From NCBI RefSeq assembly GCF_002954455.1, contig NZ_MSCC01000001.1, positions 757,205 through 821,204 on the forward strand: 64,000 nt of DNA, given 5' to 3'. Both the position numbers and the translations under genes were made by a program. Position 1 is the first letter of the stretch, and each line of letters starts with the position of its first letter. The notes below the pieces were generated by a model. The model saw only the letters and a program-made list of their open reading frames with translations. It searched no databases and had not been told where the DNA came from. Positions 1 to 64,000 of this stretch are shown in pieces. Origin of the DNA: Photobacterium aquimaris (lineage in GTDB: Bacteria > Pseudomonadota > Gammaproteobacteria > Enterobacterales > Vibrionaceae).

Positions 1-87
1 GCGTGCAATTTGCCGTAAAAAGCTATGACTATATGGCCATTTTGATGAGAATTTCGACGCCTGTGAAGGCGACAAAGGTTTTTTATA

Positions 88-1266
88 ATGAGTGAAAAAT
101 TACAAAAAGTGTTAGCGCGTGCTGGCCAAGGTTCACGCCGTGAAATCGAATTAATGATCCAAAACGGTCGTGTGAGCGTTGATGGTGTAGTTGCTAAACT
201 TGGCGATCGTCTTGAAGATTTAAGTGTTAGCGTACGTATTGATGGCCATAACATTGCATTAATTTCGTCAGATGAAGAAATCTGTCGAATTTTGGCCTAC
301 AACAAGCCTGAAGGTGAATTATGTACTCGTCATGATCCAGAAGGCCGTCGTACTGTATTTGATCGTCTACCACGTCTTACAACAGGTCGTTGGGTTTCTG
401 TTGGTCGTCTAGATGCTAACACATCGGGTTTATTACTTTTCACTACCGATGGTGAATTAGCTAACCGTTTAATGCACCCAAGCCGCACTGTTGAACGTGA
501 ATACATGGTACGTGTATTTGGTGAAGTTAACGAGCAAATGGTAAAGAATGTCGTTAAAGGCGTTGAGCTAGAAGACGGCATCGCACGTTTTGAAGATGTT
601 GTTTATTCTGGCGGTGAAGGTATGAATCATACTTTCTACGTGGTGATCACAGAAGGTCGTAACCGCGAGGTTCGTCGTTTATGGGATTCACAAGGTGTAA
701 CTGTAAGTCGTCTAAAACGTGTTCGTTACGGTGATGTTTACTTAACAAAAGATATGCCTCGTGGTGGTTGGAGCGAGCTTGAATTAAAAGAAGTAAACGA
801 ACTACGTGCAACAGTAGAATTGCCACCTGAAACTGAAACTGTATTAACGGTTGAAGGTCAGAAACGTAAAAAAGGTATTCGTCAGATTCGTCGTGCTGTT
901 CGTCGTCACGAAGAGCGTGTTGAAACAACGGGTCCTAGCGGTCGTCGTGGTCGTAACAATGATCGTCGTGCACCATCAAGTTCAAGCCGTAATGCTGAGG
1001 CAGACGCTCAACAACAAGAGCAACGTGGTGGCCGTGGTCGTGCGAAACCTGCATCAACAGGTCGTGATAACGCGAAACCTCGTTCAGATCGCGCACAAGG
1101 TAAACCAGTACATATTGCTGGTAAGCCAAGAGATGATGCGAAGAAGCCTTATAACGCATCAGATAAACCACAAAGTGCATCTGGCAAGCGTAAGCCTTCG
1201 GGTAATGCGGCAAATCGTCGTAACCCGTTAGCGAATAAGCCAGCAAAGCCGCGTACACGTCAGTAA
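88..1266 (+). CDS. rluB: 23S rRNA pseudouridine synthase RluB with long basic tail
   Basis: Makes pseudouridine at position 2605 of 23S rRNA (E. coli numbering, known for the family). An S4 RNA-binding domain covers about residues 1-60. The RsuA/RluB catalytic domain follows, with the GRLDANTSG motif whose Asp109 is the expected nucleophile. At 392 residues it is about 100 longer than E. coli RluB. The extra part, from about residue 270, is a low-complexity tail rich in Arg, Lys, Ser, Pro and Gly that probably binds RNA. The ATG at 88 follows an AAAGG site. It is the first gene of the conserved rluB-yciK-sohB-yciN-topA neighbourhood. Confidence 0.93.
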
Positions 1267-1301
1267 TATATGACTAACCGTGTCATCGTATGATGAATAC
1301 T

Positions 1302-1330
1302 AAAAAGCCGACAGTGATGTCGGCTTTTTT
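1302..1330. terminator. Bidirectional terminator between rluB and yciK
   Basis: A 12-bp stem with arms AAAAAGCCGACA and TGTCGGCTTTTT and a GTGA loop lies between the convergent ends of rluB and yciK. It has A/T tracts on both sides, so it can stop transcription from either direction. Confidence 0.88.
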
Positions 1331-1367
1331 ATCGCTGTTATTTATTATAGATTACAGCTCCAATGAA

Positions 1368-2138
1368 TTATTCTTCTTCGCTACTGATGCCTGGTTTTCG
1401 TTGTGGTTGAGCATCAATACATTGCCCCGAAACATGACGACTTTCAGGCCCCATGAGGTACAAATACAGTGGCATAATATCAAGTGGTGTTTTAAGTAAC
1501 CGTGCGTCTTCGGCAGGAAACGCTTGCGCGCGCATGCCTGTACGCGTACCACCTGGGTTAATGGCATTGACATTAACAGTCGTCTCGTTGAGCTCATCGG
1601 CTAATACTTGCATCATGCCTTCAGTGGCGAATTTAGAAATAGCATAGGTTCCCCAAAAAGCACGACCACTGTGACCAACCGTTGATGAGGTAAAGATGAT
1701 ACGACCATCTGGTGATTGCTTGATTAACGGCAAAATAGCTTGAGTTAACAATAGTTGCGCTTTTACGTTAACTTGCATTACATCATCAAAAACAGACTCT
1801 TCGATGTGATCAATAGGGCTTAATGCGCCTAACAGGCCAGCATTGTGTAATACACCGTCTAAGCGGCCAAATTGTTGCTTAATCGTATCTGCCATATCAA
1901 GATAATGCTGTTTGGTCGCGCCCATTAAATCTAACGGTATAATTGCTGGCTGGTTACCGCCATTGGTTTCTATTTCATCATAAACGGCTTCAAGTTTAGC
2001 GATAGTTCGACCTAATAAAATCACTGTGGCGCCATGAGCCGCATATTGAAGTGCTGCTTCTCGACCTATACCATCACCAGCACCTGTTACTAAGATCACT
2101 CGATCTTTTAAATTATTTGCAGCAATTTGATAATTCAC
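1368..2138 (-). CDS. yciK: YciK-type short-chain dehydrogenase/reductase
   Basis: A 256-residue classical SDR oxidoreductase; its physiological substrate is unknown. The Rossmann fold starts at about residue 14 with the glycine motif TGAGDGIG. The NAG motif (HNAGLLG), the catalytic Ser in FTSSTVG and the YxxxK pair in YAISK are all present, so it should be active. The start ATG at 2138 gives the family N-terminus (MNYQ). The C-terminus ends in acidic residues. The gene converges on rluB and diverges from sohB, as in E. coli. Confidence 0.9.
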   Translation of the reverse strand: MNYQIAANNLKDRVILVTGAGDGIGREAALQYAAHGATVILLGRTIAKLEAVYDEIETNGGNQPAIIPLDLMGATKQHYLDMADTIKQQFGRLDGVLHNAGLLGALSPIDHIEESVFDDVMQVNVKAQLLLTQAILPLIKQSPDGRIIFTSSTVGHSGRAFWGTYAISKFATEGMMQVLADELNETTVNVNAINPGGTRTGMRAQAFPAEDARLLKTPLDIMPLYLYLMGPESRHVSGQCIDAQPQRKPGISSEEE

Positions 2139-2402
2139 CGTAGCTTCCTTTTAAATAATATCTTTTTGTTGTTATTTGACTGTTTTTTCGTCGAAGAACG
2201 CATCAAGTCTTGAGCTTGGCTGTAATATCGATTACTACTAAAACATATCAGAATTTATACTCTGAGAGAACGTACATTTATTTGAAAATCGTGACGGTGA
2301 GCTTGATTTATTTTCGTAATAAATTGAAGTCATAGCGACGATAGTAATAACATAGTTACAATAAGTTATGGCGCTTTTAGTTGCCAAATAGAGGGTTAAA
2401 TA

Positions 2403-3464
2403 TTGGAATTTTTGTTTGAGTATGGTTTGTTTTTCGCCAAAATTGCAACAGTCGTTATTGCGATTGTTGGCGTGTTGGTGTTGGCAAAAGCATTAAATGG
2501 TCGTCATGGTTCACAAAAAGGTGAACTTGAGGTGATTGATTTAACTGAGCAATATAAAGAGACCGTTGAGCAGTTAGAATCACATTTATTTGATAAAGCG
2601 TTACTAAAAGCACGTGATAAGGCAGATAAAAAATTAGATAAAGAACATGATAAAGCGCGTCAAAATGAAATAAAACAAGCTGTAAAAAATGGCAATTTAA
2701 CCACAACGCGTGAGCCACGTTTATTTGTGATTGATTTTCATGGCAGTATTGATGCGCGTGAAGTGTCATCGTTACGCCAAGAGATTAGTGCTATCTTAGC
2801 CATTGCTATTGAAGGTGATGAAGTACTATTACGCTTAGAAACGGGCGGCGGTATGGTACATGCATACGGTTTAGCATCATCACAACTTGATCGCTTAAAA
2901 GCGGCGGGTATTACACTAACGATTGCGGTTGATAAAGTTGCAGCAAGTGGTGGTTATATGATGGCGTGTGTAGCTGATAAAATCGTCTCTGCTCCGTTTG
3001 CTATTGTGGGCTCAATTGGTGTGATTGCACAGTTACCAAATTTCAGTAAGGTATTGAAGAAAAACGATATTGAGTTTGAACAAATTACTGCAGGTGAGTT
3101 TAAACGTACCTTAACAATGTTTGGTGAAAACTCCGATAAAGCCCGTGAAAAATTCAAAGAAGAAATTGAAGAAACTCACGGCTTATTTAAACAATTTATT
3201 GCTGTTCATCGTCCAGAACTGGATCTTAATAGAGTAGCAACGGGTGAGCATTGGTTTGGTCAACAAGCACTTGAATTAGGCTTAGTGGATCAGATTAGCA
3301 CCAGTGATGATTTGATCACTGAAGCGTGTAAGGCACGTGAAGTGCTGCAAGTTAAATATGTACGTCGCAAGAAGTTGATTGAAAAGTTATCAGGGGCATC
3401 AAGTGAAGCTGCTGATACATTACTCATGAAGTGGGTTGCACGTGGTCAGCGTCCTTTTATGTAA
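2403..3464 (+). CDS. sohB: SohB, inner-membrane S49 family peptidase
   Basis: Predicted membrane-anchored serine peptidase of the S49 (SppA/SohB) family, acting at the periplasmic face. An N-terminal transmembrane helix (about residues 8-28) is followed by a charged linker. The protease core has the GGGMVHAYG segment and the VDKVAASGGYMMA motif with the nucleophile Ser; a conserved Lys follows in GEFKRTL. No upstream ATG fits. The start is a TTG, preceded by AGAGGG about 8 bases away, and it yields MEFLFEYGLF, which matches the E. coli SohB N-terminus. At 353 residues the length is normal. Confidence 0.92.
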   Translation: MEFLFEYGLFFAKIATVVIAIVGVLVLAKALNGRHGSQKGELEVIDLTEQYKETVEQLESHLFDKALLKARDKADKKLDKEHDKARQNEIKQAVKNGNLTTTREPRLFVIDFHGSIDAREVSSLRQEISAILAIAIEGDEVLLRLETGGGMVHAYGLASSQLDRLKAAGITLTIAVDKVAASGGYMMACVADKIVSAPFAIVGSIGVIAQLPNFSKVLKKNDIEFEQITAGEFKRTLTMFGENSDKAREKFKEEIEETHGLFKQFIAVHRPELDLNRVATGEHWFGQQALELGLVDQISTSDDLITEACKAREVLQVKYVRRKKLIEKLSGASSEAADTLLMKWVARGQRPFM

Positions 3465-3483
3465 CTATCGCTAATGGACTAAG

Positions 3484-3513
3484 AAAAAACCCGCAATCAT
3501 TGCGGGTTTTTTT
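3484..3513. terminator. Bidirectional terminator between sohB and yciN
   Basis: The hairpin AAAACCCGCAAT-CA-TTGCGGGTTTT is flanked by A and T tracts. It sits between the convergent ends of sohB and yciN, with the T run reaching to 3 bases from the yciN stop codon. Confidence 0.88.
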
Positions 3514-3516
3514 GAT

Positions 3517-3774
3517 TTAAACCAGTAGTGTACTAAGGGTAAATTCTGGCGATAATTTATGAGCAAGGAATTTGAACATATTAAAGACAGCCGTTGTTTT
3601 AGCGGTTGGTAAGCCGTCTTCATCAAGGAAATATTCACCTTTAAAGATCAATACGCCGTCTTTTTCTGTTACAGATGTTGCGCGCATACCTTCAATATAA
3701 TCTTTGTGATCTTGAATGATTTGGTTGGCGATCATTAATAGCTCATTGATCGAAATTTCAACTTTATTAGCCAT
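3517..3774 (-). CDS. yciN: YciN family protein (DUF2498)
   Basis: A small cytosolic protein of 85 residues from the YciN/DUF2498 family, biochemical role unknown. It is recognised by the [20 protein letters not shown] stretch, nearly the same in E. coli YciN, and by its place between sohB and topA. No signal peptide or membrane segment is visible. ATG at 3774. Confidence 0.88.
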
Positions 3775-4390
3775 GATTAATACTCATCAATAGTAAAATA
3801 ATAACAGTCTAAGTAAGTTGGTGTCAGAAAACAAATAACAGGATTGTCAGTTGGTTAATATCTATTCAGATTCCAACATTAATTAGCATTAAAAAAAGTG
3901 ATATTGTGATTAGATGCAAGAAAATTTACTAAAACGGATAAAATGCTTCTATATAGATGGTAATGATAACGTAGTTTTATGTTATTACAGTAGCGATAAA
4001 CCATCAAAGTGATTGTCCTATAAGGTAAATTATGATTTTATCACCTTGATAATCAGTACGTTGTAAATGGATTAAATTAAGCTTAGAACATATTTACAAG
4101 TTAATAACAATTGCGGAAGCTGCAACCAAATAGACGAAATAAATTAAAAAGCAGTTGACCTTCTTGTTTTCTAGCCCAATATGTAAAGAGTATTTTACGT
4201 AAATGAAGTGCAATAATTAATTGCAAATATGTATCATTATCAAATTGGAACTCATCATATTAATTCACTGCTCTTAGATTTTTCGATTAGTGACTTAATG
4301 AGATTGGTCGAATGTTGTGGCGCTAATGATTAGCTAAGCAGTTATTTATATTTTTAGTATTAGCGAGCACGAGGACGTAATAGGGTCATT
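3775..4390. promoter_or_regulatory. Long AT-rich gap upstream of topA with a possible promoter
   Basis: This 616-base region between the divergent yciN and topA holds no convincing gene. The best promoter candidate for topA is TTGACC at 4155-4160, then 17 bases, then AATATG at 4178-4183. The -10 is weak. A 10-bp palindrome TTTACGTAAA lies at 4194-4203. topA promoters are usually several and sensitive to supercoiling, so other starts are likely but not readable here. Confidence 0.35.
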
Positions 4391-7042
4391 ATGGGTAAAT
4401 CTCTCGTTATCGTGGAGTCCCCAGCCAAGGCGAAAACAATCAATAAGTACTTGGGTAAGGATTTCATTGTAAAATCAAGCGTTGGTCACGTACGTGATTT
4501 GCCAACGGGCGCCCGCAGTGGCGGCAAAAAAGCGGCAGCAACATCGACTAAAGGGTTGAGTGTTGAAGAGAAAGCGGCGATTAAAAAGAAGAAAGATCGT
4601 AAAGCGTTAATCAGCAAGATGGGTGTTGATCCCTATGATGATTGGAATGCGCATTACGAAATACTTCCTGGCAAAGAAAAAGTCGTTAGTGAACTTCAAA
4701 AATTAGCAGAAGATGCTGACTTTGTTTACCTCGCAACGGATTTGGACCGCGAAGGAGAAGCCATTGCGTGGCACCTTCGTGAGATCATCGGCGGCGATGA
4801 ATCACGCTACAAACGAGTTGTATTTAACGAAATCACCAAAAATGCTATTCAACAAGCATTTGAACAGCCTGGTGAATTGAATATTGATGGTGTGAATGCA
4901 CAACAAGCACGTCGATTCCTCGATCGTGTTGTTGGCTTCATGGTATCGCCACTATTGTGGAAAAAAGTGGCACGCGGGCTATCTGCGGGTCGAGTCCAAT
5001 CAGTAGCAGTAAAGCTGATTGTTGAGCGCGAGCATGAAATCAATGCGTTTGATCCTGAAGAATTTTGGGATATTCATGCGGACACACTAACGGTAGGCAA
5101 AAATGCACTACGGTTAATGGTCGCACAACAGGCGGGTAAATCATTCCGTCCTGAAAATAAAGTCGATACGATGGCAGCGCATGCGCTACTTGAAAAAGCA
5201 GCGTATGAAGTGATTGAGCGAGAAGATCGCCCAACCAGCAGTAAGCCATCTGCGCCTTATATCACCTCGACATTACAGCAAGCGGCAAGTACACGTCTAG
5301 GTTATGGTGTTAAACGCACCATGGGCCTTGCACAGCGCTTATATGAAGCCGGTTATATTACTTACATGCGTACTGACTCAACCAACCTTTCAAAAGAAGC
5401 GGTTGAAGCGGCACGTGAGCTGATTGGTAATGAGTATGGTAATGAGTATTTACCTGAAAATGCCAATGTGTATGGCAGTAAGAAAAATGCCCAAGAAGCG
5501 CACGAAGCGATTCGTCCTTCAAACGTAGAAGTAAAAGCTGAAAATTTAGAAGGCATGGATCAAGATGCGGTTAAGTTGTATGACTTAATTTGGCGTCAAT
5601 TTGTGTCTTGTCAAATGATGCCAGCAAAATATGACTCAAGTACGATCAACGTTAAGGCAGGTGATTTCTTGCTGAAAGCGAAAGGCCGTACATTACGTTT
5701 TGCAGGTTGGACATTAGTACAGCGCCCATCAGGTAAAAATGAAGATACAACATTACCTGAAGTTAACGTAGGTGACGTACTGAAGTTAGAGCAGCTTGAG
5801 CCTAAACAACACTTTACTAAGCCGCCAGCACGCTTTACAGAAGCTGCATTGGTTAAAGAACTTGAAAAGCGTGGCATTGGTCGTCCATCAACGTATGCGT
5901 CGATTATTTCAACCATTCAAGATCGTGGTTATGTACGTGTTGATCAGCGTCGTTTTTATGCTGAAAAGATGGGTGAGATTGTTTCTGACCGTCTAGATAA
6001 CAGTTTTCCTGACCTGATGGATTTTGATTTTACTGCCCGTATGGAAGGTAATCTTGATAAAATCGCTGAAGGTGAGAAAAACTGGAAGAAGGTACTGGAT
6101 GAGTTCTTCTCTGATTTTACTGCTGAGCTTAAAAAAGCTGAGTTAGATGAATCAGAAGGCGGTATGCAACCTAACAATATCGTACTGACTGACATTCAAT
6201 GTCCAACATGTTCTCGTCCGATGGGTATTCGTACCGCATCGACAGGCGTGTTCTTAGGCTGTTCAGGTTATGCCTTACCGCCAAAAGAGCGCTGTAAAAC
6301 GACGATTAACTTAGGCAGTGAAGAAGGCATTGTTAATGTACTTGAGGAAGATGTTGAAACGGCAGCATTACGTGCCAAGAAACGTTGTCCTATTTGTAGT
6401 ACAGCAATGGATGCTTACTTAATTGACCAAGATCGTAAACTGCATGTTTGTGGTAATAACCCAAGTTGTGATGGTTACATTGTCGAAAAAGGTGAGTTCA
6501 AGCTTAAAGGCTACGAAGGCCCACTGATTGAATGCGATAAGTGTGGTTCTGATATGGAACTCAAAAACGGTCGTTTTGGTAAGTACATGGGTTGTACTAA
6601 CGAAGAGTGTAAGAACACTCGTAAGATCCTCAAGAATGGCGAAGTTGCGCCACCAAAAGAAGATCCAGTACATTTACCAGAAATTCCATGTACACAAGAC
6701 ACTAATGCGTACTTTGTATTACGTGATGGTGCTTCTGGCTTGTTCATGGCAGCGAGTACTTTCCCTAAGTCGCGTGAAACACGTGCGCCATTAGTGGAGG
6801 AGTTGGTTCGCTTTAAAGAACGTTTATCGCCTAAGTTCTTATATTTAACCGATGCGCCAGTTGCTGACCCTGATGGGTTACCAACAGTTATTCGTTTTTC
6901 TCGTAAAACCAAAGAGAATTACGTGCGCTCAGAAGTAGACGGAAAGCCAACAGGCTGGACTGGTCTATTTGTGGACGGCAAGTGGGAAATTACCGACAAG
7001 CGTAAGAAACCGAAAAAAGAAAAATCAACTGAAGAAGAGTAA
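4391..7042 (+). CDS. topA: DNA topoisomerase I (omega protein)
   Basis: Type IA topoisomerase that relaxes negative supercoils and so opposes gyrase (gyrA is also in this window). The N-terminal Toprim domain carries the metal-binding DLDRE in [15 protein letters not shown]. The active-site Tyr lies in [13 protein letters not shown]. The C-terminus has three recognisable four-cysteine zinc segments (CPTC...C...C, CPIC...C...C, CDKC...C...C), followed by the basic C-terminal ssDNA-binding region. At 883 residues it is close to E. coli TopA (865). The ATG at 4391 gives the canonical [17 protein letters not shown] start. Confidence 0.97.
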
Positions 7043-7064
7043 TAGCCTCTTTTGTTAGATTTAA

Positions 7065-7091
7065 AAAAACCGCCTAATTGGGCGGTTTTTT
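7065..7091. terminator. Terminator of topA
   Basis: Stem AAAAACCGCC and GGCGGTTTTT with a loop of about 6 bases, followed by more T residues. It lies between convergent topA and miaE and can serve both. Confidence 0.85.
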
Positions 7092-7130
7092 GTTTTTTAA
7101 TCGCTGTTGTAGCGTGAGTTAATGTTTGGT

Positions 7131-7928
7131 TTAAGCACTACAAACAGCCATAACAGGAACTCCACTGTGGAAACGGAAAGTATCATCGGGCGCTAGAATT
7201 AACTCTGCTTCTTTCTCACCAATAATACGAATACGATCAGCAATATTTTTACCCGCAATCTTTTCTGCAAGTGTTAGATAGTCTTGATAATGACGCGCTT
7301 CTGAACGCAATAATGAAATATAGAATTTTCTTAGCTCTGGATCTAAATAAGGTGCAAGTTTAGCGAATCGTTCACAAGAACGTGCTTCAATATAGGCACC
7401 AACAATAAGCTTATCAATTAAGGTTGCAGGCTCATGGGTGCGAACCGCTTTCATTAAGCCTTTAGCATAACGTCCAGCATGAAGATTATGGTAAGCAATA
7501 TCACGTTTATCCATGATCTCAAGTACCTGCTCAAAATGATGGAATTCTTCTTTAATTAACCGCACCATTTTATCTATTAGCTCTGATCCATGAGCAAAAT
7601 CACTGCGTGGTGTTAATGGGGCCAGTAAACCATTTTTCTTACTGTGAAAATCAGTGGCTGAACGCTCATTTCCGCCGTAAACAAAATCTTCATAAGGTTT
7701 CGCCCATGCCATCAATGCTGCACCACTGGCTTTATCAACGGCGTATTTACGCACCATAAACATCGCAGTTTGGCTAGCCTTTAACTCGCAATTACAGTGA
7801 TCGACTAATAATGCAGTGAGATTTTCTGGTTGACGGGCTTCTTCAATCCAGCCATCAGGGGTTTCACATTGAAGAAACTGATTAATCGGTTTAAGCAGCG
7901 TATTAATCATTTGCTGAGTATTATCCAT
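7131..7928 (-). CDS. miaE: tRNA 2-methylthio-N6-isopentenyladenosine hydroxylase MiaE
   Basis: Non-haem diiron monooxygenase that hydroxylates ms2i6A37 in tRNAs reading codons that start with U. It is present in Salmonella and vibrios and absent from E. coli K-12. The helical ferritin-like fold carries carboxylate/His ligands in EEFHHFEQV, IEARSCERF and SEARHYQDY. At 265 residues it has the family length. It lies convergent to topA and downstream of an unknown gene that has its own terminator, so it is probably transcribed alone. Confidence 0.9.
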   Translation of the reverse strand: MDNTQQMINTLLKPINQFLQCETPDGWIEEARQPENLTALLVDHCNCELKASQTAMFMVRKYAVDKASGAALMAWAKPYEDFVYGGNERSATDFHSKKNGLLAPLTPRSDFAHGSELIDKMVRLIKEEFHHFEQVLEIMDKRDIAYHNLHAGRYAKGLMKAVRTHEPATLIDKLIVGAYIEARSCERFAKLAPYLDPELRKFYISLLRSEARHYQDYLTLAEKIAGKNIADRIRIIGEKEAELILAPDDTFRFHSGVPVMAVCSA

Positions 7929-7959
7929 AAGATGTTCTTTTTATTGTTATTGAAGGCAT

Positions 7960-7985
7960 AAAAAAAGGTCGCAATTGCGACCTTT
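7960..7985 (-). terminator. Terminator of the 8020-8781 gene
   Basis: Perfect hairpin AAAGGTCGCAA/TTGCGACCTTT at 7964-7985. On the minus strand it is followed by a run of seven T, so it ends transcription from the upstream unknown gene before miaE. Confidence 0.85.
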
Positions 7986-8019
7986 GTCGTTGGCTTATTT
8001 TAAGCCAAAGCGAATCAGA

Positions 8020-8781
8020 TCACCATTTCCGCTTTGGTTGGAATAATACATCTAATTCATCGTTATCTTTATCAAGTAACTGTTGGCGTTCTTGTTCGCT
8101 ACTTACGCTCATATTATTGTCGATCTCATTCAACATATATTGTAGTTTTTGCAGAGCTTTAGTGGCGTAGCTATCATTGCGCGATGATAAAACATCAATA
8201 CCTTTTTTGAGCAGTTGCTTAGCGGTACCAAATTGGCGCTTTAAGCGTGCATCATTTGCACGTTTAACCACATTTTCAATATTGATGCGCAATTGCATAT
8301 TATCGAGACGGGTATTTTCTTGCACATAAGCTTGGGTTGCGATACGGCCTTTACCATGCTCACCTTTTAAAACGCTTTTTAAGCGCTTAACTAATTGTAA
8401 CATGCCAATCGCTTGTCGATCGGAGTTCGGCACTTGAAACTGCACCACATTAGTTTGATCAAAATGGGTTTCTAAATACGTTAATTGTTCGCTAACATGC
8501 TGAATACGTTGTTTTAATGTTCTATCTTTAGTATTTATTTCAGCAATGCTTTCTAGCGCATAAAGAATACGTTTATTAAGGCAGACTAATAATTCTTTAC
8601 TGTAAGGTAAGTGACTGGCATTACTTATGAGCTCTTCAGTTGCATCAATGATAGCAACTTGTTTAGCCAGTTCTTGTTGTTTTGCACTTTCTAGTCGCTG
8701 GCGATATTGGATGATTACGCTGTAACCAATAATTAAAATGAGTAGAAGACTGATTAAACCAATAACAAGAGGGACACTCAT
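8020..8781 (-). CDS. Membrane-anchored coiled-coil protein of unknown function
   Basis: I do not recognise this 253-residue protein. One N-terminal transmembrane helix (about residues 3-24, VPLVIGLISLLLILIIGYSV) is followed by a highly charged, Gln/Leu/Lys-rich helical region without cysteines in a metal pattern or obvious catalytic motifs. Heptad-like spacing suggests coiled coil in residues 25-110 and 150-215. The tail is rich in Asp/Gln and ends in FQPKRKW. The absence of further membrane segments suggests a cytoplasmic body tethered to the inner membrane. It has a private terminator and lies upstream of miaE on the same strand. A structural or scaffolding role is only a guess. Confidence 0.75.
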   Translation of the reverse strand: MSVPLVIGLISLLLILIIGYSVIIQYRQRLESAKQQELAKQVAIIDATEELISNASHLPYSKELLVCLNKRILYALESIAEINTKDRTLKQRIQHVSEQLTYLETHFDQTNVVQFQVPNSDRQAIGMLQLVKRLKSVLKGEHGKGRIATQAYVQENTRLDNMQLRINIENVVKRANDARLKRQFGTAKQLLKKGIDVLSSRNDSYATKALQKLQYMLNEIDNNMSVSSEQERQQLLDKDNDELDVLFQPKRKW

Positions 8782-10256
<1,475 letters not shown>

Positions 10257-10283
10257 CCGCAAATATTATTGTAAACACAACAT

Positions 10284-10309
10284 AAACCGCTAGTGATAGC
10301 GGTTTTTTT
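10284..10309 (+). terminator. Terminator of cysB
   Basis: Stem AAACCGCTA / TAGCGGTTT with loop GTGA followed by T7. Confidence 0.88.
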
Positions 10310-10381
10310 ATTTGGTTAATGCCTCATACGTGAGCTTGGTATACACTAGCCTCCAATTTTTTGGTGAGTAAATGGTTGTTT

Positions 10382-11578
10382 ATGTCTAACTACGTTGAGC
10401 TTTTTCATCGTCTTGATGCATTGTTGGTGAGCAATTGCCAATTTTGGCAGTTTATGCCTTTTGCTGAGCGTGGATTTGTTTGGCAGCAAAACCCACAATT
10501 TTGTCAATGGCTAATGAGTATTGATGACAGCCAATTACAATTATTAAGTCAGGATATTCATGCATTAACAACAGCATTACTGCCATGGATTAAAGATGCT
10601 GAACAGTTAACCCAAATTGCAGCTGAAGTATCACCGTTAGTGCGAACTGAGCGTTCGGTACCACAAGGTTTTGATAGTGGTATTCCGGGGCGAAAGTGGC
10701 AACAAATTACCGCTTTTAATGAAGTGTTACCGCGACTAGGTTTACCATGGCTAGAGTGGTGTGCTGGTAAAGGCTACCTTGGACGTGTGCTCGCTGCATC
10801 CCATCAGCAACCAGTTACGAGTCTTGAGTGGCAACAGCAATTATGTGTTGATGGTGAGCAAGCTGCAAAACAATTACAGTTAGACATTAATTTTGTTCAT
10901 GCAGATGCGTTTAGTATTGAGAGTAATACCGCGATTGTTCAACAGCAACATGCAGTTGCCTTGCATGCTTGTGGAGATTTACATGTTTCATTATTGCAAC
11001 GTGTAGCGGCTAAAAAAGGGGCCGCAGTGAGCATTTCACCTTGCTGTTACCATTTAATTCGGCAATCGCATTATCAACCTATGTCTACAGCAGCAAAAAC
11101 AAGTGCATTAGTGTTATCGAAACATGATTTACGGCTGCCGTTACAAGAAACGGTTACGGCGGGTAATCGCGTAAGACAACTACGATTTGTGGAAGTGAGT
11201 TTTCGGTTAGGGTTTGATTTATTACAAAGAGAGCTCAACCAAACTGATACTTATCTAGCGGTGCCAAATGTACAAAAAGCCTTACTTACACAGGGTTTTG
11301 AAGCGTTTTGTCAGTGGGCTGCTGCAAAAAAAGGCCTTGATTTACCTTTAAATATTGATTTTGAGTATTGGCAGCGTCAAGGTGAACAGCGGTTTGCTAT
11401 TACTGAAAGAATGGAGCTTGTTCGACAATTATTTCGTCGGCCATTGGAAATGTGGCTAGTACTTGATCGTGCATGTTTTCTGGAGGAGCAAGGTTATAAC
11501 GTCGTGATCGGCTCTTTTTGTGATAAGCCAATCACTCCGCGTAATGTATTAATTCATGCGGAGCGTGGTGATTTGTAA
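10382..11578 (+). CDS. SAM-dependent methyltransferase family protein
   Basis: Putative methyltransferase of about 398 residues; substrate unknown. A class I SAM-binding segment is visible in WLEWCAGKGYLGRVLA, followed by an acidic position after the second strand (SLEW). The motif ALHACGDL and a cysteine/histidine patch ISPCCYHLI resemble the PF13679-type methyltransferase domain of METTL25/GSTCD-like proteins. I chose ATG 10382 (MSNYVELF), since the longer frame starts with TTG and lacks a well-placed ribosome site. It is followed by a strong hairpin and lies convergent to the GGDEF-EAL gene. Assignment to the superfamily is fairly sure, the substrate is open. Confidence 0.72.
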   Translation: MSNYVELFHRLDALLVSNCQFWQFMPFAERGFVWQQNPQFCQWLMSIDDSQLQLLSQDIHALTTALLPWIKDAEQLTQIAAEVSPLVRTERSVPQGFDSGIPGRKWQQITAFNEVLPRLGLPWLEWCAGKGYLGRVLAASHQQPVTSLEWQQQLCVDGEQAAKQLQLDINFVHADAFSIESNTAIVQQQHAVALHACGDLHVSLLQRVAAKKGAAVSISPCCYHLIRQSHYQPMSTAAKTSALVLSKHDLRLPLQETVTAGNRVRQLRFVEVSFRLGFDLLQRELNQTDTYLAVPNVQKALLTQGFEAFCQWAAAKKGLDLPLNIDFEYWQRQGEQRFAITERMELVRQLFRRPLEMWLVLDRACFLEEQGYNVVIGSFCDKPITPRNVLIHAERGDL

Positions 11579-11593
11579 CTTAACCATGAACGA

Positions 11594-11618
11594 TTCCCTA
11601 TCACTAGGTGATAGGGAA
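11594..11618. terminator. Perfect 11-bp hairpin between convergent genes
   Basis: Arms TTCCCTATCAC and GTGATAGGGAA with a TAG loop lie between the stops of the methyltransferase and the GGDEF-EAL gene. There is no T tract, so it is more likely an RNA 3'-end stabiliser or weak terminator than a classical one. Confidence 0.55.
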
Positions 11619-11635
11619 AGTATTTAATGACTAAT

Positions 11636-13594
11636 TTAAGCCAATATATTAATTAATTTAGGGTGAAAATATTTCTGCTCAAGTTCATCAACGGGCATGG
11701 GTTTACTAAAGAAATATCCCTGACAATAATCAAAACCACATTGGTTGATATAATCAAGTTGTGCACGTGTTTCAACGCCCTCAGCCACAATTTTTAAGTT
11801 CAATTTCTCGCAAATGGCTTTTGTCGCTTCAATAATAACTTTGCTGCTTGTATGTTCACCTTGCACAAAACTTTGATCAAGTTTAACCGTACTGATTGGT
11901 AGATCATGTAACTGTGATAGGGATGAATAGCCAGTACCAAAATCATCTAAATATAACTCAATTCCCATCGCTGCAAGCGCATCTAAACACGGTTTGGTTT
12001 CACAGTAATCTTGGAGCATGGCTGATTCTGTGATTTCTAATGCAAGTAATGATGGGTTTATATTATATTGAAAGATCATCTGCTCAATAGTTTGCGCTAA
12101 AGTCGGTTGCAATTGTGCGCGTGATAAATTGATACTGATAATAAAAGGCTGCTGATAATGCTGAGTCCAATAGGCTAATTGCTGGCAAGCGCTGTGTAAA
12201 ATCCATAATCCTAGCGGCACAATTTGTCCCGTTTCTTCTGCTAATGGAATAAATTCAGCCGGTGAAACTTGACCTAATGATTCATCGTACCAACGGATCA
12301 GTGCTTCAAAACCTTTTAGTTGTTGTGTATTTAAGTCAATAATAGGTTGGTAATATAACTCAAAATCATTATTTTCAATTGCTTGAGATAAATGGTGACG
12401 CAGGGTCATTTTACGATATAACGCATCTGCCATTTCTTGTAAAAAAGGATAATAACAATTACGGCCTCGCTGTTTTGCGCGGTGCATTGCCATATCTGCT
12501 TGAGTGACGAGAGTATCAAAATTATTGGCGTCATCAGGATAGTTGGATGTACCTATACTACAGCTAATTGAAAGTTCACCAATATCTTTAATATGAAATG
12601 GTCGATTTAATGTTTCTATTATTTGATTAGCAAAATAAGCGAGAGTGGTATAATTACGCTTCTCGATTTGAATAATAAACTCATCACCACCAAAGCGTGC
12701 CACGAGTCCTCTGTCTTTGACAATATTTAACAGTCGTATTGCAACAGCACGCAGTAATTTATCTCCTGCGGCATGGCCATAAGAATCGTTAACAAGTTTA
12801 AACCCGTCAAGGTCAAGAAACAGTAGGCTATAGTGTGATAAGTGATGATGACTCGCTTTTAGTGCAGCAGATACACCGCGACGATTCATTAGTCCGGTTA
12901 GATAATCATGATCAGCATTGTATTTTTCTTGATTGAGCTTTTCTTTATCTTTAGTGACATTAACCAGTTGCAGTAATAACTGTGAATTATCGCTTAGCCA
13001 TTTAGCTTCAATATCAAACCAATGATGACGTTGTCCCGTCCAACATAAGCGACTGCACTTGAAGTGATTATTTTTTTTTGCATCCTCGAGCCATTTTTTG
13101 GCAATGTCAGTATCGCCAATGAACTCCGAAAGGTCGCTTAATTTATTACTGAAGTGACTTGCAAAAGCATCGTTAGCGCTGATAAAACGACCAACATCAT
13201 TAAAAAGAAGTGCTAAATTTGAACAGTCAGAAAACGCAAGATCACGGCGTAGCGATGATTCATCTGCAATCACCTCAACCAACATTGCGATACGGCCATC
13301 ATCAAGCGGGATCCCTGAAAATAAACACAGCATGTTTTTAGTGATCTTTTTGGGATTGAAACGCCACCAAGTTTTAATGGTTTTGTTTGATTTAAAGGCA
13401 TGTTGGTATTCTAATAGTGTTGCACCAGCTGCAGCTGACATATCTTGACCTAAATCACGTTCTAAGAGCTCATCAATCGATGCAGCTTCCCACAAAGGGA
13501 GTGATTTATCATTTGCCCATAGGATTTTTTTATTATCAACATCAAAGACCCAAATTGGATTTTGAAGATAATGTAGAGGTGAGAAAGGATCCAT
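11636..13594 (-). CDS. PAS-GGDEF-EAL cyclic di-GMP signalling protein
   Basis: Cytosolic dual-domain c-di-GMP protein of 652 residues. Two PAS-like sensor regions (about 5-115 and 125-215) precede a GGDEF domain with an intact ARFGGDEF active site. The EAL domain that follows keeps the catalytic set: EALIRW, the Asn in SINLSRAQ, Glu in LEITESAM, DDFGTGYSS, Lys in VKLDQSF, Glu in VAEGVET and Gln in CQGYFF. Both synthesis and breakdown of c-di-GMP are thus possible from sequence. No membrane segment is seen. I prefer ATG 13594 over a TTG two codons upstream. The PAS ligand is unknown. Confidence 0.9.
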   Translation of the reverse strand: MDPFSPLHYLQNPIWVFDVDNKKILWANDKSLPLWEAASIDELLERDLGQDMSAAAGATLLEYQHAFKSNKTIKTWWRFNPKKITKNMLCLFSGIPLDDGRIAMLVEVIADESSLRRDLAFSDCSNLALLFNDVGRFISANDAFASHFSNKLSDLSEFIGDTDIAKKWLEDAKKNNHFKCSRLCWTGQRHHWFDIEAKWLSDNSQLLLQLVNVTKDKEKLNQEKYNADHDYLTGLMNRRGVSAALKASHHHLSHYSLLFLDLDGFKLVNDSYGHAAGDKLLRAVAIRLLNIVKDRGLVARFGGDEFIIQIEKRNYTTLAYFANQIIETLNRPFHIKDIGELSISCSIGTSNYPDDANNFDTLVTQADMAMHRAKQRGRNCYYPFLQEMADALYRKMTLRHHLSQAIENNDFELYYQPIIDLNTQQLKGFEALIRWYDESLGQVSPAEFIPLAEETGQIVPLGLWILHSACQQLAYWTQHYQQPFIISINLSRAQLQPTLAQTIEQMIFQYNINPSLLALEITESAMLQDYCETKPCLDALAAMGIELYLDDFGTGYSSLSQLHDLPISTVKLDQSFVQGEHTSSKVIIEATKAICEKLNLKIVAEGVETRAQLDYINQCGFDYCQGYFFSKPMPVDELEQKYFHPKLINILA

Positions 13595-13739
13595 CTCCAA
13601 CTTCTTTCTTTTTATTAAGGTGTTAATTTAAGTGAGGATAGCGGAAATAATACAGGTTAAACATACATTAATGATAACTAAGTGATATTAGTTCACGTTC
13701 TTACATTTAATTGACGGATATTTAACCGTGGTTGTGAAT

Positions 13740-13771
13740 AAAAATGCGGCTATCTATAGCCGCATTTTTAT
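13740..13771 (-). terminator. Terminator of tyrP
   Basis: Stem AAAAATGCGGCTA/TAGCCGCATTTTT with a short loop, at the 3' end of tyrP; T-rich on both strands. Confidence 0.85.
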
Positions 13772-13791
13772 ATGACGATATTATTAAACCA

Positions 13792-14997
13792 TTAACCGAC
13801 AGCGGGTATTATTCCAATCATTTGTAATAACTGTGCAGCAATAATAATTATGCCGATAATAGTGACAATACCTAAAGCCAGCGAGCCGCCTTTTACTACA
13901 TAAGCTGACTGATTCTTAACAGTCTTACGTTGTGCTCTAACCATCGCGACTGGTAAGAATATTGCTAAAATAACTAATGAAATAGCGGCATAACCGAGTG
14001 CCATAATAAACCCTTGTGGGTAAAACACAGCAAAAGCGAGCGGCGGTAAAAATGTAATTAAAGCCGTTTGTCCACGACCTGCTAGATGGTTACCACGATT
14101 AAGGGTATCAGCCAGAAAATCAAATAGTCCTAAGCTCACACCAAGGAATGAAGTCGCTAATGCAAGATCTGCAAAAATAGAGACCGACTGACCGACCATA
14201 GGATTATGCAGTAATTGACTTAAACTACCAATGAATGCGCCTAATGTCGTGTTAGCTATTAATTGTGGTTGTCCCATAATGCCTTGGCTAGCTAATTGCC
14301 ATAAAATGTACACCATTAATGGTAATGCAGAACCAAAGATCATGATTTTTCTCAAGGCCTTAATATCAATTCCTATGTATCGAACAATGGAAGGAATACT
14401 GCCATGAAAACCAAATGATGTGAAAATTACTGGCAATGCAGACAGAATTAATCCTTTTTCGATCGGCATTTCAACCAAATGTTGTCCCTGAACATGTGGT
14501 AGTAATAATCCAAGCATAACCGCAAGCGCTACTACTTTTGCTGTGAAAAGAATACGATTAACCATATCAACACTGTGCGTGCCGATTGATACCACACTAG
14601 CTATAGCAACCGTAAAAATAACAGCCCCTATTTGAGGCGCAATTGTTGTTCCTGTCCAAGTGGAGATTTTTTCACTTAATTGGCTTCCACCGCCTGCAAT
14701 GTAAGCAGCGCATAATGCGTAAAACAAGAAGAACATCGCTAATGTTGCGATAGTTTGACCCTTACGACCTAATAATTGATATGCCAAGGTGTTTAAAGTT
14801 GAAGAGGGATCCGCGTGTTGATGAACTTCCAGCATTAATAATGCGGTGTAGGTCATTAATGCCCAAATAGCGATCATGATGATTGTTGCAGTTGCAAAGC
14901 CTAATCCTGCTGATGCAAGAGGAAGGGCTAGCATACCTGCACCAATGGTGGTGCCTGCAATGATCAGCATACTGCCGAATGTTTTATTTAAAGACAT
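13792..14997 (-). CDS. tyrP: Tyrosine-specific permease TyrP
   Basis: Proton-coupled aromatic amino acid importer of the HAAAP family (TyrP/Mtr/TnaB) in the inner membrane, about 11 transmembrane helices. The N-terminal AGTTIGAGMLALPLA, the segment VIFTSFGFHGSIPSIVRY and FADLALATSFLGVSLGLFD agree best with E. coli TyrP rather than Mtr. The start is ATG 14997 with an AGGGAG ribosome site, giving 401 residues; the longer frame adds 32 residues with no homology. Two TyrR-type boxes and a TTGACA element lie upstream, and tyrR itself is at 56.7 kb, so tyrosine- or phenylalanine-dependent control by TyrR is likely. Confidence 0.9.
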   Translation of the reverse strand: MSLNKTFGSMLIIAGTTIGAGMLALPLASAGLGFATATIIMIAIWALMTYTALLMLEVHQHADPSSTLNTLAYQLLGRKGQTIATLAMFFLFYALCAAYIAGGGSQLSEKISTWTGTTIAPQIGAVIFTVAIASVVSIGTHSVDMVNRILFTAKVVALAVMLGLLLPHVQGQHLVEMPIEKGLILSALPVIFTSFGFHGSIPSIVRYIGIDIKALRKIMIFGSALPLMVYILWQLASQGIMGQPQLIANTTLGAFIGSLSQLLHNPMVGQSVSIFADLALATSFLGVSLGLFDFLADTLNRGNHLAGRGQTALITFLPPLAFAVFYPQGFIMALGYAAISLVILAIFLPVAMVRAQRKTVKNQSAYVVKGGSLALGIVTIIGIIIIAAQLLQMIGIIPAVG

Positions 14998-15106
14998 GAT
15001 TATGTCACTCCCTGAGGAAAAAAATGTACGTGGGAGGGGGTATAAATACACCTGTGGTCGCTCCCTATATATAAAAGCAGGCCACAGCGGCATAATCGAG
15101 ATGAAG

Positions 15107-15124
15107 TGTTTTAAAATGTTTACA
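15107..15124. promoter_or_regulatory. Weak TyrR box in the tyrP leader
   Basis: TGTTTTAAAATGTTTACA fits TGTAAA-N6-TTTACA perfectly in the right half and poorly in the left half. The invariant G and C, 14 bases apart, are kept. It lies downstream of the proposed tyrP promoter. Confidence 0.45.
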
Positions 15125-15245
15125 CCTAGATTGAGCCACTGTGGCTATCGATAGGCAGTATTAGGATGAATATTTCGCACTTTAAATCTCTCTTGACTAG
15201 ATAAAATAACAAATTAACAAGGTTTCAGCGTTGCTGTTAGCGGCT

Positions 15246-15274
15246 ACATTAACCATAGAGCGTATAACTGTCAA
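15246..15274 (-). promoter_or_regulatory. Candidate tyrP promoter
   Basis: On the minus strand a perfect TTGACA (-35, 15274-15269) is followed after 17 bases by TAATGT (poor -10). The -35 lies 13 bases downstream of the strong TyrR box, the arrangement expected for activation by TyrR. It would leave a leader of about 240 bases, with complementary segments GCCACAG (15081-15087) and CTGTGGC (15139-15145). Confidence 0.45.
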
Positions 15275-15287
15275 CTTATCTTTATTG

Positions 15288-15305
15288 TGTAAACTTTTAC
15301 TTACA
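15288..15305. promoter_or_regulatory. Strong TyrR box upstream of tyrP
   Basis: TGTAAACTTTTACTTACA differs from the TyrR consensus TGTAAA-N6-TTTACA at one position and keeps the essential G-N14-C. It lies just upstream of the TTGACA of the proposed tyrP promoter. The rest of the 428-base gap between tyrP and the next gene shows no coding signal. Confidence 0.7.
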
Positions 15306-15425
15306 GGTTGTGGTTATTGAATGATAAATAATCGATAATAAAGTCAATGCATAATATTCTATCTATGATTTCAGGTTAGGCATAAACTGTATTTAATAAT
15401 CAAGTTTTTATAGGGAATAACAACC

Positions 15426-16643
15426 ATGCTTAATATAGTGATGATCAGTACTGGTGAAGAAGTACTGTATGGTGATATTGCAGATACAAATGCTGCATGG
15501 TTATCAGCATTGTTTTTCGAGCAAGGTTTTGCAATGACACGCCGAGTGACGGTGGGTGATGATTATGAAGCATTGGCGAAAGAAATTGAGATGTGTAGTT
15601 TAAGTGCTGATATTGTGATCGTAAATGGTGGTTTAGGACCAACATCGGACGATTTGACAGCTGCATCTGCAGCAATGGCAGCTAATGTTGGACTTGAACA
15701 GTCCGACGCTTGGGTTGCTGAAATGACAACGAAATATCAGCAACTCGGGCGAGTAATGCCTGATGCGAACCTTAAACAGGCAATGCTACCTGAAGGTGCT
15801 AAATTAATTGATAATCCTGTCGGTACAGCTTGCGGTTTTATGATGCAATTAAATCGAGCATGGCTGTTTTTTACACCAGGAGTACCAAGTGAGTTTAAGG
15901 TCATGGTAAAGGATCAGATATTACCGCGGCTACAGACTATGTTTAATGTGGTAGATAGCAAGGTTTGCCATCGTCTTTATACTTATGGATTGTCAGAGTC
16001 TAGCATCAGTGATCTTTTTCAAGTATTGATATTGCCAGATGGATATAGCTTGGGCTATCGCTCATCGTTGCCTTTTATTGAAATTAAGTTATTTGCTCCT
16101 CAAAATGGCATACAAGTAACTGCGCTGTTATCACAAATGACAGCGTTACTTGGAGACAATATCGTTGGTGAAGGGGGTCCGTTACTCGAGACGATTGCGA
16201 GTTTATTACCTCAACAGGCGTCGTTAGCATTATCAGAACAAAGTTCTGGTGGGTTTGCGATTAATTGGCTTCAAGATGTACCAGCATTGAGCACAAAACT
16301 TGCTGTTAGTGAGGTTATGGCCGATAACATAGATGATCATGCTGAAGCGGAAGAATTATCAACATTAATTGCATTACGCGCTCAACGATTACATTTACAT
16401 GCGCCAGCAACTTATACCCTAACAACCGGGCCGTCATCCACTGACGGTAGCTTTATGCTGGGTCTTACAACGCCTGATGGTTGCTGGTGTCAGCAGTTGG
16501 TTTTTAAACGTCAATACAACAATTATAATCGACGTTGGATTATAGCAACGGTTATGTTTGATATGTTACGCCGCCATTTACAAGATAAAGAAGTCTTTGG
16601 TTGTTATGAATCATTAGATCGTATCGCAACTGAGACTCTATAA
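15426..16643 (+). CDS. yfaY: CinA-family protein, YfaY-like
   Basis: A 405-residue protein of the CinA/YfaY family. The N-terminal molybdopterin-binding-like (MoCF) fold is clear: STGEEVLYGDIADTNAAWL, VNGGLGPTSDDLTA and NPVGTACGF...FFTPGVPSEFKVM. The C-terminal half (about 250-400) is weakly conserved. In E. coli YfaY this part is CinA-like but lacks NMN deamidase activity, so no enzymatic role should be assumed here. ATG 15426 gives the family start (MLNIVMISTGEEV). It is transcribed alone, divergently from tyrP. Confidence 0.82.
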   Translation: MLNIVMISTGEEVLYGDIADTNAAWLSALFFEQGFAMTRRVTVGDDYEALAKEIEMCSLSADIVIVNGGLGPTSDDLTAASAAMAANVGLEQSDAWVAEMTTKYQQLGRVMPDANLKQAMLPEGAKLIDNPVGTACGFMMQLNRAWLFFTPGVPSEFKVMVKDQILPRLQTMFNVVDSKVCHRLYTYGLSESSISDLFQVLILPDGYSLGYRSSLPFIEIKLFAPQNGIQVTALLSQMTALLGDNIVGEGGPLLETIASLLPQQASLALSEQSSGGFAINWLQDVPALSTKLAVSEVMADNIDDHAEAEELSTLIALRAQRLHLHAPATYTLTTGPSSTDGSFMLGLTTPDGCWCQQLVFKRQYNNYNRRWIIATVMFDMLRRHLQDKEVFGCYESLDRIATETL

Positions 16644-16659
16644 TTAAAAACGTTTCCAG

Positions 16660-16686
16660 CCACAGTATCGATGGCTTTTTTTTGTT
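16660..16686 (+). terminator. Terminator after the CinA-family gene
   Basis: Short stem AGCCA...TGGCT followed by T8, about 20 bases past the stop codon. The stem is only 5 bp. Confidence 0.6.
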
Positions 16687-16850
16687 ATTTTGAATGCTGT
16701 ATTATTGCGGAAATAAATGATAGTATTCAATTAAATTGATAGCTAATCATTGCTAGTACGATTGAAAATGTGCTAATCCCAATGATGAGTTTCTCAGCAA
16801 TAAATAACCAAATTTCTGCAAATAAGCATATGTAAATTTAAGGAAAAATA

Positions 16851-17693
16851 ATGGCTTTTAAATTAAAAAAAGTAGTATTAGCGACATCAGTAATTTTATC
16901 GGCGCTAATGCTACAAGCTTGTAATGATAATGAAGCAACAGTAAAGGCACCTCAGCAACCAGCTGCAGTCGTTAAAGCAGAGCAAGTCAATATGAAACCA
17001 TTAGAAATCAGTGTTATCTATTTAGATCGCCGTATGTTGCCACCTGGTGCGGTGCTGAATGTTGCGCTTGAAGATGTATCTCTTGCAGATGCACCCTCTG
17101 TCACATTGAGTACTGAATCAATGGATATTGCCGGTGCACCACCTTATCCTGTTACGTTAAATTATGACGCAAATAAAATAAAAGCAAATCACCGCTATAA
17201 TGTGCGTGCAACAGTGAAGGTCGACAATAAATTAATTATGACTTCAACGGCAACAATGGATCCATTTTCCGTTGATGCAAAACAGCCATTAGAAGTTAAA
17301 CTAGATCGCGTTGCACCAGCTCAAAACACAACACCGCAAGCGGATCAACCAACACTTGCAGGCCCACAATGGCAATTAGTGACATTATCTGGTCAAACTG
17401 TACAACCTGGTGCTGGTGGTAATAATGCTTTTATTCAGTTTGATACAACAACAAATACAGTGAGTGGTTTTTCTGGCTGTAATAATTTCCATGGTACATT
17501 AACCGCGAAAACGTCATCAACGTTGACAGTAGGGCAAGCGGCATCAACACGTAAAATGTGTATGGAAGGAATGGAATTAGAACAAGCATTCCTAGCTGCA
17601 TTACCTGAATTTGCAAGTTATAGTATTAATAATGATATATTAAGTGTCAAAGATAATAATGCTAACACGATTGCGACGTTTAAAATAAAATAA
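16851..17693 (+). CDS. Lipoprotein with YbaY-like and META (HslJ-like) domains
   Basis: Predicted outer-membrane or periplasmic lipoprotein of 280 residues. The signal peptide ends in the lipobox LQAC (Cys24). A YbaY-type domain (about residues 50-155: ISVIYLDRRMLPPGAVLNV...LEDVSLAD) is followed by a Pro/Gln linker and a META/HslJ domain (about 170-280) with WQLVTLSG, FSGCNNFHG and the pattern TRKMCMEGMELE. META domains occur in envelope stress and heat-shock proteins such as HslJ. A strong AAGGA site precedes the ATG at 16851. The exact role is unknown. Confidence 0.82.
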   Translation: MAFKLKKVVLATSVILSALMLQACNDNEATVKAPQQPAAVVKAEQVNMKPLEISVIYLDRRMLPPGAVLNVALEDVSLADAPSVTLSTESMDIAGAPPYPVTLNYDANKIKANHRYNVRATVKVDNKLIMTSTATMDPFSVDAKQPLEVKLDRVAPAQNTTPQADQPTLAGPQWQLVTLSGQTVQPGAGGNNAFIQFDTTTNTVSGFSGCNNFHGTLTAKTSSTLTVGQAASTRKMCMEGMELEQAFLAALPEFASYSINNDILSVKDNNANTIATFKIK

Positions 17694-17706
17694 ATTTTCA
17701 ATAACA

Positions 17707-17758
17707 AATAAGCACAAGCGTAATAAAGATTTTTCTTTTTTACGCTTTTTTGCTTATT
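17707..17758 (+). terminator. Terminator after the META lipoprotein
   Basis: Nested stems AATAAGCA/TGCTTATT (outer) and AAGCGTAA/TTACGCTT (inner), with T6 after the inner stem. Confidence 0.75.
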
Positions 17759-17982
17759 AGTCTTTGAATGATAAATAAAAAAGTAGTGACATAGTTTATA
17801 TATTTAAAATGCGCAAAAAAAAGTTTATTTTTTCCATATGTGAAATTAAACATTCAAATATATCATTAACAAATAAACCGACATTAAAATTTTAAATTAT
17901 ACTTGTTTCGATATACGACAGTGATAAATAATTTTATCGGAATATTATCGTTATTAAAATAATTAATAAGGTAGTTTATGTT

Positions 17983-19305
17983 ATGAGTGGAAACAGTAAC
18001 AAAATGGGACTAATGGGGTTAACGACCATAGTTACCGTTAATATGATGGGTTCAGGAATAATATTATTACCCTCCAGTTTAGCTGCAACAGGAGGAATAG
18101 CATTACTTGCATGGGGTGTTACCGCAATAGGTGCATTGGCTATCGCTTATGCATTTGCTAAATGTGGCATGTATTGTAGTGACGATGGTGGTATGTCCGC
18201 CTATGCTGAAAAAGCACATGGTAAATCCAGTTTTTTTATTGCCTCTTATACTTATTATGTGTGTCTTGTTATTAGTGCTGTAGCTATTTCTGTTTCATGT
18301 GTCGGTTATTTAGAATATTTTATTCCGTGGTTAAAAGAAACGCCAATTCATACCTTTGTTGGCGTTATTGCTATCCTAATTATTACTATGTTCGCCAACG
18401 TGAAAGGCGCCAAAATAACCGGACAAATATCCACAATTACTGTGTGGGGTATTATAATTCCAGTACTTGGATTATCGATTATTGGTTGGTTTTGGTTTGA
18501 TTCGAAAATTTTTGAAGAAGCATGGAATCCCCATGATATATCAGTTGGCAGCGCAATTTATTCTGGAATGGCATTAACATTATGGGCATTTTTAGGCATT
18601 GAGTCGGCGGGTGCTAACTCAGGTACAGTTGAAAACCCTAAACGAAATGTTCCTTTAGCTTGTATGTTAGCCACTATCTTCTCTGCTGCAACGTATATTG
18701 CTTCCACTACAGTTATTCAAGGCATTATTCCGAACGATATTTTAGCAAAATCTGATTCGCCATTTGGGCTGGTGTTTGCACAAATGTTTAGCCCATTAGT
18801 AGGGGAAATTATTACTGCAATGGCGATTATGGCTTGTGTGGGGTCGCTACTTGGGTGGCAATTTACCAATGCTCAGGTATCAAAAGTTGCCGCTGATATG
18901 CGTTTATTTCCCAAAGTTTTTGGTGATGTAAATAAATATGATGCGCCATTTAAAGGCATGATGATCATGTTAGCTTTTGAATTACTACTTGCAGTAATGA
19001 CTATTTCTCCAACGTTATTAAAACAATTTAATGTATTAGTAAACTTAGCTGTATTTATTAATATGGTGCCTTATGTATTAGCGTTAACTGCTCTCGGAAT
19101 AATTATGAGACAAAGTAACGTTAGTAAGAAAGAATATAACAACGGTATATTTATTGGTTCAATTGCCGTGTTATATAGTATTTATGGTGCATATTCTACC
19201 GGTGAGGAAGCGGTATTTTATGGCGCTATTATTACATTGGTCGGTTATTTCTTCTATGGGTTTATTGCTAGCCGTGAAGCTATTAATAATAAAGTGTCAT
19301 CGTGA
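17983..19305 (+). CDS. PotE-type basic amino acid/polyamine antiporter
   Basis: APC-superfamily antiporter, 440 residues, 12 predicted transmembrane helices. It exchanges an imported basic amino acid for its decarboxylated amine. It is closest to E. coli PotE: NKMGLMGLTTIVTVNMMGSG, FAKCGM, GQISTITVWGIIIPVLGL, and conserved Trp/Glu in LWAFLGIESAGANSG and Trp in GSLLGWQFTNAQV. AdiC and CadB resemble it less. The next gene is an AdiA-type arginine decarboxylase only 55 bases downstream, so the natural exchange may be arginine for agmatine, although sequence similarity points to ornithine/putrescine. ATG 17983 follows AAGGTAG. Confidence 0.85.
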   Translation: MSGNSNKMGLMGLTTIVTVNMMGSGIILLPSSLAATGGIALLAWGVTAIGALAIAYAFAKCGMYCSDDGGMSAYAEKAHGKSSFFIASYTYYVCLVISAVAISVSCVGYLEYFIPWLKETPIHTFVGVIAILIITMFANVKGAKITGQISTITVWGIIIPVLGLSIIGWFWFDSKIFEEAWNPHDISVGSAIYSGMALTLWAFLGIESAGANSGTVENPKRNVPLACMLATIFSAATYIASTTVIQGIIPNDILAKSDSPFGLVFAQMFSPLVGEIITAMAIMACVGSLLGWQFTNAQVSKVAADMRLFPKVFGDVNKYDAPFKGMMIMLAFELLLAVMTISPTLLKQFNVLVNLAVFINMVPYVLALTALGIIMRQSNVSKKEYNNGIFIGSIAVLYSIYGAYSTGEEAVFYGAIITLVGYFFYGFIASREAINNKVSS

Positions 19306-19360
19306 GTTGTATCGTAATAAGCGAAATATTAATTATTAGTCTGATATTAAAGGATTGTAT

Positions 19361-19672
19361 ATGTTGAATTATGGTAAACATATGAGAGTATTAATTTTTG
19401 ATAACTCTCAAGCTACGGGAGTAGTTGCAAATGCTATTGACCGATTAGTTGAGCAATTTGAAGATGAATCAATTATTGTCGTCAAAGCATCTACTTATGA
19501 TGATTGCTACTCAATGCTCAATGTTAATATGGCGATTGACTGCTTTATGTTGACCTCCAGTATGACGGGTCAACAACAAGAAGAGAATGATATGTTCTTT
19601 TCTCTAATTGATAAATTGAATCAACGCCAACAAGGCGTGCCTGTTTTTTTACTCGCAGAACGTAAAAAATGA
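19361..19672 (+). CDS. adiA: AdiA-type arginine decarboxylase, N-terminal wing domain (separate frame)
   Basis: A 103-residue product matching only the first domain of biodegradative arginine decarboxylase AdiA, the CheY-like wing that mediates decamer assembly (IDCFMLTSSMTGQ, LNQRQQGVPVFLLAERKK). It ends at TGA 19670-19672 after an A6 run at 19664-19669. One extra A, or a -1 slip on AAA AAA, would fuse it to the next frame with exactly the spacing of E. coli AdiA (RKKMTLTVDRQL against REKALAAMDRDL). Start ATG 19361 follows AAAGGA; the family start corresponds to ATG 19382. Confidence 0.85.
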   Translation: MLNYGKHMRVLIFDNSQATGVVANAIDRLVEQFEDESIIVVKASTYDDCYSMLNVNMAIDCFMLTSSMTGQQQEENDMFFSLIDKLNQRQQGVPVFLLAERKK

Positions 19673-21651
19673 CCCTAACCGTTGATCGTCAGTTAATGTC
19701 ATTAGTGAGTGAGTTTGCATGGATTTTAGAAGATACCTCTGATTTTATGGCTGGTCGCGCAATTGCAGCGATGCAACGTTATCGAGATCAACTATTACCG
19801 CCACTTGCTAATGCAATGATGAAATATGATAGTGTGCATGAGTATTCATGGGCAGCGCCAGGACACCAAGGTGGAGTGGGCTTTCTAAAAACACCAGAAG
19901 GTCAACGCTTCTATAATTATTACGGTGAAGGACTCTTTCGCTCTGATATGGGGATTGAGCGTGGTTCTTTAGGTTCATTACTTGATCATACTGGCGCCTT
20001 TGGTGAAAGTGAAGATTATGCCGCGAAAGTGTTTGGTGCTGATAGATCCTATTCATTAGTAACCGGTACTTCAGGGGCTAATCGTACCATCATGCAAATT
20101 TGTATGAGAGAAAACAACCTCGCTATTTGTGACCGAAATTGTCATAAATCGATAGAGCAGGGATTAATGTTAACCGGGGCATTGCCTGTTTATATGGTTC
20201 CAACCCGTAATCGTTACGGTATTATCGGGCCGATTTATCCAGATCAAATGTCGCCAGAAGGGTTAAAAAAATCAGCAGAAAGTAGTGAACTAACAAAAGC
20301 TCAAGCGGGCGGGCAGGCAACTTATGCAGTGGTAACAAACTGTACTTATGATGGCTTATGTTATAACGCTAAACGTGCTCAAGAGATTTTAAGTGAAAGT
20401 AGCAATCGTATTCACTTTGATGAAGCTTGGTATGGCTATGCTCGTTTTAATCCTATTTATACTGATCACTTTGCAATGCGTGGTGAGCCACAAGATACTC
20501 CTGATGATGGGCCAACAGTATTTGCCACCCATTCAACCCATAAATTATTAAATGCACTTTCTCAAGCATCATGGATTCATGTCCGTAATGGTAAAGATCA
20601 TATTAACTTTGAGCGCTTTAATCAGTCGTATATGATGCATGCAACTACCTCACCTTTATATGCAATCAGTGTATCAAATGATATTGCAGTGTCACAAATG
20701 GCGGGTAACCGTGGTGAGTCATTAACCAATGAAGTAATCAAAGAAGCGGTCGATTATCGTCAAGCGATGGGGCGCTTACACCGTGAGTTTGTTGCGGATG
20801 GTGATTGGTTCTTTAAACCATGGAATGCGGAGTCTATTGTTGATCCTGATACTGGGATTGAATATGCATTTGAAGATGCGCCTGCTGAGTTATTAGCGAC
20901 TAATCAAGATTTTTGGGTCATGAAACCTGGTGATAAATGGCATGGTTTTGATGATATCCCTAAAGATTGGTGTATGCTCGATCCAATTAAGGTCAGTATT
21001 TTAGCGCCAGGTATGGGTGATAACGGTAAGTTACTTGATACTGGTGTCCCTGCTGCATTAGTGACTCAATATCTTACTCGTTTTGGTATTGTTCCAACCC
21101 GTACCACAGACTTCCAAGTGATGTTCTTATTCTCAATGGGAATAACCAAGGGTAAGTGGGCAACGTTAGTTAATACCTTGCTCAGTTTTAAAACCCATTA
21201 TGATAATAATACCCCATTGAGGTCGGTTCTACCTGATTTAGCGGCAAGCCATCCTCATGTGTATGGTGATCTAGGTTTGAAAGACTTAGGTGATAAGATG
21301 TTTAGTTACCTGAAAACCCATACGCCATCTGAAATGTTAAATGCTGCTTATTCAACCCTACCAAAGGCTGACATTACTCCTCGTGCTGCATTTGAAGCTA
21401 TTGTGGCTGATAATGTAGAGATGGTGCCATCGAATAAACTACAAGGCCGTATTGCAGCTAATGCTGTTATTCCTTACCCACCAGGTATTCCGATGCTGAT
21501 GTCTGGTGAGAATTTTGGTGATGCAAATAGTCCTCAAATTGGGTATTTACATAGCTTAGAGGTTTGGGATAAAGAATTCCCTGGTTTTGAGCATGAAACG
21601 GAAGGTACTGAAGTTGAAGATGGTGTTTATCACGTGATGTGTGTGAAGTAG
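19669..21651 (+). CDS. adiA: AdiA-type arginine decarboxylase, catalytic part (separate frame)
   Basis: PLP-dependent decarboxylase core of 660 residues, making agmatine and CO2 from arginine and consuming a proton in acid resistance. Similarity to E. coli AdiA runs without a break from VDEFAWILEDT-like residues to the end (YHVMCVK). The PLP lysine is in ATHSTHKLLNAL, the substrate/cofactor Asp and His in HFDEAWYGYARF. The frame starts with ATG 19669 overlapping the TGA of the wing-domain frame (ATGA). It could be made by reinitiation or, by frameshift, as a normal protein of about 760 residues. All catalytic motifs are kept, so this does not look like a decayed gene. Confidence 0.88.
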   Translation: MTLTVDRQLMSLVSEFAWILEDTSDFMAGRAIAAMQRYRDQLLPPLANAMMKYDSVHEYSWAAPGHQGGVGFLKTPEGQRFYNYYGEGLFRSDMGIERGSLGSLLDHTGAFGESEDYAAKVFGADRSYSLVTGTSGANRTIMQICMRENNLAICDRNCHKSIEQGLMLTGALPVYMVPTRNRYGIIGPIYPDQMSPEGLKKSAESSELTKAQAGGQATYAVVTNCTYDGLCYNAKRAQEILSESSNRIHFDEAWYGYARFNPIYTDHFAMRGEPQDTPDDGPTVFATHSTHKLLNALSQASWIHVRNGKDHINFERFNQSYMMHATTSPLYAISVSNDIAVSQMAGNRGESLTNEVIKEAVDYRQAMGRLHREFVADGDWFFKPWNAESIVDPDTGIEYAFEDAPAELLATNQDFWVMKPGDKWHGFDDIPKDWCMLDPIKVSILAPGMGDNGKLLDTGVPAALVTQYLTRFGIVPTRTTDFQVMFLFSMGITKGKWATLVNTLLSFKTHYDNNTPLRSVLPDLAASHPHVYGDLGLKDLGDKMFSYLKTHTPSEMLNAAYSTLPKADITPRAAFEAIVADNVEMVPSNKLQGRIAANAVIPYPPGIPMLMSGENFGDANSPQIGYLHSLEVWDKEFPGFEHETEGTEVEDGVYHVMCVK

Positions 21652-21718
21652 TTAGACCGCTAACAGACAAACATATTAGCTCTTTATTGTTGATCTTGAT
21701 TGAAATAATCAGATAGCA

Positions 21719-22018
21719 CTAAAGAGCTATTTTAGTTTTAGTAGCTTGGTGTTCAGTATTGAGTTGATAATCAAAATGAACTTTAATATTTTGTTGTGGA
21801 ATAGAACAACAGCTTAATATTTCATTTGGTGCAATAAAAGCGAGTGCATCTTGTTGAGTAACTGATCCTGAGATAAGTTTACATCGACAAGCGCCACAGA
21901 TGCCATTGCGACATTGATATTCTGGCTTAATGCCAGCTTTCTCTAGTTGGGTTAATAAAGGTTCATGGCGATTGCCATAAACCTTAATACCATTAACCGT
22001 AAAGGTTAGTTGACTCAC
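21719..22018 (-). CDS. yfaE: 2Fe-2S ferredoxin YfaE, NrdB maintenance
   Basis: Small [2Fe-2S] ferredoxin of 99 residues that helps to form and repair the diferric-tyrosyl radical cofactor of NrdB. The cluster cysteines are in [12 protein letters not shown] and LSCC. The start is GTG at 22018, overlapping the nrdB stop in GTGA, which suggests translational coupling; the start [10 protein letters not shown] fits the family. It is the last gene of nrdA-nrdB-yfaE. The 3' end overlaps one arm of a 10-bp inverted repeat (TAGCTCTTTA at 21677-21686, TAAAGAGCTA at 21720-21729), possibly an RNA end structure. Confidence 0.92.
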
Positions 22019-23148
22019 AATTCAAAATCACCAAGATCATCAGCACTAATATCATTGTCGATTTGACCAACAAGGTATGAACTGATTTCAGCTTCTTGAG
22101 GAGCAACTTGAACATTATCTGATGATAACCATGAGTTGATCCATGGAATTGGGTTTTGATTTGCACCATCATAAGCAGGACGTAGGCCGACAGCAACCAT
22201 GCGCAAGTTAGTAATATATTCAACATATTGGCATAATATTTCTTTGTTGAGACCAATCATTGAACCATCTTTAAATAGGTATTCTGCCCATTCTTTTTCT
22301 TGCTCAGCCGCCGCTTTAAAGATACTGAAACATTCTTCTTCACATTCTGCTGCAATAAGCGCCATTTGTGGATCATCATGGCCATTACGTAACAGATTCA
22401 ACATATGTTGAGTTCCCGTTAAATGTAATGCTTCATCACGTGCAATTAGCTTGATAATTTTAGCATTGCCTTCCATTAGCTCACGCTCAGCAAAAGCAAA
22501 CGAACAAGCAAAGCTAACATAGAAACGAATCGCTTCTAATGCATTGACTGACATTAGGCATAAGTACAGTTTCTTTTTGATGTCATGTAAATCAACAGTG
22601 AAAGCAATGCCATCAGCAGAGTGTTGTCCTTCACCATAACGATGATAGTCATTGGTTGCTGTGATTAAATCATCATAGTATTTAGAGATGTCACCTGCAC
22701 GCTTAATGATGTGTTCATTACGGACAATATCATCGAAAATAAGTGATGGGTTATTAACGATATTACGAATAATGTGCGTATAAGAGCGTGAATGGATCGT
22801 TTCTGAAAACGACCATGTTTCAATCCATGTTTCTAATTCTGGTAGTGAAACGATAGGCAATAATGCTACGTTTGGACTACGGCCTTGAATTGAATCAAGT
22901 AAAGTTTGATATTTTAAATTACTGATAAAAATATGCTTTTCATGATCTGGCAAGTTATTGTAATCAATGCGATCACCAGAGACATCCACTTCTTCTGGAC
23001 GCCAAAAAAAGCTTAATTGCTTTTCAATCAATTTTTCGAAAATTTCAAATTTTTGTTGGTCATAACGGGCAACATTGACTGATTGACCAAAAAACATTGG
23101 TTCTTTAAGTTGGTCGTTGCTAGTTTGACAAAAAGTACTATAGGCCAT
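22015..23148 (-). CDS. nrdB: Class Ia ribonucleotide reductase, beta subunit NrdB
   Basis: Radical-generating R2 subunit, 377 residues, which supplies the tyrosyl radical to NrdA. The radical Tyr lies in [11 protein letters not shown], the iron ligands in the neighbouring helices ([23 protein letters not shown]). The C-terminal tail ...DDLGDFEL is the segment that docks into NrdA. A GAGGATATC site precedes the ATG at 23148. Cotranscribed with nrdA (46-base gap) and translationally coupled to yfaE. Confidence 0.97.
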
Positions 23149-23164
23149 GATATCCTCAAATCAC

Positions 23165-23186
23165 AAGGGAGCCATAAGACTCCCTT
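23165..23186. other. Hairpin in the nrdA-nrdB intergenic gap
   Basis: Arms AAGGGAG and CTCCCTT with an 8-base loop. On the nrd strand no T run follows, so it is likely an mRNA processing or stability element rather than a terminator. Confidence 0.5.
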
Positions 23187-23194
23187 TTGAATGC

Positions 23195-25462
23195 TTAAAT
23201 TTTACAACTCGTACAATCATCGCCACTCAGGTCGCTTTGGCTATCAGATGCGCCATCTCGAGTGTTATGGTAGTACAGTGTCTTAACACCTAACTTATAA
23301 GCATTAAGCAGATCTTTTAGTAACAGCTTCATTGGAACTCTGCCACCAACTTGCTTGCTCGGATCGTAGTTAGTATTTGCCGAGATAGCCTGATCAATAA
23401 ATTTCTGCATAATGCCAACAAGTTGTAGGTAGCCATCGTTGCTGCCAATATTCCAAAGTAACTCGTAGTTGTCTTTGTATTTAGCAAACTCAGGAACAAC
23501 TTGCTTGAGGATACCATCTTTTGATGCCTTAACGGAAACGTATCCACGTGGTGGCTCAATACCATTGGTCGCATTTGAGATTTGCGATGATGTTTCTGAT
23601 GGCATCAATGCTGATAATGTTGAGTTACGTAGACCGTGTGTTTTAATTTCTTCGCGTAAGGTTTCCCAATCGTAATGCAATTCAGCACTGCAAATATTAT
23701 CGATATCTTTTTTGTAAGTATCGATTGGTAAAATACCTTGAGCATAGGTTGTCTCGTTAAATAACGGACATGGGCCTTGTTCTTTTGCCAAATTAACTGA
23801 TGCTTTCAATAAGTAGTATTGAATTGCTTCAAAAGCTTCGTGAGTAAGGTTATTTGCACTTCCATCAGAATAACGCACACCATGTTTAGCAAGGTAATAA
23901 GCAAAGTTGATAACACCAACACCTAATGTACGACGGTTCATGGTCGAACGACGTGCAGCAGGTAATGGGTAATCTTGGTAATCTAATAATGCATCAAGTG
24001 CACGCACTGTTAGCTCAGCAAGTTCTTCTAAATCATCTAACGTATCAATTGCACCTAAGTTAAATGCAGATAACGTACATAATGCTATTTCACCGTCTTC
24101 ATCTTCAACATTTCGTAATGGCTTGGTTGGTAGCGCAATCTCAAGACATAAGTTTGATTGACGAATCGGTGCAACAGCCGGATCAAACGGACTGTGGGTA
24201 TTACAGTGGTCAACGTTTTGAATGTAGATACGACCAGTAGAAGCTCGCTCTTGCATTAGCAATGAGAATAGTTCAATCGCTTTAATCGATTGTTTCTTAA
24301 TGCTTTCATCTTGCTCATACAAGTTATATAGACGTTCAAATTCTACCTGATCGGCAAAAAATGCATCATATAACCCTGGAACATCAGATGGAGAGAACAA
24401 TGAGATGTTCTGACCTTTGATTAAGCGGGTGTACATTAATTTGTTAATTTGTACACCGTAATCCATATGACGAACACGGTTTTCTTCTACACCACGGTTG
24501 TTTTTAAGCACCAGTAGTGACTCAACTTCGCGGTGCCAAATAGGGTAGAATAATGTTGCTGCGCCACCACGAACACCGCCTTGAGAACAACATTTAACCG
24601 CTGTTTGGAAGTATTTATAGAATGGAATACAACCAGTATGGAAAGCTTCACCACCACGAATTTCAGAACCTAATGCACGGATTCGACCAGCGTTGATACC
24701 AATACCTGCGCGTTGTGAAACATAACGTACAATTGAGCTTGCTGTTGCGTTGATTGAATCAAGGCTATCATCACATTCGATCAATACACATGAGCTGAAT
24801 TGACGTGTAGGTGTACGTACTCCTGACATGATCGGCGTTGGTAGTGAAATTTTGAACGTCGAAGATGCATCATAAAAACGTTTGATGTAATCGAGACGTG
24901 TTTCTTTTGGGTATTTATTAAATAGTGCTGCAGCAATTAATAAGTAAAGAAATTGTGCGCTCTCAAAGATTTCACCTGATACACGGTTTTGAACAAGGTA
25001 TTTACCTTCAAGTTGCTTAACCGCAGCATAAGAGAAATTCATGTCGCGCCAGTGATCGATAAAGGTATCCATCACTGCAAATTCTTCTTCAGTGTAATCG
25101 TCTAGTAAGTGGCTATCATACTTACCTTTAGCTACTAAATTTGTAACATGGCTAAATAGCGTAGGTGGCTCAAATTGACCATAGGCTTTTTTACGAAGAT
25201 GGAAAATTGCCAATCGAGCTGCAAGATATTGGTAATCAGGCGTTTCTTCTGAAATAAGATCAGCTGCCGCTTTGATGATAGTTTCGTGAATATCATCAGT
25301 ACGAATACCGTCATAAAACTGGATGTGTGACTTTAGTTCGACTTGAGAGACCGATACATTTTCTAGGCCTTCAGCAGCCCAATCTATAACACGGTGAATC
25401 TTGTCGAGATCGATAAGTTCTTTACGACCGTCGCGCTTAGTAACTGTTAGTTGTTGAGTCAT
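23195..25462 (-). CDS. nrdA: Class Ia ribonucleotide reductase, alpha subunit NrdA
   Basis: Catalytic R1 subunit (755 residues) that reduces ribonucleoside diphosphates to deoxy forms. The N-terminal ATP-cone (about 5-95) gives dATP feedback control. The active site is intact: Cys in FSSCVLIECDD, the Asn/Cys/Glu triad in SNLCLEIALPT and Cys in LCTLSAFNLG. The redox-active tail ends DDCTSCKI. NrdR-like boxes, a TATAAT and a perfect DnaA box lie upstream, in line with replication-linked control known from E. coli. Confidence 0.98.
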   Translation of the reverse strand: MTQQLTVTKRDGRKELIDLDKIHRVIDWAAEGLENVSVSQVELKSHIQFYDGIRTDDIHETIIKAAADLISEETPDYQYLAARLAIFHLRKKAYGQFEPPTLFSHVTNLVAKGKYDSHLLDDYTEEEFAVMDTFIDHWRDMNFSYAAVKQLEGKYLVQNRVSGEIFESAQFLYLLIAAALFNKYPKETRLDYIKRFYDASSTFKISLPTPIMSGVRTPTRQFSSCVLIECDDSLDSINATASSIVRYVSQRAGIGINAGRIRALGSEIRGGEAFHTGCIPFYKYFQTAVKCCSQGGVRGGAATLFYPIWHREVESLLVLKNNRGVEENRVRHMDYGVQINKLMYTRLIKGQNISLFSPSDVPGLYDAFFADQVEFERLYNLYEQDESIKKQSIKAIELFSLLMQERASTGRIYIQNVDHCNTHSPFDPAVAPIRQSNLCLEIALPTKPLRNVEDEDGEIALCTLSAFNLGAIDTLDDLEELAELTVRALDALLDYQDYPLPAARRSTMNRRTLGVGVINFAYYLAKHGVRYSDGSANNLTHEAFEAIQYYLLKASVNLAKEQGPCPLFNETTYAQGILPIDTYKKDIDNICSAELHYDWETLREEIKTHGLRNSTLSALMPSETSSQISNATNGIEPPRGYVSVKASKDGILKQVVPEFAKYKDNYELLWNIGSNDGYLQLVGIMQKFIDQAISANTNYDPSKQVGGRVPMKLLLKDLLNAYKLGVKTLYYHNTRDGASDSQSDLSGDDCTSCKI

Positions 25463-25543
25463 TTTTTGTTATTTTCCCAGTTTTCCTTGCGGATGATATT
25501 TTTTTGCACTTTATCTATTAGATTAGCAAAGAATGTGATCTTT

Positions 25544-25549
25544 ATTATA
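25544..25549 (-). promoter_or_regulatory. nrdA -10 element
   Basis: On the minus strand a perfect TATAAT lies about 80 bases upstream of the nrdA start. The -35 region (about 25567-25572, TGTTTT) is poor and overlaps the first NrdR-like box. Confidence 0.5.
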
Positions 25550-25569
25550 AATACTGTTATTTAGCTAAA

Positions 25570-25617
25570 ACACTATATGTTGGGGTCTTTAGCGAAAGTG
25601 TTTACAAGATAGTGGTG
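25570..25617. promoter_or_regulatory. Tandem NrdR-like boxes upstream of nrdA
   Basis: ACACTATATGTTGGGG at 25570-25585 matches 13 of 16 positions of the NrdR box. A weaker match starts at 25602 (TTACAAGATAGTGGTG). The 32-base offset is about three helical turns, the spacing typical of NrdR box pairs. The first overlaps the probable -35. Confidence 0.6.
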
Positions 25618-25654
25618 AATGCGTGGTTTTGCAAGATGGTATTTTTTGACCAGC

Positions 25655-25663
25655 TGTGGATAA
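25655..25663 (-). promoter_or_regulatory. Perfect DnaA box upstream of nrdA
   Basis: TGTGGATAA on the plus strand is TTATCCACA on the nrdA strand, an exact consensus DnaA box. E. coli nrdAB is also controlled by DnaA boxes upstream. The remainder of the gap to ubiG (about 25664-25919) is AT-rich with no gene. The ubiG end carries a hairpin AAGGAGAT/ATCTCCTT at 25920-25941. Confidence 0.6.
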
Positions 25664-25961
25664 CATGGGGATTTCAATAAAAAGTTAGTACCAACTCACT
25701 GATGTAGCGAATAGCATCAAATAGATAGTAAAAATCAATGCTTTTTGAGTTATTTTTTTAGATAAATAAAATTTATTTTTATTGCTTTTTTGTCGCGAAT
25801 TTGAGCTAAGTAAATGGTGGTTTTTTAACTAAAGAAAGTGTTAATAGCCCTTGATCTTACTGGTTTTTTTTGATTTAAAAATGTGAAATAGATTTGAGTT
25901 TGTTAGCAGTATGTTGCTAAAGGAGATAAAGTCATCTCCTTCAATATTCGTTTTAGGTTGA

Positions 25962-26672
25962 CTACAATGGTTTGATGGTATGAACGATATAATTCACATC
26001 AACGTTATTACCCAGACTATAGCTGTTGGTGAGCGGATTGTAGTGAAGTCCAATAATGTGACGATCTTGCAGTGGTGTGCGATCAATCATGGCAATTAAT
26101 TCGGATGGACGAATGAATTTTTGATGGTCATGTGTTCCTTTGGGGACTAACTTCATGACATATTCAGCACCAACGATGGCAAATAAATACGATTTAATAT
26201 TACGATTCAATGTTGAGAAGAATACATGGCCACCAGGTTTAACCATTTTGGCACATGAAGCAATCACCGATGCAGGATCTGGAACATGCTCTAGCATTTC
26301 CATACATGTTACAACATCGTAAGTTTCATGGTGATGTTCTGCATGTTCTTCCGCTGTTGATTGAACATAATCAAGTTTCGTACCGGTCTCTAAAGCATGT
26401 AGTTTTGCCACCATTAGCGGCTCTTTTCCCATATCAAGGCCTGTAACATGCGCTCCTTCAATTGCCATGCTTTCGGCTAAAATGCCACCACCACAACCAA
26501 CATCAAGTACTTTTTTGCCAAATAAGCCATTAGCATTATCAATGATGTAATTTAAGCGTAACGGATTAATTTGATGAAGTGGTTTAAATTCGCCTTCTAG
26601 ATCCCACCAGCGTGAGGCTATTTGTTCAAATTTTTCGATTTCTGCAAGGTCAACATTGCGTGATTTGGTCAT
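25962..26672 (-). CDS. ubiG: Ubiquinone biosynthesis O-methyltransferase UbiG
   Basis: SAM-dependent O-methyltransferase (236 residues) carrying out both O-methylations in ubiquinone synthesis. SAM motif I is [16 protein letters not shown], followed by the motif for the acidic residue (VTGLDMG) and the family segments [11 protein letters not shown] and VFFSTLNRN. The N-terminus ([19 protein letters not shown]) is typical. Located between nrdAB and gyrA as in E. coli, but divergent from gyrA. Confidence 0.95.
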
Positions 26673-26795
26673 GTTTGTGGGGCCATTTTCCTTAATTGAT
26701 ACTCACTATTATGCGAAATAAAGCGCTAGTTGCAAAGGATAACTGTCATAAATGCTGATTGAGAAGAGGATATTGATAATAACAAAATTATATGG

Positions 26796-26824
26796 TCGCC
26801 AAGTACAATTATGCTACTTGGCGA
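26796..26824 (-). terminator. Hairpin after the small membrane ORF
   Basis: Perfect 10-bp arms TCGCCAAGTA and TACTTGGCGA with a 9-base loop, 10 bases past the stop of the 47-residue gene. The downstream T content is weak. Confidence 0.6.
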
Positions 26825-26833
26825 AATGAAGTA

Positions 26834-26977
26834 TTACTCATTAAAACTATTTATTGTAGTTGGAATAAATTCTGGCGTGAACATACCACCAAACAAAGTG
26901 GTAATAGCAAGAATGAGCATTAAGATATATTTACCAATAATGATTGATAGACCAATCATGTTAATAGCTGCATCCAT
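26834..26977 (-). CDS. 47-residue small membrane protein
   Basis: Unrecognised short gene on the minus strand. ATG 26977 is preceded by a good GAGGA site seven bases away. The product (MDAAINMIGLSIIIGKYILM... ending INSFNE) has one or two hydrophobic stretches between residues 5 and 32, so it is probably an inner-membrane single-span protein. A perfect hairpin follows its stop. The gene lies alone in a 792-base gap between ubiG and gyrA. The ribosome site, the hydrophobic pattern and the terminator-like hairpin together support a real gene; the function is unknown. Confidence 0.65.
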   Translation of the reverse strand: MDAAINMIGLSIIIGKYILMLILAITTLFGGMFTPEFIPTTINSFNE

Positions 26978-27399
26978 TACTTTGTCCTCAGTAAGTTTAT
27001 GCATTAATAAGTCTGGAATGTTTAATTTAACGTAGAGGTTATTTTAAACATCAATGTATTCGCTATTGTGAAAATATATCCGTTACCGCAATAGCAAATA
27101 GTTTATATAGTGTGTTCAATTATGATGATTGATAAATGGTCAAATGTCGCTTTTTTGATTTTATTTTGTTAATTTTAAGCCATTTCACCTATAAAACTGT
27201 GTTACCTCTTATTTTTACAAATGGTTACACACTCTGTAGGTTAAAGAGAGTAGTTTAGGTGGTCAGTATAATGAACAATAAATAAACAGTGGAGTGCGGT
27301 TAATCCACAGATGTGACGATGTTTGTTTCTGTTTTCTTTAAATTCCGCTAAATTACTCATAACATAAGTCGTGAAAGGTGGTCTATTTAGGCTGAAATA

Positions 27400-27408
27400 T
27401 GCTATATT
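27400..27408 (+). promoter_or_regulatory. Candidate extended -10 promoter of gyrA
   Basis: TGCTATATT is an extended -10 (TGnTATATT) about 55 bases upstream of the gyrA ATG; no good -35 is seen. gyrA promoters are typically induced by relaxation through the -10 region. The remaining upstream bases 26978-27399 hold no further gene I can support. Confidence 0.45.
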
Positions 27409-27464
27409 ATTGCACCTTGCACGTATAAAAATACGACAGAAATTACCTGAGGGATATTGGCTCC

Positions 27465-30131
27465 ATGAGCGATCTTGCAAAAGAGATCACGCCCATAAAT
27501 ATTGAAGAGGAGCTGAAAAGCTCTTATCTCGACTATGCGATGTCAGTTATCGTTGGTCGTGCTCTTCCTGATGTGCGTGATGGCCTTAAGCCTGTGCACC
27601 GCCGCGTTTTATTCGCGATGAATGTGCTAGGCAATGACTGGAATAAAGCATATAAGAAATCTGCCCGTGTGGTAGGTGATGTTATCGGTAAGTATCACCC
27701 ACACGGTGATAGTGCTGTATACGATACTATTGTTCGTATGGCGCAGCCGTTCTCACTTCGTTACATGCTCGTAGATGGTCAAGGTAACTTCGGTTCAATC
27801 GATGGCGACTCTGCCGCTGCGATGCGTTATACCGAAGTCCGTATGTCTAAAATTGCCCATGAATTATTGGCTGATTTAGACAAAGAAACGGTTGACTACG
27901 TTCCTAACTATGATGGAACTGAGCAAATACCAGCAGTTTTACCAACAAAGATCCCGAACCTATTGGTGAACGGTTCTTCTGGTATTGCGGTAGGTATGGC
28001 AACGAATATACCACCCCATAACCTTGGCGAAGTGATTAACGGCTGTTTAGCGTACATCAATGATGAGAGCATCACTATTGATCAGCTAATGGAATATATT
28101 CCAGGCCCAGACTTCCCAACAGCTGCAATGATCAATGGCCGTAAAGGTATCGTTGACGCTTATCATACTGGTCGCGGTAAAGTTTACATGCGTGCCAAAG
28201 CTGAAATCGAAACTGAAAAGAATGGTCGCGAAACCATTATTGTTCATGAGATTCCATACCAAGTTAACAAAGCACGCTTAATTGAAAAAATTGCCGAGCT
28301 TGTTAAAGATAAGAAAGTTGAAGGTATCAGTGCACTACGTGATGAGTCGGATAAAGACGGCATGCGTATTGTTATCGAATGTAAGCGTGATGCGGTTGGT
28401 GAAGTTGTTCTAAACAATCTTTATGCTCAAACTCAATTACAAACTACATTTGGTATCAACATGGTTGCGCTTGATAATGGCCAACCTAAGATCTTTAACC
28501 TAAAAGAAATGATTAAGTGCTTCGTTAATCACCGTCGTGAAGTGGTGACTCGTCGTACTATTTACGAATTGCGCAAAGCGCGTGATCGTGCTCATATTCT
28601 TGAAGGTCTTGCTCTTGCACTAGCAAATATCGATGAAATCATTGAATTAATTCGTCAAACAAATACACCAGCAGAAGCTAAAGCAGCTTTAGTTGCTCGT
28701 GGTTGGCAGTTAGGTAACGTTGCAGCAATGCTTGAGCGTGCCGGTACTGATGCTGCGCGTCCTGATTGGCTAGAAGAGCAGTTTGGTATCCGTGACAATC
28801 AATACTATTTAACTGAGCAACAAGCACAAGCTATTCTTGACTTGCGCTTACATAAGTTAACTGGTCTTGAGCACGGTAAAATTCTTGAAGAATATAAGCA
28901 ACTTCTTGAAGAAATCGCTGAGCTAATGTTCATTCTATCAAGCTCTGAGCGTTTGATGGAAGTGATCCGTGAAGAATTAGAGCTAGTGAAAGAACAGTTC
29001 AACGATGAACGTCGTACTGAAATCACAGCAGCAAGTAATGATATCGATTTAGAAGATCTGATCACTAAAGAAGACGTTGTTGTTACGCTTTCTCACGAAG
29101 GTTATGTTAAGTACCAAGTTTTGAGCGACTACGAAGCACAACGTCGTGGCGGTAAAGGTAAAGCAGCAACGCGCATGAAGGAAGAAGACTTCATTGAACG
29201 TTTGTTGGTTGCTAATACCCATGACACGATTCTATGTTTCTCTAGCCGCGGTCGTATGTACTGGCTGAAGGTATACCAATTACCATTAGCAAGCCGTACT
29301 GCACGTGGTAAGCCAATTGTGAATATTCTACCGCTTGAAGAAAATGAGCGTATTACCGCTATTCTTCCTGTACGTGAATACACTGAAGATAAATTTGTCT
29401 TCATGGCAACAGCTGATGGTACTGTTAAGAAAACACCATTAACTGACTTCAGTCGTCCTCGTAGTGCCGGTATTATTGCGGTTAATCTACGTGAAGGCGA
29501 TTCATTGATCGGTGTTGACGTAACTGACGGCGATTGCGATATCATGCTGTTCTCAGCATTTGGTAAAGTGGTTCGTTTCTACGAAAGCCCTGTGATTGAT
29601 GCTGAAGGCAACGCGAAAGGCGGTGTTCGTGGCATGGGTCGTACAGCAGCTGGTGTTCGTGGTATCAAACTTGCTGAAGGCGATAAAGTTGTCTCGTTAA
29701 TTGTTCCACACAATGAAGGCGATATTCTTACAGTAACTGAAAATGGTTACGGTAAGCGTACTGAGCTTGCAGAGTACCCGGCGAAAAGCCGTGCAACGCA
29801 AGGTGTGGTATCAATTAAAGTCTCTGAGCGTAATGGTAGCGTAGTTGGTGCTGTTCAAGCTGAAGACGGCGATGAGTTTATGATGATCACCAACGGTGGC
29901 ACACTGGTTCGTACTCGTGTTGCTGAAGTTAGCCGTGTTGGTCGTAATACTCAAGGTGTGACGCTTATTCGTACTGCCGAAGACGAAAAAGTTGTTGGCC
30001 TACAACGTATTGATGAGCCTGCTGAAGTAGAATTAATTGAAGATGCAGAATTAGTTGATGGTGAAGCTGTTGCAAATACAGAACAATCAGCAACAGACGC
30101 AGAATCAGGTGATTCAACCGAGCAAGAATAA
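27465..30131 (+). CDS. gyrA: DNA gyrase subunit A
   Basis: Breakage-reunion subunit of gyrase (888 residues), introducing negative supercoils with GyrB. The catalytic Tyr122 is in [10 protein letters not shown]. The quinolone-resistance region is wild type at the main positions: Ser83 and Asp87 in [11 protein letters not shown]. coli numbering. The C-terminal beta-pinwheel starts after the GyrA-box QRRGGKG. The acidic tail (about 850-888, rich in Glu/Asp/Ala) is typical. The start [18 protein letters not shown] agrees with the family. Confidence 0.98.
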
Positions 30132-30155
30132 GCCTTATAGTGCTTTATTCTAAAT

Positions 30156-30184
30156 AAAACGCAGCCATTAAGCTGCGTTTTTTT
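30156..30184 (+). terminator. Terminator of gyrA
   Basis: Stem AAAACGCAGC/GCTGCGTTTT with 6-base loop and a T7 tract. Confidence 0.9.
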
Positions 30185-30258
30185 ATATTAATATTTGTAA
30201 GCTAAGGAATCTTGAATTAAACCTTTAAAGTTGCACAATAAAGGTGTAAAAATAAATA

Positions 30259-30274
30259 AATGATCTCTATCACA
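30259..30274. promoter_or_regulatory. CRP-like site upstream of serC
   Basis: AATGATCTCTATCACA matches 12 of 16 positions of TGTGATCTAGATCACA, with a perfect right half. It lies about 125 bases before the serC start. E. coli serC is known to be influenced by CRP and Lrp. Confidence 0.4.
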
Positions 30275-30397
30275 ATGTTGAGATTTATTGTTAATGTCTG
30301 TTTTGTAACGCTAAAAGCAGTATCACGCATGGTGTTATTAGCTTTATGAAGTAGTCACTTTTTATTTTGTAACTCGAGCAGGAGCAAGTATAACATT

Positions 30398-31480
30398 ATG
30401 GATAAGGTTTATAATTTTTGTGCCGGACCGGCAATGATCCCCGCTGATGTGATGGCGCAAGCCCAGCAAGAATTTATCAATTGGCAGGGTTTAGGCACTT
30501 CCGTTATGGAAATAAGCCATCGTAGTAAAGAATTTCTTGCGGTTGCCGCTCAGTCAGAACAGGATTTACGTGATTTACTAAATATACCCGCTAATTACCA
30601 TGTGCTGTTTTGTCATGGTGGTGCGCGAGGTCAGTTTGCTGCTGTTCCTCTCAATTTATTGGGCGATGCTGTAACTGCCGATTATATGGATGGTGGCTTT
30701 TGGGCACACAGTGCTATTGAAGAAGCATCGAAATATTGCCAACCAAACAGTGTTGATATTACGTACGTTAAAGACGGTAAAAAGGCTATTTTACCTGCCA
30801 GTGAGTGGACGCTTTCAGAAGATGCAGCCTTTGTGCACTTTTGTCCTAATGAAACCATTGATGGCATTGAAATCCGTGACTTACCTATTACAGATAAACC
30901 TATTGTCGCTGATATGTCTTCCACTATTTTATCACGTCAGATTGATGTGTCTAAATATGGTGTGATTTATGCGGGCGCTCAAAAAAATATCGGCCCAGCG
31001 GGATTAACGATTGTTATTGTGCGTGATGACTTATTAGGTAAAGCAAAATCAATAGTACCGAGTATTTTAGACTATACAGTTTTAGTTGATAAAGAGTCGA
31101 TGTTTAATACTCCACCTACCTTTGCATGGTATTTAGCTGGTGAAGTGTTTAAATGGCTTAAAGGTGTTGGTGGTGTTGCTGCAATGGAGCAGCGTAATTT
31201 AGCAAAAGCAAAATTATTGTATGATTTTATCGATCATTCTGATTTCTATATTAATGACATCCATGCCGATAACCGCTCAGTGATGAATGTGCCATTCCAA
31301 TTGAAAAATCCTGAACTTGATAATGCCTTTTTAGACCAAGCAGAAATGGCAGGGTTAAAAGCATTAAAAGGTCATCGTGTTGTAGGTGGTATGCGTGCCT
31401 CTATTTATAATGCGATGCCACTTGAAGGTGTACAAGCGTTAGTTGACTTTATGCTAATGTTTGAAAAAAATAACGCCTAA
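30398..31480 (+). CDS. serC: Phosphoserine aminotransferase SerC
   Basis: PLP-dependent aminotransferase (360 residues) for serine synthesis and the equivalent step of pyridoxal phosphate synthesis. N-terminal [11 protein letters not shown], phosphate-binding CHGGARGQF and the PLP lysine in [12 protein letters not shown] are present; the end [20 protein letters not shown] is typical. In many Enterobacteria serC is directly followed by aroA. Here a terminator follows and aroA is 7.4 kb away, with accessory genes between. Confidence 0.97.
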
Positions 31481-31509
31481 TTACAAGAAAGGTTTTGATT
31501 ATCATTAAT

Positions 31510-31540
31510 AAAAACACACACTACTAGTGTGTGTTTTTTT
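31510..31540 (+). terminator. Terminator of serC
   Basis: Near-perfect hairpin AAAACACACACTA/TAGTGTGTGTTTT followed by further T. It separates serC from the accessory block. Confidence 0.88.
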
Positions 31541-31640
31541 ATAAAAAGAAAGTCAATAATATCTAGTTACAATGTTTTTGATTGAGCATTACTATTTGCT
31601 ATATATAATCTAGTATCTATCTCTCTTGTAATGTGGATGT

Positions 31641-33680
31641 ATGCGTAAGTGCTCAGTATTAAAATCATACTATAACGAATATGTTCGTGATATTTCAGTG
31701 GTATTTTTATTATTACTGCCTCTCATTATTTGTAATGCAATTACGTTATTTGTTGGACATGCTTTTAATTGGATGATATTTACCGATTTAGCCAGTATAT
31801 TCTTTTATTTATCTAATTTATTAATTGGTATTTACCCGATAGCTTTATGTTTGATTACTAGTTATTATATTGCGACAAAGCATGGCGTAAATGCAATGGT
31901 GGTTGTACCATATTCATTATTACTCTTCATTGCAGTATCAGTGCCTAATTTATTAGTCTCAGCACAGACTGGATTACCTAATAATCCGTTGATTGCATTA
32001 CTGGCAGCGATGATTTCTGCAATTTGCTGTATTTCTTTTCGTCTTTTCCCATTAGACCCATCTCGAATTGACTTTGTAAGTACGCTTTATAAGCATGTAT
32101 TACACTTTTTTTGTTTTCTTCTTTTAACTGTTTGTTTGGCAAAATTCACTACGATTATTATCGAATTAAGTAAAGAAGTTCGACATGATATATCCCTTAA
32201 TCCATTGACATTTTATGGTGGTTTAGCCTATCAATTTTTTTTAGGGTTATTAGGGGCTATTGGTATAAATGGGCATAACTTTCTATTTAGAGCAAAACAG
32301 CAGTTATTTGAAAATACTCAGCAAAATATTGCAGATTGGCAAGCTGGAGACGCTGCTTTAAATATTCTTGGGCAGGGGTTTTATGATGCTTTTTTATCTA
32401 TGGGTGGTTCAGGTAATACCATAAGCTTATTACTTTGCGTGTTATTCTTTTCAAAAGAAAGACGACATATTACATTAGCGTTATCGGCATTACCGTTAGT
32501 TATTTTTAATATAAATGAACTATTGCTATTTGGTTTACCTATTATTTTTAATCCTATATTAATTGTACCCTTTGTGGTGGTACCGTTAGTGAGTTTTGTG
32601 GTTGTGTATAGTGCAATGACGATTGGATTGGTAAATCCAGTGAGTACTATTGTTGATTGGATGACGCCGCCATTTATTAGTGGCTATATTGCTACCCAAC
32701 ATAGTTTTTCTGGTGTGGTATTACAGCTGGTGGTAGTTATTATTGGTATTGCTATTTATCGACCATTTTACCTTCATTTCGTCGGCCGAAGCGAAAGTAA
32801 TAATATGGCAATAAGTCGACAACATGAACTAGGTCGTAGTACATTAAAATCATTTTTAGGTGATGTTACCCAAGCAATGAGTAGCTATGTAAGTAAGCAT
32901 GATATTAGTCGTCGTGTAAGTCGAATGCTGAGTCACGGTGAATTTGTAATGTATTATCAACCACAAATTCATTTGAAGAATAAGCTTGGTTTATCTTTTG
33001 AATCACTGATACGTTATAAAGGTTCTGATGGAAAACTATTGCCGCCATTCTTCATTCAAGATTTTCAGCAATTAGGTGCGATGAAACAGCTTGATCAAAT
33101 GGTAATTGATTTAGTGTTGGCTGATATGCAAAAAATGTTATTAACACCCAATTGTAACGTCGCTATTAATATCTCAACGGAAACCATTTCAGATAAAAAT
33201 GTGGTTGCATATATTGTTGAACGTTTAAGCTTTTATAATATTTCACCATTACATTTAGAAATAGAGATCACAGAAGAAGCTATCATTGATAATGATAAAC
33301 AAGTCTCTGAAAATATAGCGGTATTGCAAGCGTTAGGTATAACAATTGCTATTGATGATTTTGGTTCAGGCTATGCTTCTTTTCCTCATTTACTCAAGTT
33401 TAACTTTGATAAAGTTAAGTTAGATCGTTCATTATTATTTAATATTGACAATGAACGAGAGAAAAATTTATATCAATTATTAGCCAAAATTAGTGAAGTC
33501 ACCGGCTGTGTCTTGGTTGCAGAAGGTGTTGAAACTCAAGCTGAAAAGCAATTTGTGCAACAGTGCGGTATTGATATCTGCCAAGGTTTTTATTTTGCTA
33601 AGCCGATGCCACTTAATGATGCGTTAATGTGGGCGAAAACAGTTGCAACTACGAAATATAGCGATGATATTTCTGTGTGA
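31641..33680 (+). CDS. PTS EIIC-like membrane domain fused to EAL phosphodiesterase
   Basis: A 679-residue fusion. Residues 1-380 form about ten transmembrane helices with EIIC (lactose/cellobiose type) motifs: NGHNFLF, SMGGSGNTISL, NINELLLFGLPIIFNPIL, MTPPFISGYIATQ. No EIIA or EIIB is attached or nearby, so it is more likely a sensor than a sugar transporter. The EAL domain (about 430-665) keeps the catalytic set: Glu in ESLIRY (an ESL variant), Asn in INISTET, Glu in IEITEEA, IDDFGSGYAS, Lys in VKLDRS, Glu in AEGVET, Gln in CQGFYF. The c-di-GMP phosphodiesterase is likely active. ATG 31641; ribosome site weak. Confidence 0.85.
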   Translation: MRKCSVLKSYYNEYVRDISVVFLLLLPLIICNAITLFVGHAFNWMIFTDLASIFFYLSNLLIGIYPIALCLITSYYIATKHGVNAMVVVPYSLLLFIAVSVPNLLVSAQTGLPNNPLIALLAAMISAICCISFRLFPLDPSRIDFVSTLYKHVLHFFCFLLLTVCLAKFTTIIIELSKEVRHDISLNPLTFYGGLAYQFFLGLLGAIGINGHNFLFRAKQQLFENTQQNIADWQAGDAALNILGQGFYDAFLSMGGSGNTISLLLCVLFFSKERRHITLALSALPLVIFNINELLLFGLPIIFNPILIVPFVVVPLVSFVVVYSAMTIGLVNPVSTIVDWMTPPFISGYIATQHSFSGVVLQLVVVIIGIAIYRPFYLHFVGRSESNNMAISRQHELGRSTLKSFLGDVTQAMSSYVSKHDISRRVSRMLSHGEFVMYYQPQIHLKNKLGLSFESLIRYKGSDGKLLPPFFIQDFQQLGAMKQLDQMVIDLVLADMQKMLLTPNCNVAINISTETISDKNVVAYIVERLSFYNISPLHLEIEITEEAIIDNDKQVSENIAVLQALGITIAIDDFGSGYASFPHLLKFNFDKVKLDRSLLFNIDNEREKNLYQLLAKISEVTGCVLVAEGVETQAEKQFVQQCGIDICQGFYFAKPMPLNDALMWAKTVATTKYSDDISV

Positions 33681-33780
33681 TTTTTGAAATGTAATATTTC
33701 ATTTGTTTAGTGTCGTTTTTACTTTATGGGGGGAAATAAAGAGTAGGATCACTAACACTCTTTCACGATATAAGAATGTT

Positions 33781-34506
33781 ATGGATCCACTTATCTTTTT
33801 TGTTTGTTTATTGGTTTTTATTGGTGGATGTTTTATCCAAAGTACGCTTGGATTTGGTATGGGAGTCGTTGCCGGGCCATTTATTCTTTTGCTTGAGCCA
33901 CGGTTAATGCCGAGTGCAATTGTTGTTATCGGTATGTTTATGTCTGCAATTGTGTGGTATCAGTATCGACATGCCTTATCGCTGCGTTTTTTAATTTTTG
34001 CTTTTCTAGGGCGATTACCGGGAACACTTATTGCTGCTTATGTTCTAATGGTGATCACCGCTGATCAATTAGAAATCATGCTGGGAGTTACAGTTTTAGC
34101 GGCTGTAATATTAAGTTTAGCAAAATTACGTCTAGCACCAACCTCAGTCAATTTATTTATTGGTGGTTTAATTTCAGGTGTAACTGGCACCGCGACCGGT
34201 ATTGGCGGTCCACCCGTTGCTTTATTGATGCAGAATGAAGAGCCAGACACTATTCGAGCTAATTTAGCGGCTTTTTTCTGTTTAACCAATATTATTTCAT
34301 TGATTGCGTTGCATTATTCTGGACGGTTTACGATGGCTGATTTTACCAGCATCGTTTGGCTATTACCTGCACCTATTATTGCGAGTATTATTGCGTATCG
34401 TGTTCGACATAAAATTAAAAAGCAGATGATGCAATATGGAGTATTAGTATTATGTTCTTTATCTGCGGTGGTTTCATTATCACAAGGTTTACATGTTTTT
34501 AGTTAG
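33781..34506 (+). CDS. TSUP-family (TauE/SafE) membrane transporter
   Basis: Predicted 241-residue inner-membrane protein of the TSUP family (sulfite, sulfoacetate and similar anion export or uptake). Eight or so helices; the repeat motif is visible in FIQSTLGFGMGVVAGPF and again in SGVTGTATGIGGPPVALL. I chose ATG 33781, since the earlier frame begins with a TTG and adds 26 non-hydrophobic residues. It begins 100 bases after the EIIC-EAL stop on the same strand and is likely cotranscribed. Substrate not readable. Confidence 0.8.
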   Translation: MDPLIFFVCLLVFIGGCFIQSTLGFGMGVVAGPFILLLEPRLMPSAIVVIGMFMSAIVWYQYRHALSLRFLIFAFLGRLPGTLIAAYVLMVITADQLEIMLGVTVLAAVILSLAKLRLAPTSVNLFIGGLISGVTGTATGIGGPPVALLMQNEEPDTIRANLAAFFCLTNIISLIALHYSGRFTMADFTSIVWLLPAPIIASIIAYRVRHKIKKQMMQYGVLVLCSLSAVVSLSQGLHVFS

Positions 34507-34509
34507 AAC

Positions 34510-34543
34510 AATAACAGCTTATATTGATCACTAAGCTGTTATT
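34510..34543. terminator. Hairpin between the TSUP gene and blc
   Basis: Perfect 12-bp arms AATAACAGCTTA/TAAGCTGTTATT with a 10-base loop between convergent genes. No T run follows. Confidence 0.55.
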
Positions 34544-34565
34544 GAACGTATAAAAATTAACGATC

Positions 34566-35090
34566 TTATTGTTGAGGGTAAATTAATTTATCGGTATCAA
34601 ACCCTACTTGTTTAGCGAGGGTAAGATATTTATTAAGCACTTTTGGTGAGAGGGTTTTGTCGCGCGCTAAAACCCATAAATAGTCATAATTATAACTACT
34701 AACTAATGCTGCAGAATAATCCTTTTCAAGCGCAAAGATAATATAGCTGCCATAAAAGGGCCCAAAGAAGGACACTTTTAGATGGCCAATATTGGGCTGC
34801 CCGACAAATTTTGCTTTGCCCTGTGCTTGTTGCCATTGCTGGTCGGTAATATTAAAGCCACGATTAATTACTTTAATACTCTTGTCTGGATTTAAACTAT
34901 AAGTGGCCGTTACCTGATCTAAACTGCGTTCAAAGCTGTGATCTAATCTTGCTATTTCATACCATTGGCCTAAATAGCGATTTACATCAAAATGTGTAAT
35001 AGGTTCAACGTTATTAGGCTTACCGGTTGTGCAGCCAGATAGTAAACTCAAGCAACAAATACAATAAAACCATTTGATATAAGTAGGCAT
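34566..35090 (-). CDS. blc: Outer-membrane lipocalin Blc
   Basis: Bacterial lipocalin of 174 residues, likely anchored to the outer membrane and binding fatty acids or lysophospholipids. The lipobox is LSGC (Cys20). The lipocalin fold has the motif YLGQWYEIARLDHSFERSL and later YIIFALEKDYSAALVSS. It begins about 15 bases after the stop of the histidine kinase on the same strand, so it may belong to the operon of the two-component system. Confidence 0.92.
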   Translation of the reverse strand: MPTYIKWFYCICCLSLLSGCTTGKPNNVEPITHFDVNRYLGQWYEIARLDHSFERSLDQVTATYSLNPDKSIKVINRGFNITDQQWQQAQGKAKFVGQPNIGHLKVSFFGPFYGSYIIFALEKDYSAALVSSYNYDYLWVLARDKTLSPKVLNKYLTLAKQVGFDTDKLIYPQQ

Positions 35091-35105
35091 CCATTATTCC
35101 TTAAC

Positions 35106-36356
35106 TTATGATTGTGGATGTGAAAAAGTAACCTCAGCGGTAAAAGTAACCTCATTATCACTAATAGTGAATGGCCATTGCATACGCTCACAAATACGTT
35201 GCACAATAACTAATCCACACCCATAACCTTGGTTATAAATCTCATTACCATCATGGCGATTGATGATCGTTAAGTGATTATGGGTCAATTTTATTTCTAT
35301 ATCTCCAATACTGTAGCTAAATGCATTTTTGATTAGATTGTTAATAATAATAGTAATAAAACTGAGTGGCGCATTAATTGTTGCGGCGTGATTAATTTCA
35401 AGATAGTAGCTTGCGTCTTGTTTAGCAAATAAAGGTTCCATAACCACTAATTGCTGATGAAGATGATCGGCTAGATTACATTGGCTAAAATGATGATTCT
35501 CAATCGATTCTTTACCTAATAATAGAAACGTTTCAGTTAAGATCCGCATATCATCACTGGCTTGCTGTAATCGATTAATGGCTTTTTTAGCTACATTTGG
35601 TTGGTTGGGGACTTTATTCAGTAAATCTGCTGAGCCTTGAATAATCATAATTGGTGTACGTAATTCGTGGGATGCAAAACGGCTAAATTCTTTTTCACGT
35701 TGAAAAAATCTAGCAATATTATTTTTACTATCAAGTAATGCTTGTTCGATTTCACGTGTTTCACTGTATTGTGTTTCAACCTCAAAAGAGGCTTGATCCG
35801 GTGGCATTTGTCGAATTTTCTGATCTATTTTCGCTAATGGTTGCGATAAAGAACGTACAAAATAAAAGCTGTATCCACCCATAATTAACGATAGTAATAA
35901 CCCAAAAATAAACGTGAAATAATGGAGACTATCTTCATAATCATCAAGGTAATCATCAGCATCATCTTGATAGATGACATACATTAACCCTCTTCCTGAT
36001 GGATGATCAAACACTAAAAAATGTTTATCCTCAGTGCCGCGAAGATGCTCAAAAAAACCGGGTTGATTATATTTTTTTAGCCAATTTGGTAATGATTTTT
36101 CACTCCAATAACTTTTAAACTCACTGTTATTAGGCAGGGGAGCGTTATCACCCATTTCTTTATAGTCGATAACATATTGGCTTGATTCTTTGTCTAACCA
36201 ATGATGAAGGCTAATCACTTCTAATTGGTTTTCTGCGATATAAATAACAACCCAGAATAGAACAAACATGCCAAATGTCATTAATCCAAAGCTTAAACCG
36301 ACTTTACGGTAAATACTGGGAAAATTATGCTGCTTTGATGCGGTAACCTTGTCCAT
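35106..36356 (-). CDS. Sensor histidine kinase
   Basis: Membrane sensor kinase of 416 residues. A transmembrane helix at about 17-40, an approximately 110-residue periplasmic sensor domain and a second helix at about 150-172 precede a HAMP-like linker. The HisKA box is FASHELRTPIMIIQ with the phosphorylated His. The ATPase N box (IIINNLIKNAFSYS) and the glycine-rich G box (GYGCGLVIVQRIC) are intact. It overlaps the upstream response regulator by 32 bases. The stimulus is unknown; an envelope signal is inferred from lipoproteins next to it. Confidence 0.9.
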   Translation of the reverse strand: MDKVTASKQHNFPSIYRKVGLSFGLMTFGMFVLFWVVIYIAENQLEVISLHHWLDKESSQYVIDYKEMGDNAPLPNNSEFKSYWSEKSLPNWLKKYNQPGFFEHLRGTEDKHFLVFDHPSGRGLMYVIYQDDADDYLDDYEDSLHYFTFIFGLLLSLIMGGYSFYFVRSLSQPLAKIDQKIRQMPPDQASFEVETQYSETREIEQALLDSKNNIARFFQREKEFSRFASHELRTPIMIIQGSADLLNKVPNQPNVAKKAINRLQQASDDMRILTETFLLLGKESIENHHFSQCNLADHLHQQLVVMEPLFAKQDASYYLEINHAATINAPLSFITIIINNLIKNAFSYSIGDIEIKLTHNHLTIINRHDGNEIYNQGYGCGLVIVQRICERMQWPFTISDNEVTFTAEVTFSHPQS

Positions 36357-36996
36357 GAATCGTCTCTAATCGTGAAGCGGCAAAATCTTTATCAATCGCA
36401 TTTCGTAACCCATAGATATGGCTACGCAGGGCATCACTAGATGGGGACTCCTCGCCCCAAACCGCATCTATTACTTGCTGGCGACTAACAATGTTGGGGG
36501 CATGATGTAGTAATACTTTGAGTATTTTAAATTGAATACGACTTAACTTGATGATTTTCCCATCGCGACTGACTTCATCACTGCGGTTATTCATTATGAT
36601 ATCAGCAAATTTTAATAGGCCAATATCTTGTCTTGGGCCTCTATTCGCTAAAGCATATAAGCGTAAGCATAGCTCTTCCATTGCAAACGGTTTTAATAAG
36701 TAATCATCACCACCGGCTTTAAATGCAGCAACTTTATCTTCAAGAGTATCTTTAGCGGTTAAGAACAAAATTGGAGTACCACAATAAAGATCATTACGGA
36801 TTTTTTGAACTGCAGCAATACCATCTATTTTAGGCATCATGATATCCATGATGATGACGTCATAATGGTTATTTTCAATAAAAGTGAGTGCTGCTTGGCC
36901 ATGATAAGCACAATCAGCAGTTATACCTTCTAGCTCTAAGTAATCAGCAATCGTTTCAACAATCTGATGATTATCATCAACAATAAGAATTTTCAT
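36325..36996 (-). CDS. OmpR-family response regulator
   Basis: Two-domain regulator (223 residues from ATG 36996; upstream residues of the longer frame lack homology). The receiver has the acidic pair VDD, phospho-Asp in DVIIMDIMMP and the Lys in LFLTAKDT. The winged-helix DNA-binding domain has the typical SDALRSHIYGLRNAID and GQGYRIKA. It overlaps the kinase gene, its cognate partner. A PhoB-like direct repeat just upstream of its start is a candidate self-binding site that also faces the divergent lipoprotein gene. Confidence 0.93.
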   Translation of the reverse strand: MKILIVDDNHQIVETIADYLELEGITADCAYHGQAALTFIENNHYDVIIMDIMMPKIDGIAAVQKIRNDLYCGTPILFLTAKDTLEDKVAAFKAGGDDYLLKPFAMEELCLRLYALANRGPRQDIGLLKFADIIMNNRSDEVSRDGKIIKLSRIQFKILKVLLHHAPNIVSRQQVIDAVWGEESPSSDALRSHIYGLRNAIDKDFAASRLETIHGQGYRIKAA

Positions 36997-37011
36997 TTTT
37001 TCTATTTCGCT

Positions 37012-37029
37012 CTTCACGAATACTTCACG
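37012..37029. promoter_or_regulatory. Direct repeat for an OmpR-family regulator
   Basis: CTTCACG AATA CTTCACG: two identical 7-mers 11 bases apart. This is the spacing of PhoB/OmpR-type sites. It lies in the 100-base divergent region between the regulator gene and the DUF5666-type lipoprotein gene. Confidence 0.55.
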
Positions 37030-37096
37030 TTTGGGGCAGTAGTATACGCGCCAATAAAACAATATTCATAATTTGTGTATTAAAAAGGTTATATTC

Positions 37097-38245
37097 ATGA
37101 AGAAAATCACATTAGCTACATTGATTGGTCTCGTTCTTACTGGTTGTGGCGGCGGAGGCGGTGATGATAGTACAGCACCTCAACCACCTGTTGAGACAAA
37201 GCCACAAGCTGTTCAAGGTACAATTAATGCCGTTAATGTTGGCGCTAATACGATAGAAGTTAATGGTCACAGTTATAACGTAGCGTCAGTAGCGTATGGT
37301 ACAGATACCCAGTTTACAATTAATGATCTTCAACAAGACATGATGGTTGCTGTTTCTACTTCATCAAAAGCTGGTGCTTTAGTTCAATTAGAGCCAACGA
37401 TGGTGGGTATGATTACCTCAATAAGTTCTGACCGTTTAACATTTGTAGTTAATGGCGCAACATTAACATTTAGCATTGACCAAAACATTGACGTTGGCGA
37501 TTGGGTGATGGTGTCATCGCTACCACAAGCAACTGACGCTGGCCTTGGCTATAAAGTACTTTCAGTAGTGAAATTTGAGCATGAGGGTATTGTTGGTCAG
37601 TATGAAGTTGAAGGGCGCTTATCTGCACTAGATCCGAACGTTAAATCATTTGTATTAGGTGCTGCAACTAACGTTGATTATAGCGATGCCGTCATTGAAG
37701 ATAATTCGAAATTGCAAAATGGTCAGTGGGTTGAAGTAAAAGGTCAAATGAGTGGTAACACCTTTAATGCCGCGGAAGTTGAAGTCGAAACCTATGATGA
37801 TTTTGATAATGACAATGAAATTGAAGGTGTTGTAACCTGGGTTAGCCGTGATAAAAGTCAGTTTGAGTTAAATGCCCGTGGTCGATTTATGGTGACAGGA
37901 GTAACTCGCTTTGAAGATGGCACTAAAGCTAACTTAAATGTTGGAGTGAGGATTGAAGTTACAGCACTGAACGGCATCGCGCGCGAGATTGAATTTGAAA
38001 ATGATTTCGATGGTGATTTTGGCGACTCTTGGCATGAATTTGAATACAAAGGTATTGCATCAAGCGTCGATAGTGAAGGTATGTTTACTATTGGTTTAAA
38101 TCAACGAAAGATCTATATTGATGCTTACACTGAGTTTGATGATGGTTTAAATAAAGATAATATCGGTGGCTTCCGTGTTGAAGTTGAGGGTGTGATCATT
38201 AACGGTAAAAACGTCGCGCGTGAAATCGAGCGTGAAGACGATTAA
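37097..38245 (+). CDS. DUF5666-type repeat lipoprotein
   Basis: Predicted lipoprotein of 382 residues. The signal peptide ends in the lipobox LTGC (Cys after about 17 residues), followed by a run of Gly and Asp. The mature part contains four or five repeats of about 65 residues of the DUF5666 type, each a short beta-rich unit such as GTINAVNVGANTIEVNG, GRLSALDPNVKSFVLG, GVVTWVSRDKSQFELN and GIASSVDSEGMFTIGL. It is acidic (many Asp/Glu), perhaps metal binding. ATG 37097 follows AAAAGG. It is divergent from the response-regulator operon and probably its target. Function unknown. Confidence 0.8.
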   Translation: MKKITLATLIGLVLTGCGGGGGDDSTAPQPPVETKPQAVQGTINAVNVGANTIEVNGHSYNVASVAYGTDTQFTINDLQQDMMVAVSTSSKAGALVQLEPTMVGMITSISSDRLTFVVNGATLTFSIDQNIDVGDWVMVSSLPQATDAGLGYKVLSVVKFEHEGIVGQYEVEGRLSALDPNVKSFVLGAATNVDYSDAVIEDNSKLQNGQWVEVKGQMSGNTFNAAEVEVETYDDFDNDNEIEGVVTWVSRDKSQFELNARGRFMVTGVTRFEDGTKANLNVGVRIEVTALNGIAREIEFENDFDGDFGDSWHEFEYKGIASSVDSEGMFTIGLNQRKIYIDAYTEFDDGLNKDNIGGFRVEVEGVIINGKNVAREIEREDD

Positions 38246-38266
38246 CTAAACCGTAATCATCGCTAC

Positions 38267-38294
38267 AAAAGCGCCTATTATTGAGGCGCTTTTT
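38267..38294. terminator. Terminator after the DUF5666 lipoprotein
   Basis: AAAAGCGCCT/AGGCGCTTTTT hairpin between convergent genes. Confidence 0.85.
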
Positions 38295-38326
38295 GCATTT
38301 TAAGGGAGCGGTTTTATTTCTAGTGA

Positions 38327-38755
38327 CTATTCATTAATACAAAATCGTTGTTCTAAATAACATTGAATCGATTGTTCACTAGCATCAAATTGTGGTGAAG
38401 GCACTTGAGTTGGATCAACCCATAACCAACCCTCGCATTTATCTGGCTCTTTTAGGGTTAACTCACCACTGAACTTGGTTGCCAGTAAAGCGACACTAAT
38501 ATAATGCTTACCGGATTCATGATAGGTAGCGAGATTATTGGTTACCGCGATCACTTGCGGTTCGTCAATAGTCAGCCCAGTTTCTTCCTCTACTTCACGA
38601 ATAGCACATTGGCTAAATGTTTCACCTAATTCCATATGACCGCCAGGAATCGAGTAATACGGCGCATGACTATTTTTACGTTTGCCGATTAATATTTGTC
38701 CTTGCTGGTTAATTATAATAATTCCAATTCCAACCATCGGTGTTACGGCACTCAT
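38327..38755 (-). CDS. Nudix hydrolase
   Basis: Nucleotide pyrophosphohydrolase of 142 residues. The Nudix box is complete (GHMELGE...REVEEETGL). The preceding GKRKNSHAPYYSIPGG agrees with the NUDT15/MutT-like type, so a sanitising role toward (oxidised) nucleotides is plausible but the substrate is not fixed. Start ATG 38755 is preferred because GGAGTG lies six bases before it; the longer frame has no ribosome site. It lies convergent to the DUF5666 gene and divergent from aroA. Confidence 0.85.
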   Translation of the reverse strand: MSAVTPMVGIGIIIINQQGQILIGKRKNSHAPYYSIPGGHMELGETFSQCAIREVEEETGLTIDEPQVIAVTNNLATYHESGKHYISVALLATKFSGELTLKEPDKCEGWLWVDPTQVPSPQFDASEQSIQCYLEQRFCINE

Positions 38756-38929
38756 TCTCACTCCAATATTCACCGTTGTCATATTTCATTACTTTACCGC
38801 AATTACAGTGCTGATGGTGGAACAATATTAAACCTAGTTATCAAATACTAAAAAAAACTGCCGCTAGATAACTGCGACATTATTGGGTACTCTGCTAGAT
38901 AAGAAAAATTAGGATTGGAAGAATAATCA

Positions 38930-40210
38930 ATGGAAAGTTTAACCCTAGACCCGATTGCCAAAGTTAACGGTGAAGTGAACCTTCCGGGTTCTAAAAGTGT
39001 GTCAAATCGTGCTTTATTATTAGCTGCATTAGCAAAAGGAACGACACGCCTAACTAACTTATTAGATAGCGATGATATTCGCCATATGCTGAATGGATTA
39101 AAGCAACTTGGGGTTAATTATCGTTTATCAGCTGATAAAACAGAATGTGAAGTCGATGGTTTAGGTCAGGCCTTTAGCGCAATAAAGCCGCTTGAATTGT
39201 ATTTAGGTAATGCGGGCACGGCAATGCGTCCGTTAGCCGCTGCGCTATGCTTAGGCTCTGGTGAATATATACTAACGGGTGAGCCACGCATGAAAGAGCG
39301 CCCAATCGGCCACCTTGTTGATGCGCTGCGTAGTGCTGGTGCAGAGATTACCTATCTTGAAAATGAAAATTACCCACCATTGAAAATTATTGGCACCGGT
39401 TTGCAAGGCGGTGAGGTTGAAATTGATGGTTCTATATCAAGTCAATTTTTAACCGCTTTCTTGATGGCTGCACCTTTAGCACAAGCTGATACTGTGATTA
39501 GCATAAAAGGTGATTTGGTATCAAAGCCTTATATTGATATTACTTTACATATTATGTCTCAGTTTGGTGTTGAAGTTGACAATCGTAATTATCAACAGTT
39601 CGTTGTTCGAGGTAATCAAACTTATATTTCTCCTGGTGACTTATTGGTTGAAGGCGATGCTTCTTCTGCGTCGTATTTCTTAGCTGCTGCTGCGATTAAA
39701 GGTGGTGCAGTGAAAGTCACCGGTATTGGTAAGAAGAGTATTCAAGGTGATATTCAATTTGCAGATGCGTTGGCAGCAATGGGGGCTGATATCGAGTGGG
39801 GTGATGATTATGTTATCGCACGTTGTGGTGAATTAACGGCTGTTGATATGGATTTTAATCACATTCCTGATGCTGCAATGACAATTGCAACGACGGCATT
39901 ATTTGCCAAAGGTACCACGTCAATTCGCAATGTTTACAACTGGCGCGTAAAAGAAACTGATCGTTTAGCTGCTATGGCGACTGAATTACGTAAAGTTGGC
40001 GCAACAGTTGAAGAGGGGCGTGATTATATTACCATTACACCGCCAATAACATTGAACCATGCACAAATTGATACTTATGATGATCATCGTATGGCAATGT
40101 GCTTTTCGCTGGTGGCATTAAGCGATACTCCAGTGACGATTAATGATCCGAAGTGTACTTCAAAAACATTTCCTGATTATTTCACCAAGCTTCAGGGCTT
40201 AAGTGTCTAA
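38930..40210 (+). CDS. aroA: EPSP synthase (3-phosphoshikimate 1-carboxyvinyltransferase)
   Basis: Sixth shikimate-pathway enzyme, 426 residues. N-terminal [17 protein letters not shown], the [11 protein letters not shown] motif (with the glyphosate-contact Gly), [18 protein letters not shown] and the end [11 protein letters not shown] are typical of class I enzymes. It has its own promoter region instead of following serC. Terminator directly after. Supplies chorismate for aromatic amino acids, which links it loosely to tyrP and tyrR here. Confidence 0.97.
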
Positions 40211-40254
40211 TTTTTATTGTTCGATTGTTGATATTTAAGTTTACAGTAGTACTT

Positions 40255-40281
40255 GCCTGATGTGATTGCATCAGGCTTTTT
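40255..40281 (+). terminator. Terminator of aroA
   Basis: Stem GCCTGATG/CATCAGGC, 6-base loop, T5. Confidence 0.85.
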
Positions 40282-40343
40282 AATTGGTGTAAAAAGGTAA
40301 TATAGAAAAGGTAATAACTATATAAATTTAAGATTTTTTTCCG

Positions 40344-40349
40344 TATAAT
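40344..40349 (+). promoter_or_regulatory. -10 element of cmk
   Basis: Perfect TATAAT 75 bases upstream of cmk; no convincing -35 is visible. Confidence 0.45.
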
Positions 40350-40423
40350 GTGCCACCGTTTGATGGCTAACCTTAATTTGGGTTAAGTTGCTGCTATTAC
40401 GGATACATATTCGGAGAAAACTT

Positions 40424-41101
40424 ATGTCTACTCATGCTCCAGTCATTACTGTTGATGGGCCAAGTGGCGCCGGCAAAGGCACACTATGTATGCTATTGGC
40501 AGAAAAACTTGGCTGGAATCTGCTCGATTCTGGTGCGATTTACCGTGTTCTTGCACTTGCAGCACTTCATCATGGTGTAGATACTGAATCAGAAGATGCT
40601 TTAGTGCCACTGGCTGCACACCTTGATGTTCAGTTTGTTGCTGAAGGTGAGTTGGTTCGAGTTATTCTTGAAGGTGAAGATGTTTCAGATACGCTTCGCA
40701 CCGAGAAAGTAGGCAATGCGGCTTCAAAAGTTGCTGCATTACCGCGAGTACGTGAAGCTTTACTTCGTCGACAGCGTGCATTTAGTGAGCAACCTGGCTT
40801 GGTTGCCGATGGCCGTGATATGGGTACGGTGGTATTCACATCAGCAGAAGTGAAAGTTTTCTTAGACGCCAGTGCTGAAGAACGTGCAACTCGTCGTATG
40901 AATCAGTTGCAAAAAAAGGGCTTAGATGTTAGCTTTAGCAGCCTTTTAAGTGAAATCCAGGAGCGAGACTACCGCGATCGCAATCGTGCAGTAGCGCCTT
41001 TACGTCCTGCAGATGACGCTTTAGTGCTTGATTCAACTGAGATGTCGATTGAAGAAGTACTAGAAAAAGTCTTGGCATATGTTGATGCTAAGCTAAAATA
41101 A
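40424..41101 (+). CDS. cmk: Cytidylate kinase
   Basis: Phosphorylates CMP and dCMP, 225 residues. The P-loop is [10 protein letters not shown]. The family segments [24 protein letters not shown] and [13 protein letters not shown] are intact. ATG 40424 with GGAG eight bases upstream is chosen over a longer frame that adds 12 residues. cmk-rpsA-ihfB is the standard order. Confidence 0.97.
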
Positions 41102-41224
41102 AGAATCCATATTTAGCTGCGTAAGTGGCTAAATAACGTCGGTGTCATGGATGATAACTGACTTTATTATCAACCCCATGCGGTAGGATACCCATGGTTG
41201 TTTATCATATTGAAGATTAATTAA
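41102..41224 (+). promoter_or_regulatory. rpsA leader
   Basis: The 123-base gap between cmk and rpsA has no strong Shine-Dalgarno site next to the ATG, as in E. coli where a structured leader replaces it and S1 represses its own translation. It contains complementary GATAA and TTATC segments (about 41152-41172). The autoregulation is inferred by analogy. Confidence 0.45.
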
Positions 41225-42895
41225 ATGACTGAATCTTTTGCTCAACTCTTTGAAGAGTCGCTAAACCAAGTTGAAACTCGCCCAGGTGCAATCGTTAAAG
41301 GTACTGTAATCGCTATCGAAAACGGTTACGTACTAGTTGACGCTGGTCTAAAATCTGAGTCATCTATCCCTGCTGAAGAATTCAAGAACGCTGCTGGCGA
41401 ACTAGAAATCGAAGTTGGCGCTCAGGTTGACGTTGCTCTTGACGCGATCGAAGATGGTTTTGGTGAAACTAAACTTTCTCGTGAGAAAGCTAAGCGTCAC
41501 GAAGCTTGGATCCAGCTTGAAAAAGCTTATGAAGATGCTGAAACAGTTGTTGGTATCATCAACGGTAAAGTTAAGGGCGGCTTCACAGTTGAACTTAACG
41601 GCATCCGTGCGTTCCTACCAGGTTCACTAGTAGACGTACGTCCAGTTCGTGACACTGCTCACCTAGAAAACAAAGAACTTGAGTTCAAAGTAATCAAGCT
41701 TGACCAGAAGCGTAACAACGTTGTTGTTTCACGTCGCGCAGTTATCGAATCTGAGAACAGCGTAGAGCGTGATGAGCTACTTGCTTCTCTACAAGAAGGC
41801 ATGGAAGTTAAAGGTATCGTTAAGAACCTTACTGACTACGGCGCATTCGTTGATCTTGGCGGTGTTGACGGTCTTCTACACATCACTGACATGGCTTGGA
41901 AGCGTGTTAAGCACCCTTCTGAAATCGTTAATGTTGGCGATGAAATCAACGTTAAAGTTCTTAAGTTCGACCGTGAGCGTACTCGCGTATCACTAGGTCT
42001 TAAGCAACTTGGCGAAGATCCATGGGTTGCAATCGCTAAGCGTTACCCAGAAAGCACTAAGCTTACTGGCCGCGTAACTAACCTAACTGACTACGGCTGC
42101 TTCGTTGAAATCGAAGAAGGCGTTGAAGGTCTAGTACACGTTTCTGAAATGGATTGGACTAACAAAAACATCCACCCATCTAAAGTTGTAAACGTGGGCG
42201 ACGAAGTTGAAGTTATGGTTCTTGATATCGACGAAGAGCGTCGTCGTATCTCTCTAGGTCTTAAGCAGTGTAAAGCGAACCCATGGCAGTCATTTGCAGA
42301 AATGCAAGCTAAGGGCGACAAAGTAACTGGTAAGATCAAGTCAATCACTGATTTCGGTATCTTCATCGGTCTTGAAGGCGGCATCGACGGTCTAGTTCAC
42401 CTATCTGACATTTCTTGGAATGTTTCTGGTGAAGACGCAGTTCGTGACTTCAAGAAAGGCGACGAAATTTCTGCAGTAGTTCTTGCAGTTGACGCAGAGC
42501 GTGAGCGTATCTCTCTAGGCGTTAAGCAAATCGAAGAAGACCCATTCAACAGCTTCGTAGCTGACACTAAGAAAGGTGCTCTAGTAACTGGTAAAGTTAT
42601 TGCTGTTGACGCTAAAGGCGCAACTGTTGAGCTAGCTGAAGGTGTTGAAGGTTACCTACGCGCTTCTGAAGCATCTGTAGACCGTGTTGAAGACGCAACT
42701 CTAATTCTTTCTGTTGGCGACTCTATTGAATCTAAGTTCACTGGCGTTGACCGTAAGAACCGCGTAATCAACCTTTCTGTACGTGCTAAAGACGTTGCTG
42801 AAGAGCAAGAAGCAATGGCTACACTAAACAAAGCAGACGATGCTGCGTTTGGTAACGCTATGGCTGACGCTTTCAAAGCTGCTAAAGGCGAATAA
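41225..42895 (+). CDS. rpsA: 30S ribosomal protein S1
   Basis: Largest ribosomal protein (556 residues), bringing mRNA to the 30S subunit. Six S1 (OB-fold) repeats are visible, for example [47 protein letters not shown] and [15 protein letters not shown]. Codon use is strongly biased to a few codons, typical of a highly expressed gene and unlike its neighbours. Confidence 0.98.
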
Positions 42896-42975
42896 TTGAG
42901 CGTTGAGGGAAATCGCTTTAGCTTTTTCCCTCTAAACGGCTATACTATTGAGAAACTTACTAAAACGGAGTGTTT

Positions 42976-43266
42976 ATGACAAAGTCTGAATTAATTGAAA
43001 GACTATGCAGTCAACAAACACATCTTTCTGCCAAACAGGTAGAAGATGCAATCAAGGATATTCTTGAACATATGGCGAACACACTTGCAGAAGGTGATCG
43101 CATTGAGATCCGTGGCTTTGGTAGCTTCTCTTTGCATTACCGTGCTCCTCGTGTTGGCCGTAATCCAAAGACAGGTGACAAAGTTGAGTTGGACGGCAAG
43201 TACGTTCCTCACTTCAAGCCAGGAAAAGAATTACGTGACCGTGTTAATGCATCAATAGCTGCTTAA
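42976..43266 (+). CDS. ihfB: Integration host factor beta subunit
   Basis: DNA-bending nucleoid protein subunit of 96 residues, forming IHF with IhfA. Typical stretches: [30 protein letters not shown] (DNA-contacting arm) and the end [15 protein letters not shown] 42976 follows GGAG. IHF is usually needed for sigma-54 promoters such as the psp promoter at 52.3 kb. Confidence 0.97.
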
Positions 43267-43280
43267 CCGCGAATAGAACA

Positions 43281-43313
43281 AAAAACGGCATACTCTCGGT
43301 ATGCCGTTTTTTT
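43281..43313 (+). terminator. Terminator of ihfB
   Basis: AAAAACGGCATAC/GTATGCCGTTTTT stem with TCTCG loop and a long T run. Confidence 0.9.
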
Positions 43314-43390
43314 ATGTCTATAGATCATGGTTTGATCAGTAAAATTACTGCATAATCAGTAATTATAATTTAGGTTTAGTAAGAGGATTC

Positions 43391-43678
43391 ATGATGAAGA
43401 TTTTAGGAATTATTGTTCTAGTAGCTGCCTTTTTAATCACTCTGGCTCTTGGTGCTCAAAATCAAATAATGGTTAACTTTGATTATTTAATCGCTCAGGG
43501 TGAATTCCAACTTTCTACGCTATTAGGCACAGCATTTGGTGCTGGTTTTGTTATTGGCTGGATAATTTGTGGTACTTTATACCTTAAAGCTCGTTTTGCT
43601 AAAAATCGCTTAATGAAGAAAGTAACCAAGCAACAACAAGAACTTGATCAGCTTCGTGCTAAGCCTATTAAGGAATAA
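43391..43678 (+). CDS. lapA: LapA, LPS assembly regulator
   Basis: Inner-membrane protein of 95 residues (YciS/DUF1049) that works with LapB. Two transmembrane segments (about 3-22 and 42-64: LLGTAFGAGFVIGWIICGTLYLK, split by AQNQIMVNFDYL) and a charged coiled tail. ATG 43391 or the next codon, ATG 43394, are equally possible behind AGAGGA. Followed by lapB after six bases, so an operon. Confidence 0.9.
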   Translation: MMKILGIIVLVAAFLITLALGAQNQIMVNFDYLIAQGEFQLSTLLGTAFGAGFVIGWIICGTLYLKARFAKNRLMKKVTKQQQELDQLRAKPIKE

Positions 43679-43684
43679 AAATTA

Positions 43685-44854
43685 ATGCTTGAATTGTTGT
43701 TCCTACTTTTACCTATTGCTGCTGCTTATGGTTGGTATATGGGTAACAGGAGCGCAAGTAACCAAAAGCAAGAAAAGTCTGACCACTTATCTCGCCAATA
43801 TGTAACAGGTCTTAATATGCTGTTATCAGATGAGTCTGATAAAGCAGTAGACCTGTTCATTGAGTTGCTTCAGGTTGACAGTGAAACTATTGATACTCAT
43901 CTTGCTCTCGGTAATTTATTCCGCAGCAGAGGAGAGGTTGATCGCGCCATTCGTATTCACCAAAATTTGATAGCAAGACCTAACTTATCTATTGAACAAC
44001 GCAATTTATCATTACAGCAATTAGCAAAAGATTATATGGCAGCCGGTTTTTTTGATCGTGCTGAGCGTATTTTTGAACAGTTGTTAGATGAGCCTGATTA
44101 TCGAAAATCAGCATTGCAACAGTTATTAGCGATTTACCAACAAACACGTGAGTGGGAAAAAGCCATTGAAATGGCCACCCAATTGGTGAAATTAGGTAAA
44201 ACAAAACTCAAGCATGATATTGCTCATTACTGGTGCGAACTCTCTATGCTGGAGTTGAGCGCACAAAATCAAGATAAAGCGATTCAGTTATTAAAAAAAG
44301 CGCTGTCAGTTGATAAGCATTGTGTTCGCGCTTCGATTGCGATGGCAAAAATTCAAGTTAAACAACAAGAATATAAACAAGCAGCTAAAATTTTAGAGCG
44401 GATCTCAGATCAAGATATTGAATTTGTTGGTGAGGCTTTGCCATTATTATTTGAATGCTATGACGCAATGAATAATCAAAATGCATGGCTAAAATTTTTG
44501 CAACACTGTGTTGACCACAAAGCAGGGGCAAGTGCTGAGTTAATGCTTGCTGATGAAATAGCTAAAAATGAAGGTGCAGTGACAGCGCAATCATTTATGA
44601 CCCGCCAGCTGCAAAAGAACCCAACTATGAAAGGCTTTTATCAGTTGATGGAATATCATCTCGATGAAGCAGAAGAAGGCCGTGCTAAAGAAAGTTTAAC
44701 CAGCTTACGTCATTTAGTGGGTGAACAACTTAAAGTAAAACCACGCTATCGTTGTCGTCAATGTGGTTTTGCTACACATGCTTTATATTGGCAGTGTCCA
44801 TCGTGTAAGAGCTGGGGACAAATAAAACCGATTCGAGGACTTGATGGTGAATAA
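43685..44854 (+). CDS. lapB: LapB (YciM), LPS assembly and LpxC turnover
   Basis: Inner-membrane TPR protein of 389 residues that recruits LpxC to FtsH and so limits lipid A synthesis. N-terminal transmembrane helix (about 2-18), nine or so TPR units (for example LALGNLFRSRGEVDRAIRIH), and a C-terminal rubredoxin-like zinc motif CRQCGF...CPSCKSWG. The end IKPIRGLDG is conserved. Length equals the E. coli protein. Confidence 0.96.
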   Translation: MLELLFLLLPIAAAYGWYMGNRSASNQKQEKSDHLSRQYVTGLNMLLSDESDKAVDLFIELLQVDSETIDTHLALGNLFRSRGEVDRAIRIHQNLIARPNLSIEQRNLSLQQLAKDYMAAGFFDRAERIFEQLLDEPDYRKSALQQLLAIYQQTREWEKAIEMATQLVKLGKTKLKHDIAHYWCELSMLELSAQNQDKAIQLLKKALSVDKHCVRASIAMAKIQVKQQEYKQAAKILERISDQDIEFVGEALPLLFECYDAMNNQNAWLKFLQHCVDHKAGASAELMLADEIAKNEGAVTAQSFMTRQLQKNPTMKGFYQLMEYHLDEAEEGRAKESLTSLRHLVGEQLKVKPRYRCRQCGFATHALYWQCPSCKSWGQIKPIRGLDGE

Positions 44855-44875
44855 GTACCATCGAATATTTTTCTA

Positions 44876-44906
44876 AAACCAGTGCAGTAATGTACTGGTT
44901 TTTTTG
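44876..44906 (+). terminator. Terminator of lapAB
   Basis: AAAACCAGT/ACTGGTTTT stem and T7. Confidence 0.85.
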
Positions 44907-45002
44907 TAGTTGTAGCTACCAAATTGAATCAATTAATGTAGAATCCTGCCGGCGGTTGGGATAACCGTACTGTAGATGTATTTAGACATAATAGGAGCCT
45001 CA

Positions 45003-45713
45003 ATGCTAGACGCTAAAGTAACAGACCCTAAAGTAATCGTTGCCCTTGATTATGATAATCATAATGAGGCACTCGCTTTTGTCGATCGTATTGAGCCGGG
45101 AAGTTGCCGTTTAAAAGTCGGTAAAGAGATGTTCACTTTTTTTGGCCCAGATTTTGTACGTCAGTTGCATGATCGTGGTCATTCTGTATTTTTGGATTTA
45201 AAATTTCATGATATTCCTAACACGTGTTCAAAAGCGGTGAAAGCAGCTGCAGAGCTAGGTGTATGGATGGTAAATGTACATGCCAGTGGTGGTGAGCGTA
45301 TGATGACTGCATCGCGTGAAATTTTAGAACCTTATGGTAAAGATCGTCCACTATTAATTGGTGTAACAGTATTAACCAGTATGGAAGCTAATGATTTAGC
45401 GGGTATTGGTATTTCATGCCAGCCTCAGCAACAAGTATTGAATTTAGCAACATTGACTAAAAATAGTGGCCTTGATGGTGTAGTGTGCTCAGCACAAGAA
45501 GCAAGTTTGTTAAAAGCACAGCTTGGACAACAATTTAAATTGGTAACACCTGGTATTCGCCCTGTCGGCAGTGCAGCGGGTGATCAGCGTCGTGTAATGA
45601 CACCTGTAGAAGCGATGGCTGCGGGATCTGATTATTTAGTTATCGGTCGTCCAATTACTCAAGCAAGTGATCCTGCTGCAGTATTGGCGGCAATTAATAA
45701 AACACTGGCTTAA
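45003..45713 (+). CDS. pyrF: Orotidine 5'-phosphate decarboxylase
   Basis: Last step of UMP synthesis, 236 residues. The catalytic Asp/Lys array is in [11 protein letters not shown]; other signatures are [11 protein letters not shown] and [17 protein letters not shown] 45003 behind AGGAG; nine upstream residues of a longer frame are not homologous. It follows lapB as in E. coli. Confidence 0.96.
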
Positions 45714-45736
45714 TTTTTAACGATTAAGCAAACGAT

Positions 45737-45778
45737 AACGCCAGCATTTTTACACTAATAAGTAATAATGCTGGCGTT
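45737..45778. terminator. Bidirectional terminator between pyrF and sapF
   Basis: Perfect 12-bp arms AACGCCAGCATT/AATGCTGGCGTT with an 18-base loop and T-rich flanks, between convergent genes. Confidence 0.8.
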
Positions 45779-45788
45779 TATTTTATTA

Positions 45789-46613
45789 TTAATAGCTAAT
45801 TTTCGGCGTGCTATTGAGTATTCGACCACTTTTTTCTCGTGTTGGTGAACTGAAGTGACTATCAAGCAGTTTTTGAGTTAATGAGTGCTTTGGATTTTCA
45901 AACACATTTGCCGTCCGTCCTTTTTCTACTACTTCACCGTCTTGCATCACCATTACTTTGTCACTGAAATGCTTTATTACTCCCATGTGTTGTGACACAT
46001 AGATATAAGATAATCCCATTTCTTCTTGCAGCTCTAATAATAGGTTTATCATCTGAGAGCGCATCGACATATCAAGTCCGTTTAACGCTTCATCTGCAAC
46101 GATAATACATGGCTGAAGAATCAGTGCTCGAGCTAAAGAGACACGTTGCTTTTGGCCTGTTGCCAGCATTTGTGGGTAAAAATAAGCATGTTCAGGTAAT
46201 AAACCTACGCGTTTAAGTGTATCCATGATGCGTTTTTCGCGGGCTTGCGGCGTCATATTGGTGTTACGTTTTAACGGGCCTTCTAGAATACGACCAATTT
46301 GAATCCGTGGATTTAAAGCGGTATTTGGGTCTTGGAAAATCATTCGGATTAGTTTACAGCGCGTTTGATAATCATGGTGATGTAGTTGCTCACCATTGAC
46401 TCGCACAATGCCTTCTGTCGGTGTGATCACGCCAGCTAACATTTTTGCTAAAGTTGATTTTCCAGAACCATTTTCGCCTAGAAGCGCAATTGTTTCACCG
46501 GCTTCAAGGTGAAAAGAGACGGGTTTTACTGCTTCAATCGTACGACGACGAAATAATCCTGAGCGATAATGATAATCTTTTTTTAGGTTTTCAACTTCAA
46601 GTAATGAACTCAT
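45789..46613 (-). CDS. sapF: Sap transporter ATPase SapF
   Basis: Second ABC ATPase of the SapABCDF importer/exporter (peptide-type family), 274 residues. Walker [15 protein letters not shown], signature-like [15 protein letters not shown] (the LSGGQ region is LATGQ as in E. coli LAPGQ) and Walker B IIVADEAL. It starts in ATGA overlap with the sapD stop. The family has been linked to antimicrobial-peptide resistance, potassium uptake and putrescine export. Confidence 0.92.
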
Positions 46614-47608
46614 TTGTTGTCATCCTTCATATTTAGCGGGAAATGACAGCTAAATTTATGATCTTTTATTTTTTGGCGCTGAGGTACTTCAACACATTTT
46701 CGTTGTGCGTAAGGACAACGTGGTCCTAAACGACAACCAATAGGTAAATGTTGCAGCGGTGGAATTGACCCCGGTAGTGTTTCTAGCTTACATTTATGAC
46801 TGACATCCATCGAAAAATCAGGCATCGCACGCATTAATGCTGCCGTATAAGGGTGATGAGGTAGCTCAAGCAGTTGCTTTGAGGTGCCTGACTCTACCGA
46901 TTGACCGCAATACATTACGGTGATCCTATCTGCCCATTGAGTCACGGTGTTTAAATCGTGGCTAACCAATAAGATAGTGGTGTTACCCAATTGGTTCATG
47001 CGACTGAGTAGTCGAAAAATCTGTGCCTGAGTAATAGGATCAAGATCATTGGTTGGTTCATCAGCAATCAATAATCGAGGGCGGTTAGCTATTGCCATCG
47101 CAATCATTACTTTTTGACACTCACCATCGGTTAATTCGTAAGGATAACTGCGCATGACGCGTTTATGCTCTTTAATGCCGACCTTATGGAGCAAGGCAAT
47201 CGCCTGTTTTTGACGCCAATGAAAACGCTGCAAAATATGGCCATTAAATGATGATGATGGAATTGCTTCTTCTAATTGCTCACCAATGCGCTCAGAGGGA
47301 TCAAGGCAGGTTGATGCCTCTTGGAAAATCATTGCTATTTCACGGCTAACAATTTTACGACGTTGACGTGGTGATAATGCTAATAAATCAACATCCCCTA
47401 AACGCATTCGGTCAGCGTTAACGCGCCAGTTATCTTTACACACGCCAGCAATAGCTTTAGCAACCAAACTCTTACCAGAGCCTGATTCACCCACTAGCCC
47501 TCGAATCTCACTTTCATTTATAGTGAGACTCATACGATCGACAGCTTTTACCATGCCCTGAGGGGTATCGATTTCAATAGTTAAATTACGTATATCAAGT
47601 AATGGCAT
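46610..47608 (-). CDS. sapD: Sap transporter ATPase SapD
   Basis: ABC ATPase of 332 residues with the start [13 protein letters not shown] typical for SapD (ATG 47608; the longer frame overlaps sapC). Walker [15 protein letters not shown], signature region [15 protein letters not shown], Walker [12 protein letters not shown]. The C-terminal oligopeptide-type extension holds [15 protein letters not shown]. Partner of SapF. Confidence 0.93.
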
Positions 47609-47609
47609 G

Positions 47610-48497
47610 TTAATCAATTCCCGCATTAAGAGCTTGGCGCATACCATCACCAACAAGGTTGATAACTAACACACTAAACATAATCGCGAGCCCGGGCAAG
47701 GTGACTGTCCATGGCGCGAGATAAATAAGATCAATTGAATCACCGAGCATTGCCCCCCATTCTGGTAAGGGTGCTTGTGCGCCTAAACCCAGAAAACCGA
47801 GTGCTGCAATATCCATAATTGCCACAGAGATCACGCGCGTCATTTCAGTGGTAATTGTGGTTAGAATATTAGGCAATATCGAGTTATAGAGCAGATAAAA
47901 GTTATTAGCGCCATCAAGACGTGCTGCAATAATATAGTCTTTAGCGACTTCTTCATGAACAGCTGTGTATATAGCACGAATAAAACGTGGAATTAATGCC
48001 AGCCAAATAGCGAGTAAAATATGTGTTTCTCCTGGTCCCATATATGCAACAACAATTATTGCTAGTAGTAATGAGGGAATAGATAACACCGTGTCTAAAA
48101 TATGGTTAAGGAAGCTCGATTTTAGGCCGCTACTCATGCCGGCCAAAATACCAATTAATAGTCCGATAGCACTTGATGCTAGGGCAACTAATAGAGCATA
48201 GCCAAAGGTTAACTGACTACCGATTAACAGTCGCGATAAAATATCACGGCCAAGATCGTCAGTGCCAAAAAAGAATGATACATGGCCAGAGTTATCCCAT
48301 GATGGCGGCATGAGAAGTTCGCCAACTTGTTCAATCGCTGAATAAGGGGCTAACCAACGCGCATTTATAGCAATTAACAATAGTGCTAATAAGCTCCATA
48401 AACCAAACATGGCTAATGAATTTGCGCGGAAATTTTGCCATGACCGTTCCCATTGCGTCGGAATGGTGGCTTCTTGGTAAACGCTATTTGATGGCAT
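47610..48497 (-). CDS. sapC: Sap transporter permease SapC
   Basis: Inner-membrane permease of 295 residues with an N-terminal OppC-type helix, about six helices in all and the EAA-like loop [20 protein letters not shown]. It overlaps the end of sapB by 14 bases. Confidence 0.92.
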
Positions 48498-49446
48498 ACC
48501 ATTCCTTCCTTACCAGTGGATTAACAATTGCACCAACAACATCAGACAAAATATTGGCTAATAAAATAAAGCCGCCGACAGTGATGACACCCGCTTGAAT
48601 GGCGACATAGTTTTGAGCTGCAATTGCGTTGAGTAGCCAGCGACCAATACCCGGCCAGTTGAAAATAGATTCGGTCAACATGGCAAATGTCATCATTGCC
48701 GCAAACTGCATTCCAAGCTTAGGAATGATCGGTGGAATCGCATTTTTCATACCGTGACGGCGGACAATTTCAAAGGTTGAAAGGCCTTTTGTCTGTGCGA
48801 CTTTAATATAGTTTTTGGTCATAACGTCAGCAATTGATGCTCGTGTTAAACGGATAACTTCAGTAGTAGGTGCCATCGCTAATACGATCGTCGGTAGCAC
48901 AAGATGCTTAACTGCATCAAAGAAAGCTTCCATACGATAAGGCTTATCTGACAATAAAATATCAATCAGTGCAAAACCTGTAACGTGGTTAAATTGATAC
49001 AATAAGCTATAGCGCCCAGAAACGGGTAGCCAACCTAAGTTAAGCGAAAATAATAAGATCAGTAACATTGCTAGCCAAAACAAAGGAATAGAGTAGCCAA
49101 GCAATGTAATCGAACTTATTGCCGTATCGATAGGATGTCCACGACGAACACCAGCAATCGTCCCTAAAGGAATACCAATCACTAAAGACAGAATAAAAGC
49201 GAAAAAGCACAGTTCCAATGTCGCTGGAAAAACTTTAAGTATTTCGGTACTCATCGGTATTCCGGTTGCACTAATACCTAAGTTTCCAGTGAGTAAGTTT
49301 TGGAGGTAAATAAGCCAACCTTGCCAAAAAGGTTCGTAAGCCCATTGTAATTGGGTATCAAGCCTTAAAATGCTAAAACTCACAATTGTTAGAATGAGCA
49401 GTGTAATAACAAACAAATTTAAGCGACGTATAGTGTAGATAAACAT
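48484..49446 (-). CDS. sapB: Sap transporter permease SapB
   Basis: Inner-membrane DppB-type permease of 320 residues, about six helices. The cytoplasmic EAA-like loop is in RLTRASIADVMTKNYIKVAQ, followed by RHGMKNAIPPIIPKLG. It begins three bases after sapA, so translation is probably coupled. Confidence 0.92.
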   Translation of the reverse strand: MFIYTIRRLNLFVITLLILTIVSFSILRLDTQLQWAYEPFWQGWLIYLQNLLTGNLGISATGIPMSTEILKVFPATLELCFFAFILSLVIGIPLGTIAGVRRGHPIDTAISSITLLGYSIPLFWLAMLLILLFSLNLGWLPVSGRYSLLYQFNHVTGFALIDILLSDKPYRMEAFFDAVKHLVLPTIVLAMAPTTEVIRLTRASIADVMTKNYIKVAQTKGLSTFEIVRRHGMKNAIPPIIPKLGMQFAAMMTFAMLTESIFNWPGIGRWLLNAIAAQNYVAIQAGVITVGGFILLANILSDVVGAIVNPLVRKEWYAIK

Positions 49447-49449
49447 ACT

Positions 49450-51069
49450 TTACTCAGTCCGATAGACACTAGAAAATGAACGCGAGCCAAAAGGGCTCAT
49501 TTGTAGTCCACCGAGTGTTTTATTGTGTGCTTGAAAATATACACCATGAGCAAGAGGAATGATTGGCACCTGCTGATCAATAATATCTTGCGCATGTTGG
49601 TAGTAATTAACCCGTTGTTGGGTTTTATTGGTACGTAATGCCAGTTCAAGTAGATTATCAAATTGAACATCACACCAGTTAGCAACATTGAGCCCAGCAT
49701 GTTTAGCATTACATGATAATAATGGTCGTAAGAAGTTATCAGGATCACCATTATCTGCAATCCAACCCGCTAACATCATGTCGTATTTATTCATGTTGTT
49801 TACCCCTAGGCGACCAATGTTATCTTGATGATAAATAACAACATTAACCCCTATTGCCTTGAGGTTGGCTTGAATCAGTTCGGCTGTTTTTTGAGGGCTA
49901 GGGTTATAAGGTCGGGATTCTAACGGTACCCACATGGTTAATACTTGATCGGGGTTATAACCTGCCTGCTTGAGTAATGCTTTGGCTTTTTTAGGATTAT
50001 AATTGATGGCCTTACTGTCATTATTATAAGCCCATGATGTCGGTGGTAATAAGCTTTTAGCTTTAGTTGCCGTACCGTAATAAACTGAATTTAATAATGT
50101 ATTTCTATTAATGGCGTAACTAATAGCTTGGCGTACTTTAAGATTATTTAAAGGCGCTAAGCTGGTATTTAACGCTAAAAAAGACACATTCATGCCACTT
50201 TGAGCCAATAATTCATAGTTATTATTGTCAGTGATAACAGGTAACTGACTCGCAACAGGCGAGGCTAACACATCACATTCAGCACTTAATAATTTGGTCA
50301 GATTGCCCATACCACGGGAAGAGATATCAAACACCACTTGTTCCATCGGCGCAGCACCTTGCCAATAGCCACGATGGTGTTTTAATCGAATTAGATCATT
50401 TGGAATAAACTGATCAACATAAAACGGTCCAGTCCCAATAGGGCGGCTATCTAATTGACCAATTTGACCTGATTTTAATAGTTGTTTGCCATATTCAGCT
50501 GAATATACCACTGCATAGCTGGTCGCTAAATTGGATAAGAAAGAGTTATCTGGGCGGCGTAAGCTAAATTGTACGGTATGTGGGTTCAGTGCTTTAATAC
50601 TTTCGATATCATTGGCAAAGCCGAGGCTTTCAAACCACGGATAACGGCCACCTGAAATATGGTGAAAAGGATTATCAGGGTTAATGACGCGCTCAAAGCT
50701 AAACACAACATCATCAGCATTCATGGTGCGTGTTGGCGTAAACCATGCAGTTGTTTGAAACTTTATACCTTGACGTAGTGTGAAGGTATACACTAAGCCA
50801 TCATCACTGACTGTCCAGCTTTTGGCGAGATCAGGTAACGGTTTATGGCTAACAGGATCGAGTAATAGCAGACGGTCAAAAATTTGTGCCGAAAGGGTTT
50901 CTGCTGTTAGTCCACCGTCTGTTAATTGGGGGTTAAGTGTTGTCGGTGTATCTTGGCCGCAATAGACAAAACCGCGACGTTGAGTCACAGAATCTTTTGC
51001 AGGTTGTTTACAACCACTGAGGGTTAATAAAACCAAACTAGCAATAAAAAGACGATAGTAAGCGCTCAT
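49450..51069 (-). CDS. sapA: Sap solute-binding protein SapA, lipoprotein form
   Basis: Substrate-binding protein (539 residues, SBP_bac_5) that feeds SapBCDF. Conserved stretches: FVYCGQDTPTTLNPQLTDGG, WFTPTRTMNADDVVFSFERV, GTGPFYVDQF and SGMNVSFLALNTS. Unlike the E. coli signal peptide, its N-terminus ends in a lipobox LSGC (Cys20), so it is probably anchored in a membrane. First gene of sapABCDF; pspF lies 136 bases upstream on the same strand. Confidence 0.92.
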   Translation of the reverse strand: MSAYYRLFIASLVLLTLSGCKQPAKDSVTQRRGFVYCGQDTPTTLNPQLTDGGLTAETLSAQIFDRLLLLDPVSHKPLPDLAKSWTVSDDGLVYTFTLRQGIKFQTTAWFTPTRTMNADDVVFSFERVINPDNPFHHISGGRYPWFESLGFANDIESIKALNPHTVQFSLRRPDNSFLSNLATSYAVVYSAEYGKQLLKSGQIGQLDSRPIGTGPFYVDQFIPNDLIRLKHHRGYWQGAAPMEQVVFDISSRGMGNLTKLLSAECDVLASPVASQLPVITDNNNYELLAQSGMNVSFLALNTSLAPLNNLKVRQAISYAINRNTLLNSVYYGTATKAKSLLPPTSWAYNNDSKAINYNPKKAKALLKQAGYNPDQVLTMWVPLESRPYNPSPQKTAELIQANLKAIGVNVVIYHQDNIGRLGVNNMNKYDMMLAGWIADNGDPDNFLRPLLSCNAKHAGLNVANWCDVQFDNLLELALRTNKTQQRVNYYQHAQDIIDQQVPIIPLAHGVYFQAHNKTLGGLQMSPFGSRSFSSVYRTE

Positions 51070-51205
51070 ATTTAATAGGCGTTATTTGAAATTAAGTTTT
51101 TAAATTTAACATTTTCCATCTCGCTCACCAAGTTATCCAGCCTGTTTTGAATTAAATTAGCCAAAAAGCATCAATTATGTTGATTTTTCGTCTTATTTTG
51201 GTCGA

Positions 51206-52228
51206 TTAATCACCATTAATATTGATGTTATATTTACGTATTAAGCCCCTTAGTTGATGATAGCTAAGCTGTAATAATTCAGCCGTTTTAGTTTGGTTAA
51301 ACTTTGCTAGTGTGAGCGCTTGTTCAATCCAAATGATTTCTTGTTGTTGCAGTTGCTGGCGTAGATCAATCGGAAATGTCAGTGTATTAGCCTCCTGATT
51401 TTGAGATGACTTAATCGGAGTAGATTGAGAGGGAAGCAGGGGAGGAACGTTATCCCATGAGGTCGTGAAGGGATCTATCACAATAGTATCAATAACCTCA
51501 TCTTGTTGAGCATGACGAAAGACTGAGCGCTCAACCACATTCTTTAATTCACGAATATTACCAGGCCATGAGTACTTTAATAATTGTTGCTGAGCTTGGT
51601 AACTAAAACCGGCAAAGTAGCTGAAATTCATTTCACGGCACATGCGTACAGCGTAGTGTTCAGCCAGTGGCAAAATATCATCAATCCGTGCTCTTAATGG
51701 GGGCAAGTGGATCACTTCAAAGGCCAGTCGATCTAATAAGTCGGCTCTAAATTTTCCTTCAGCAGCCAGTTGCGGTAAATTTTGATTAGTGGCACAGATC
51801 AATCGTACATTGGCTTGGCAGCTTTTATTACCGCCTACACGTTCATATTCACCATATTCAATCACACGTAATAATTTTTCTTGAACCCCCATCGGTGCTG
51901 TTGCCAATTCATCTAAAAAGAGTGTGCCATTTTCAGCACGTTCAAAGCGTCCTTGATGGCGGCCTTTTGCGCCAGTAAATGCGCCAGCTTCATGACCAAA
52001 CAGTTCAGAATCAATAACACCGTCAGCTAGTGCGGCACAATTTAAGCTGATGAGTGGTTGATCCCATCGTGCAGATAAATAATGAATGCGTTGTGCAATC
52101 AGTTCTTTACCTGTACCGCGTTCACCTAAAATAAGCACTGGACGATTAAGTGTGGCAAGTTGTGAGGCATGATCAAGCACAGCTAAAAAAGCATCTGACT
52201 CACCGATTAAATTTTCGGTCTTTTTCAT
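51206..52228 (-). CDS. pspF: Sigma-54 activator PspF
   Basis: Enhancer-binding protein for the psp promoter, 340 residues, without a regulatory domain, as PspA itself is the inhibitor. AAA+ core: Walker A GERGTGKELIAQ, the sigma-54 contact loop GAFTGAKGRH, Walker B TLFLDELA. The C-terminal Fis-type HTH (QTKTAELLQLSYHQLRGLIR) binds upstream sites. Divergent from pspA. Confidence 0.95.
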   Translation of the reverse strand: MKKTENLIGESDAFLAVLDHASQLATLNRPVLILGERGTGKELIAQRIHYLSARWDQPLISLNCAALADGVIDSELFGHEAGAFTGAKGRHQGRFERAENGTLFLDELATAPMGVQEKLLRVIEYGEYERVGGNKSCQANVRLICATNQNLPQLAAEGKFRADLLDRLAFEVIHLPPLRARIDDILPLAEHYAVRMCREMNFSYFAGFSYQAQQQLLKYSWPGNIRELKNVVERSVFRHAQQDEVIDTIVIDPFTTSWDNVPPLLPSQSTPIKSSQNQEANTLTFPIDLRQQLQQQEIIWIEQALTLAKFNQTKTAELLQLSYHQLRGLIRKYNININGD

Positions 52229-52325
52229 TAGTAAATTCCACTAATTTTTGGTTATATTCACTATATCATTATTTTCTAATATCCAATGCTATTTATTTAG
52301 TTCATATAAAACAATTACTTAAAAG

Positions 52326-52342
52326 TTGGCACGCAAGTTGAT
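52326..52342 (+). promoter_or_regulatory. pspAp: Sigma-54 promoter of pspABC
   Basis: TTGGCACGCAAGTTGAT agrees with the -24/-12 consensus TTGGCACG-N4-TTGCW in all but one of the constant positions. It lies about 100 bases before pspA, in the divergent gap with pspF, the expected activator. The transcription start should be near 52352. Confidence 0.85.
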
Positions 52343-52444
52343 ATGTCTATAGAACAATGACACCTCACATGACAACATAACGTTAGTCTAATGATTAAAC
52401 CGTTCACTGACATGATTCAAGACGGTTGACCAAGGAGCTTTATT

Positions 52445-53113
52445 ATGGGTATTTTTTCTCGTTTTGCAGATATCGTAAATGCTAACGTCAATTCATTATT
52501 AGACAAGGCAGAAGATCCACAAAAACTGATCCGTCTGATTATTCAAGAAATGGAAGATACATTGGTTGAAGTGCGTACTTCATCGGCACGAGCACTCGCG
52601 GATAAAAAAGAATTACGTCGTCGCATTACTGCGATTGAAACTCAGTCTACAGATTGGCAACAAAAAGCCAGTTTAGCGATTCAAAAAGGCCGTGAAGATC
52701 TTGCACGTGCAGCATTGATTGAAAAACAAAAATTGGTTGATGTGGCGTTAACGTTAAATGAAGAATATAAATTAGTTGATGAAACGATTGAGAAACTATC
52801 GTTAGAAGTGGCTGAACTTGAGCGTAAATTGCAAGAAACACGTGCTCGTCAACAAGCATTAGTAACACGTCATAAGGCAGCAGGAACACGTCGCGATGTT
52901 CGTCGTCAACTTGATACCAGTAAAGTGGATGAAGCGATGTCGAAGTTTGAACAATATGAGCGCCGCATTGATGAAATGGAAGCTGAAGCGGATAGTTATA
53001 GTTTTGGTCGAGGAAAAAGCTTAGAGTCAGAGTTCGCAGATCTCCAAGCACAAGATGATATTGAAAAAGAGCTTGAGCGTTTAAAAGCAAACATGAACGA
53101 TAAACAACAATAA
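52445..53113 (+). CDS. pspA: Phage-shock protein A
   Basis: Peripheral membrane protein of 222 residues that binds and stabilises stressed inner membrane and inhibits PspF. Amphipathic N-terminal helix ([20 protein letters not shown]) followed by a continuous coiled coil of ESCRT-III type. Strong AAGGAG site before ATG 52445. First gene of the operon behind the sigma-54 promoter. Confidence 0.96.
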
Positions 53114-53189
53114 TCGTGGGATAATTGTCCTTTAAATTACATAAAAATAATAATAGTGCTATTACCCCTGCGTGAAAGGAGAACAACAA

Positions 53190-53417
53190 ATGTCGATGGG
53201 TTTTATTAGTGTTCCATTAGTGGTGTTTATGGTTGTTGTCGCACCATTGTGGTTAATTCTTCATTACCGCAGTAAGCGTAAATCAGGTGAGGGATTGTCT
53301 GGTGAGGATCATAAAAAGTTAGAAACCTTAGTGGCACGCGCAGAGGTGATGCAAGAGCGGATTGTTACGCTGGAGCGAATTTTAGATGCTGAAGCGCCAC
53401 AATGGAGACAGAAATAA
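53190..53417 (+). CDS. pspB: Phage-shock protein B
   Basis: Inner-membrane sensor subunit of 75 residues that with PspC takes PspA from PspF under stress. One N-terminal helix (about 4-24), then a coiled tail. ATG 53190 with AAGGAG; an upstream GTG in frame is inside the ribosome site. Its stop overlaps the pspC start (TAATG). Confidence 0.92.
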   Translation: MSMGFISVPLVVFMVVVAPLWLILHYRSKRKSGEGLSGEDHKKLETLVARAEVMQERIVTLERILDAEAPQWRQK

Positions 53418-53803
53418 TGCGTAAAACATTATATCGCGATCCTAAAAACGGTAAGTTAGGTGGTGTTTGTGCAGGTTTAGCCGAATATTTTGGTGTTGAA
53501 ATCTGGTTAATGCGCATTTTTGCAGTGACTGCTTTTTTATTAGGCGTCGGTTTTTTTGCTACAGTGGCTTATATTGCTGCTTGGCTAATTTTAGATAAAA
53601 TGCCACCACAGCGAAAAGAGCAACAGCATCAGTACACTGAACATAATGTAAAGCAAAAACCATGGCAAACAGGACAATCAGCACAGCAGATTTTGGATAA
53701 TGTTGAAACGGAACTTGCACGCAGTGAAGTCAAAATTCAAAAAATGGAAGCTTATGTGACCTCATCTGCCTTTAAAGTTGATCGTGAATTTAATAAACTT
53801 TAA
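53417..53803 (+). CDS. pspC: Phage-shock protein C
   Basis: Inner-membrane PspC-domain protein of 128 residues. The N-terminal KLGGVCAGLAEYFGVEIWLMR is the family signature, followed by a hydrophobic helix (about 33-58) and a long charged C-terminal helix that contacts PspA. Start ATG 53417 behind GGAG, overlapping pspB. No pspD follows, unlike E. coli. Confidence 0.93.
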   Translation: MRKTLYRDPKNGKLGGVCAGLAEYFGVEIWLMRIFAVTAFLLGVGFFATVAYIAAWLILDKMPPQRKEQQHQYTEHNVKQKPWQTGQSAQQILDNVETELARSEVKIQKMEAYVTSSAFKVDREFNKL

Positions 53804-53866
53804 CGTACAAATCTACAGTGCTTGATGTTATTTATCTAGATAAAGTCTATAAATAATATCAATATG

Positions 53867-53900
53867 AAGCAGGTACTGATGTATTCAGGCCTGCTTTTTT
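53867..53900 (+). terminator. Terminator after pspC
   Basis: AAGCAGG/CCTGCTT hairpin with 16-base loop and T6. It separates psp from ycjX, perhaps incompletely. Confidence 0.7.
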
Positions 53901-53941
53901 ATGGTTAGTTATAAGACCGTATAGATGAATAGGGAAGCGTA

Positions 53942-55339
53942 ATGAATCGAATGAGTAATGAAGTGAATAAATGGGTTAACCGTAGCCTTGATCGCCACGT
54001 GCGTCTTGCGGTAACAGGTTTATCTCGCGCAGGAAAAACGGCCTTTATTACGTCACTGATCAATCAATTGTTACATGTAAGTACTAATCCTCGTTTACCA
54101 ATGTTTTCAGCGGTACGGGAAGGGTATTTATTAGGCTCTAAAAGAGTACCTCAGCTGGATATGCATGTGCCTAAGTTTGGTTATGATGACGGCATGAATG
54201 CATTGTTATCATCGCCACCAACATGGCCTCAGCCAACCAGTGATGTTAGCCAAACTCGATTGGCGTTGCGCTTTAAGCCACAAAAAGGGCCTCTTAAATT
54301 ATTTCAAGATACTGCTACTTTGTATCTCGATATTATTGATTACCCAGGTGAGTGGCTATTAGATTTGCCTTTGCTTGATCTTGATTTTATTAGCTGGTCA
54401 AAGCAACAAGCACAAGCATTAAAAGGTCAACGGTTAGCATTAGCACAATCATGGTTAGCTATGGGGGAGCAATTTGATCCTTTTGCTCCCGCTGATGAAA
54501 CCTTGATTGAAGCGATTGCCGTCACTTTTACGGATTATTTACATCAATGTAAAGCTGAAGGTGGTTTACATTGGGTGCAACCAGGGCGATTTGTGTTGCC
54601 GGGAGAATTAGCGGGTGCACCAGTATTACAGTTTTTCCCGATGGTATGGACCAATAAATATACCGAGCAACAATTAGCCACAGCGACAGATGACAGTAAC
54701 TTTGGCATGCTTAAACAACGCTATAAGTATTACCAGCAGCATGTTGTAAAGGCTTTTTATGATGATCACTTTTCTAAGTTTGATCGTCAAATTGTATTAG
54801 TCGATTGTTTGCAACCGTTAAATGCTGGTTATGAATCATTTAATGATATGCGCCAAGCGTTAGATCAATTGATGCAAAGTTTTAAATATGGTCGCAGTTC
54901 TATGTTACGGCGCCTATTTTCGCCACGCATTGATAAGGTGTTGTTTGCAGCAACAAAAGCTGACCATATTACGCCAGAACAACATTCAAACTTGGTGGGG
55001 TTATTACAACAACTAGTGAATGAAGCGTGGCAGACGGCATCGTTTGAAGGCATTGCTATGGATTGTGTCAGTTTGGCTTCTATTCAGGCGAGTGAGCCGG
55101 GGTTTGTCAGTCACCAAGGTCAACAGGTTCCAGCTTTACGCGGTACTGATATAGTGGGCAATGCGCAGACATTTTTTCCAGGAGAGGTACCTAAACGATT
55201 ACCGAATCAAGACTTTTGGAATGAAAATGGATTTGATTTTATTAATTTACGGCCATTACCACAGCAAAGTGACGAGCCTTTACCGCATATTCGAATGGAT
55301 AAAGCGTTGGAATATCTATTGGGAGATAAATTGCAATGA
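53942..55339 (+). CDS. ycjX: YcjX, DUF463 family P-loop NTPase
   Basis: Cytosolic ATP/GTP-binding protein of 465 residues with Walker A GLSRAGKTAFITSL and a Walker B-like YLDIIDYPGEW. YcjX and YcjF are co-regulated with psp in other bacteria and thought to act in envelope stress. The gene overlaps ycjF by ATGA. Confidence 0.92.
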   Translation: MNRMSNEVNKWVNRSLDRHVRLAVTGLSRAGKTAFITSLINQLLHVSTNPRLPMFSAVREGYLLGSKRVPQLDMHVPKFGYDDGMNALLSSPPTWPQPTSDVSQTRLALRFKPQKGPLKLFQDTATLYLDIIDYPGEWLLDLPLLDLDFISWSKQQAQALKGQRLALAQSWLAMGEQFDPFAPADETLIEAIAVTFTDYLHQCKAEGGLHWVQPGRFVLPGELAGAPVLQFFPMVWTNKYTEQQLATATDDSNFGMLKQRYKYYQQHVVKAFYDDHFSKFDRQIVLVDCLQPLNAGYESFNDMRQALDQLMQSFKYGRSSMLRRLFSPRIDKVLFAATKADHITPEQHSNLVGLLQQLVNEAWQTASFEGIAMDCVSLASIQASEPGFVSHQGQQVPALRGTDIVGNAQTFFPGEVPKRLPNQDFWNENGFDFINLRPLPQQSDEPLPHIRMDKALEYLLGDKLQ

Positions 55340-56367
55340 CAGAACCATTAAAAGCAAAAATGGTGTTTGATGAAATAGATCAGCCATTAAGTCAGCAGCA
55401 GCCGGATCTGACTGCAAAAATGAATTTTGAACAGCAGAGTGCGTTTTTGCCTGACACTGTTGAAGTCGCAGAAGTTGAGACTGAGCAAGCGCTAGATCAT
55501 ATTTTAGCTGCTAAACCTAAACGTCGTTATCGTTGGTTTAAAGGGGGGTTAGTGGCAGGTGCCGCTATGGTTGGGTGGCAGACGGTTGATCATGTAACAA
55601 CGGCTTATCAAACCGGTAATTGGTTATCATTAGGCTGGAGTGCGATTGTTGCCGGTATTGCGGTGGCAGGCATTGGTGCGCTTGGGCGTGAGTTGATTAA
55701 TTTACGTCGCTTAAAACAGCGTCAAAATGAACGAGACCAAGCCCTGCAATTATTGGCCGCGGATGGGATTGGATCGGGTAAAGCATTTTGTGTGAAATTA
55801 GCAAAACTAAGCCAAATTCCAACTGATAATCATGGCTATGATCGCTGGTTACATGCTTTGGCTGCCACTCATAATGATCGAGAAGTATTAGCACTTTATG
55901 ATCAAATGGTAGTGAGCCAACAAGATAAGTTAGCACGAAAGTTAGTTGCGAAATATTCTAGTGAAGCGGCATTAATGGTTGCTTTGAGTCCATTAGCTGT
56001 TGCTGACATGCTGCTGGTGGCGTGGCGTAATTTTCGTTTGATCGAGCAAATCTCTGTAGTGTATGGCATCGAGCTTAGTTATTGGTCGCGAATTAAATTA
56101 GTAAAATTAGTACTTGCTAATATGGCATTTGCTGGTGCGTCTGAAGTGGTTGCTGATTTAGGCATGGATATGCTTTCGATGGATCTTGCCGGAAGAATGT
56201 CGACCCGTGTGGCACAAGGTGTTGGCGTTGGGTTAATGACAGGACGCTTAGGCCTTAAAGCGATAAACCTTATGCGTCCACTGCCATGGATGGAAGGTGA
56301 ACAGCCAAAATTAAGTGAAATTCGTCGTGATTTATTAAGTCAATTAGGCAATAAAAATAAAAGCTAA
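55336..56367 (+). CDS. ycjF: YcjF, DUF697 membrane protein
   Basis: Inner-membrane protein of 343 residues. After an acidic N-terminal part, two transmembrane helices (about 68-88 and 98-118: WLSLGWSAIVAGIAVAGIG) and a DUF697 domain (about 200-330: EAALMVALSPLAVADMLLVAW). Coupled to ycjX by the ATGA overlap, which indicates joint function. Confidence 0.92.
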   Translation: MTEPLKAKMVFDEIDQPLSQQQPDLTAKMNFEQQSAFLPDTVEVAEVETEQALDHILAAKPKRRYRWFKGGLVAGAAMVGWQTVDHVTTAYQTGNWLSLGWSAIVAGIAVAGIGALGRELINLRRLKQRQNERDQALQLLAADGIGSGKAFCVKLAKLSQIPTDNHGYDRWLHALAATHNDREVLALYDQMVVSQQDKLARKLVAKYSSEAALMVALSPLAVADMLLVAWRNFRLIEQISVVYGIELSYWSRIKLVKLVLANMAFAGASEVVADLGMDMLSMDLAGRMSTRVAQGVGVGLMTGRLGLKAINLMRPLPWMEGEQPKLSEIRRDLLSQLGNKNKS

Positions 56368-56384
56368 TAGCAGCATAAATGCGA

Positions 56385-56413
56385 CAAAAAAGAGAACTAA
56401 CGTTCTCTTTTTT
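56385..56413 (+). terminator. Terminator of ycjXF
   Basis: Perfect AAAAAAGAGAAC/GTTCTCTTTTTT hairpin, loop TAA-C, followed by more T. Confidence 0.9.
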
Positions 56414-56499
56414 ATTTAACAGCGTAATTTTTGTATTTAATCTGCGCAGATGCGATCTCGTGGCTTGACTCATTAAAGGGTTAGTCGCACACTGATATG

Positions 56500-56521
56500 A
56501 CTGTCAGGAATAGTTGACAGT
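56500..56521. promoter_or_regulatory. TyrR-box-like palindrome upstream of tyrR
   Basis: Arms ACTGTCA and TGACAGT, 8 bases apart. The central 18 bases (56502-56519, TGTCAGGAATAGTTGACA) keep G-N14-C and the outer TGT/ACA of the TyrR box. Located 150 bases upstream of tyrR, it may serve autorepression. The rest of this 306-base gap shows only the ycjF terminator. Confidence 0.5.
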
Positions 56522-56673
56522 GTTTATTTATATATGGTTTTCGTTATGTGGATTGAGCCTCTCAAAAATAAAGCTTAACACTATGATTATTATTAGTATT
56601 AATAGATGTTGTTCGAATAGATATCTGTAATTAATCAAATGCACATAAGATGAATAACAAGAAGGTGTAAACA

Positions 56674-58212
56674 ATGAGATTACAGGTCTTTTGCGAAGAT
56701 AGAGTCGGGATGACCCGCGAATTATTAGATATTTTAACCAGCCAAGAGATTGATCTACGTGGTATTGAAATTGATCGAATTGGTATTATTTATTTAAATT
56801 GTCCTGAAGTAGAATTTGAACAGTTTAGCCAACTAATGTCACAAATCCGTCAGTTAGATGGCGTGACAGATGTGCGTAAAATTCAATTTATGCCCAGCGA
56901 GCGCGAGCATACTGAATTATCTGCGCTATTGCAGACCTTACCCGATCCTTTCTTTACCATTAATTTAAATGGCAAAGTTGATTTTGCTAACCAAGCAGCA
57001 GAGCAATTAATGGGTCATCGCAGTGAAGATTTATTCAGTGAAAATATTCAGACTTTGCTCGGATTTAATTTTAGCCGTTGGCTTGATAAAAATCAGGCTC
57101 AAAAACACAGTGAGATAGTGGTTATGGCTGGGCTAGATTATCAAATGGATATCATGCCGGTCTATGTTAGTGATGAAGCACCAGAGCCTGTACTTGCAAG
57201 TGCGCTAATTTTATTGAAATCACTGTCTGAGGCTAAAATGCCGATTGTTATGCGTACTATAAATGGTGATAGTGGCTTTGAACATTTGATTGGTCATTCA
57301 TCACGATTTAAGCATTTATTAGCCCAAGCCAAGAAATTAGCGTTATTAGATGCACCGTTGCTTATACAAGGTGAAACGGGAACGGGTAAAGAAATGTTAG
57401 CGCGTGCTTGCCATCAGCGCTCGATACATCGAGATAAACCTTTTCTTGTGGTTAACTGTATTTCTATGCCAGATAATGCTGCAGAAACCGAGCTTTTTGG
57501 TTGTGTAGAGAGTGCCAATGAACCAGCTAAAAAAGGTATTTTTGAACAGGCAACTGGTGGTACAGTTTTTTTGTATGAAATTGGCGAAATGTCAAAACAC
57601 TTACAAATTAAATTATTACGTTTTCTTCAGGACGGCACTTTCCGTCGTGTTGGTGAAGAAGCTGAAATAAAAGTCTCAGTACGTGTTATTTGTTCTACTC
57701 AGAAAAAATTACCAGAGTTGGTTGCTGAGGGCGAGTTTAGAGAAGATCTTTATTATCGACTCAATGTACTTGCGTTAGTTGTGCCGCCATTACGTGAACG
57801 TGCTGCTGATATTGTGCCATTAGCAGAGTTATTCTTGGCGCAATTTGCACAAGAATTGCATCAACCAAAACCAATGTTATCTGAAGAATTAGCTTTAGCG
57901 TTAAAGCAATATGCTTGGCCAGGAAATATTCGCCAATTACGCAATGTATTGTTTCGTGCGATGACGCAAGTTGAAGGTGCTGAAATGACATGTGCTGATG
58001 TGCAGTTACCTGAAAATGAGTCGAGTACTGTTATTAGTGAAGAGACATTAACAGGATCATTGGATGAGATTATGAAACGTTATGAGTCAGGCATATTATC
58101 TAATTTGTATCAGAGCTATCCATCAACGCGTAAATTGGCGAAACGATTAGGGGTTTCTCATACTGCGGTGGCAAATAAATTGCGCGAGTATGGCCTTAGT
58201 AAGCGAAATTAA
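56674..58212 (+). CDS. tyrR: Aromatic amino acid regulator TyrR
   Basis: Regulator of aromatic amino acid synthesis and transport, 512 residues. N-terminal ACT domain (MRLQVFCEDRVGMTRELLD), a PAS domain (about 80-190), AAA+ core with GETGTGKEMLARACH and LFRRVG-like arginine region, and a Fis-type HTH ending in KLAKRLGVSHTAVANKLREYGL. The GAFTGA loop is missing (LFGCVESANEPAKKGIF), as in E. coli TyrR, which acts at sigma-70 promoters. Likely targets in this window are tyrP and tyrR itself. Confidence 0.97.
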   Translation: MRLQVFCEDRVGMTRELLDILTSQEIDLRGIEIDRIGIIYLNCPEVEFEQFSQLMSQIRQLDGVTDVRKIQFMPSEREHTELSALLQTLPDPFFTINLNGKVDFANQAAEQLMGHRSEDLFSENIQTLLGFNFSRWLDKNQAQKHSEIVVMAGLDYQMDIMPVYVSDEAPEPVLASALILLKSLSEAKMPIVMRTINGDSGFEHLIGHSSRFKHLLAQAKKLALLDAPLLIQGETGTGKEMLARACHQRSIHRDKPFLVVNCISMPDNAAETELFGCVESANEPAKKGIFEQATGGTVFLYEIGEMSKHLQIKLLRFLQDGTFRRVGEEAEIKVSVRVICSTQKKLPELVAEGEFREDLYYRLNVLALVVPPLRERAADIVPLAELFLAQFAQELHQPKPMLSEELALALKQYAWPGNIRQLRNVLFRAMTQVEGAEMTCADVQLPENESSTVISEETLTGSLDEIMKRYESGILSNLYQSYPSTRKLAKRLGVSHTAVANKLREYGLSKRN

Positions 58213-58224
58213 GAGTTAAAAATA

Positions 58225-58257
58225 AAAGAGATAGTGATAAGTACTATCTCTTTGTTT
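58225..58257. terminator. Terminator between tyrR and ogt
   Basis: AAAGAGATAGT/ACTATCTCTTT hairpin between convergent genes, 7-base loop and T-rich tail. Confidence 0.85.
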
Positions 58258-58289
58258 TAATCATAAGCGATCAAGCTTATTGATGTGAA

Positions 58290-58784
58290 TTAGATATTCT
58301 GGTGAGCTTCAAGCAAGATAGTATCACCAGACTCTAAAGCTAATAGTAATGCAACAATGTCTTCGCCATAGCGATAACCACATAATGAGTTATGACTATT
58401 CAAAACGCGATGACAAGGAATAATAATGGGAATAGGGTTAACATTCTTTGCCATCCCAATGGCTTGAGTGGCTTTAGTATTACCAATGTTTTCTGCTATT
58501 TGTTCATAAGTGACAGTTTCACCATAAGGAACATCGGCAATGGCATGCCAAATTTGCTGTTGAAAGATAGTGCCTTGGGGAGCGAGAGGAAAGGTAAACT
58601 TTTGCCGAGAGCCGGTGAGGTATTCTTTGAGTTGCTTAATGAAAGGGGCCATAAATTCTGGGTTATGTTGCCATATTTCATTCGGACTATAGCTGGGACT
58701 GGTAATAGATAACTGTCGCAGACCTTGATGATCGGCCAACAACATAATGTTTCCCAGTTCTGTTTCAATACAATCGTAATACAT
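58290..58784 (-). CDS. ogt: Methylated-DNA-protein cysteine methyltransferase Ogt
   Basis: Suicide repair protein of 164 residues that removes alkyl groups from O6-alkylguanine. The acceptor Cys is in IIIPCHRVLNS. The DNA-binding helix region is TYEQIAENIGNTKATQAIGMA. ATG 58784 is chosen over a TTG one codon upstream. Ogt, rather than Ada, by lack of the N-terminal Ada domain. Confidence 0.93.
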   Translation of the reverse strand: MYYDCIETELGNIMLLADHQGLRQLSITSPSYSPNEIWQHNPEFMAPFIKQLKEYLTGSRQKFTFPLAPQGTIFQQQIWHAIADVPYGETVTYEQIAENIGNTKATQAIGMAKNVNPIPIIIPCHRVLNSHNSLCGYRYGEDIVALLLALESGDTILLEAHQNI

Positions 58785-58947
58785 CAATAACTCACTAAAG
58801 GCGTAATAATTAATAACATTGACCGATAAATAGTAACAGACAACGGCATGCTAATATATCGAATACTGAATGTGGCTTGCTTTCATTATCATGTAAACTC
58901 ACAAAATGTGCGTTATATCAATTAACATTGTCATGCTGAGGTAATAT

Positions 58948-59532
58948 TTGTTTCATTCAATTATACATCGCTCATCAACTATTGTACTTGATGATATAAA
59001 AGTTCGCTTGATTGAAGCGCGAGATGCAGAACAAATTAGTGCATATTATCAGCGTAATCGTCATTTTCTAGCCCCTTGGGAGCCATTACGACATGAGGCT
59101 TTCTTTAGTTTAGTTGGGTGGCAACAACGACTGCAACAAATTGCGACGCTACATCGCCATGAAATGGCTTTCTATTTTGCTATAGAGCACCGCACAACTG
59201 GCGATATTATTGGAGTAATAAACTTTAGTAACTTAGTTAAGTCACCATTTTATGCCTGTCATGTTGGCTATTCTTTAGATCAAGAATATCAAGGACAAGC
59301 AGTGATGCGTCGTGCGTTAACGGCGGTATGTGAATGGATGTTTGTTGATAAACATTTTCACCGTATTATAGCGGCCTATATGCCTCATAATAATAAGAGT
59401 GGTCGTGTATTAACAGCTGTAGGGTTTGAGAAAGAAGGTTTGGCGAAAGACTATTTATTGATTAATGGTCAATGGCAAGATCACGTGTTAACGTCATTGA
59501 TTAATCCCAACTGGTCATTACCAATAAGTTAA
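58948..59532 (+). CDS. RimJ/RimL-type GNAT acetyltransferase
   Basis: GNAT N-acetyltransferase of 194 residues, closest in pattern to RimJ (N-terminal acetylation of ribosomal proteins). Conserved: VRLIEARDAEQISAYYQRNR, FLAPWEP, the acetyl-CoA region GYSLDQEYQGQAVMRRAL and RIIAAYMPHNNKSGRVLTAVGF. The start is TTG at 58948, preceded by GAGGT at 58938-58942; no suitable ATG is upstream. Family assignment is firm, target unproven. Confidence 0.82.
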   Translation: MFHSIIHRSSTIVLDDIKVRLIEARDAEQISAYYQRNRHFLAPWEPLRHEAFFSLVGWQQRLQQIATLHRHEMAFYFAIEHRTTGDIIGVINFSNLVKSPFYACHVGYSLDQEYQGQAVMRRALTAVCEWMFVDKHFHRIIAAYMPHNNKSGRVLTAVGFEKEGLAKDYLLINGQWQDHVLTSLINPNWSLPIS

Positions 59533-59553
59533 ATAGATTTTTAGGTATAAAAA

Positions 59554-59592
59554 AGCTGAGAGTTAACTTTTGTTATATAAGCACTCTCAGCT
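59554..59592 (-). terminator. Terminator of pykA
   Basis: AGCTGAGAGT/ACTCTCAGCT arms with a 19-base loop. On the minus strand a T6 run follows, so it serves pykA. Confidence 0.75.
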
Positions 59593-59628
59593 GTTATGTT
59601 AGCTCACTCTTAGTACCATTATAATTTT

Positions 59629-61074
59629 CTAATCAACGGTTAAGATACGCATATTGTTGGTTGAGCCAATAGTATCCATTTTATCACCTTGAGTAATAAT
59701 GGTGAGATCTCCAGTCTGTACATAACCTGCATCCTTTAGGACAGCAAGAGCATGTTTTGCAGCATCTAATCCCGCATCGCTATCACGGTCAAAAAACACC
59801 GGTGTGACACCACGGAATAAAGCTGCACGATTAAGCGTGGTTTTATTACGTGAAAGTGCAAAAATAGGCAAGCCTGATGAAATACGCGACATCAGACGAG
59901 GTGTACGGCCTGATTCTGTCATTACCACTATCGCTTTAACCCCGACCATATGGTTAGCAGCATACATGGTTGCCATGGCAATGGTTTCTTCAGGAGTTGA
60001 AAATTTACGATCTAAGCGATGGTTAGAGACATTGATACTTGGCTCTTTTTCCGCACCCCGACAAACACTGGCCATGATAGTAACGGTTTCAACGGGGAAA
60101 TCACCAGCAGCGGTTTCAGCGGATAACATTACCGCATCAGTGCCATCTAAAACTGCATTAGCCACATCCATCACTTCAGCACGTGTTGGCATTGGGCTAG
60201 TGATCATTGATTCCATCATTTGAGTAGCAGTGATCACTGTTCGATCTAAGCTACGTGCGCGACGAATCAGTTTTTTCTGCACTCCAACTAATTCAGGATC
60301 ACCAATTTCAACCCCTAGGTCACCACGAGCAACCATCACCACGTCGGAAGCAAGAATGATATCGTCCATGGCTTCCGTTGTTGCCACTGTTTCTGCGCGT
60401 TCTACTTTAGCGACTAATTTTGCAGTAAGTCCGGCTTCCATTGCCAGTCGACGTGCATAGTGCATGTCTTCACCATTGCGAGGAAAAGAGACGGCAAGAT
60501 AATCAACTCCCATGGCAGCAGCAGTAATAATGTCAGCTTTATCTTTGTCGGTTAATGCGGCGGCGGATAGTCCTCCACCTTTTTTATTAATGCCTTTATT
60601 ATTTGATAAAGGGCCAGCAACGGTAACAACGGTATGCACTTTGTTACCAGCGACTTCGGTCACTTGCAGTTGTACACGGCCATCATCAAGTAACAACACA
60701 TCACCGTTAATAACATCATTAGGTAATTCTTTATAATCAAGTCCAACCGCATCTTGATGACCTTCACCTTTAGGTAAATCACTATCAAGAGTGAATTTAT
60801 CACCAATGTTGAGTTGTATTTTACCGTCTTTGAAGGTAGATACGCGAATTTTAGGTCCTTGAAGGTCACCTAAAATAGCGACATGTTTACCTAAACGTGT
60901 CGCTATTTCGCGAACTTGTTGTGTTCTAATAATATGATCTTCAGCGCTACCATGTGAAAAATTCATGCGCACAACGTTAGCGCCAGCCGCAATTATTTTT
61001 TCTAGATTATTGTCGCGATCTGTTGCTGGGCCAAGGGTGGTAACAATTTTGGTACGTCTTAGTTGTTCAGACAT
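59629..61074 (-). CDS. pykA: Pyruvate kinase II
   Basis: Converts phosphoenolpyruvate and ADP to pyruvate and ATP. ATG 61074 behind GGAG gives 481 residues starting [22 protein letters not shown], which fits E. coli PykA (AMP-activated) rather than PykF. Signatures: [10 protein letters not shown], the catalytic Lys in [29 protein letters not shown]. Next to hexR, the repressor of central sugar metabolism, as in E. coli. Confidence 0.97.
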
Positions 61075-61260
61075 TACTAGCTCCATAGAAAGGTCAGTAG
61101 GTTCATTAATCGATATCAATCAATACATAATATTTGATATTGGTTTAATAAAACCTCAGAGTGATGACTATTCAGTAAGTGTGATAAATAACAAAGAAGA
61201 TAAATATGAGTACATCATTTGCTATGACAGCGAAGCCGGAACTTCGCTTAATGTCAGTCG

Positions 61261-62118
61261 TTATAAAGAATAACGTTCTTTAGAAAATCGTGAGTCTTTG
61301 AGTGAATCTTTTACGCGTTTTAAATTATCACGAAAACTGGATCCTCGGCGTAAGGTAAACCCTGTAGCCAATACATCAATCACGGTCATTTGTACGACAC
61401 GGCTTGCCATTGGCATATAAATATCAGTGTCTTCGGGCACATCAAGACAAATTGACAACGAGCATTCTCGCTCTAGTGGTGAGTGTTTAGCGGTAATACC
61501 AATCACTGTCGCACCATTCTCTCGTGCCATTTGGGCAATCTCAACCAAACTTTTAGTGCGTCCTGTATGTGAAATGACGACAACAACATCGCCATCGGAA
61601 CAATTGATCACACTCATACGTTGCATCACAATATCGTCAAAACAAACAATAGGGATATTAAAACGGAAGAATTTATTTTGTGCATCATGGGCAACAGATG
61701 CTGAAGCGCCTAGTCCAAAGAAAGAGATCTTTTTTGCTTGAGTAAGTAAATCAACGGCGCGGTTAATTTGCATCGGATCAAGGCTATTTTTAGCAACATC
61801 TAAGCAAGCCATGGTGGATTCAAATATTTTTGCTGTGTAAGCATCAGGGCCGTCATTTTCTTCAACGTTACGATTTACATAAGGGGTTCCATTAGCCAAA
61901 CTTTGGGCTAAATGTAATTTAAAGTCAGGAAACCCTTTAGTATCAAGGCGACGACAAAAACGGTTAACGGTTGGCTCACTGACATCAGCCATTTTGGCTA
62001 ATGTGGCGATACTTGAGTGAATCGCTGTTTGTGGTGAAGCAATAATAACTTCCGCAACTTTTCGTTCAGATTTACTGAAGTGTTCTAAGTTATTTTGTAT
62101 TTTTTCTATGGTATTCAT
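61261..62118 (-). CDS. hexR: RpiR-family regulator HexR
   Basis: Repressor of 285 residues that senses 2-keto-3-deoxy-6-phosphogluconate and controls Entner-Doudoroff and central carbon genes. RpiR HTH (SKSERKVAEVIIASPQTA...ADVSEPTVNRFCRRL) and a SIS sugar-phosphate domain (FFGLGASASVAHDAQNKFFR, ISHTGRTKSLVEIA). Transcribed in the same direction as pykA, 186 bases upstream; the gap contains no clear HexR palindrome. Confidence 0.95.
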   Translation of the reverse strand: MNTIEKIQNNLEHFSKSERKVAEVIIASPQTAIHSSIATLAKMADVSEPTVNRFCRRLDTKGFPDFKLHLAQSLANGTPYVNRNVEENDGPDAYTAKIFESTMACLDVAKNSLDPMQINRAVDLLTQAKKISFFGLGASASVAHDAQNKFFRFNIPIVCFDDIVMQRMSVINCSDGDVVVVISHTGRTKSLVEIAQMARENGATVIGITAKHSPLERECSLSICLDVPEDTDIYMPMASRVVQMTVIDVLATGFTLRRGSSFRDNLKRVKDSLKDSRFSKERYSL

Positions 62119-62459
62119 AGTATTTATGCACTTCGTTATTAAATTTCATTTGTAGCATTCTTGTCATCAAGTTGCCCATATATTGAAACTATACTACTTA
62201 ACTCTTAACATAACCTAGTGATTGACGGTCTTTTTCAGGGCGTTTTTATTAGATTTTGATCGAGATCGACTTTTTATTTTCAGAATTGAAACTTATAAAA
62301 CAAATATGTTGGAATTTATTATTCTATTTTTCTAACTATCAGTATTTATTCTAAAAATAAGGATTTATTTCGAACTGTAAAATAAATTGAGAGGGTTTAA
62401 TTTTATAATGTAATGGGAAATTATAAATTTAATTAACGATGGGTAAATAAGGAGTATCA
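62119..62459. other. Divergent gap between hexR and the YeeZ-like gene
   Basis: AT-rich, no gene seen. Holds an inverted repeat TTATAAT/ATTATAA (62403-62426) and AAGGAG at the YeeZ-like start; no convincing promoter pair. Confidence 0.4.
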
Positions 62460-63284
62460 ATGAAAGTAAGTATTTGTGGCTGCGGATGGCTCGGATTACC
62501 GTTAGCATTATCATTAAAATCTCAAGCGATTGAGGTTTGGGGGTCAAAAACAACGTTAGTGGGCGTTGAGTCATTAAAACCGCAGGGAATTAAAGGATGC
62601 TTATTAACATTGCCTATTAGTGGGGAAGTTAATGCCGCCATTAATCAATTTCTAGCAACGGATGTATTAATAATAGCAATTCCACCTGGGCGCAAGAATC
62701 TTAATCCACAAGCTCATATTGAAAATATCATGTCATTATCGATAGCAGCCCAGAGAGCGGGTTGTCAGCGAATTATTTTTATCAGTACGACTTCAGTGTA
62801 CGACCCATTACAAGGCGAAGTTGTTGAAGTAACGCCAGTTAGACCAAATACCGCCTCAGGAATATTACATTATCAATTAGAACAACAGTTACGCCAACAT
62901 TGGCAGCATAATTTAACTGTATTACGGCTAGCGGGTTTGTTTGGTCCATCGCGGCACCCAGTAAAATTTTTATCAGGACGTCAATTGAGTGCAGCTAAAC
63001 AGCCGGTTAATCTGGTTCACTTAGATGATTGCATTCAAGTTATCTCGGCAATTATTCAGCAGACAGTGTCGATGCCAATCATGCACCTTGCTGCAAGCTC
63101 TCATCCTAGTCGTGAGCAATATTATACGGCAATGGCTCTGAAAGCTCAGTTACCACCACCTGATTTCAATCAAGATAATGATGGGGTGAATGGTAAAAAA
63201 ATAAACTCAAATCAAACGCTTAGTTATCTTGGTATAACGATGAAATATGATGATTTATTACAAGGTATGCCAGAACTAGGGTAA
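62460..63284 (+). CDS. YeeZ-like NAD(P)-dependent epimerase/dehydratase
   Basis: Extended SDR-like protein of 274 residues. The Rossmann motif is CGCGWLGLPLA; SVYD (ISTTSVYDPL) resembles the Ser/Tyr active site and LAGLFGPSRHPVKFL is typical of the E. coli YeeZ group. The usual YxxxK is altered (HYQLEQQL), as in that group. Good AAGGAG site. Substrate unknown; probably monocistronic. Confidence 0.82.
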   Translation: MKVSICGCGWLGLPLALSLKSQAIEVWGSKTTLVGVESLKPQGIKGCLLTLPISGEVNAAINQFLATDVLIIAIPPGRKNLNPQAHIENIMSLSIAAQRAGCQRIIFISTTSVYDPLQGEVVEVTPVRPNTASGILHYQLEQQLRQHWQHNLTVLRLAGLFGPSRHPVKFLSGRQLSAAKQPVNLVHLDDCIQVISAIIQQTVSMPIMHLAASSHPSREQYYTAMALKAQLPPPDFNQDNDGVNGKKINSNQTLSYLGITMKYDDLLQGMPELG

Positions 63285-63303
63285 GAAGAGTAAAAAAACA
63301 GGC

Positions 63304-63372
63304 AAAAAAAAGCGCTGCAATAAACATATCAGCGCAAATAAAAAATACAATAAGGAGTTAAAGCAGTAGTAG
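63304..63372 (-). ncRNA. Candidate sRNA, tandem unit A
   Basis: Minus-strand unit of about 70 bases: a conserved 27-base block (63344-63370, 25 of 27 shared with unit B, with ACTACTGCTTTAA at its 5' end), an anti-Shine-Dalgarno-like AACTCCTTATTG, then a terminator with arms GCGCTG/CAGCGC and T8. The poly-U is only on this strand. A TTTAAAT box lies just upstream. Function unknown. Confidence 0.55.
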
Positions 63373-63516
63373 CAATTTAAATTACAGGTCTGTTTGACGG
63401 CCAGAAAAACAAAATACTTACCTATAATTTCAATTCTTATATATCAGACTGCCGATTAATAATAAAGTTCAGTTAAATCGAAAAAAAGAGATATTTATTT
63501 TTTAGGGATTTTAGGC

Positions 63517-63595
63517 AAAAAAATCCCGCTGAAAATAGTCAGCGGGAAGGAGATTATCCAAAAAAATACAATTAGGATTTAAAGCAGTAGTGAAT
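63517..63595 (-). ncRNA. Candidate sRNA, tandem unit B
   Basis: Second unit, about 80 bases. The conserved 27-base block is at 63565-63591; the terminator arms are CCCGCTGA/TCAGCGGG with a 6-base loop followed by ATTTTTTTGCC. A T run plus GCC follows the terminator in both A and B. An additional TCTCCTTC segment can pair with GAAGGAGA-type ribosome sites. Confidence 0.55.
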
Positions 63596-63741
63596 TAAAC
63601 ATTTAATAAAAAGTGATTACCGTTGAGTAAAAAAAATTTTATCAAATTGAATACATAAGTAAGAGTTGTTATTGCGAAGAAAGTTCAAAAAAAAATGCGA
63701 TTATTTGAAATTATTATCTTTATTGATTAATTACGTTGTAA

Positions 63742-63812
63742 ATAAAGGAAACCCATCAACAAATGTTTGCTGATGGGCGGTGAAGTAAAAACTTCTAAAA
63801 AAAGCAGTGGTA
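63742..63812 (-). ncRNA. Candidate sRNA, divergent tandem unit C
   Basis: Third, more divergent unit. It keeps ACCACTGCTTTTTTT (63797-63811 on the plus strand) behind a TATATATA box, has a small hairpin GAAGT/ACTTC and ends in CCCATCA/TGATGGG with a T-rich but interrupted tail. Spacing to B (about 227) is like that between A and B (about 213). Confidence 0.45.
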
Positions 63813-63970
63813 TATATATGACACGCATTTATATCATTGGTTCCATTTTATTATAGATATCGAATGAAATTACTCTTTATTGTTGATTTTAATTACTTTA
63901 TTTTGATGCGATATTTTAAATGACAATTCGTGATGTAGCGCAATTGTTAATCCCGCTGTGGTTGTGTAAT

Positions 63971-63990
63971 ATTTAAACAAGCGTTTAAAT
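63971..63990. promoter_or_regulatory. 20-bp palindrome, possible TetR-type operator
   Basis: ATTTAAACAAGCGTTTAAAT has perfect 8-base arms around AAGC, in the form AAAC-N4-GTTT often bound by TetR-family regulators. The gene it would control lies outside the window. Bases 63826-63970 hold nothing else I can support. Confidence 0.4.
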
Positions 63991-64000
63991 TGGATGAATA

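Follow-up and report, generated by a model that had tools for sequence, protein, structure and literature searches.

A tandem array of sRNA-like units in Photobacterium and its likely relationship to the VrrA and MicV/RybB small RNAs

Organization of the Array

The window analyzed here, a 64,000-nt stretch of the Photobacterium aquimaris genome, carries close to its right-hand end an array of three sRNA-like units, designated A, B, and C, on the minus strand (63304-63844; Table 1). These units stand alone between a gene for an NAD-epimerase-like protein and a divergently transcribed gene for a TetR-family regulator; ORFs of 20 to 35 aa overlap the array region. The TetR-family gene, of which the first bases lie in the window, is presumably PsrA-like, and the genes that follow it past the window are, judging from their sequences, fadE-like and fabV-like.

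Three minus-strand units had been placed here by an earlier note on this DNA, and scans for repeats, for a core pattern, and for terminators confirmed them. The block shared by A and B that the note had pointed out was found as a 31-nt segment with 94% identity at a spacing of 221. When up to 3 mismatches were permitted, the 24-nt core pattern matched only A and B in the 4.5-Mb genome from which the window was taken, and the reversed pattern, used as a control, had no matches in that genome. A terminator scan of positions 62200-64000 returned three sites (those of B and C and one within the epimerase gene) versus 1.0 ± 1.0 in shuffled sequences. The terminator of unit A folds, although it is absent from the scan output because its loop exceeds the permitted length.

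TABLE 1 Features of the array and its flanks, in window positions (both A and B belong to the alignment behind the R2 model)
Feature	Positions	Strand	Evidence or remarks
NAD-epimerase-like gene	62460..63284	+	Convergent with the array; neighbor kept in the genus; name assigned by eye
Unit A, predicted RNA, ~134 nt, VrrA-like	63304..63437	-	R2, 65 bits (3' part, 63305-63374); fold (whole-RNA z, -1.3, weakly better than shuffles); VrrA comparison
Unit A, terminator hairpin, then T8 (63311-63304)	63312..63335	-	Fold
Unit A, pairing segment CTACTGCTTTAACTCCTTATTGTA	63346..63369 (genome 820550-820573)	-	Core pattern; invariant alignment columns
Unit A, leader loop CTGGCCGTCAAA	63393-63404	-	Shared with VrrA
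Unit A, leader stem AAATTATAGGT/ACCTGTAATTT	within 63304..63437	-	Leader-helix search
Unit A, σE-type promoter, GAACTT-N16-TCTGA	63444..63471	-	Sequence boxes
Unit B, predicted RNA, ~137 nt, VrrA-like, without the GGCCG loop box	63517..63653	-	R2, 77.5 bits (3' part, 63517-63595); whole-RNA fold z, -4.65
Unit B, terminator hairpin, then T7	63524..63547	-	Terminator scan
Unit B, pairing segment CTACTGCTTTAAATCCTAATTGTA	63567..63590 (genome 820771-820794)	-	Core pattern; invariant alignment columns
Unit B, leader stem ATTTGATAAAA/TTTTATTAAAT	within 63517..63653	-	Leader-helix search
Unit B, σE-type promoter, GAACTT-N16-TCTTA	63660..63687	-	Sequence boxes
Unit C, predicted RNA, ~71 nt, RybB/MicV-like, 5' end CCACTGCTTTTTTT unpaired	63740..63810	-	R3, 79.3 bits; whole-RNA fold z, -6.0; 5' 15 nt unpaired
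Unit C, terminator hairpin, CCCATCA...TGATGGG	63751..63778	-	Terminator scan; 10 pairs, 6 with compensatory changes; fold
Unit C, σE-type promoter, GGAACC-N17-TCATA	63817..63844	-	GGAAC.AA and GTC.TA invariant in 15 aligned sequences, window included
TetR-family (PsrA-like) gene, first bases	63994..64000	+	Divergent, flanks the array; continues past the window; kept at Vibrio VrrA loci

Common Features of Units A and B

Units A and B follow the same layout: a σE-type promoter is followed by a leader hairpin, then by a seed (CACTACTGCTTTAA-TCCTNATTGT), and finally by a terminator. Their pairing segment has two parts: CACU(A/G)CUGCUU, the seed that they share, and UCCUNAUUGU, an anti-Shine-Dalgarno element. 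In the folds of A and B, the seed sits between two hairpins, with most of it unpaired; that of C is wholly unpaired. The covariance model of the A/B type, R2, was built from 49 aligned units from genomes of the same genus and replaced a first model with an automatic 3-pair structure, which was poor. Invariant columns of the A/B type read ACT.CTG....AA.TCCT.ATTGT and are followed by a terminator whose stem changes in sequence and stays paired: 7 of its 9 pairs have changed on both sides, 87.9% of the cells are paired versus 34 to 53% when the stem is slid, and none of 500 shuffles reached its covariation score.

A leader helix was sought between the first 32 and the last 30 nt of 94 leaders (93 units and VrrA, units without a promoter box at 60 to 112 nt being omitted). 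It extended over at least 7 bp in 78 of the 94, versus 42% of mononucleotide shuffles, and over at least 8 bp in 61, versus 19%. Many unlike sequences form these stems, for example, the one in unit A (Table 1), GATTAAAGA/TCTTTAATC, and ATTAATGGAGAT/ATCTTCATTAAT. For the VrrA leader, the search gave a stem other than the GTGACAG/CTGTCAC pairing that is visible by eye. A GGCCGY box, represented in the leader loop of unit A, was seen in 34 of 94 distinct A/B-type units and also in the V. cholerae-type VrrA (0.6 in shuffles, none on the reverse strand); unit B has no such box.

Stems that differ in sequence and are still paired were among the observations of the earlier note, and its proposal to look for covarying stems in the homologous regions of relatives was carried out: the terminator stems covary in the A/B type and in the C type alike. 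This covariation, together with conservation in relatives, supports the idea that these are sibling sRNAs that act in trans and have a pairing segment in common. C belongs to an RNA family distinct from that of A and B.

Relationship of Units A and B to VrrA

A search against Rfam, also suggested in the note, gave no match at gathering score anywhere in the window. With E values of up to 10, the top rows came from unrelated families and VrrA (RF01456, with a gathering cut-off of 50 bits) appeared as a weak row for unit A (16 bits, E of 5.5); unit B was absent from that list. The weak row provided a lead, and the family, which the earlier note did not recognize, could be recognized through the VrrA locus. 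Across the family, Rfam VrrA matches exceed the cut-off in 116 of 247 genomes, none of them in this genus, where the best row has 34.6 bits.

The vrrA gene has been described as lying between vc1741 and vc1743 and as encoding a 140-nt, σE-dependent RNA that acts on ompA (PMC2628432). Published VrrA positions include G73CU75 (ompT), A91CUCCU96, and C100UUGUGU106 (rbmC) (PMC4108314); locus L113, from the genome with the best Rfam VrrA match, fits this numbering in all these elements and in the length of 140 nt. A TetR gene of the vc1741 type is found next to the array in the window and at 7 Vibrio-type loci that pass the Rfam cut-off, and its location suggests that the TetR gene in the window is a homolog of vc1741. 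Units A and B further resemble VrrA in having σE-type promoters (Table 1), predicted lengths of 134 and 137 nt compared to 140 nt, the order of the CUGCUU seed and the ACUCCU element (with GCU at 73-75 and ACUCCU at 91-96 of VrrA), and a predicted OmpA target. The pairing elements read CUGCUU followed by AACUCCU in A and by AAAUCCU, one base off, in B. The loop CTGGCCGTCAAA is common to VrrA and unit A, whereas B lacks the loop box. Unlike VrrA, A and B score under the Rfam cut-off, the spacer between their two pairing elements is shorter or altered, and units of their type occur in up to six copies on one contig, with seven matches in one genome. In the RNA alignment with VrrA, the references L117, L078, and L123 are absent, and the ACUCCU element of the V. 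cholerae RNA is misaligned.

Outside the genus, R2 matches were obtained in 16 genomes, all of them weak, and 15 of these places were fetched (the one in G127 was left out). The same TetR gene adjoins the match at 12 of the 15 loci, 7 of which pass the Rfam VrrA cut-off. The exceptions, L065, L066, and L068, along with L079 from within the genus, which has no TetR gene in the fetched stretch, are taken as chance matches or left unassigned. The L065 stretch (G061, genus g11) shows at ∼2479-2557 a unit-like R2 match, CTACTGCTTTATGAAATCCTTATT, with an E value of 1e-4 and no TetR gene in the fetched 5 kb.

Judging from these sequence comparisons, A and B look as if they are built like VrrA and placed where VrrA sits, yet they fail the Rfam score test. 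It is unlikely that they represent an independent family that converged at the same locus on σE control and an OMP-directed seed. The failure of the Rfam VrrA model within the genus, the strong divergence of the leaders and of A from B (see below), and the weak R2 scores of the Vibrio-type VrrA (18.8 to 26.7 bits in L113-L117) can be cited for such an origin; against it stand the same TetR-adjoining place, the promoter, the similar length, the seed/ACUCCU order, and the loop common to A and VrrA, as well as the fact that VrrA-type units adjoin a C-like unit in genera g3, g5, g6, and g8.

Two other comparisons can be mentioned here. VadR of V. cholerae was considered as another short, conserved envelope sRNA and was dropped because, as described, it has a different locus and carries a VxrB motif. 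Qrr, CsrB, LhrC, and OmrA/B each comprise several sibling copies of one regulatory RNA, with regulators and targets that differ from those proposed for the array. They resemble it in the sibling copies, a likeness that for LhrC and OmrA/B is one of analogy alone, and none of the four had an Rfam match in the window at gathering score or with an E value of up to 10.

Promoters and RNA Length of the A/B Type

Among the 94 distinct A/B-type units from the loci examined, 92 have a strict σE box, GAAC[CT]-N17-TC[TAC].A, upstream, and in 90 it is located 60 to 100 nt before the core. The corresponding frequency in dinucleotide shuffles was 0.27% (0.11% with the distance requirement), and the other strand gave 0 of 94. 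Placing the +1 position 7 nt past the -10 box, on the model of VrrA and RybB, gives predicted RNA lengths of 134 (A), 137 (B), and ∼71 nt (C). Accordingly, the 65- to 80-nt length that had been proposed for the RNAs is replaced for A and B by a predicted ∼135 nt, and the units as drawn earlier are probably the 3' halves of longer RNAs. The "conserved 5' segment" of the earlier note is indeed conserved, but it probably does not form the 5' end of the A and B RNAs, whose predicted start lies 63 to 68 nt upstream, behind the σE-type promoter and before the leader hairpin.

A first reading of the region had placed a σ70-type promoter directly before the CTACTGC segment and was dropped because the upstream σE boxes proved conserved. 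The corresponding alternative, that the sRNAs are 65 to 80 nt long, with their own promoter (σ70 or other) directly before this segment and only incidental σE-like boxes upstream, has an even smaller chance of being correct than convergence with VrrA. AT-rich, -10-like hexamers can be seen by eye just before the segment in several units, RybB (as annotated) and unit C (as predicted) begin at this very segment, and a longer RNA could be processed to a short form. Yet the strict σE box keeps a similar distance in those 90 of 94 units, a leader hairpin of changing sequence lies between the predicted start and the segment, the same long layout is found in Vibrio VrrA, and a σ70 scan of the region showed no excess over shuffles (8 found, 8.9 expected).

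Unit C and the RybB/MicV Type

The C type was modeled separately (covariance model R3, for which 14 sequences from the genus were used, unit C among them). Its conserved features are the CCACTGC.TTTT segment, a small hairpin, and a terminator in which 6 of the 10 pairs show compensatory changes. The 5'-terminal seed typical of RybB and MicV, (G)CCACUGCUU, is found at the predicted +1 of unit C, and a σE-type promoter immediately precedes the RNA in 15 of 15 aligned C-type sequences. When applied to E. coli rybB, R3 gave an end-to-end match at the annotated position (30.1 bits, E of 4.7e-4 over 75 kb), which amounts to detectable homology of unit C to a known RybB; the Rfam RybB model was absent among the 14 matches with E values of up to 10 in the window. 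Like unit C, E. coli RybB has a comparable 5' end, (G)CCACUGCUUUU, the CCCAUCA/UGAUGGG terminator, and a σE-type promoter (GAACTT-N16-TCTTA). It differs in its locus, in a longer middle segment, and in that Rfam gives unit C no RybB score.

R3 matches were detected in 219 of 247 Vibrionaceae genomes, including 48 of the 52 in the genus. The model also scores unit B (24 bits) and a VrrA-type unit in L067 (23 bits). In a V. cholerae-like genome, the R3 match lies between ORFs identified by eye as argH- and sthA-like. MicV of V. cholerae is described as a σE sRNA with a seed common to VrrA and RybB (PMC7602753, PMC11005410). Unit C likewise has a σE-type promoter, and its Vibrio counterpart can be inferred to be MicV. 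The two differ in location: C-type units adjoin VrrA-type units in Photobacterium and in g3, g5, g6, and g8 (all 9 genomes of these four genera for which both rows are listed), as opposed to none of the 33 genomes compared from g12 (Vibrio-type), where the two are at least 0.9 Mb apart in 32 genomes and on another contig in 1. The sequence data are best explained by unit C being a separate ∼71-nt σE-type RNA with its 5' end, CCACUGCUU, serving as the seed. In L124 (G083, genus g9), a C-like unit was observed between epimerase-like and TetR genes, with no R2 or Rfam VrrA match listed.

Distribution and Copy Number

The 611-nt region as a whole or in part has a DNA match in 38 of the 52 genomes of the genus. 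R2 matches 49 of the 52, including all 48 good ones (completeness of at least 90% and contamination of no more than 5%). At an E value of 0.01, the genus contains 138 matches; the genomes with none, one, two, three, four, five, six, and seven matches number 3, 6, 16, 17, 5, 2, 2, and 1, respectively. One of the 138, in contig C48 of G046 (E of 0.005), is probably a stray match, and the seven in G017 are located at two contig ends and may include an assembly overlap. In G030 and G031, six A/B-type matches each were found on one contig. Elsewhere in the window, at positions 3477-3533, the minus strand carries a partial A/B-like segment, CACTACTGGTTTAAATCA, together with a hairpin resembling a bidirectional terminator; this R2 match (21.1 bits, E of 0.036) is probably due to chance.

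In named genomes, the core pattern occurs in at least 118 stretches. Among the 80 stretches listed, every record with more than one match is from Photobacterium, with 4 in P. rosenbergii, 3 each in P. carnosum, P. piscicola, and P. marinum, 2 each in P. damselae, P. profundum, and P. phosphoreum, and further matches in others; single matches in other genera, among those listed, look like chance.

In the clade of the window, A and B are 47% identical to each other and 91 to 93% identical to their closest copies elsewhere, which points to two old and separately conserved units. Copies are nearly identical in some other species, reaching 0.99 within the locus in L014, and in a nearest-neighbor comparison, 12 of 78 units had their closest copy within the same locus rather than elsewhere. 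This pattern suggests recent duplication or homogenization in some genomes only. It is very improbable that we are dealing with a selfish or structural DNA repeat or with terminators that have no sRNA function: near-identical tandem copies such as those in L014 and a transposase-like ORF (named by eye) inserted near one array (L127) would fit a repeat, but this does not agree with the age and separate conservation of A and B, with conserved promoters, seed, and structure, with matching target sites, or with the lack of a further copy in the same genome.

Both types are present in 47 genomes of the genus. Unit C lies less than 500 nt from the first A/B unit in 29 of these, at 1.5 to 3.1 kb in 13, and split off in 5. 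In the latter five (G018, G022, G036, G037, and G050), the C unit and the A/B array lie on separate contigs or at a distance of over 1 Mb, which may reflect a split of the locus. The wide gaps in four stretches (L127, 1253-3572; L129, 999-2123; L130, 2894-3901; and L154, 5499-6755) contain ORFs that by eye resemble a 403-aa transposase (L127), a peptidase (L127, L129, and L130), and a transporter (L154).

Predicted OmpA and Porin Targets

In the same genome, 12 start regions were compared with the seeds, 7 from Porin_4 genes (one under the cut-off and three FadL-like by eye) and 5 from OmpA_membrane genes. A perfect complement of at least 8 nt was found in 9 of the 12, although in 2 of these (L138 and L146) it is merely A-rich and pairs only with the U tract of C, versus 7 of 65 background starts (Mann-Whitney test on the longest match, p of 1e-4). 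Shuffled seeds gave such complements in a mean of 1.67 starts, and none of 1,000 reached 9. The OmpA leader L144 contains TACAATTAGGA, with 11 nt complementary to B; the AGGA in this site is ∼16 nt before the start codon, which is far for a ribosome site. Another OmpA leader, L145, has AGCAGTAGTG, with 10 nt complementary to B and 9 to A. Porin L139 carries AGCAGTGGTA, 10 nt complementary to C, in its first codons, and the strongest duplex with C (-21.1 kcal/mol, a value as low as which was found in none of the 65 background starts) is formed by the leader of porin L137. The suggestion that the CTCCTTATTG part of A could pair with ribosome sites is supported by complements at the ribosome sites of the OmpA-like gene L147 (GGAGTTAAA, 9 nt) and of porin L140 (AGGAGTTA, 8 nt).

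A wider set drew on the OmpA matches of the whole genus, 81 in all; it comprised 58 of their starts, most of them from the best copy in the respective genome, and these starts are related. GYAGTGG, the complement of CCACTRC, was present in 44 of the 58 leaders, 43 of them having it at -40 to -28; ACAATTAGGA was present in 9, and one or the other in 53. The controls gave 0.21 in mononucleotide shuffles, 1 of 118 in other genes, and 0 for five control motifs. The GYAGTGG motif was picked after the leaders had been viewed and the genes are related, so this result should be regarded as support rather than proof. A blunter test with the seeds derived from the window and complements of at least 8 nt gave a weaker result: 39 of the 58 OmpA starts matched, versus a mean of 11.4 and a maximum of 37 for shuffled seeds. 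The starts of L275 and L288 look mis-set in this test.

Proposed Function and Significance

Taken together, these data make it quite likely that the locus is a σE-driven array of Hfq-type sRNAs that repress OmpA and porins, comprising unrecognized relatives of VrrA and MicV/RybB, with the VrrA type amplified in tandem. What the DNA itself shows are conserved promoters, stems, and seeds, the conserved locus, and target sites complementary to the RNAs; from these we infer transcription, dependence on σE and Hfq, and repression of OmpA and porins. Each of the three units would be an sRNA gene in its own right on the minus strand, with a σE promoter and a terminator of its own; B and A would encode ∼135-nt VrrA-type RNAs whose leader hairpin and terminator frame the pairing segment. 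Misfolded outer-membrane proteins could be expected to free σE, which would transcribe the A, B, and C RNAs; with Hfq, these would pair with OmpA and porin mRNAs in the leader or in the first codons. Such pairing, either upstream of the ribosome site (through the seed) or over it (through the anti-Shine-Dalgarno part), would block translation and lower the envelope load.

A more far-reaching scenario, to which we assign somewhat less than an even chance, concerns the origin of the array and the division of labor within it. VrrA and MicV, which act redundantly as σE sRNAs in V. cholerae, may have arisen from neighboring genes at the TetR (psrA) locus; MicV would have left this locus in Vibrio, and Photobacterium would have kept the pair and amplified its VrrA side to as many as six or seven copies. 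In the clade of the window, A and B might then split the work, with the anti-Shine-Dalgarno element of B fitting one OmpA mRNA and the CACTACTGCT seed fitting another, C would fit two porins, and the conserved GGCCG leader loop could be a further working part.

If correct, the proposed identity extends a well-studied envelope-stress sRNA arm of vibrios to a genus with nothing over the Rfam cut-offs, indicates that this arm can multiply in tandem, and suggests a common home of VrrA and MicV. Copy numbers that naturally range from one to six or seven would allow the effects of sRNA copy number (dosage, target division, and noise) to be tested within one genus, and direct, mutable predictions follow from the seed, which hardly varies, and from the OmpA leaders that match it. 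No report of VrrA in Photobacterium or of tandem σE VrrA arrays in Vibrionaceae was found in the open-licence literature, within which three points are new: that these RNAs are recognized in Photobacterium, that they are amplified in tandem, and that the VrrA and MicV/RybB types share a locus. An RNA-seq study of P. profundum described 460 putative sRNAs, with 150 of the transcripts in repeated regions (PMC3505737). Neither VrrA nor RybB is named in its main text, and the array RNAs may already be present, unnamed, in its sRNA table.
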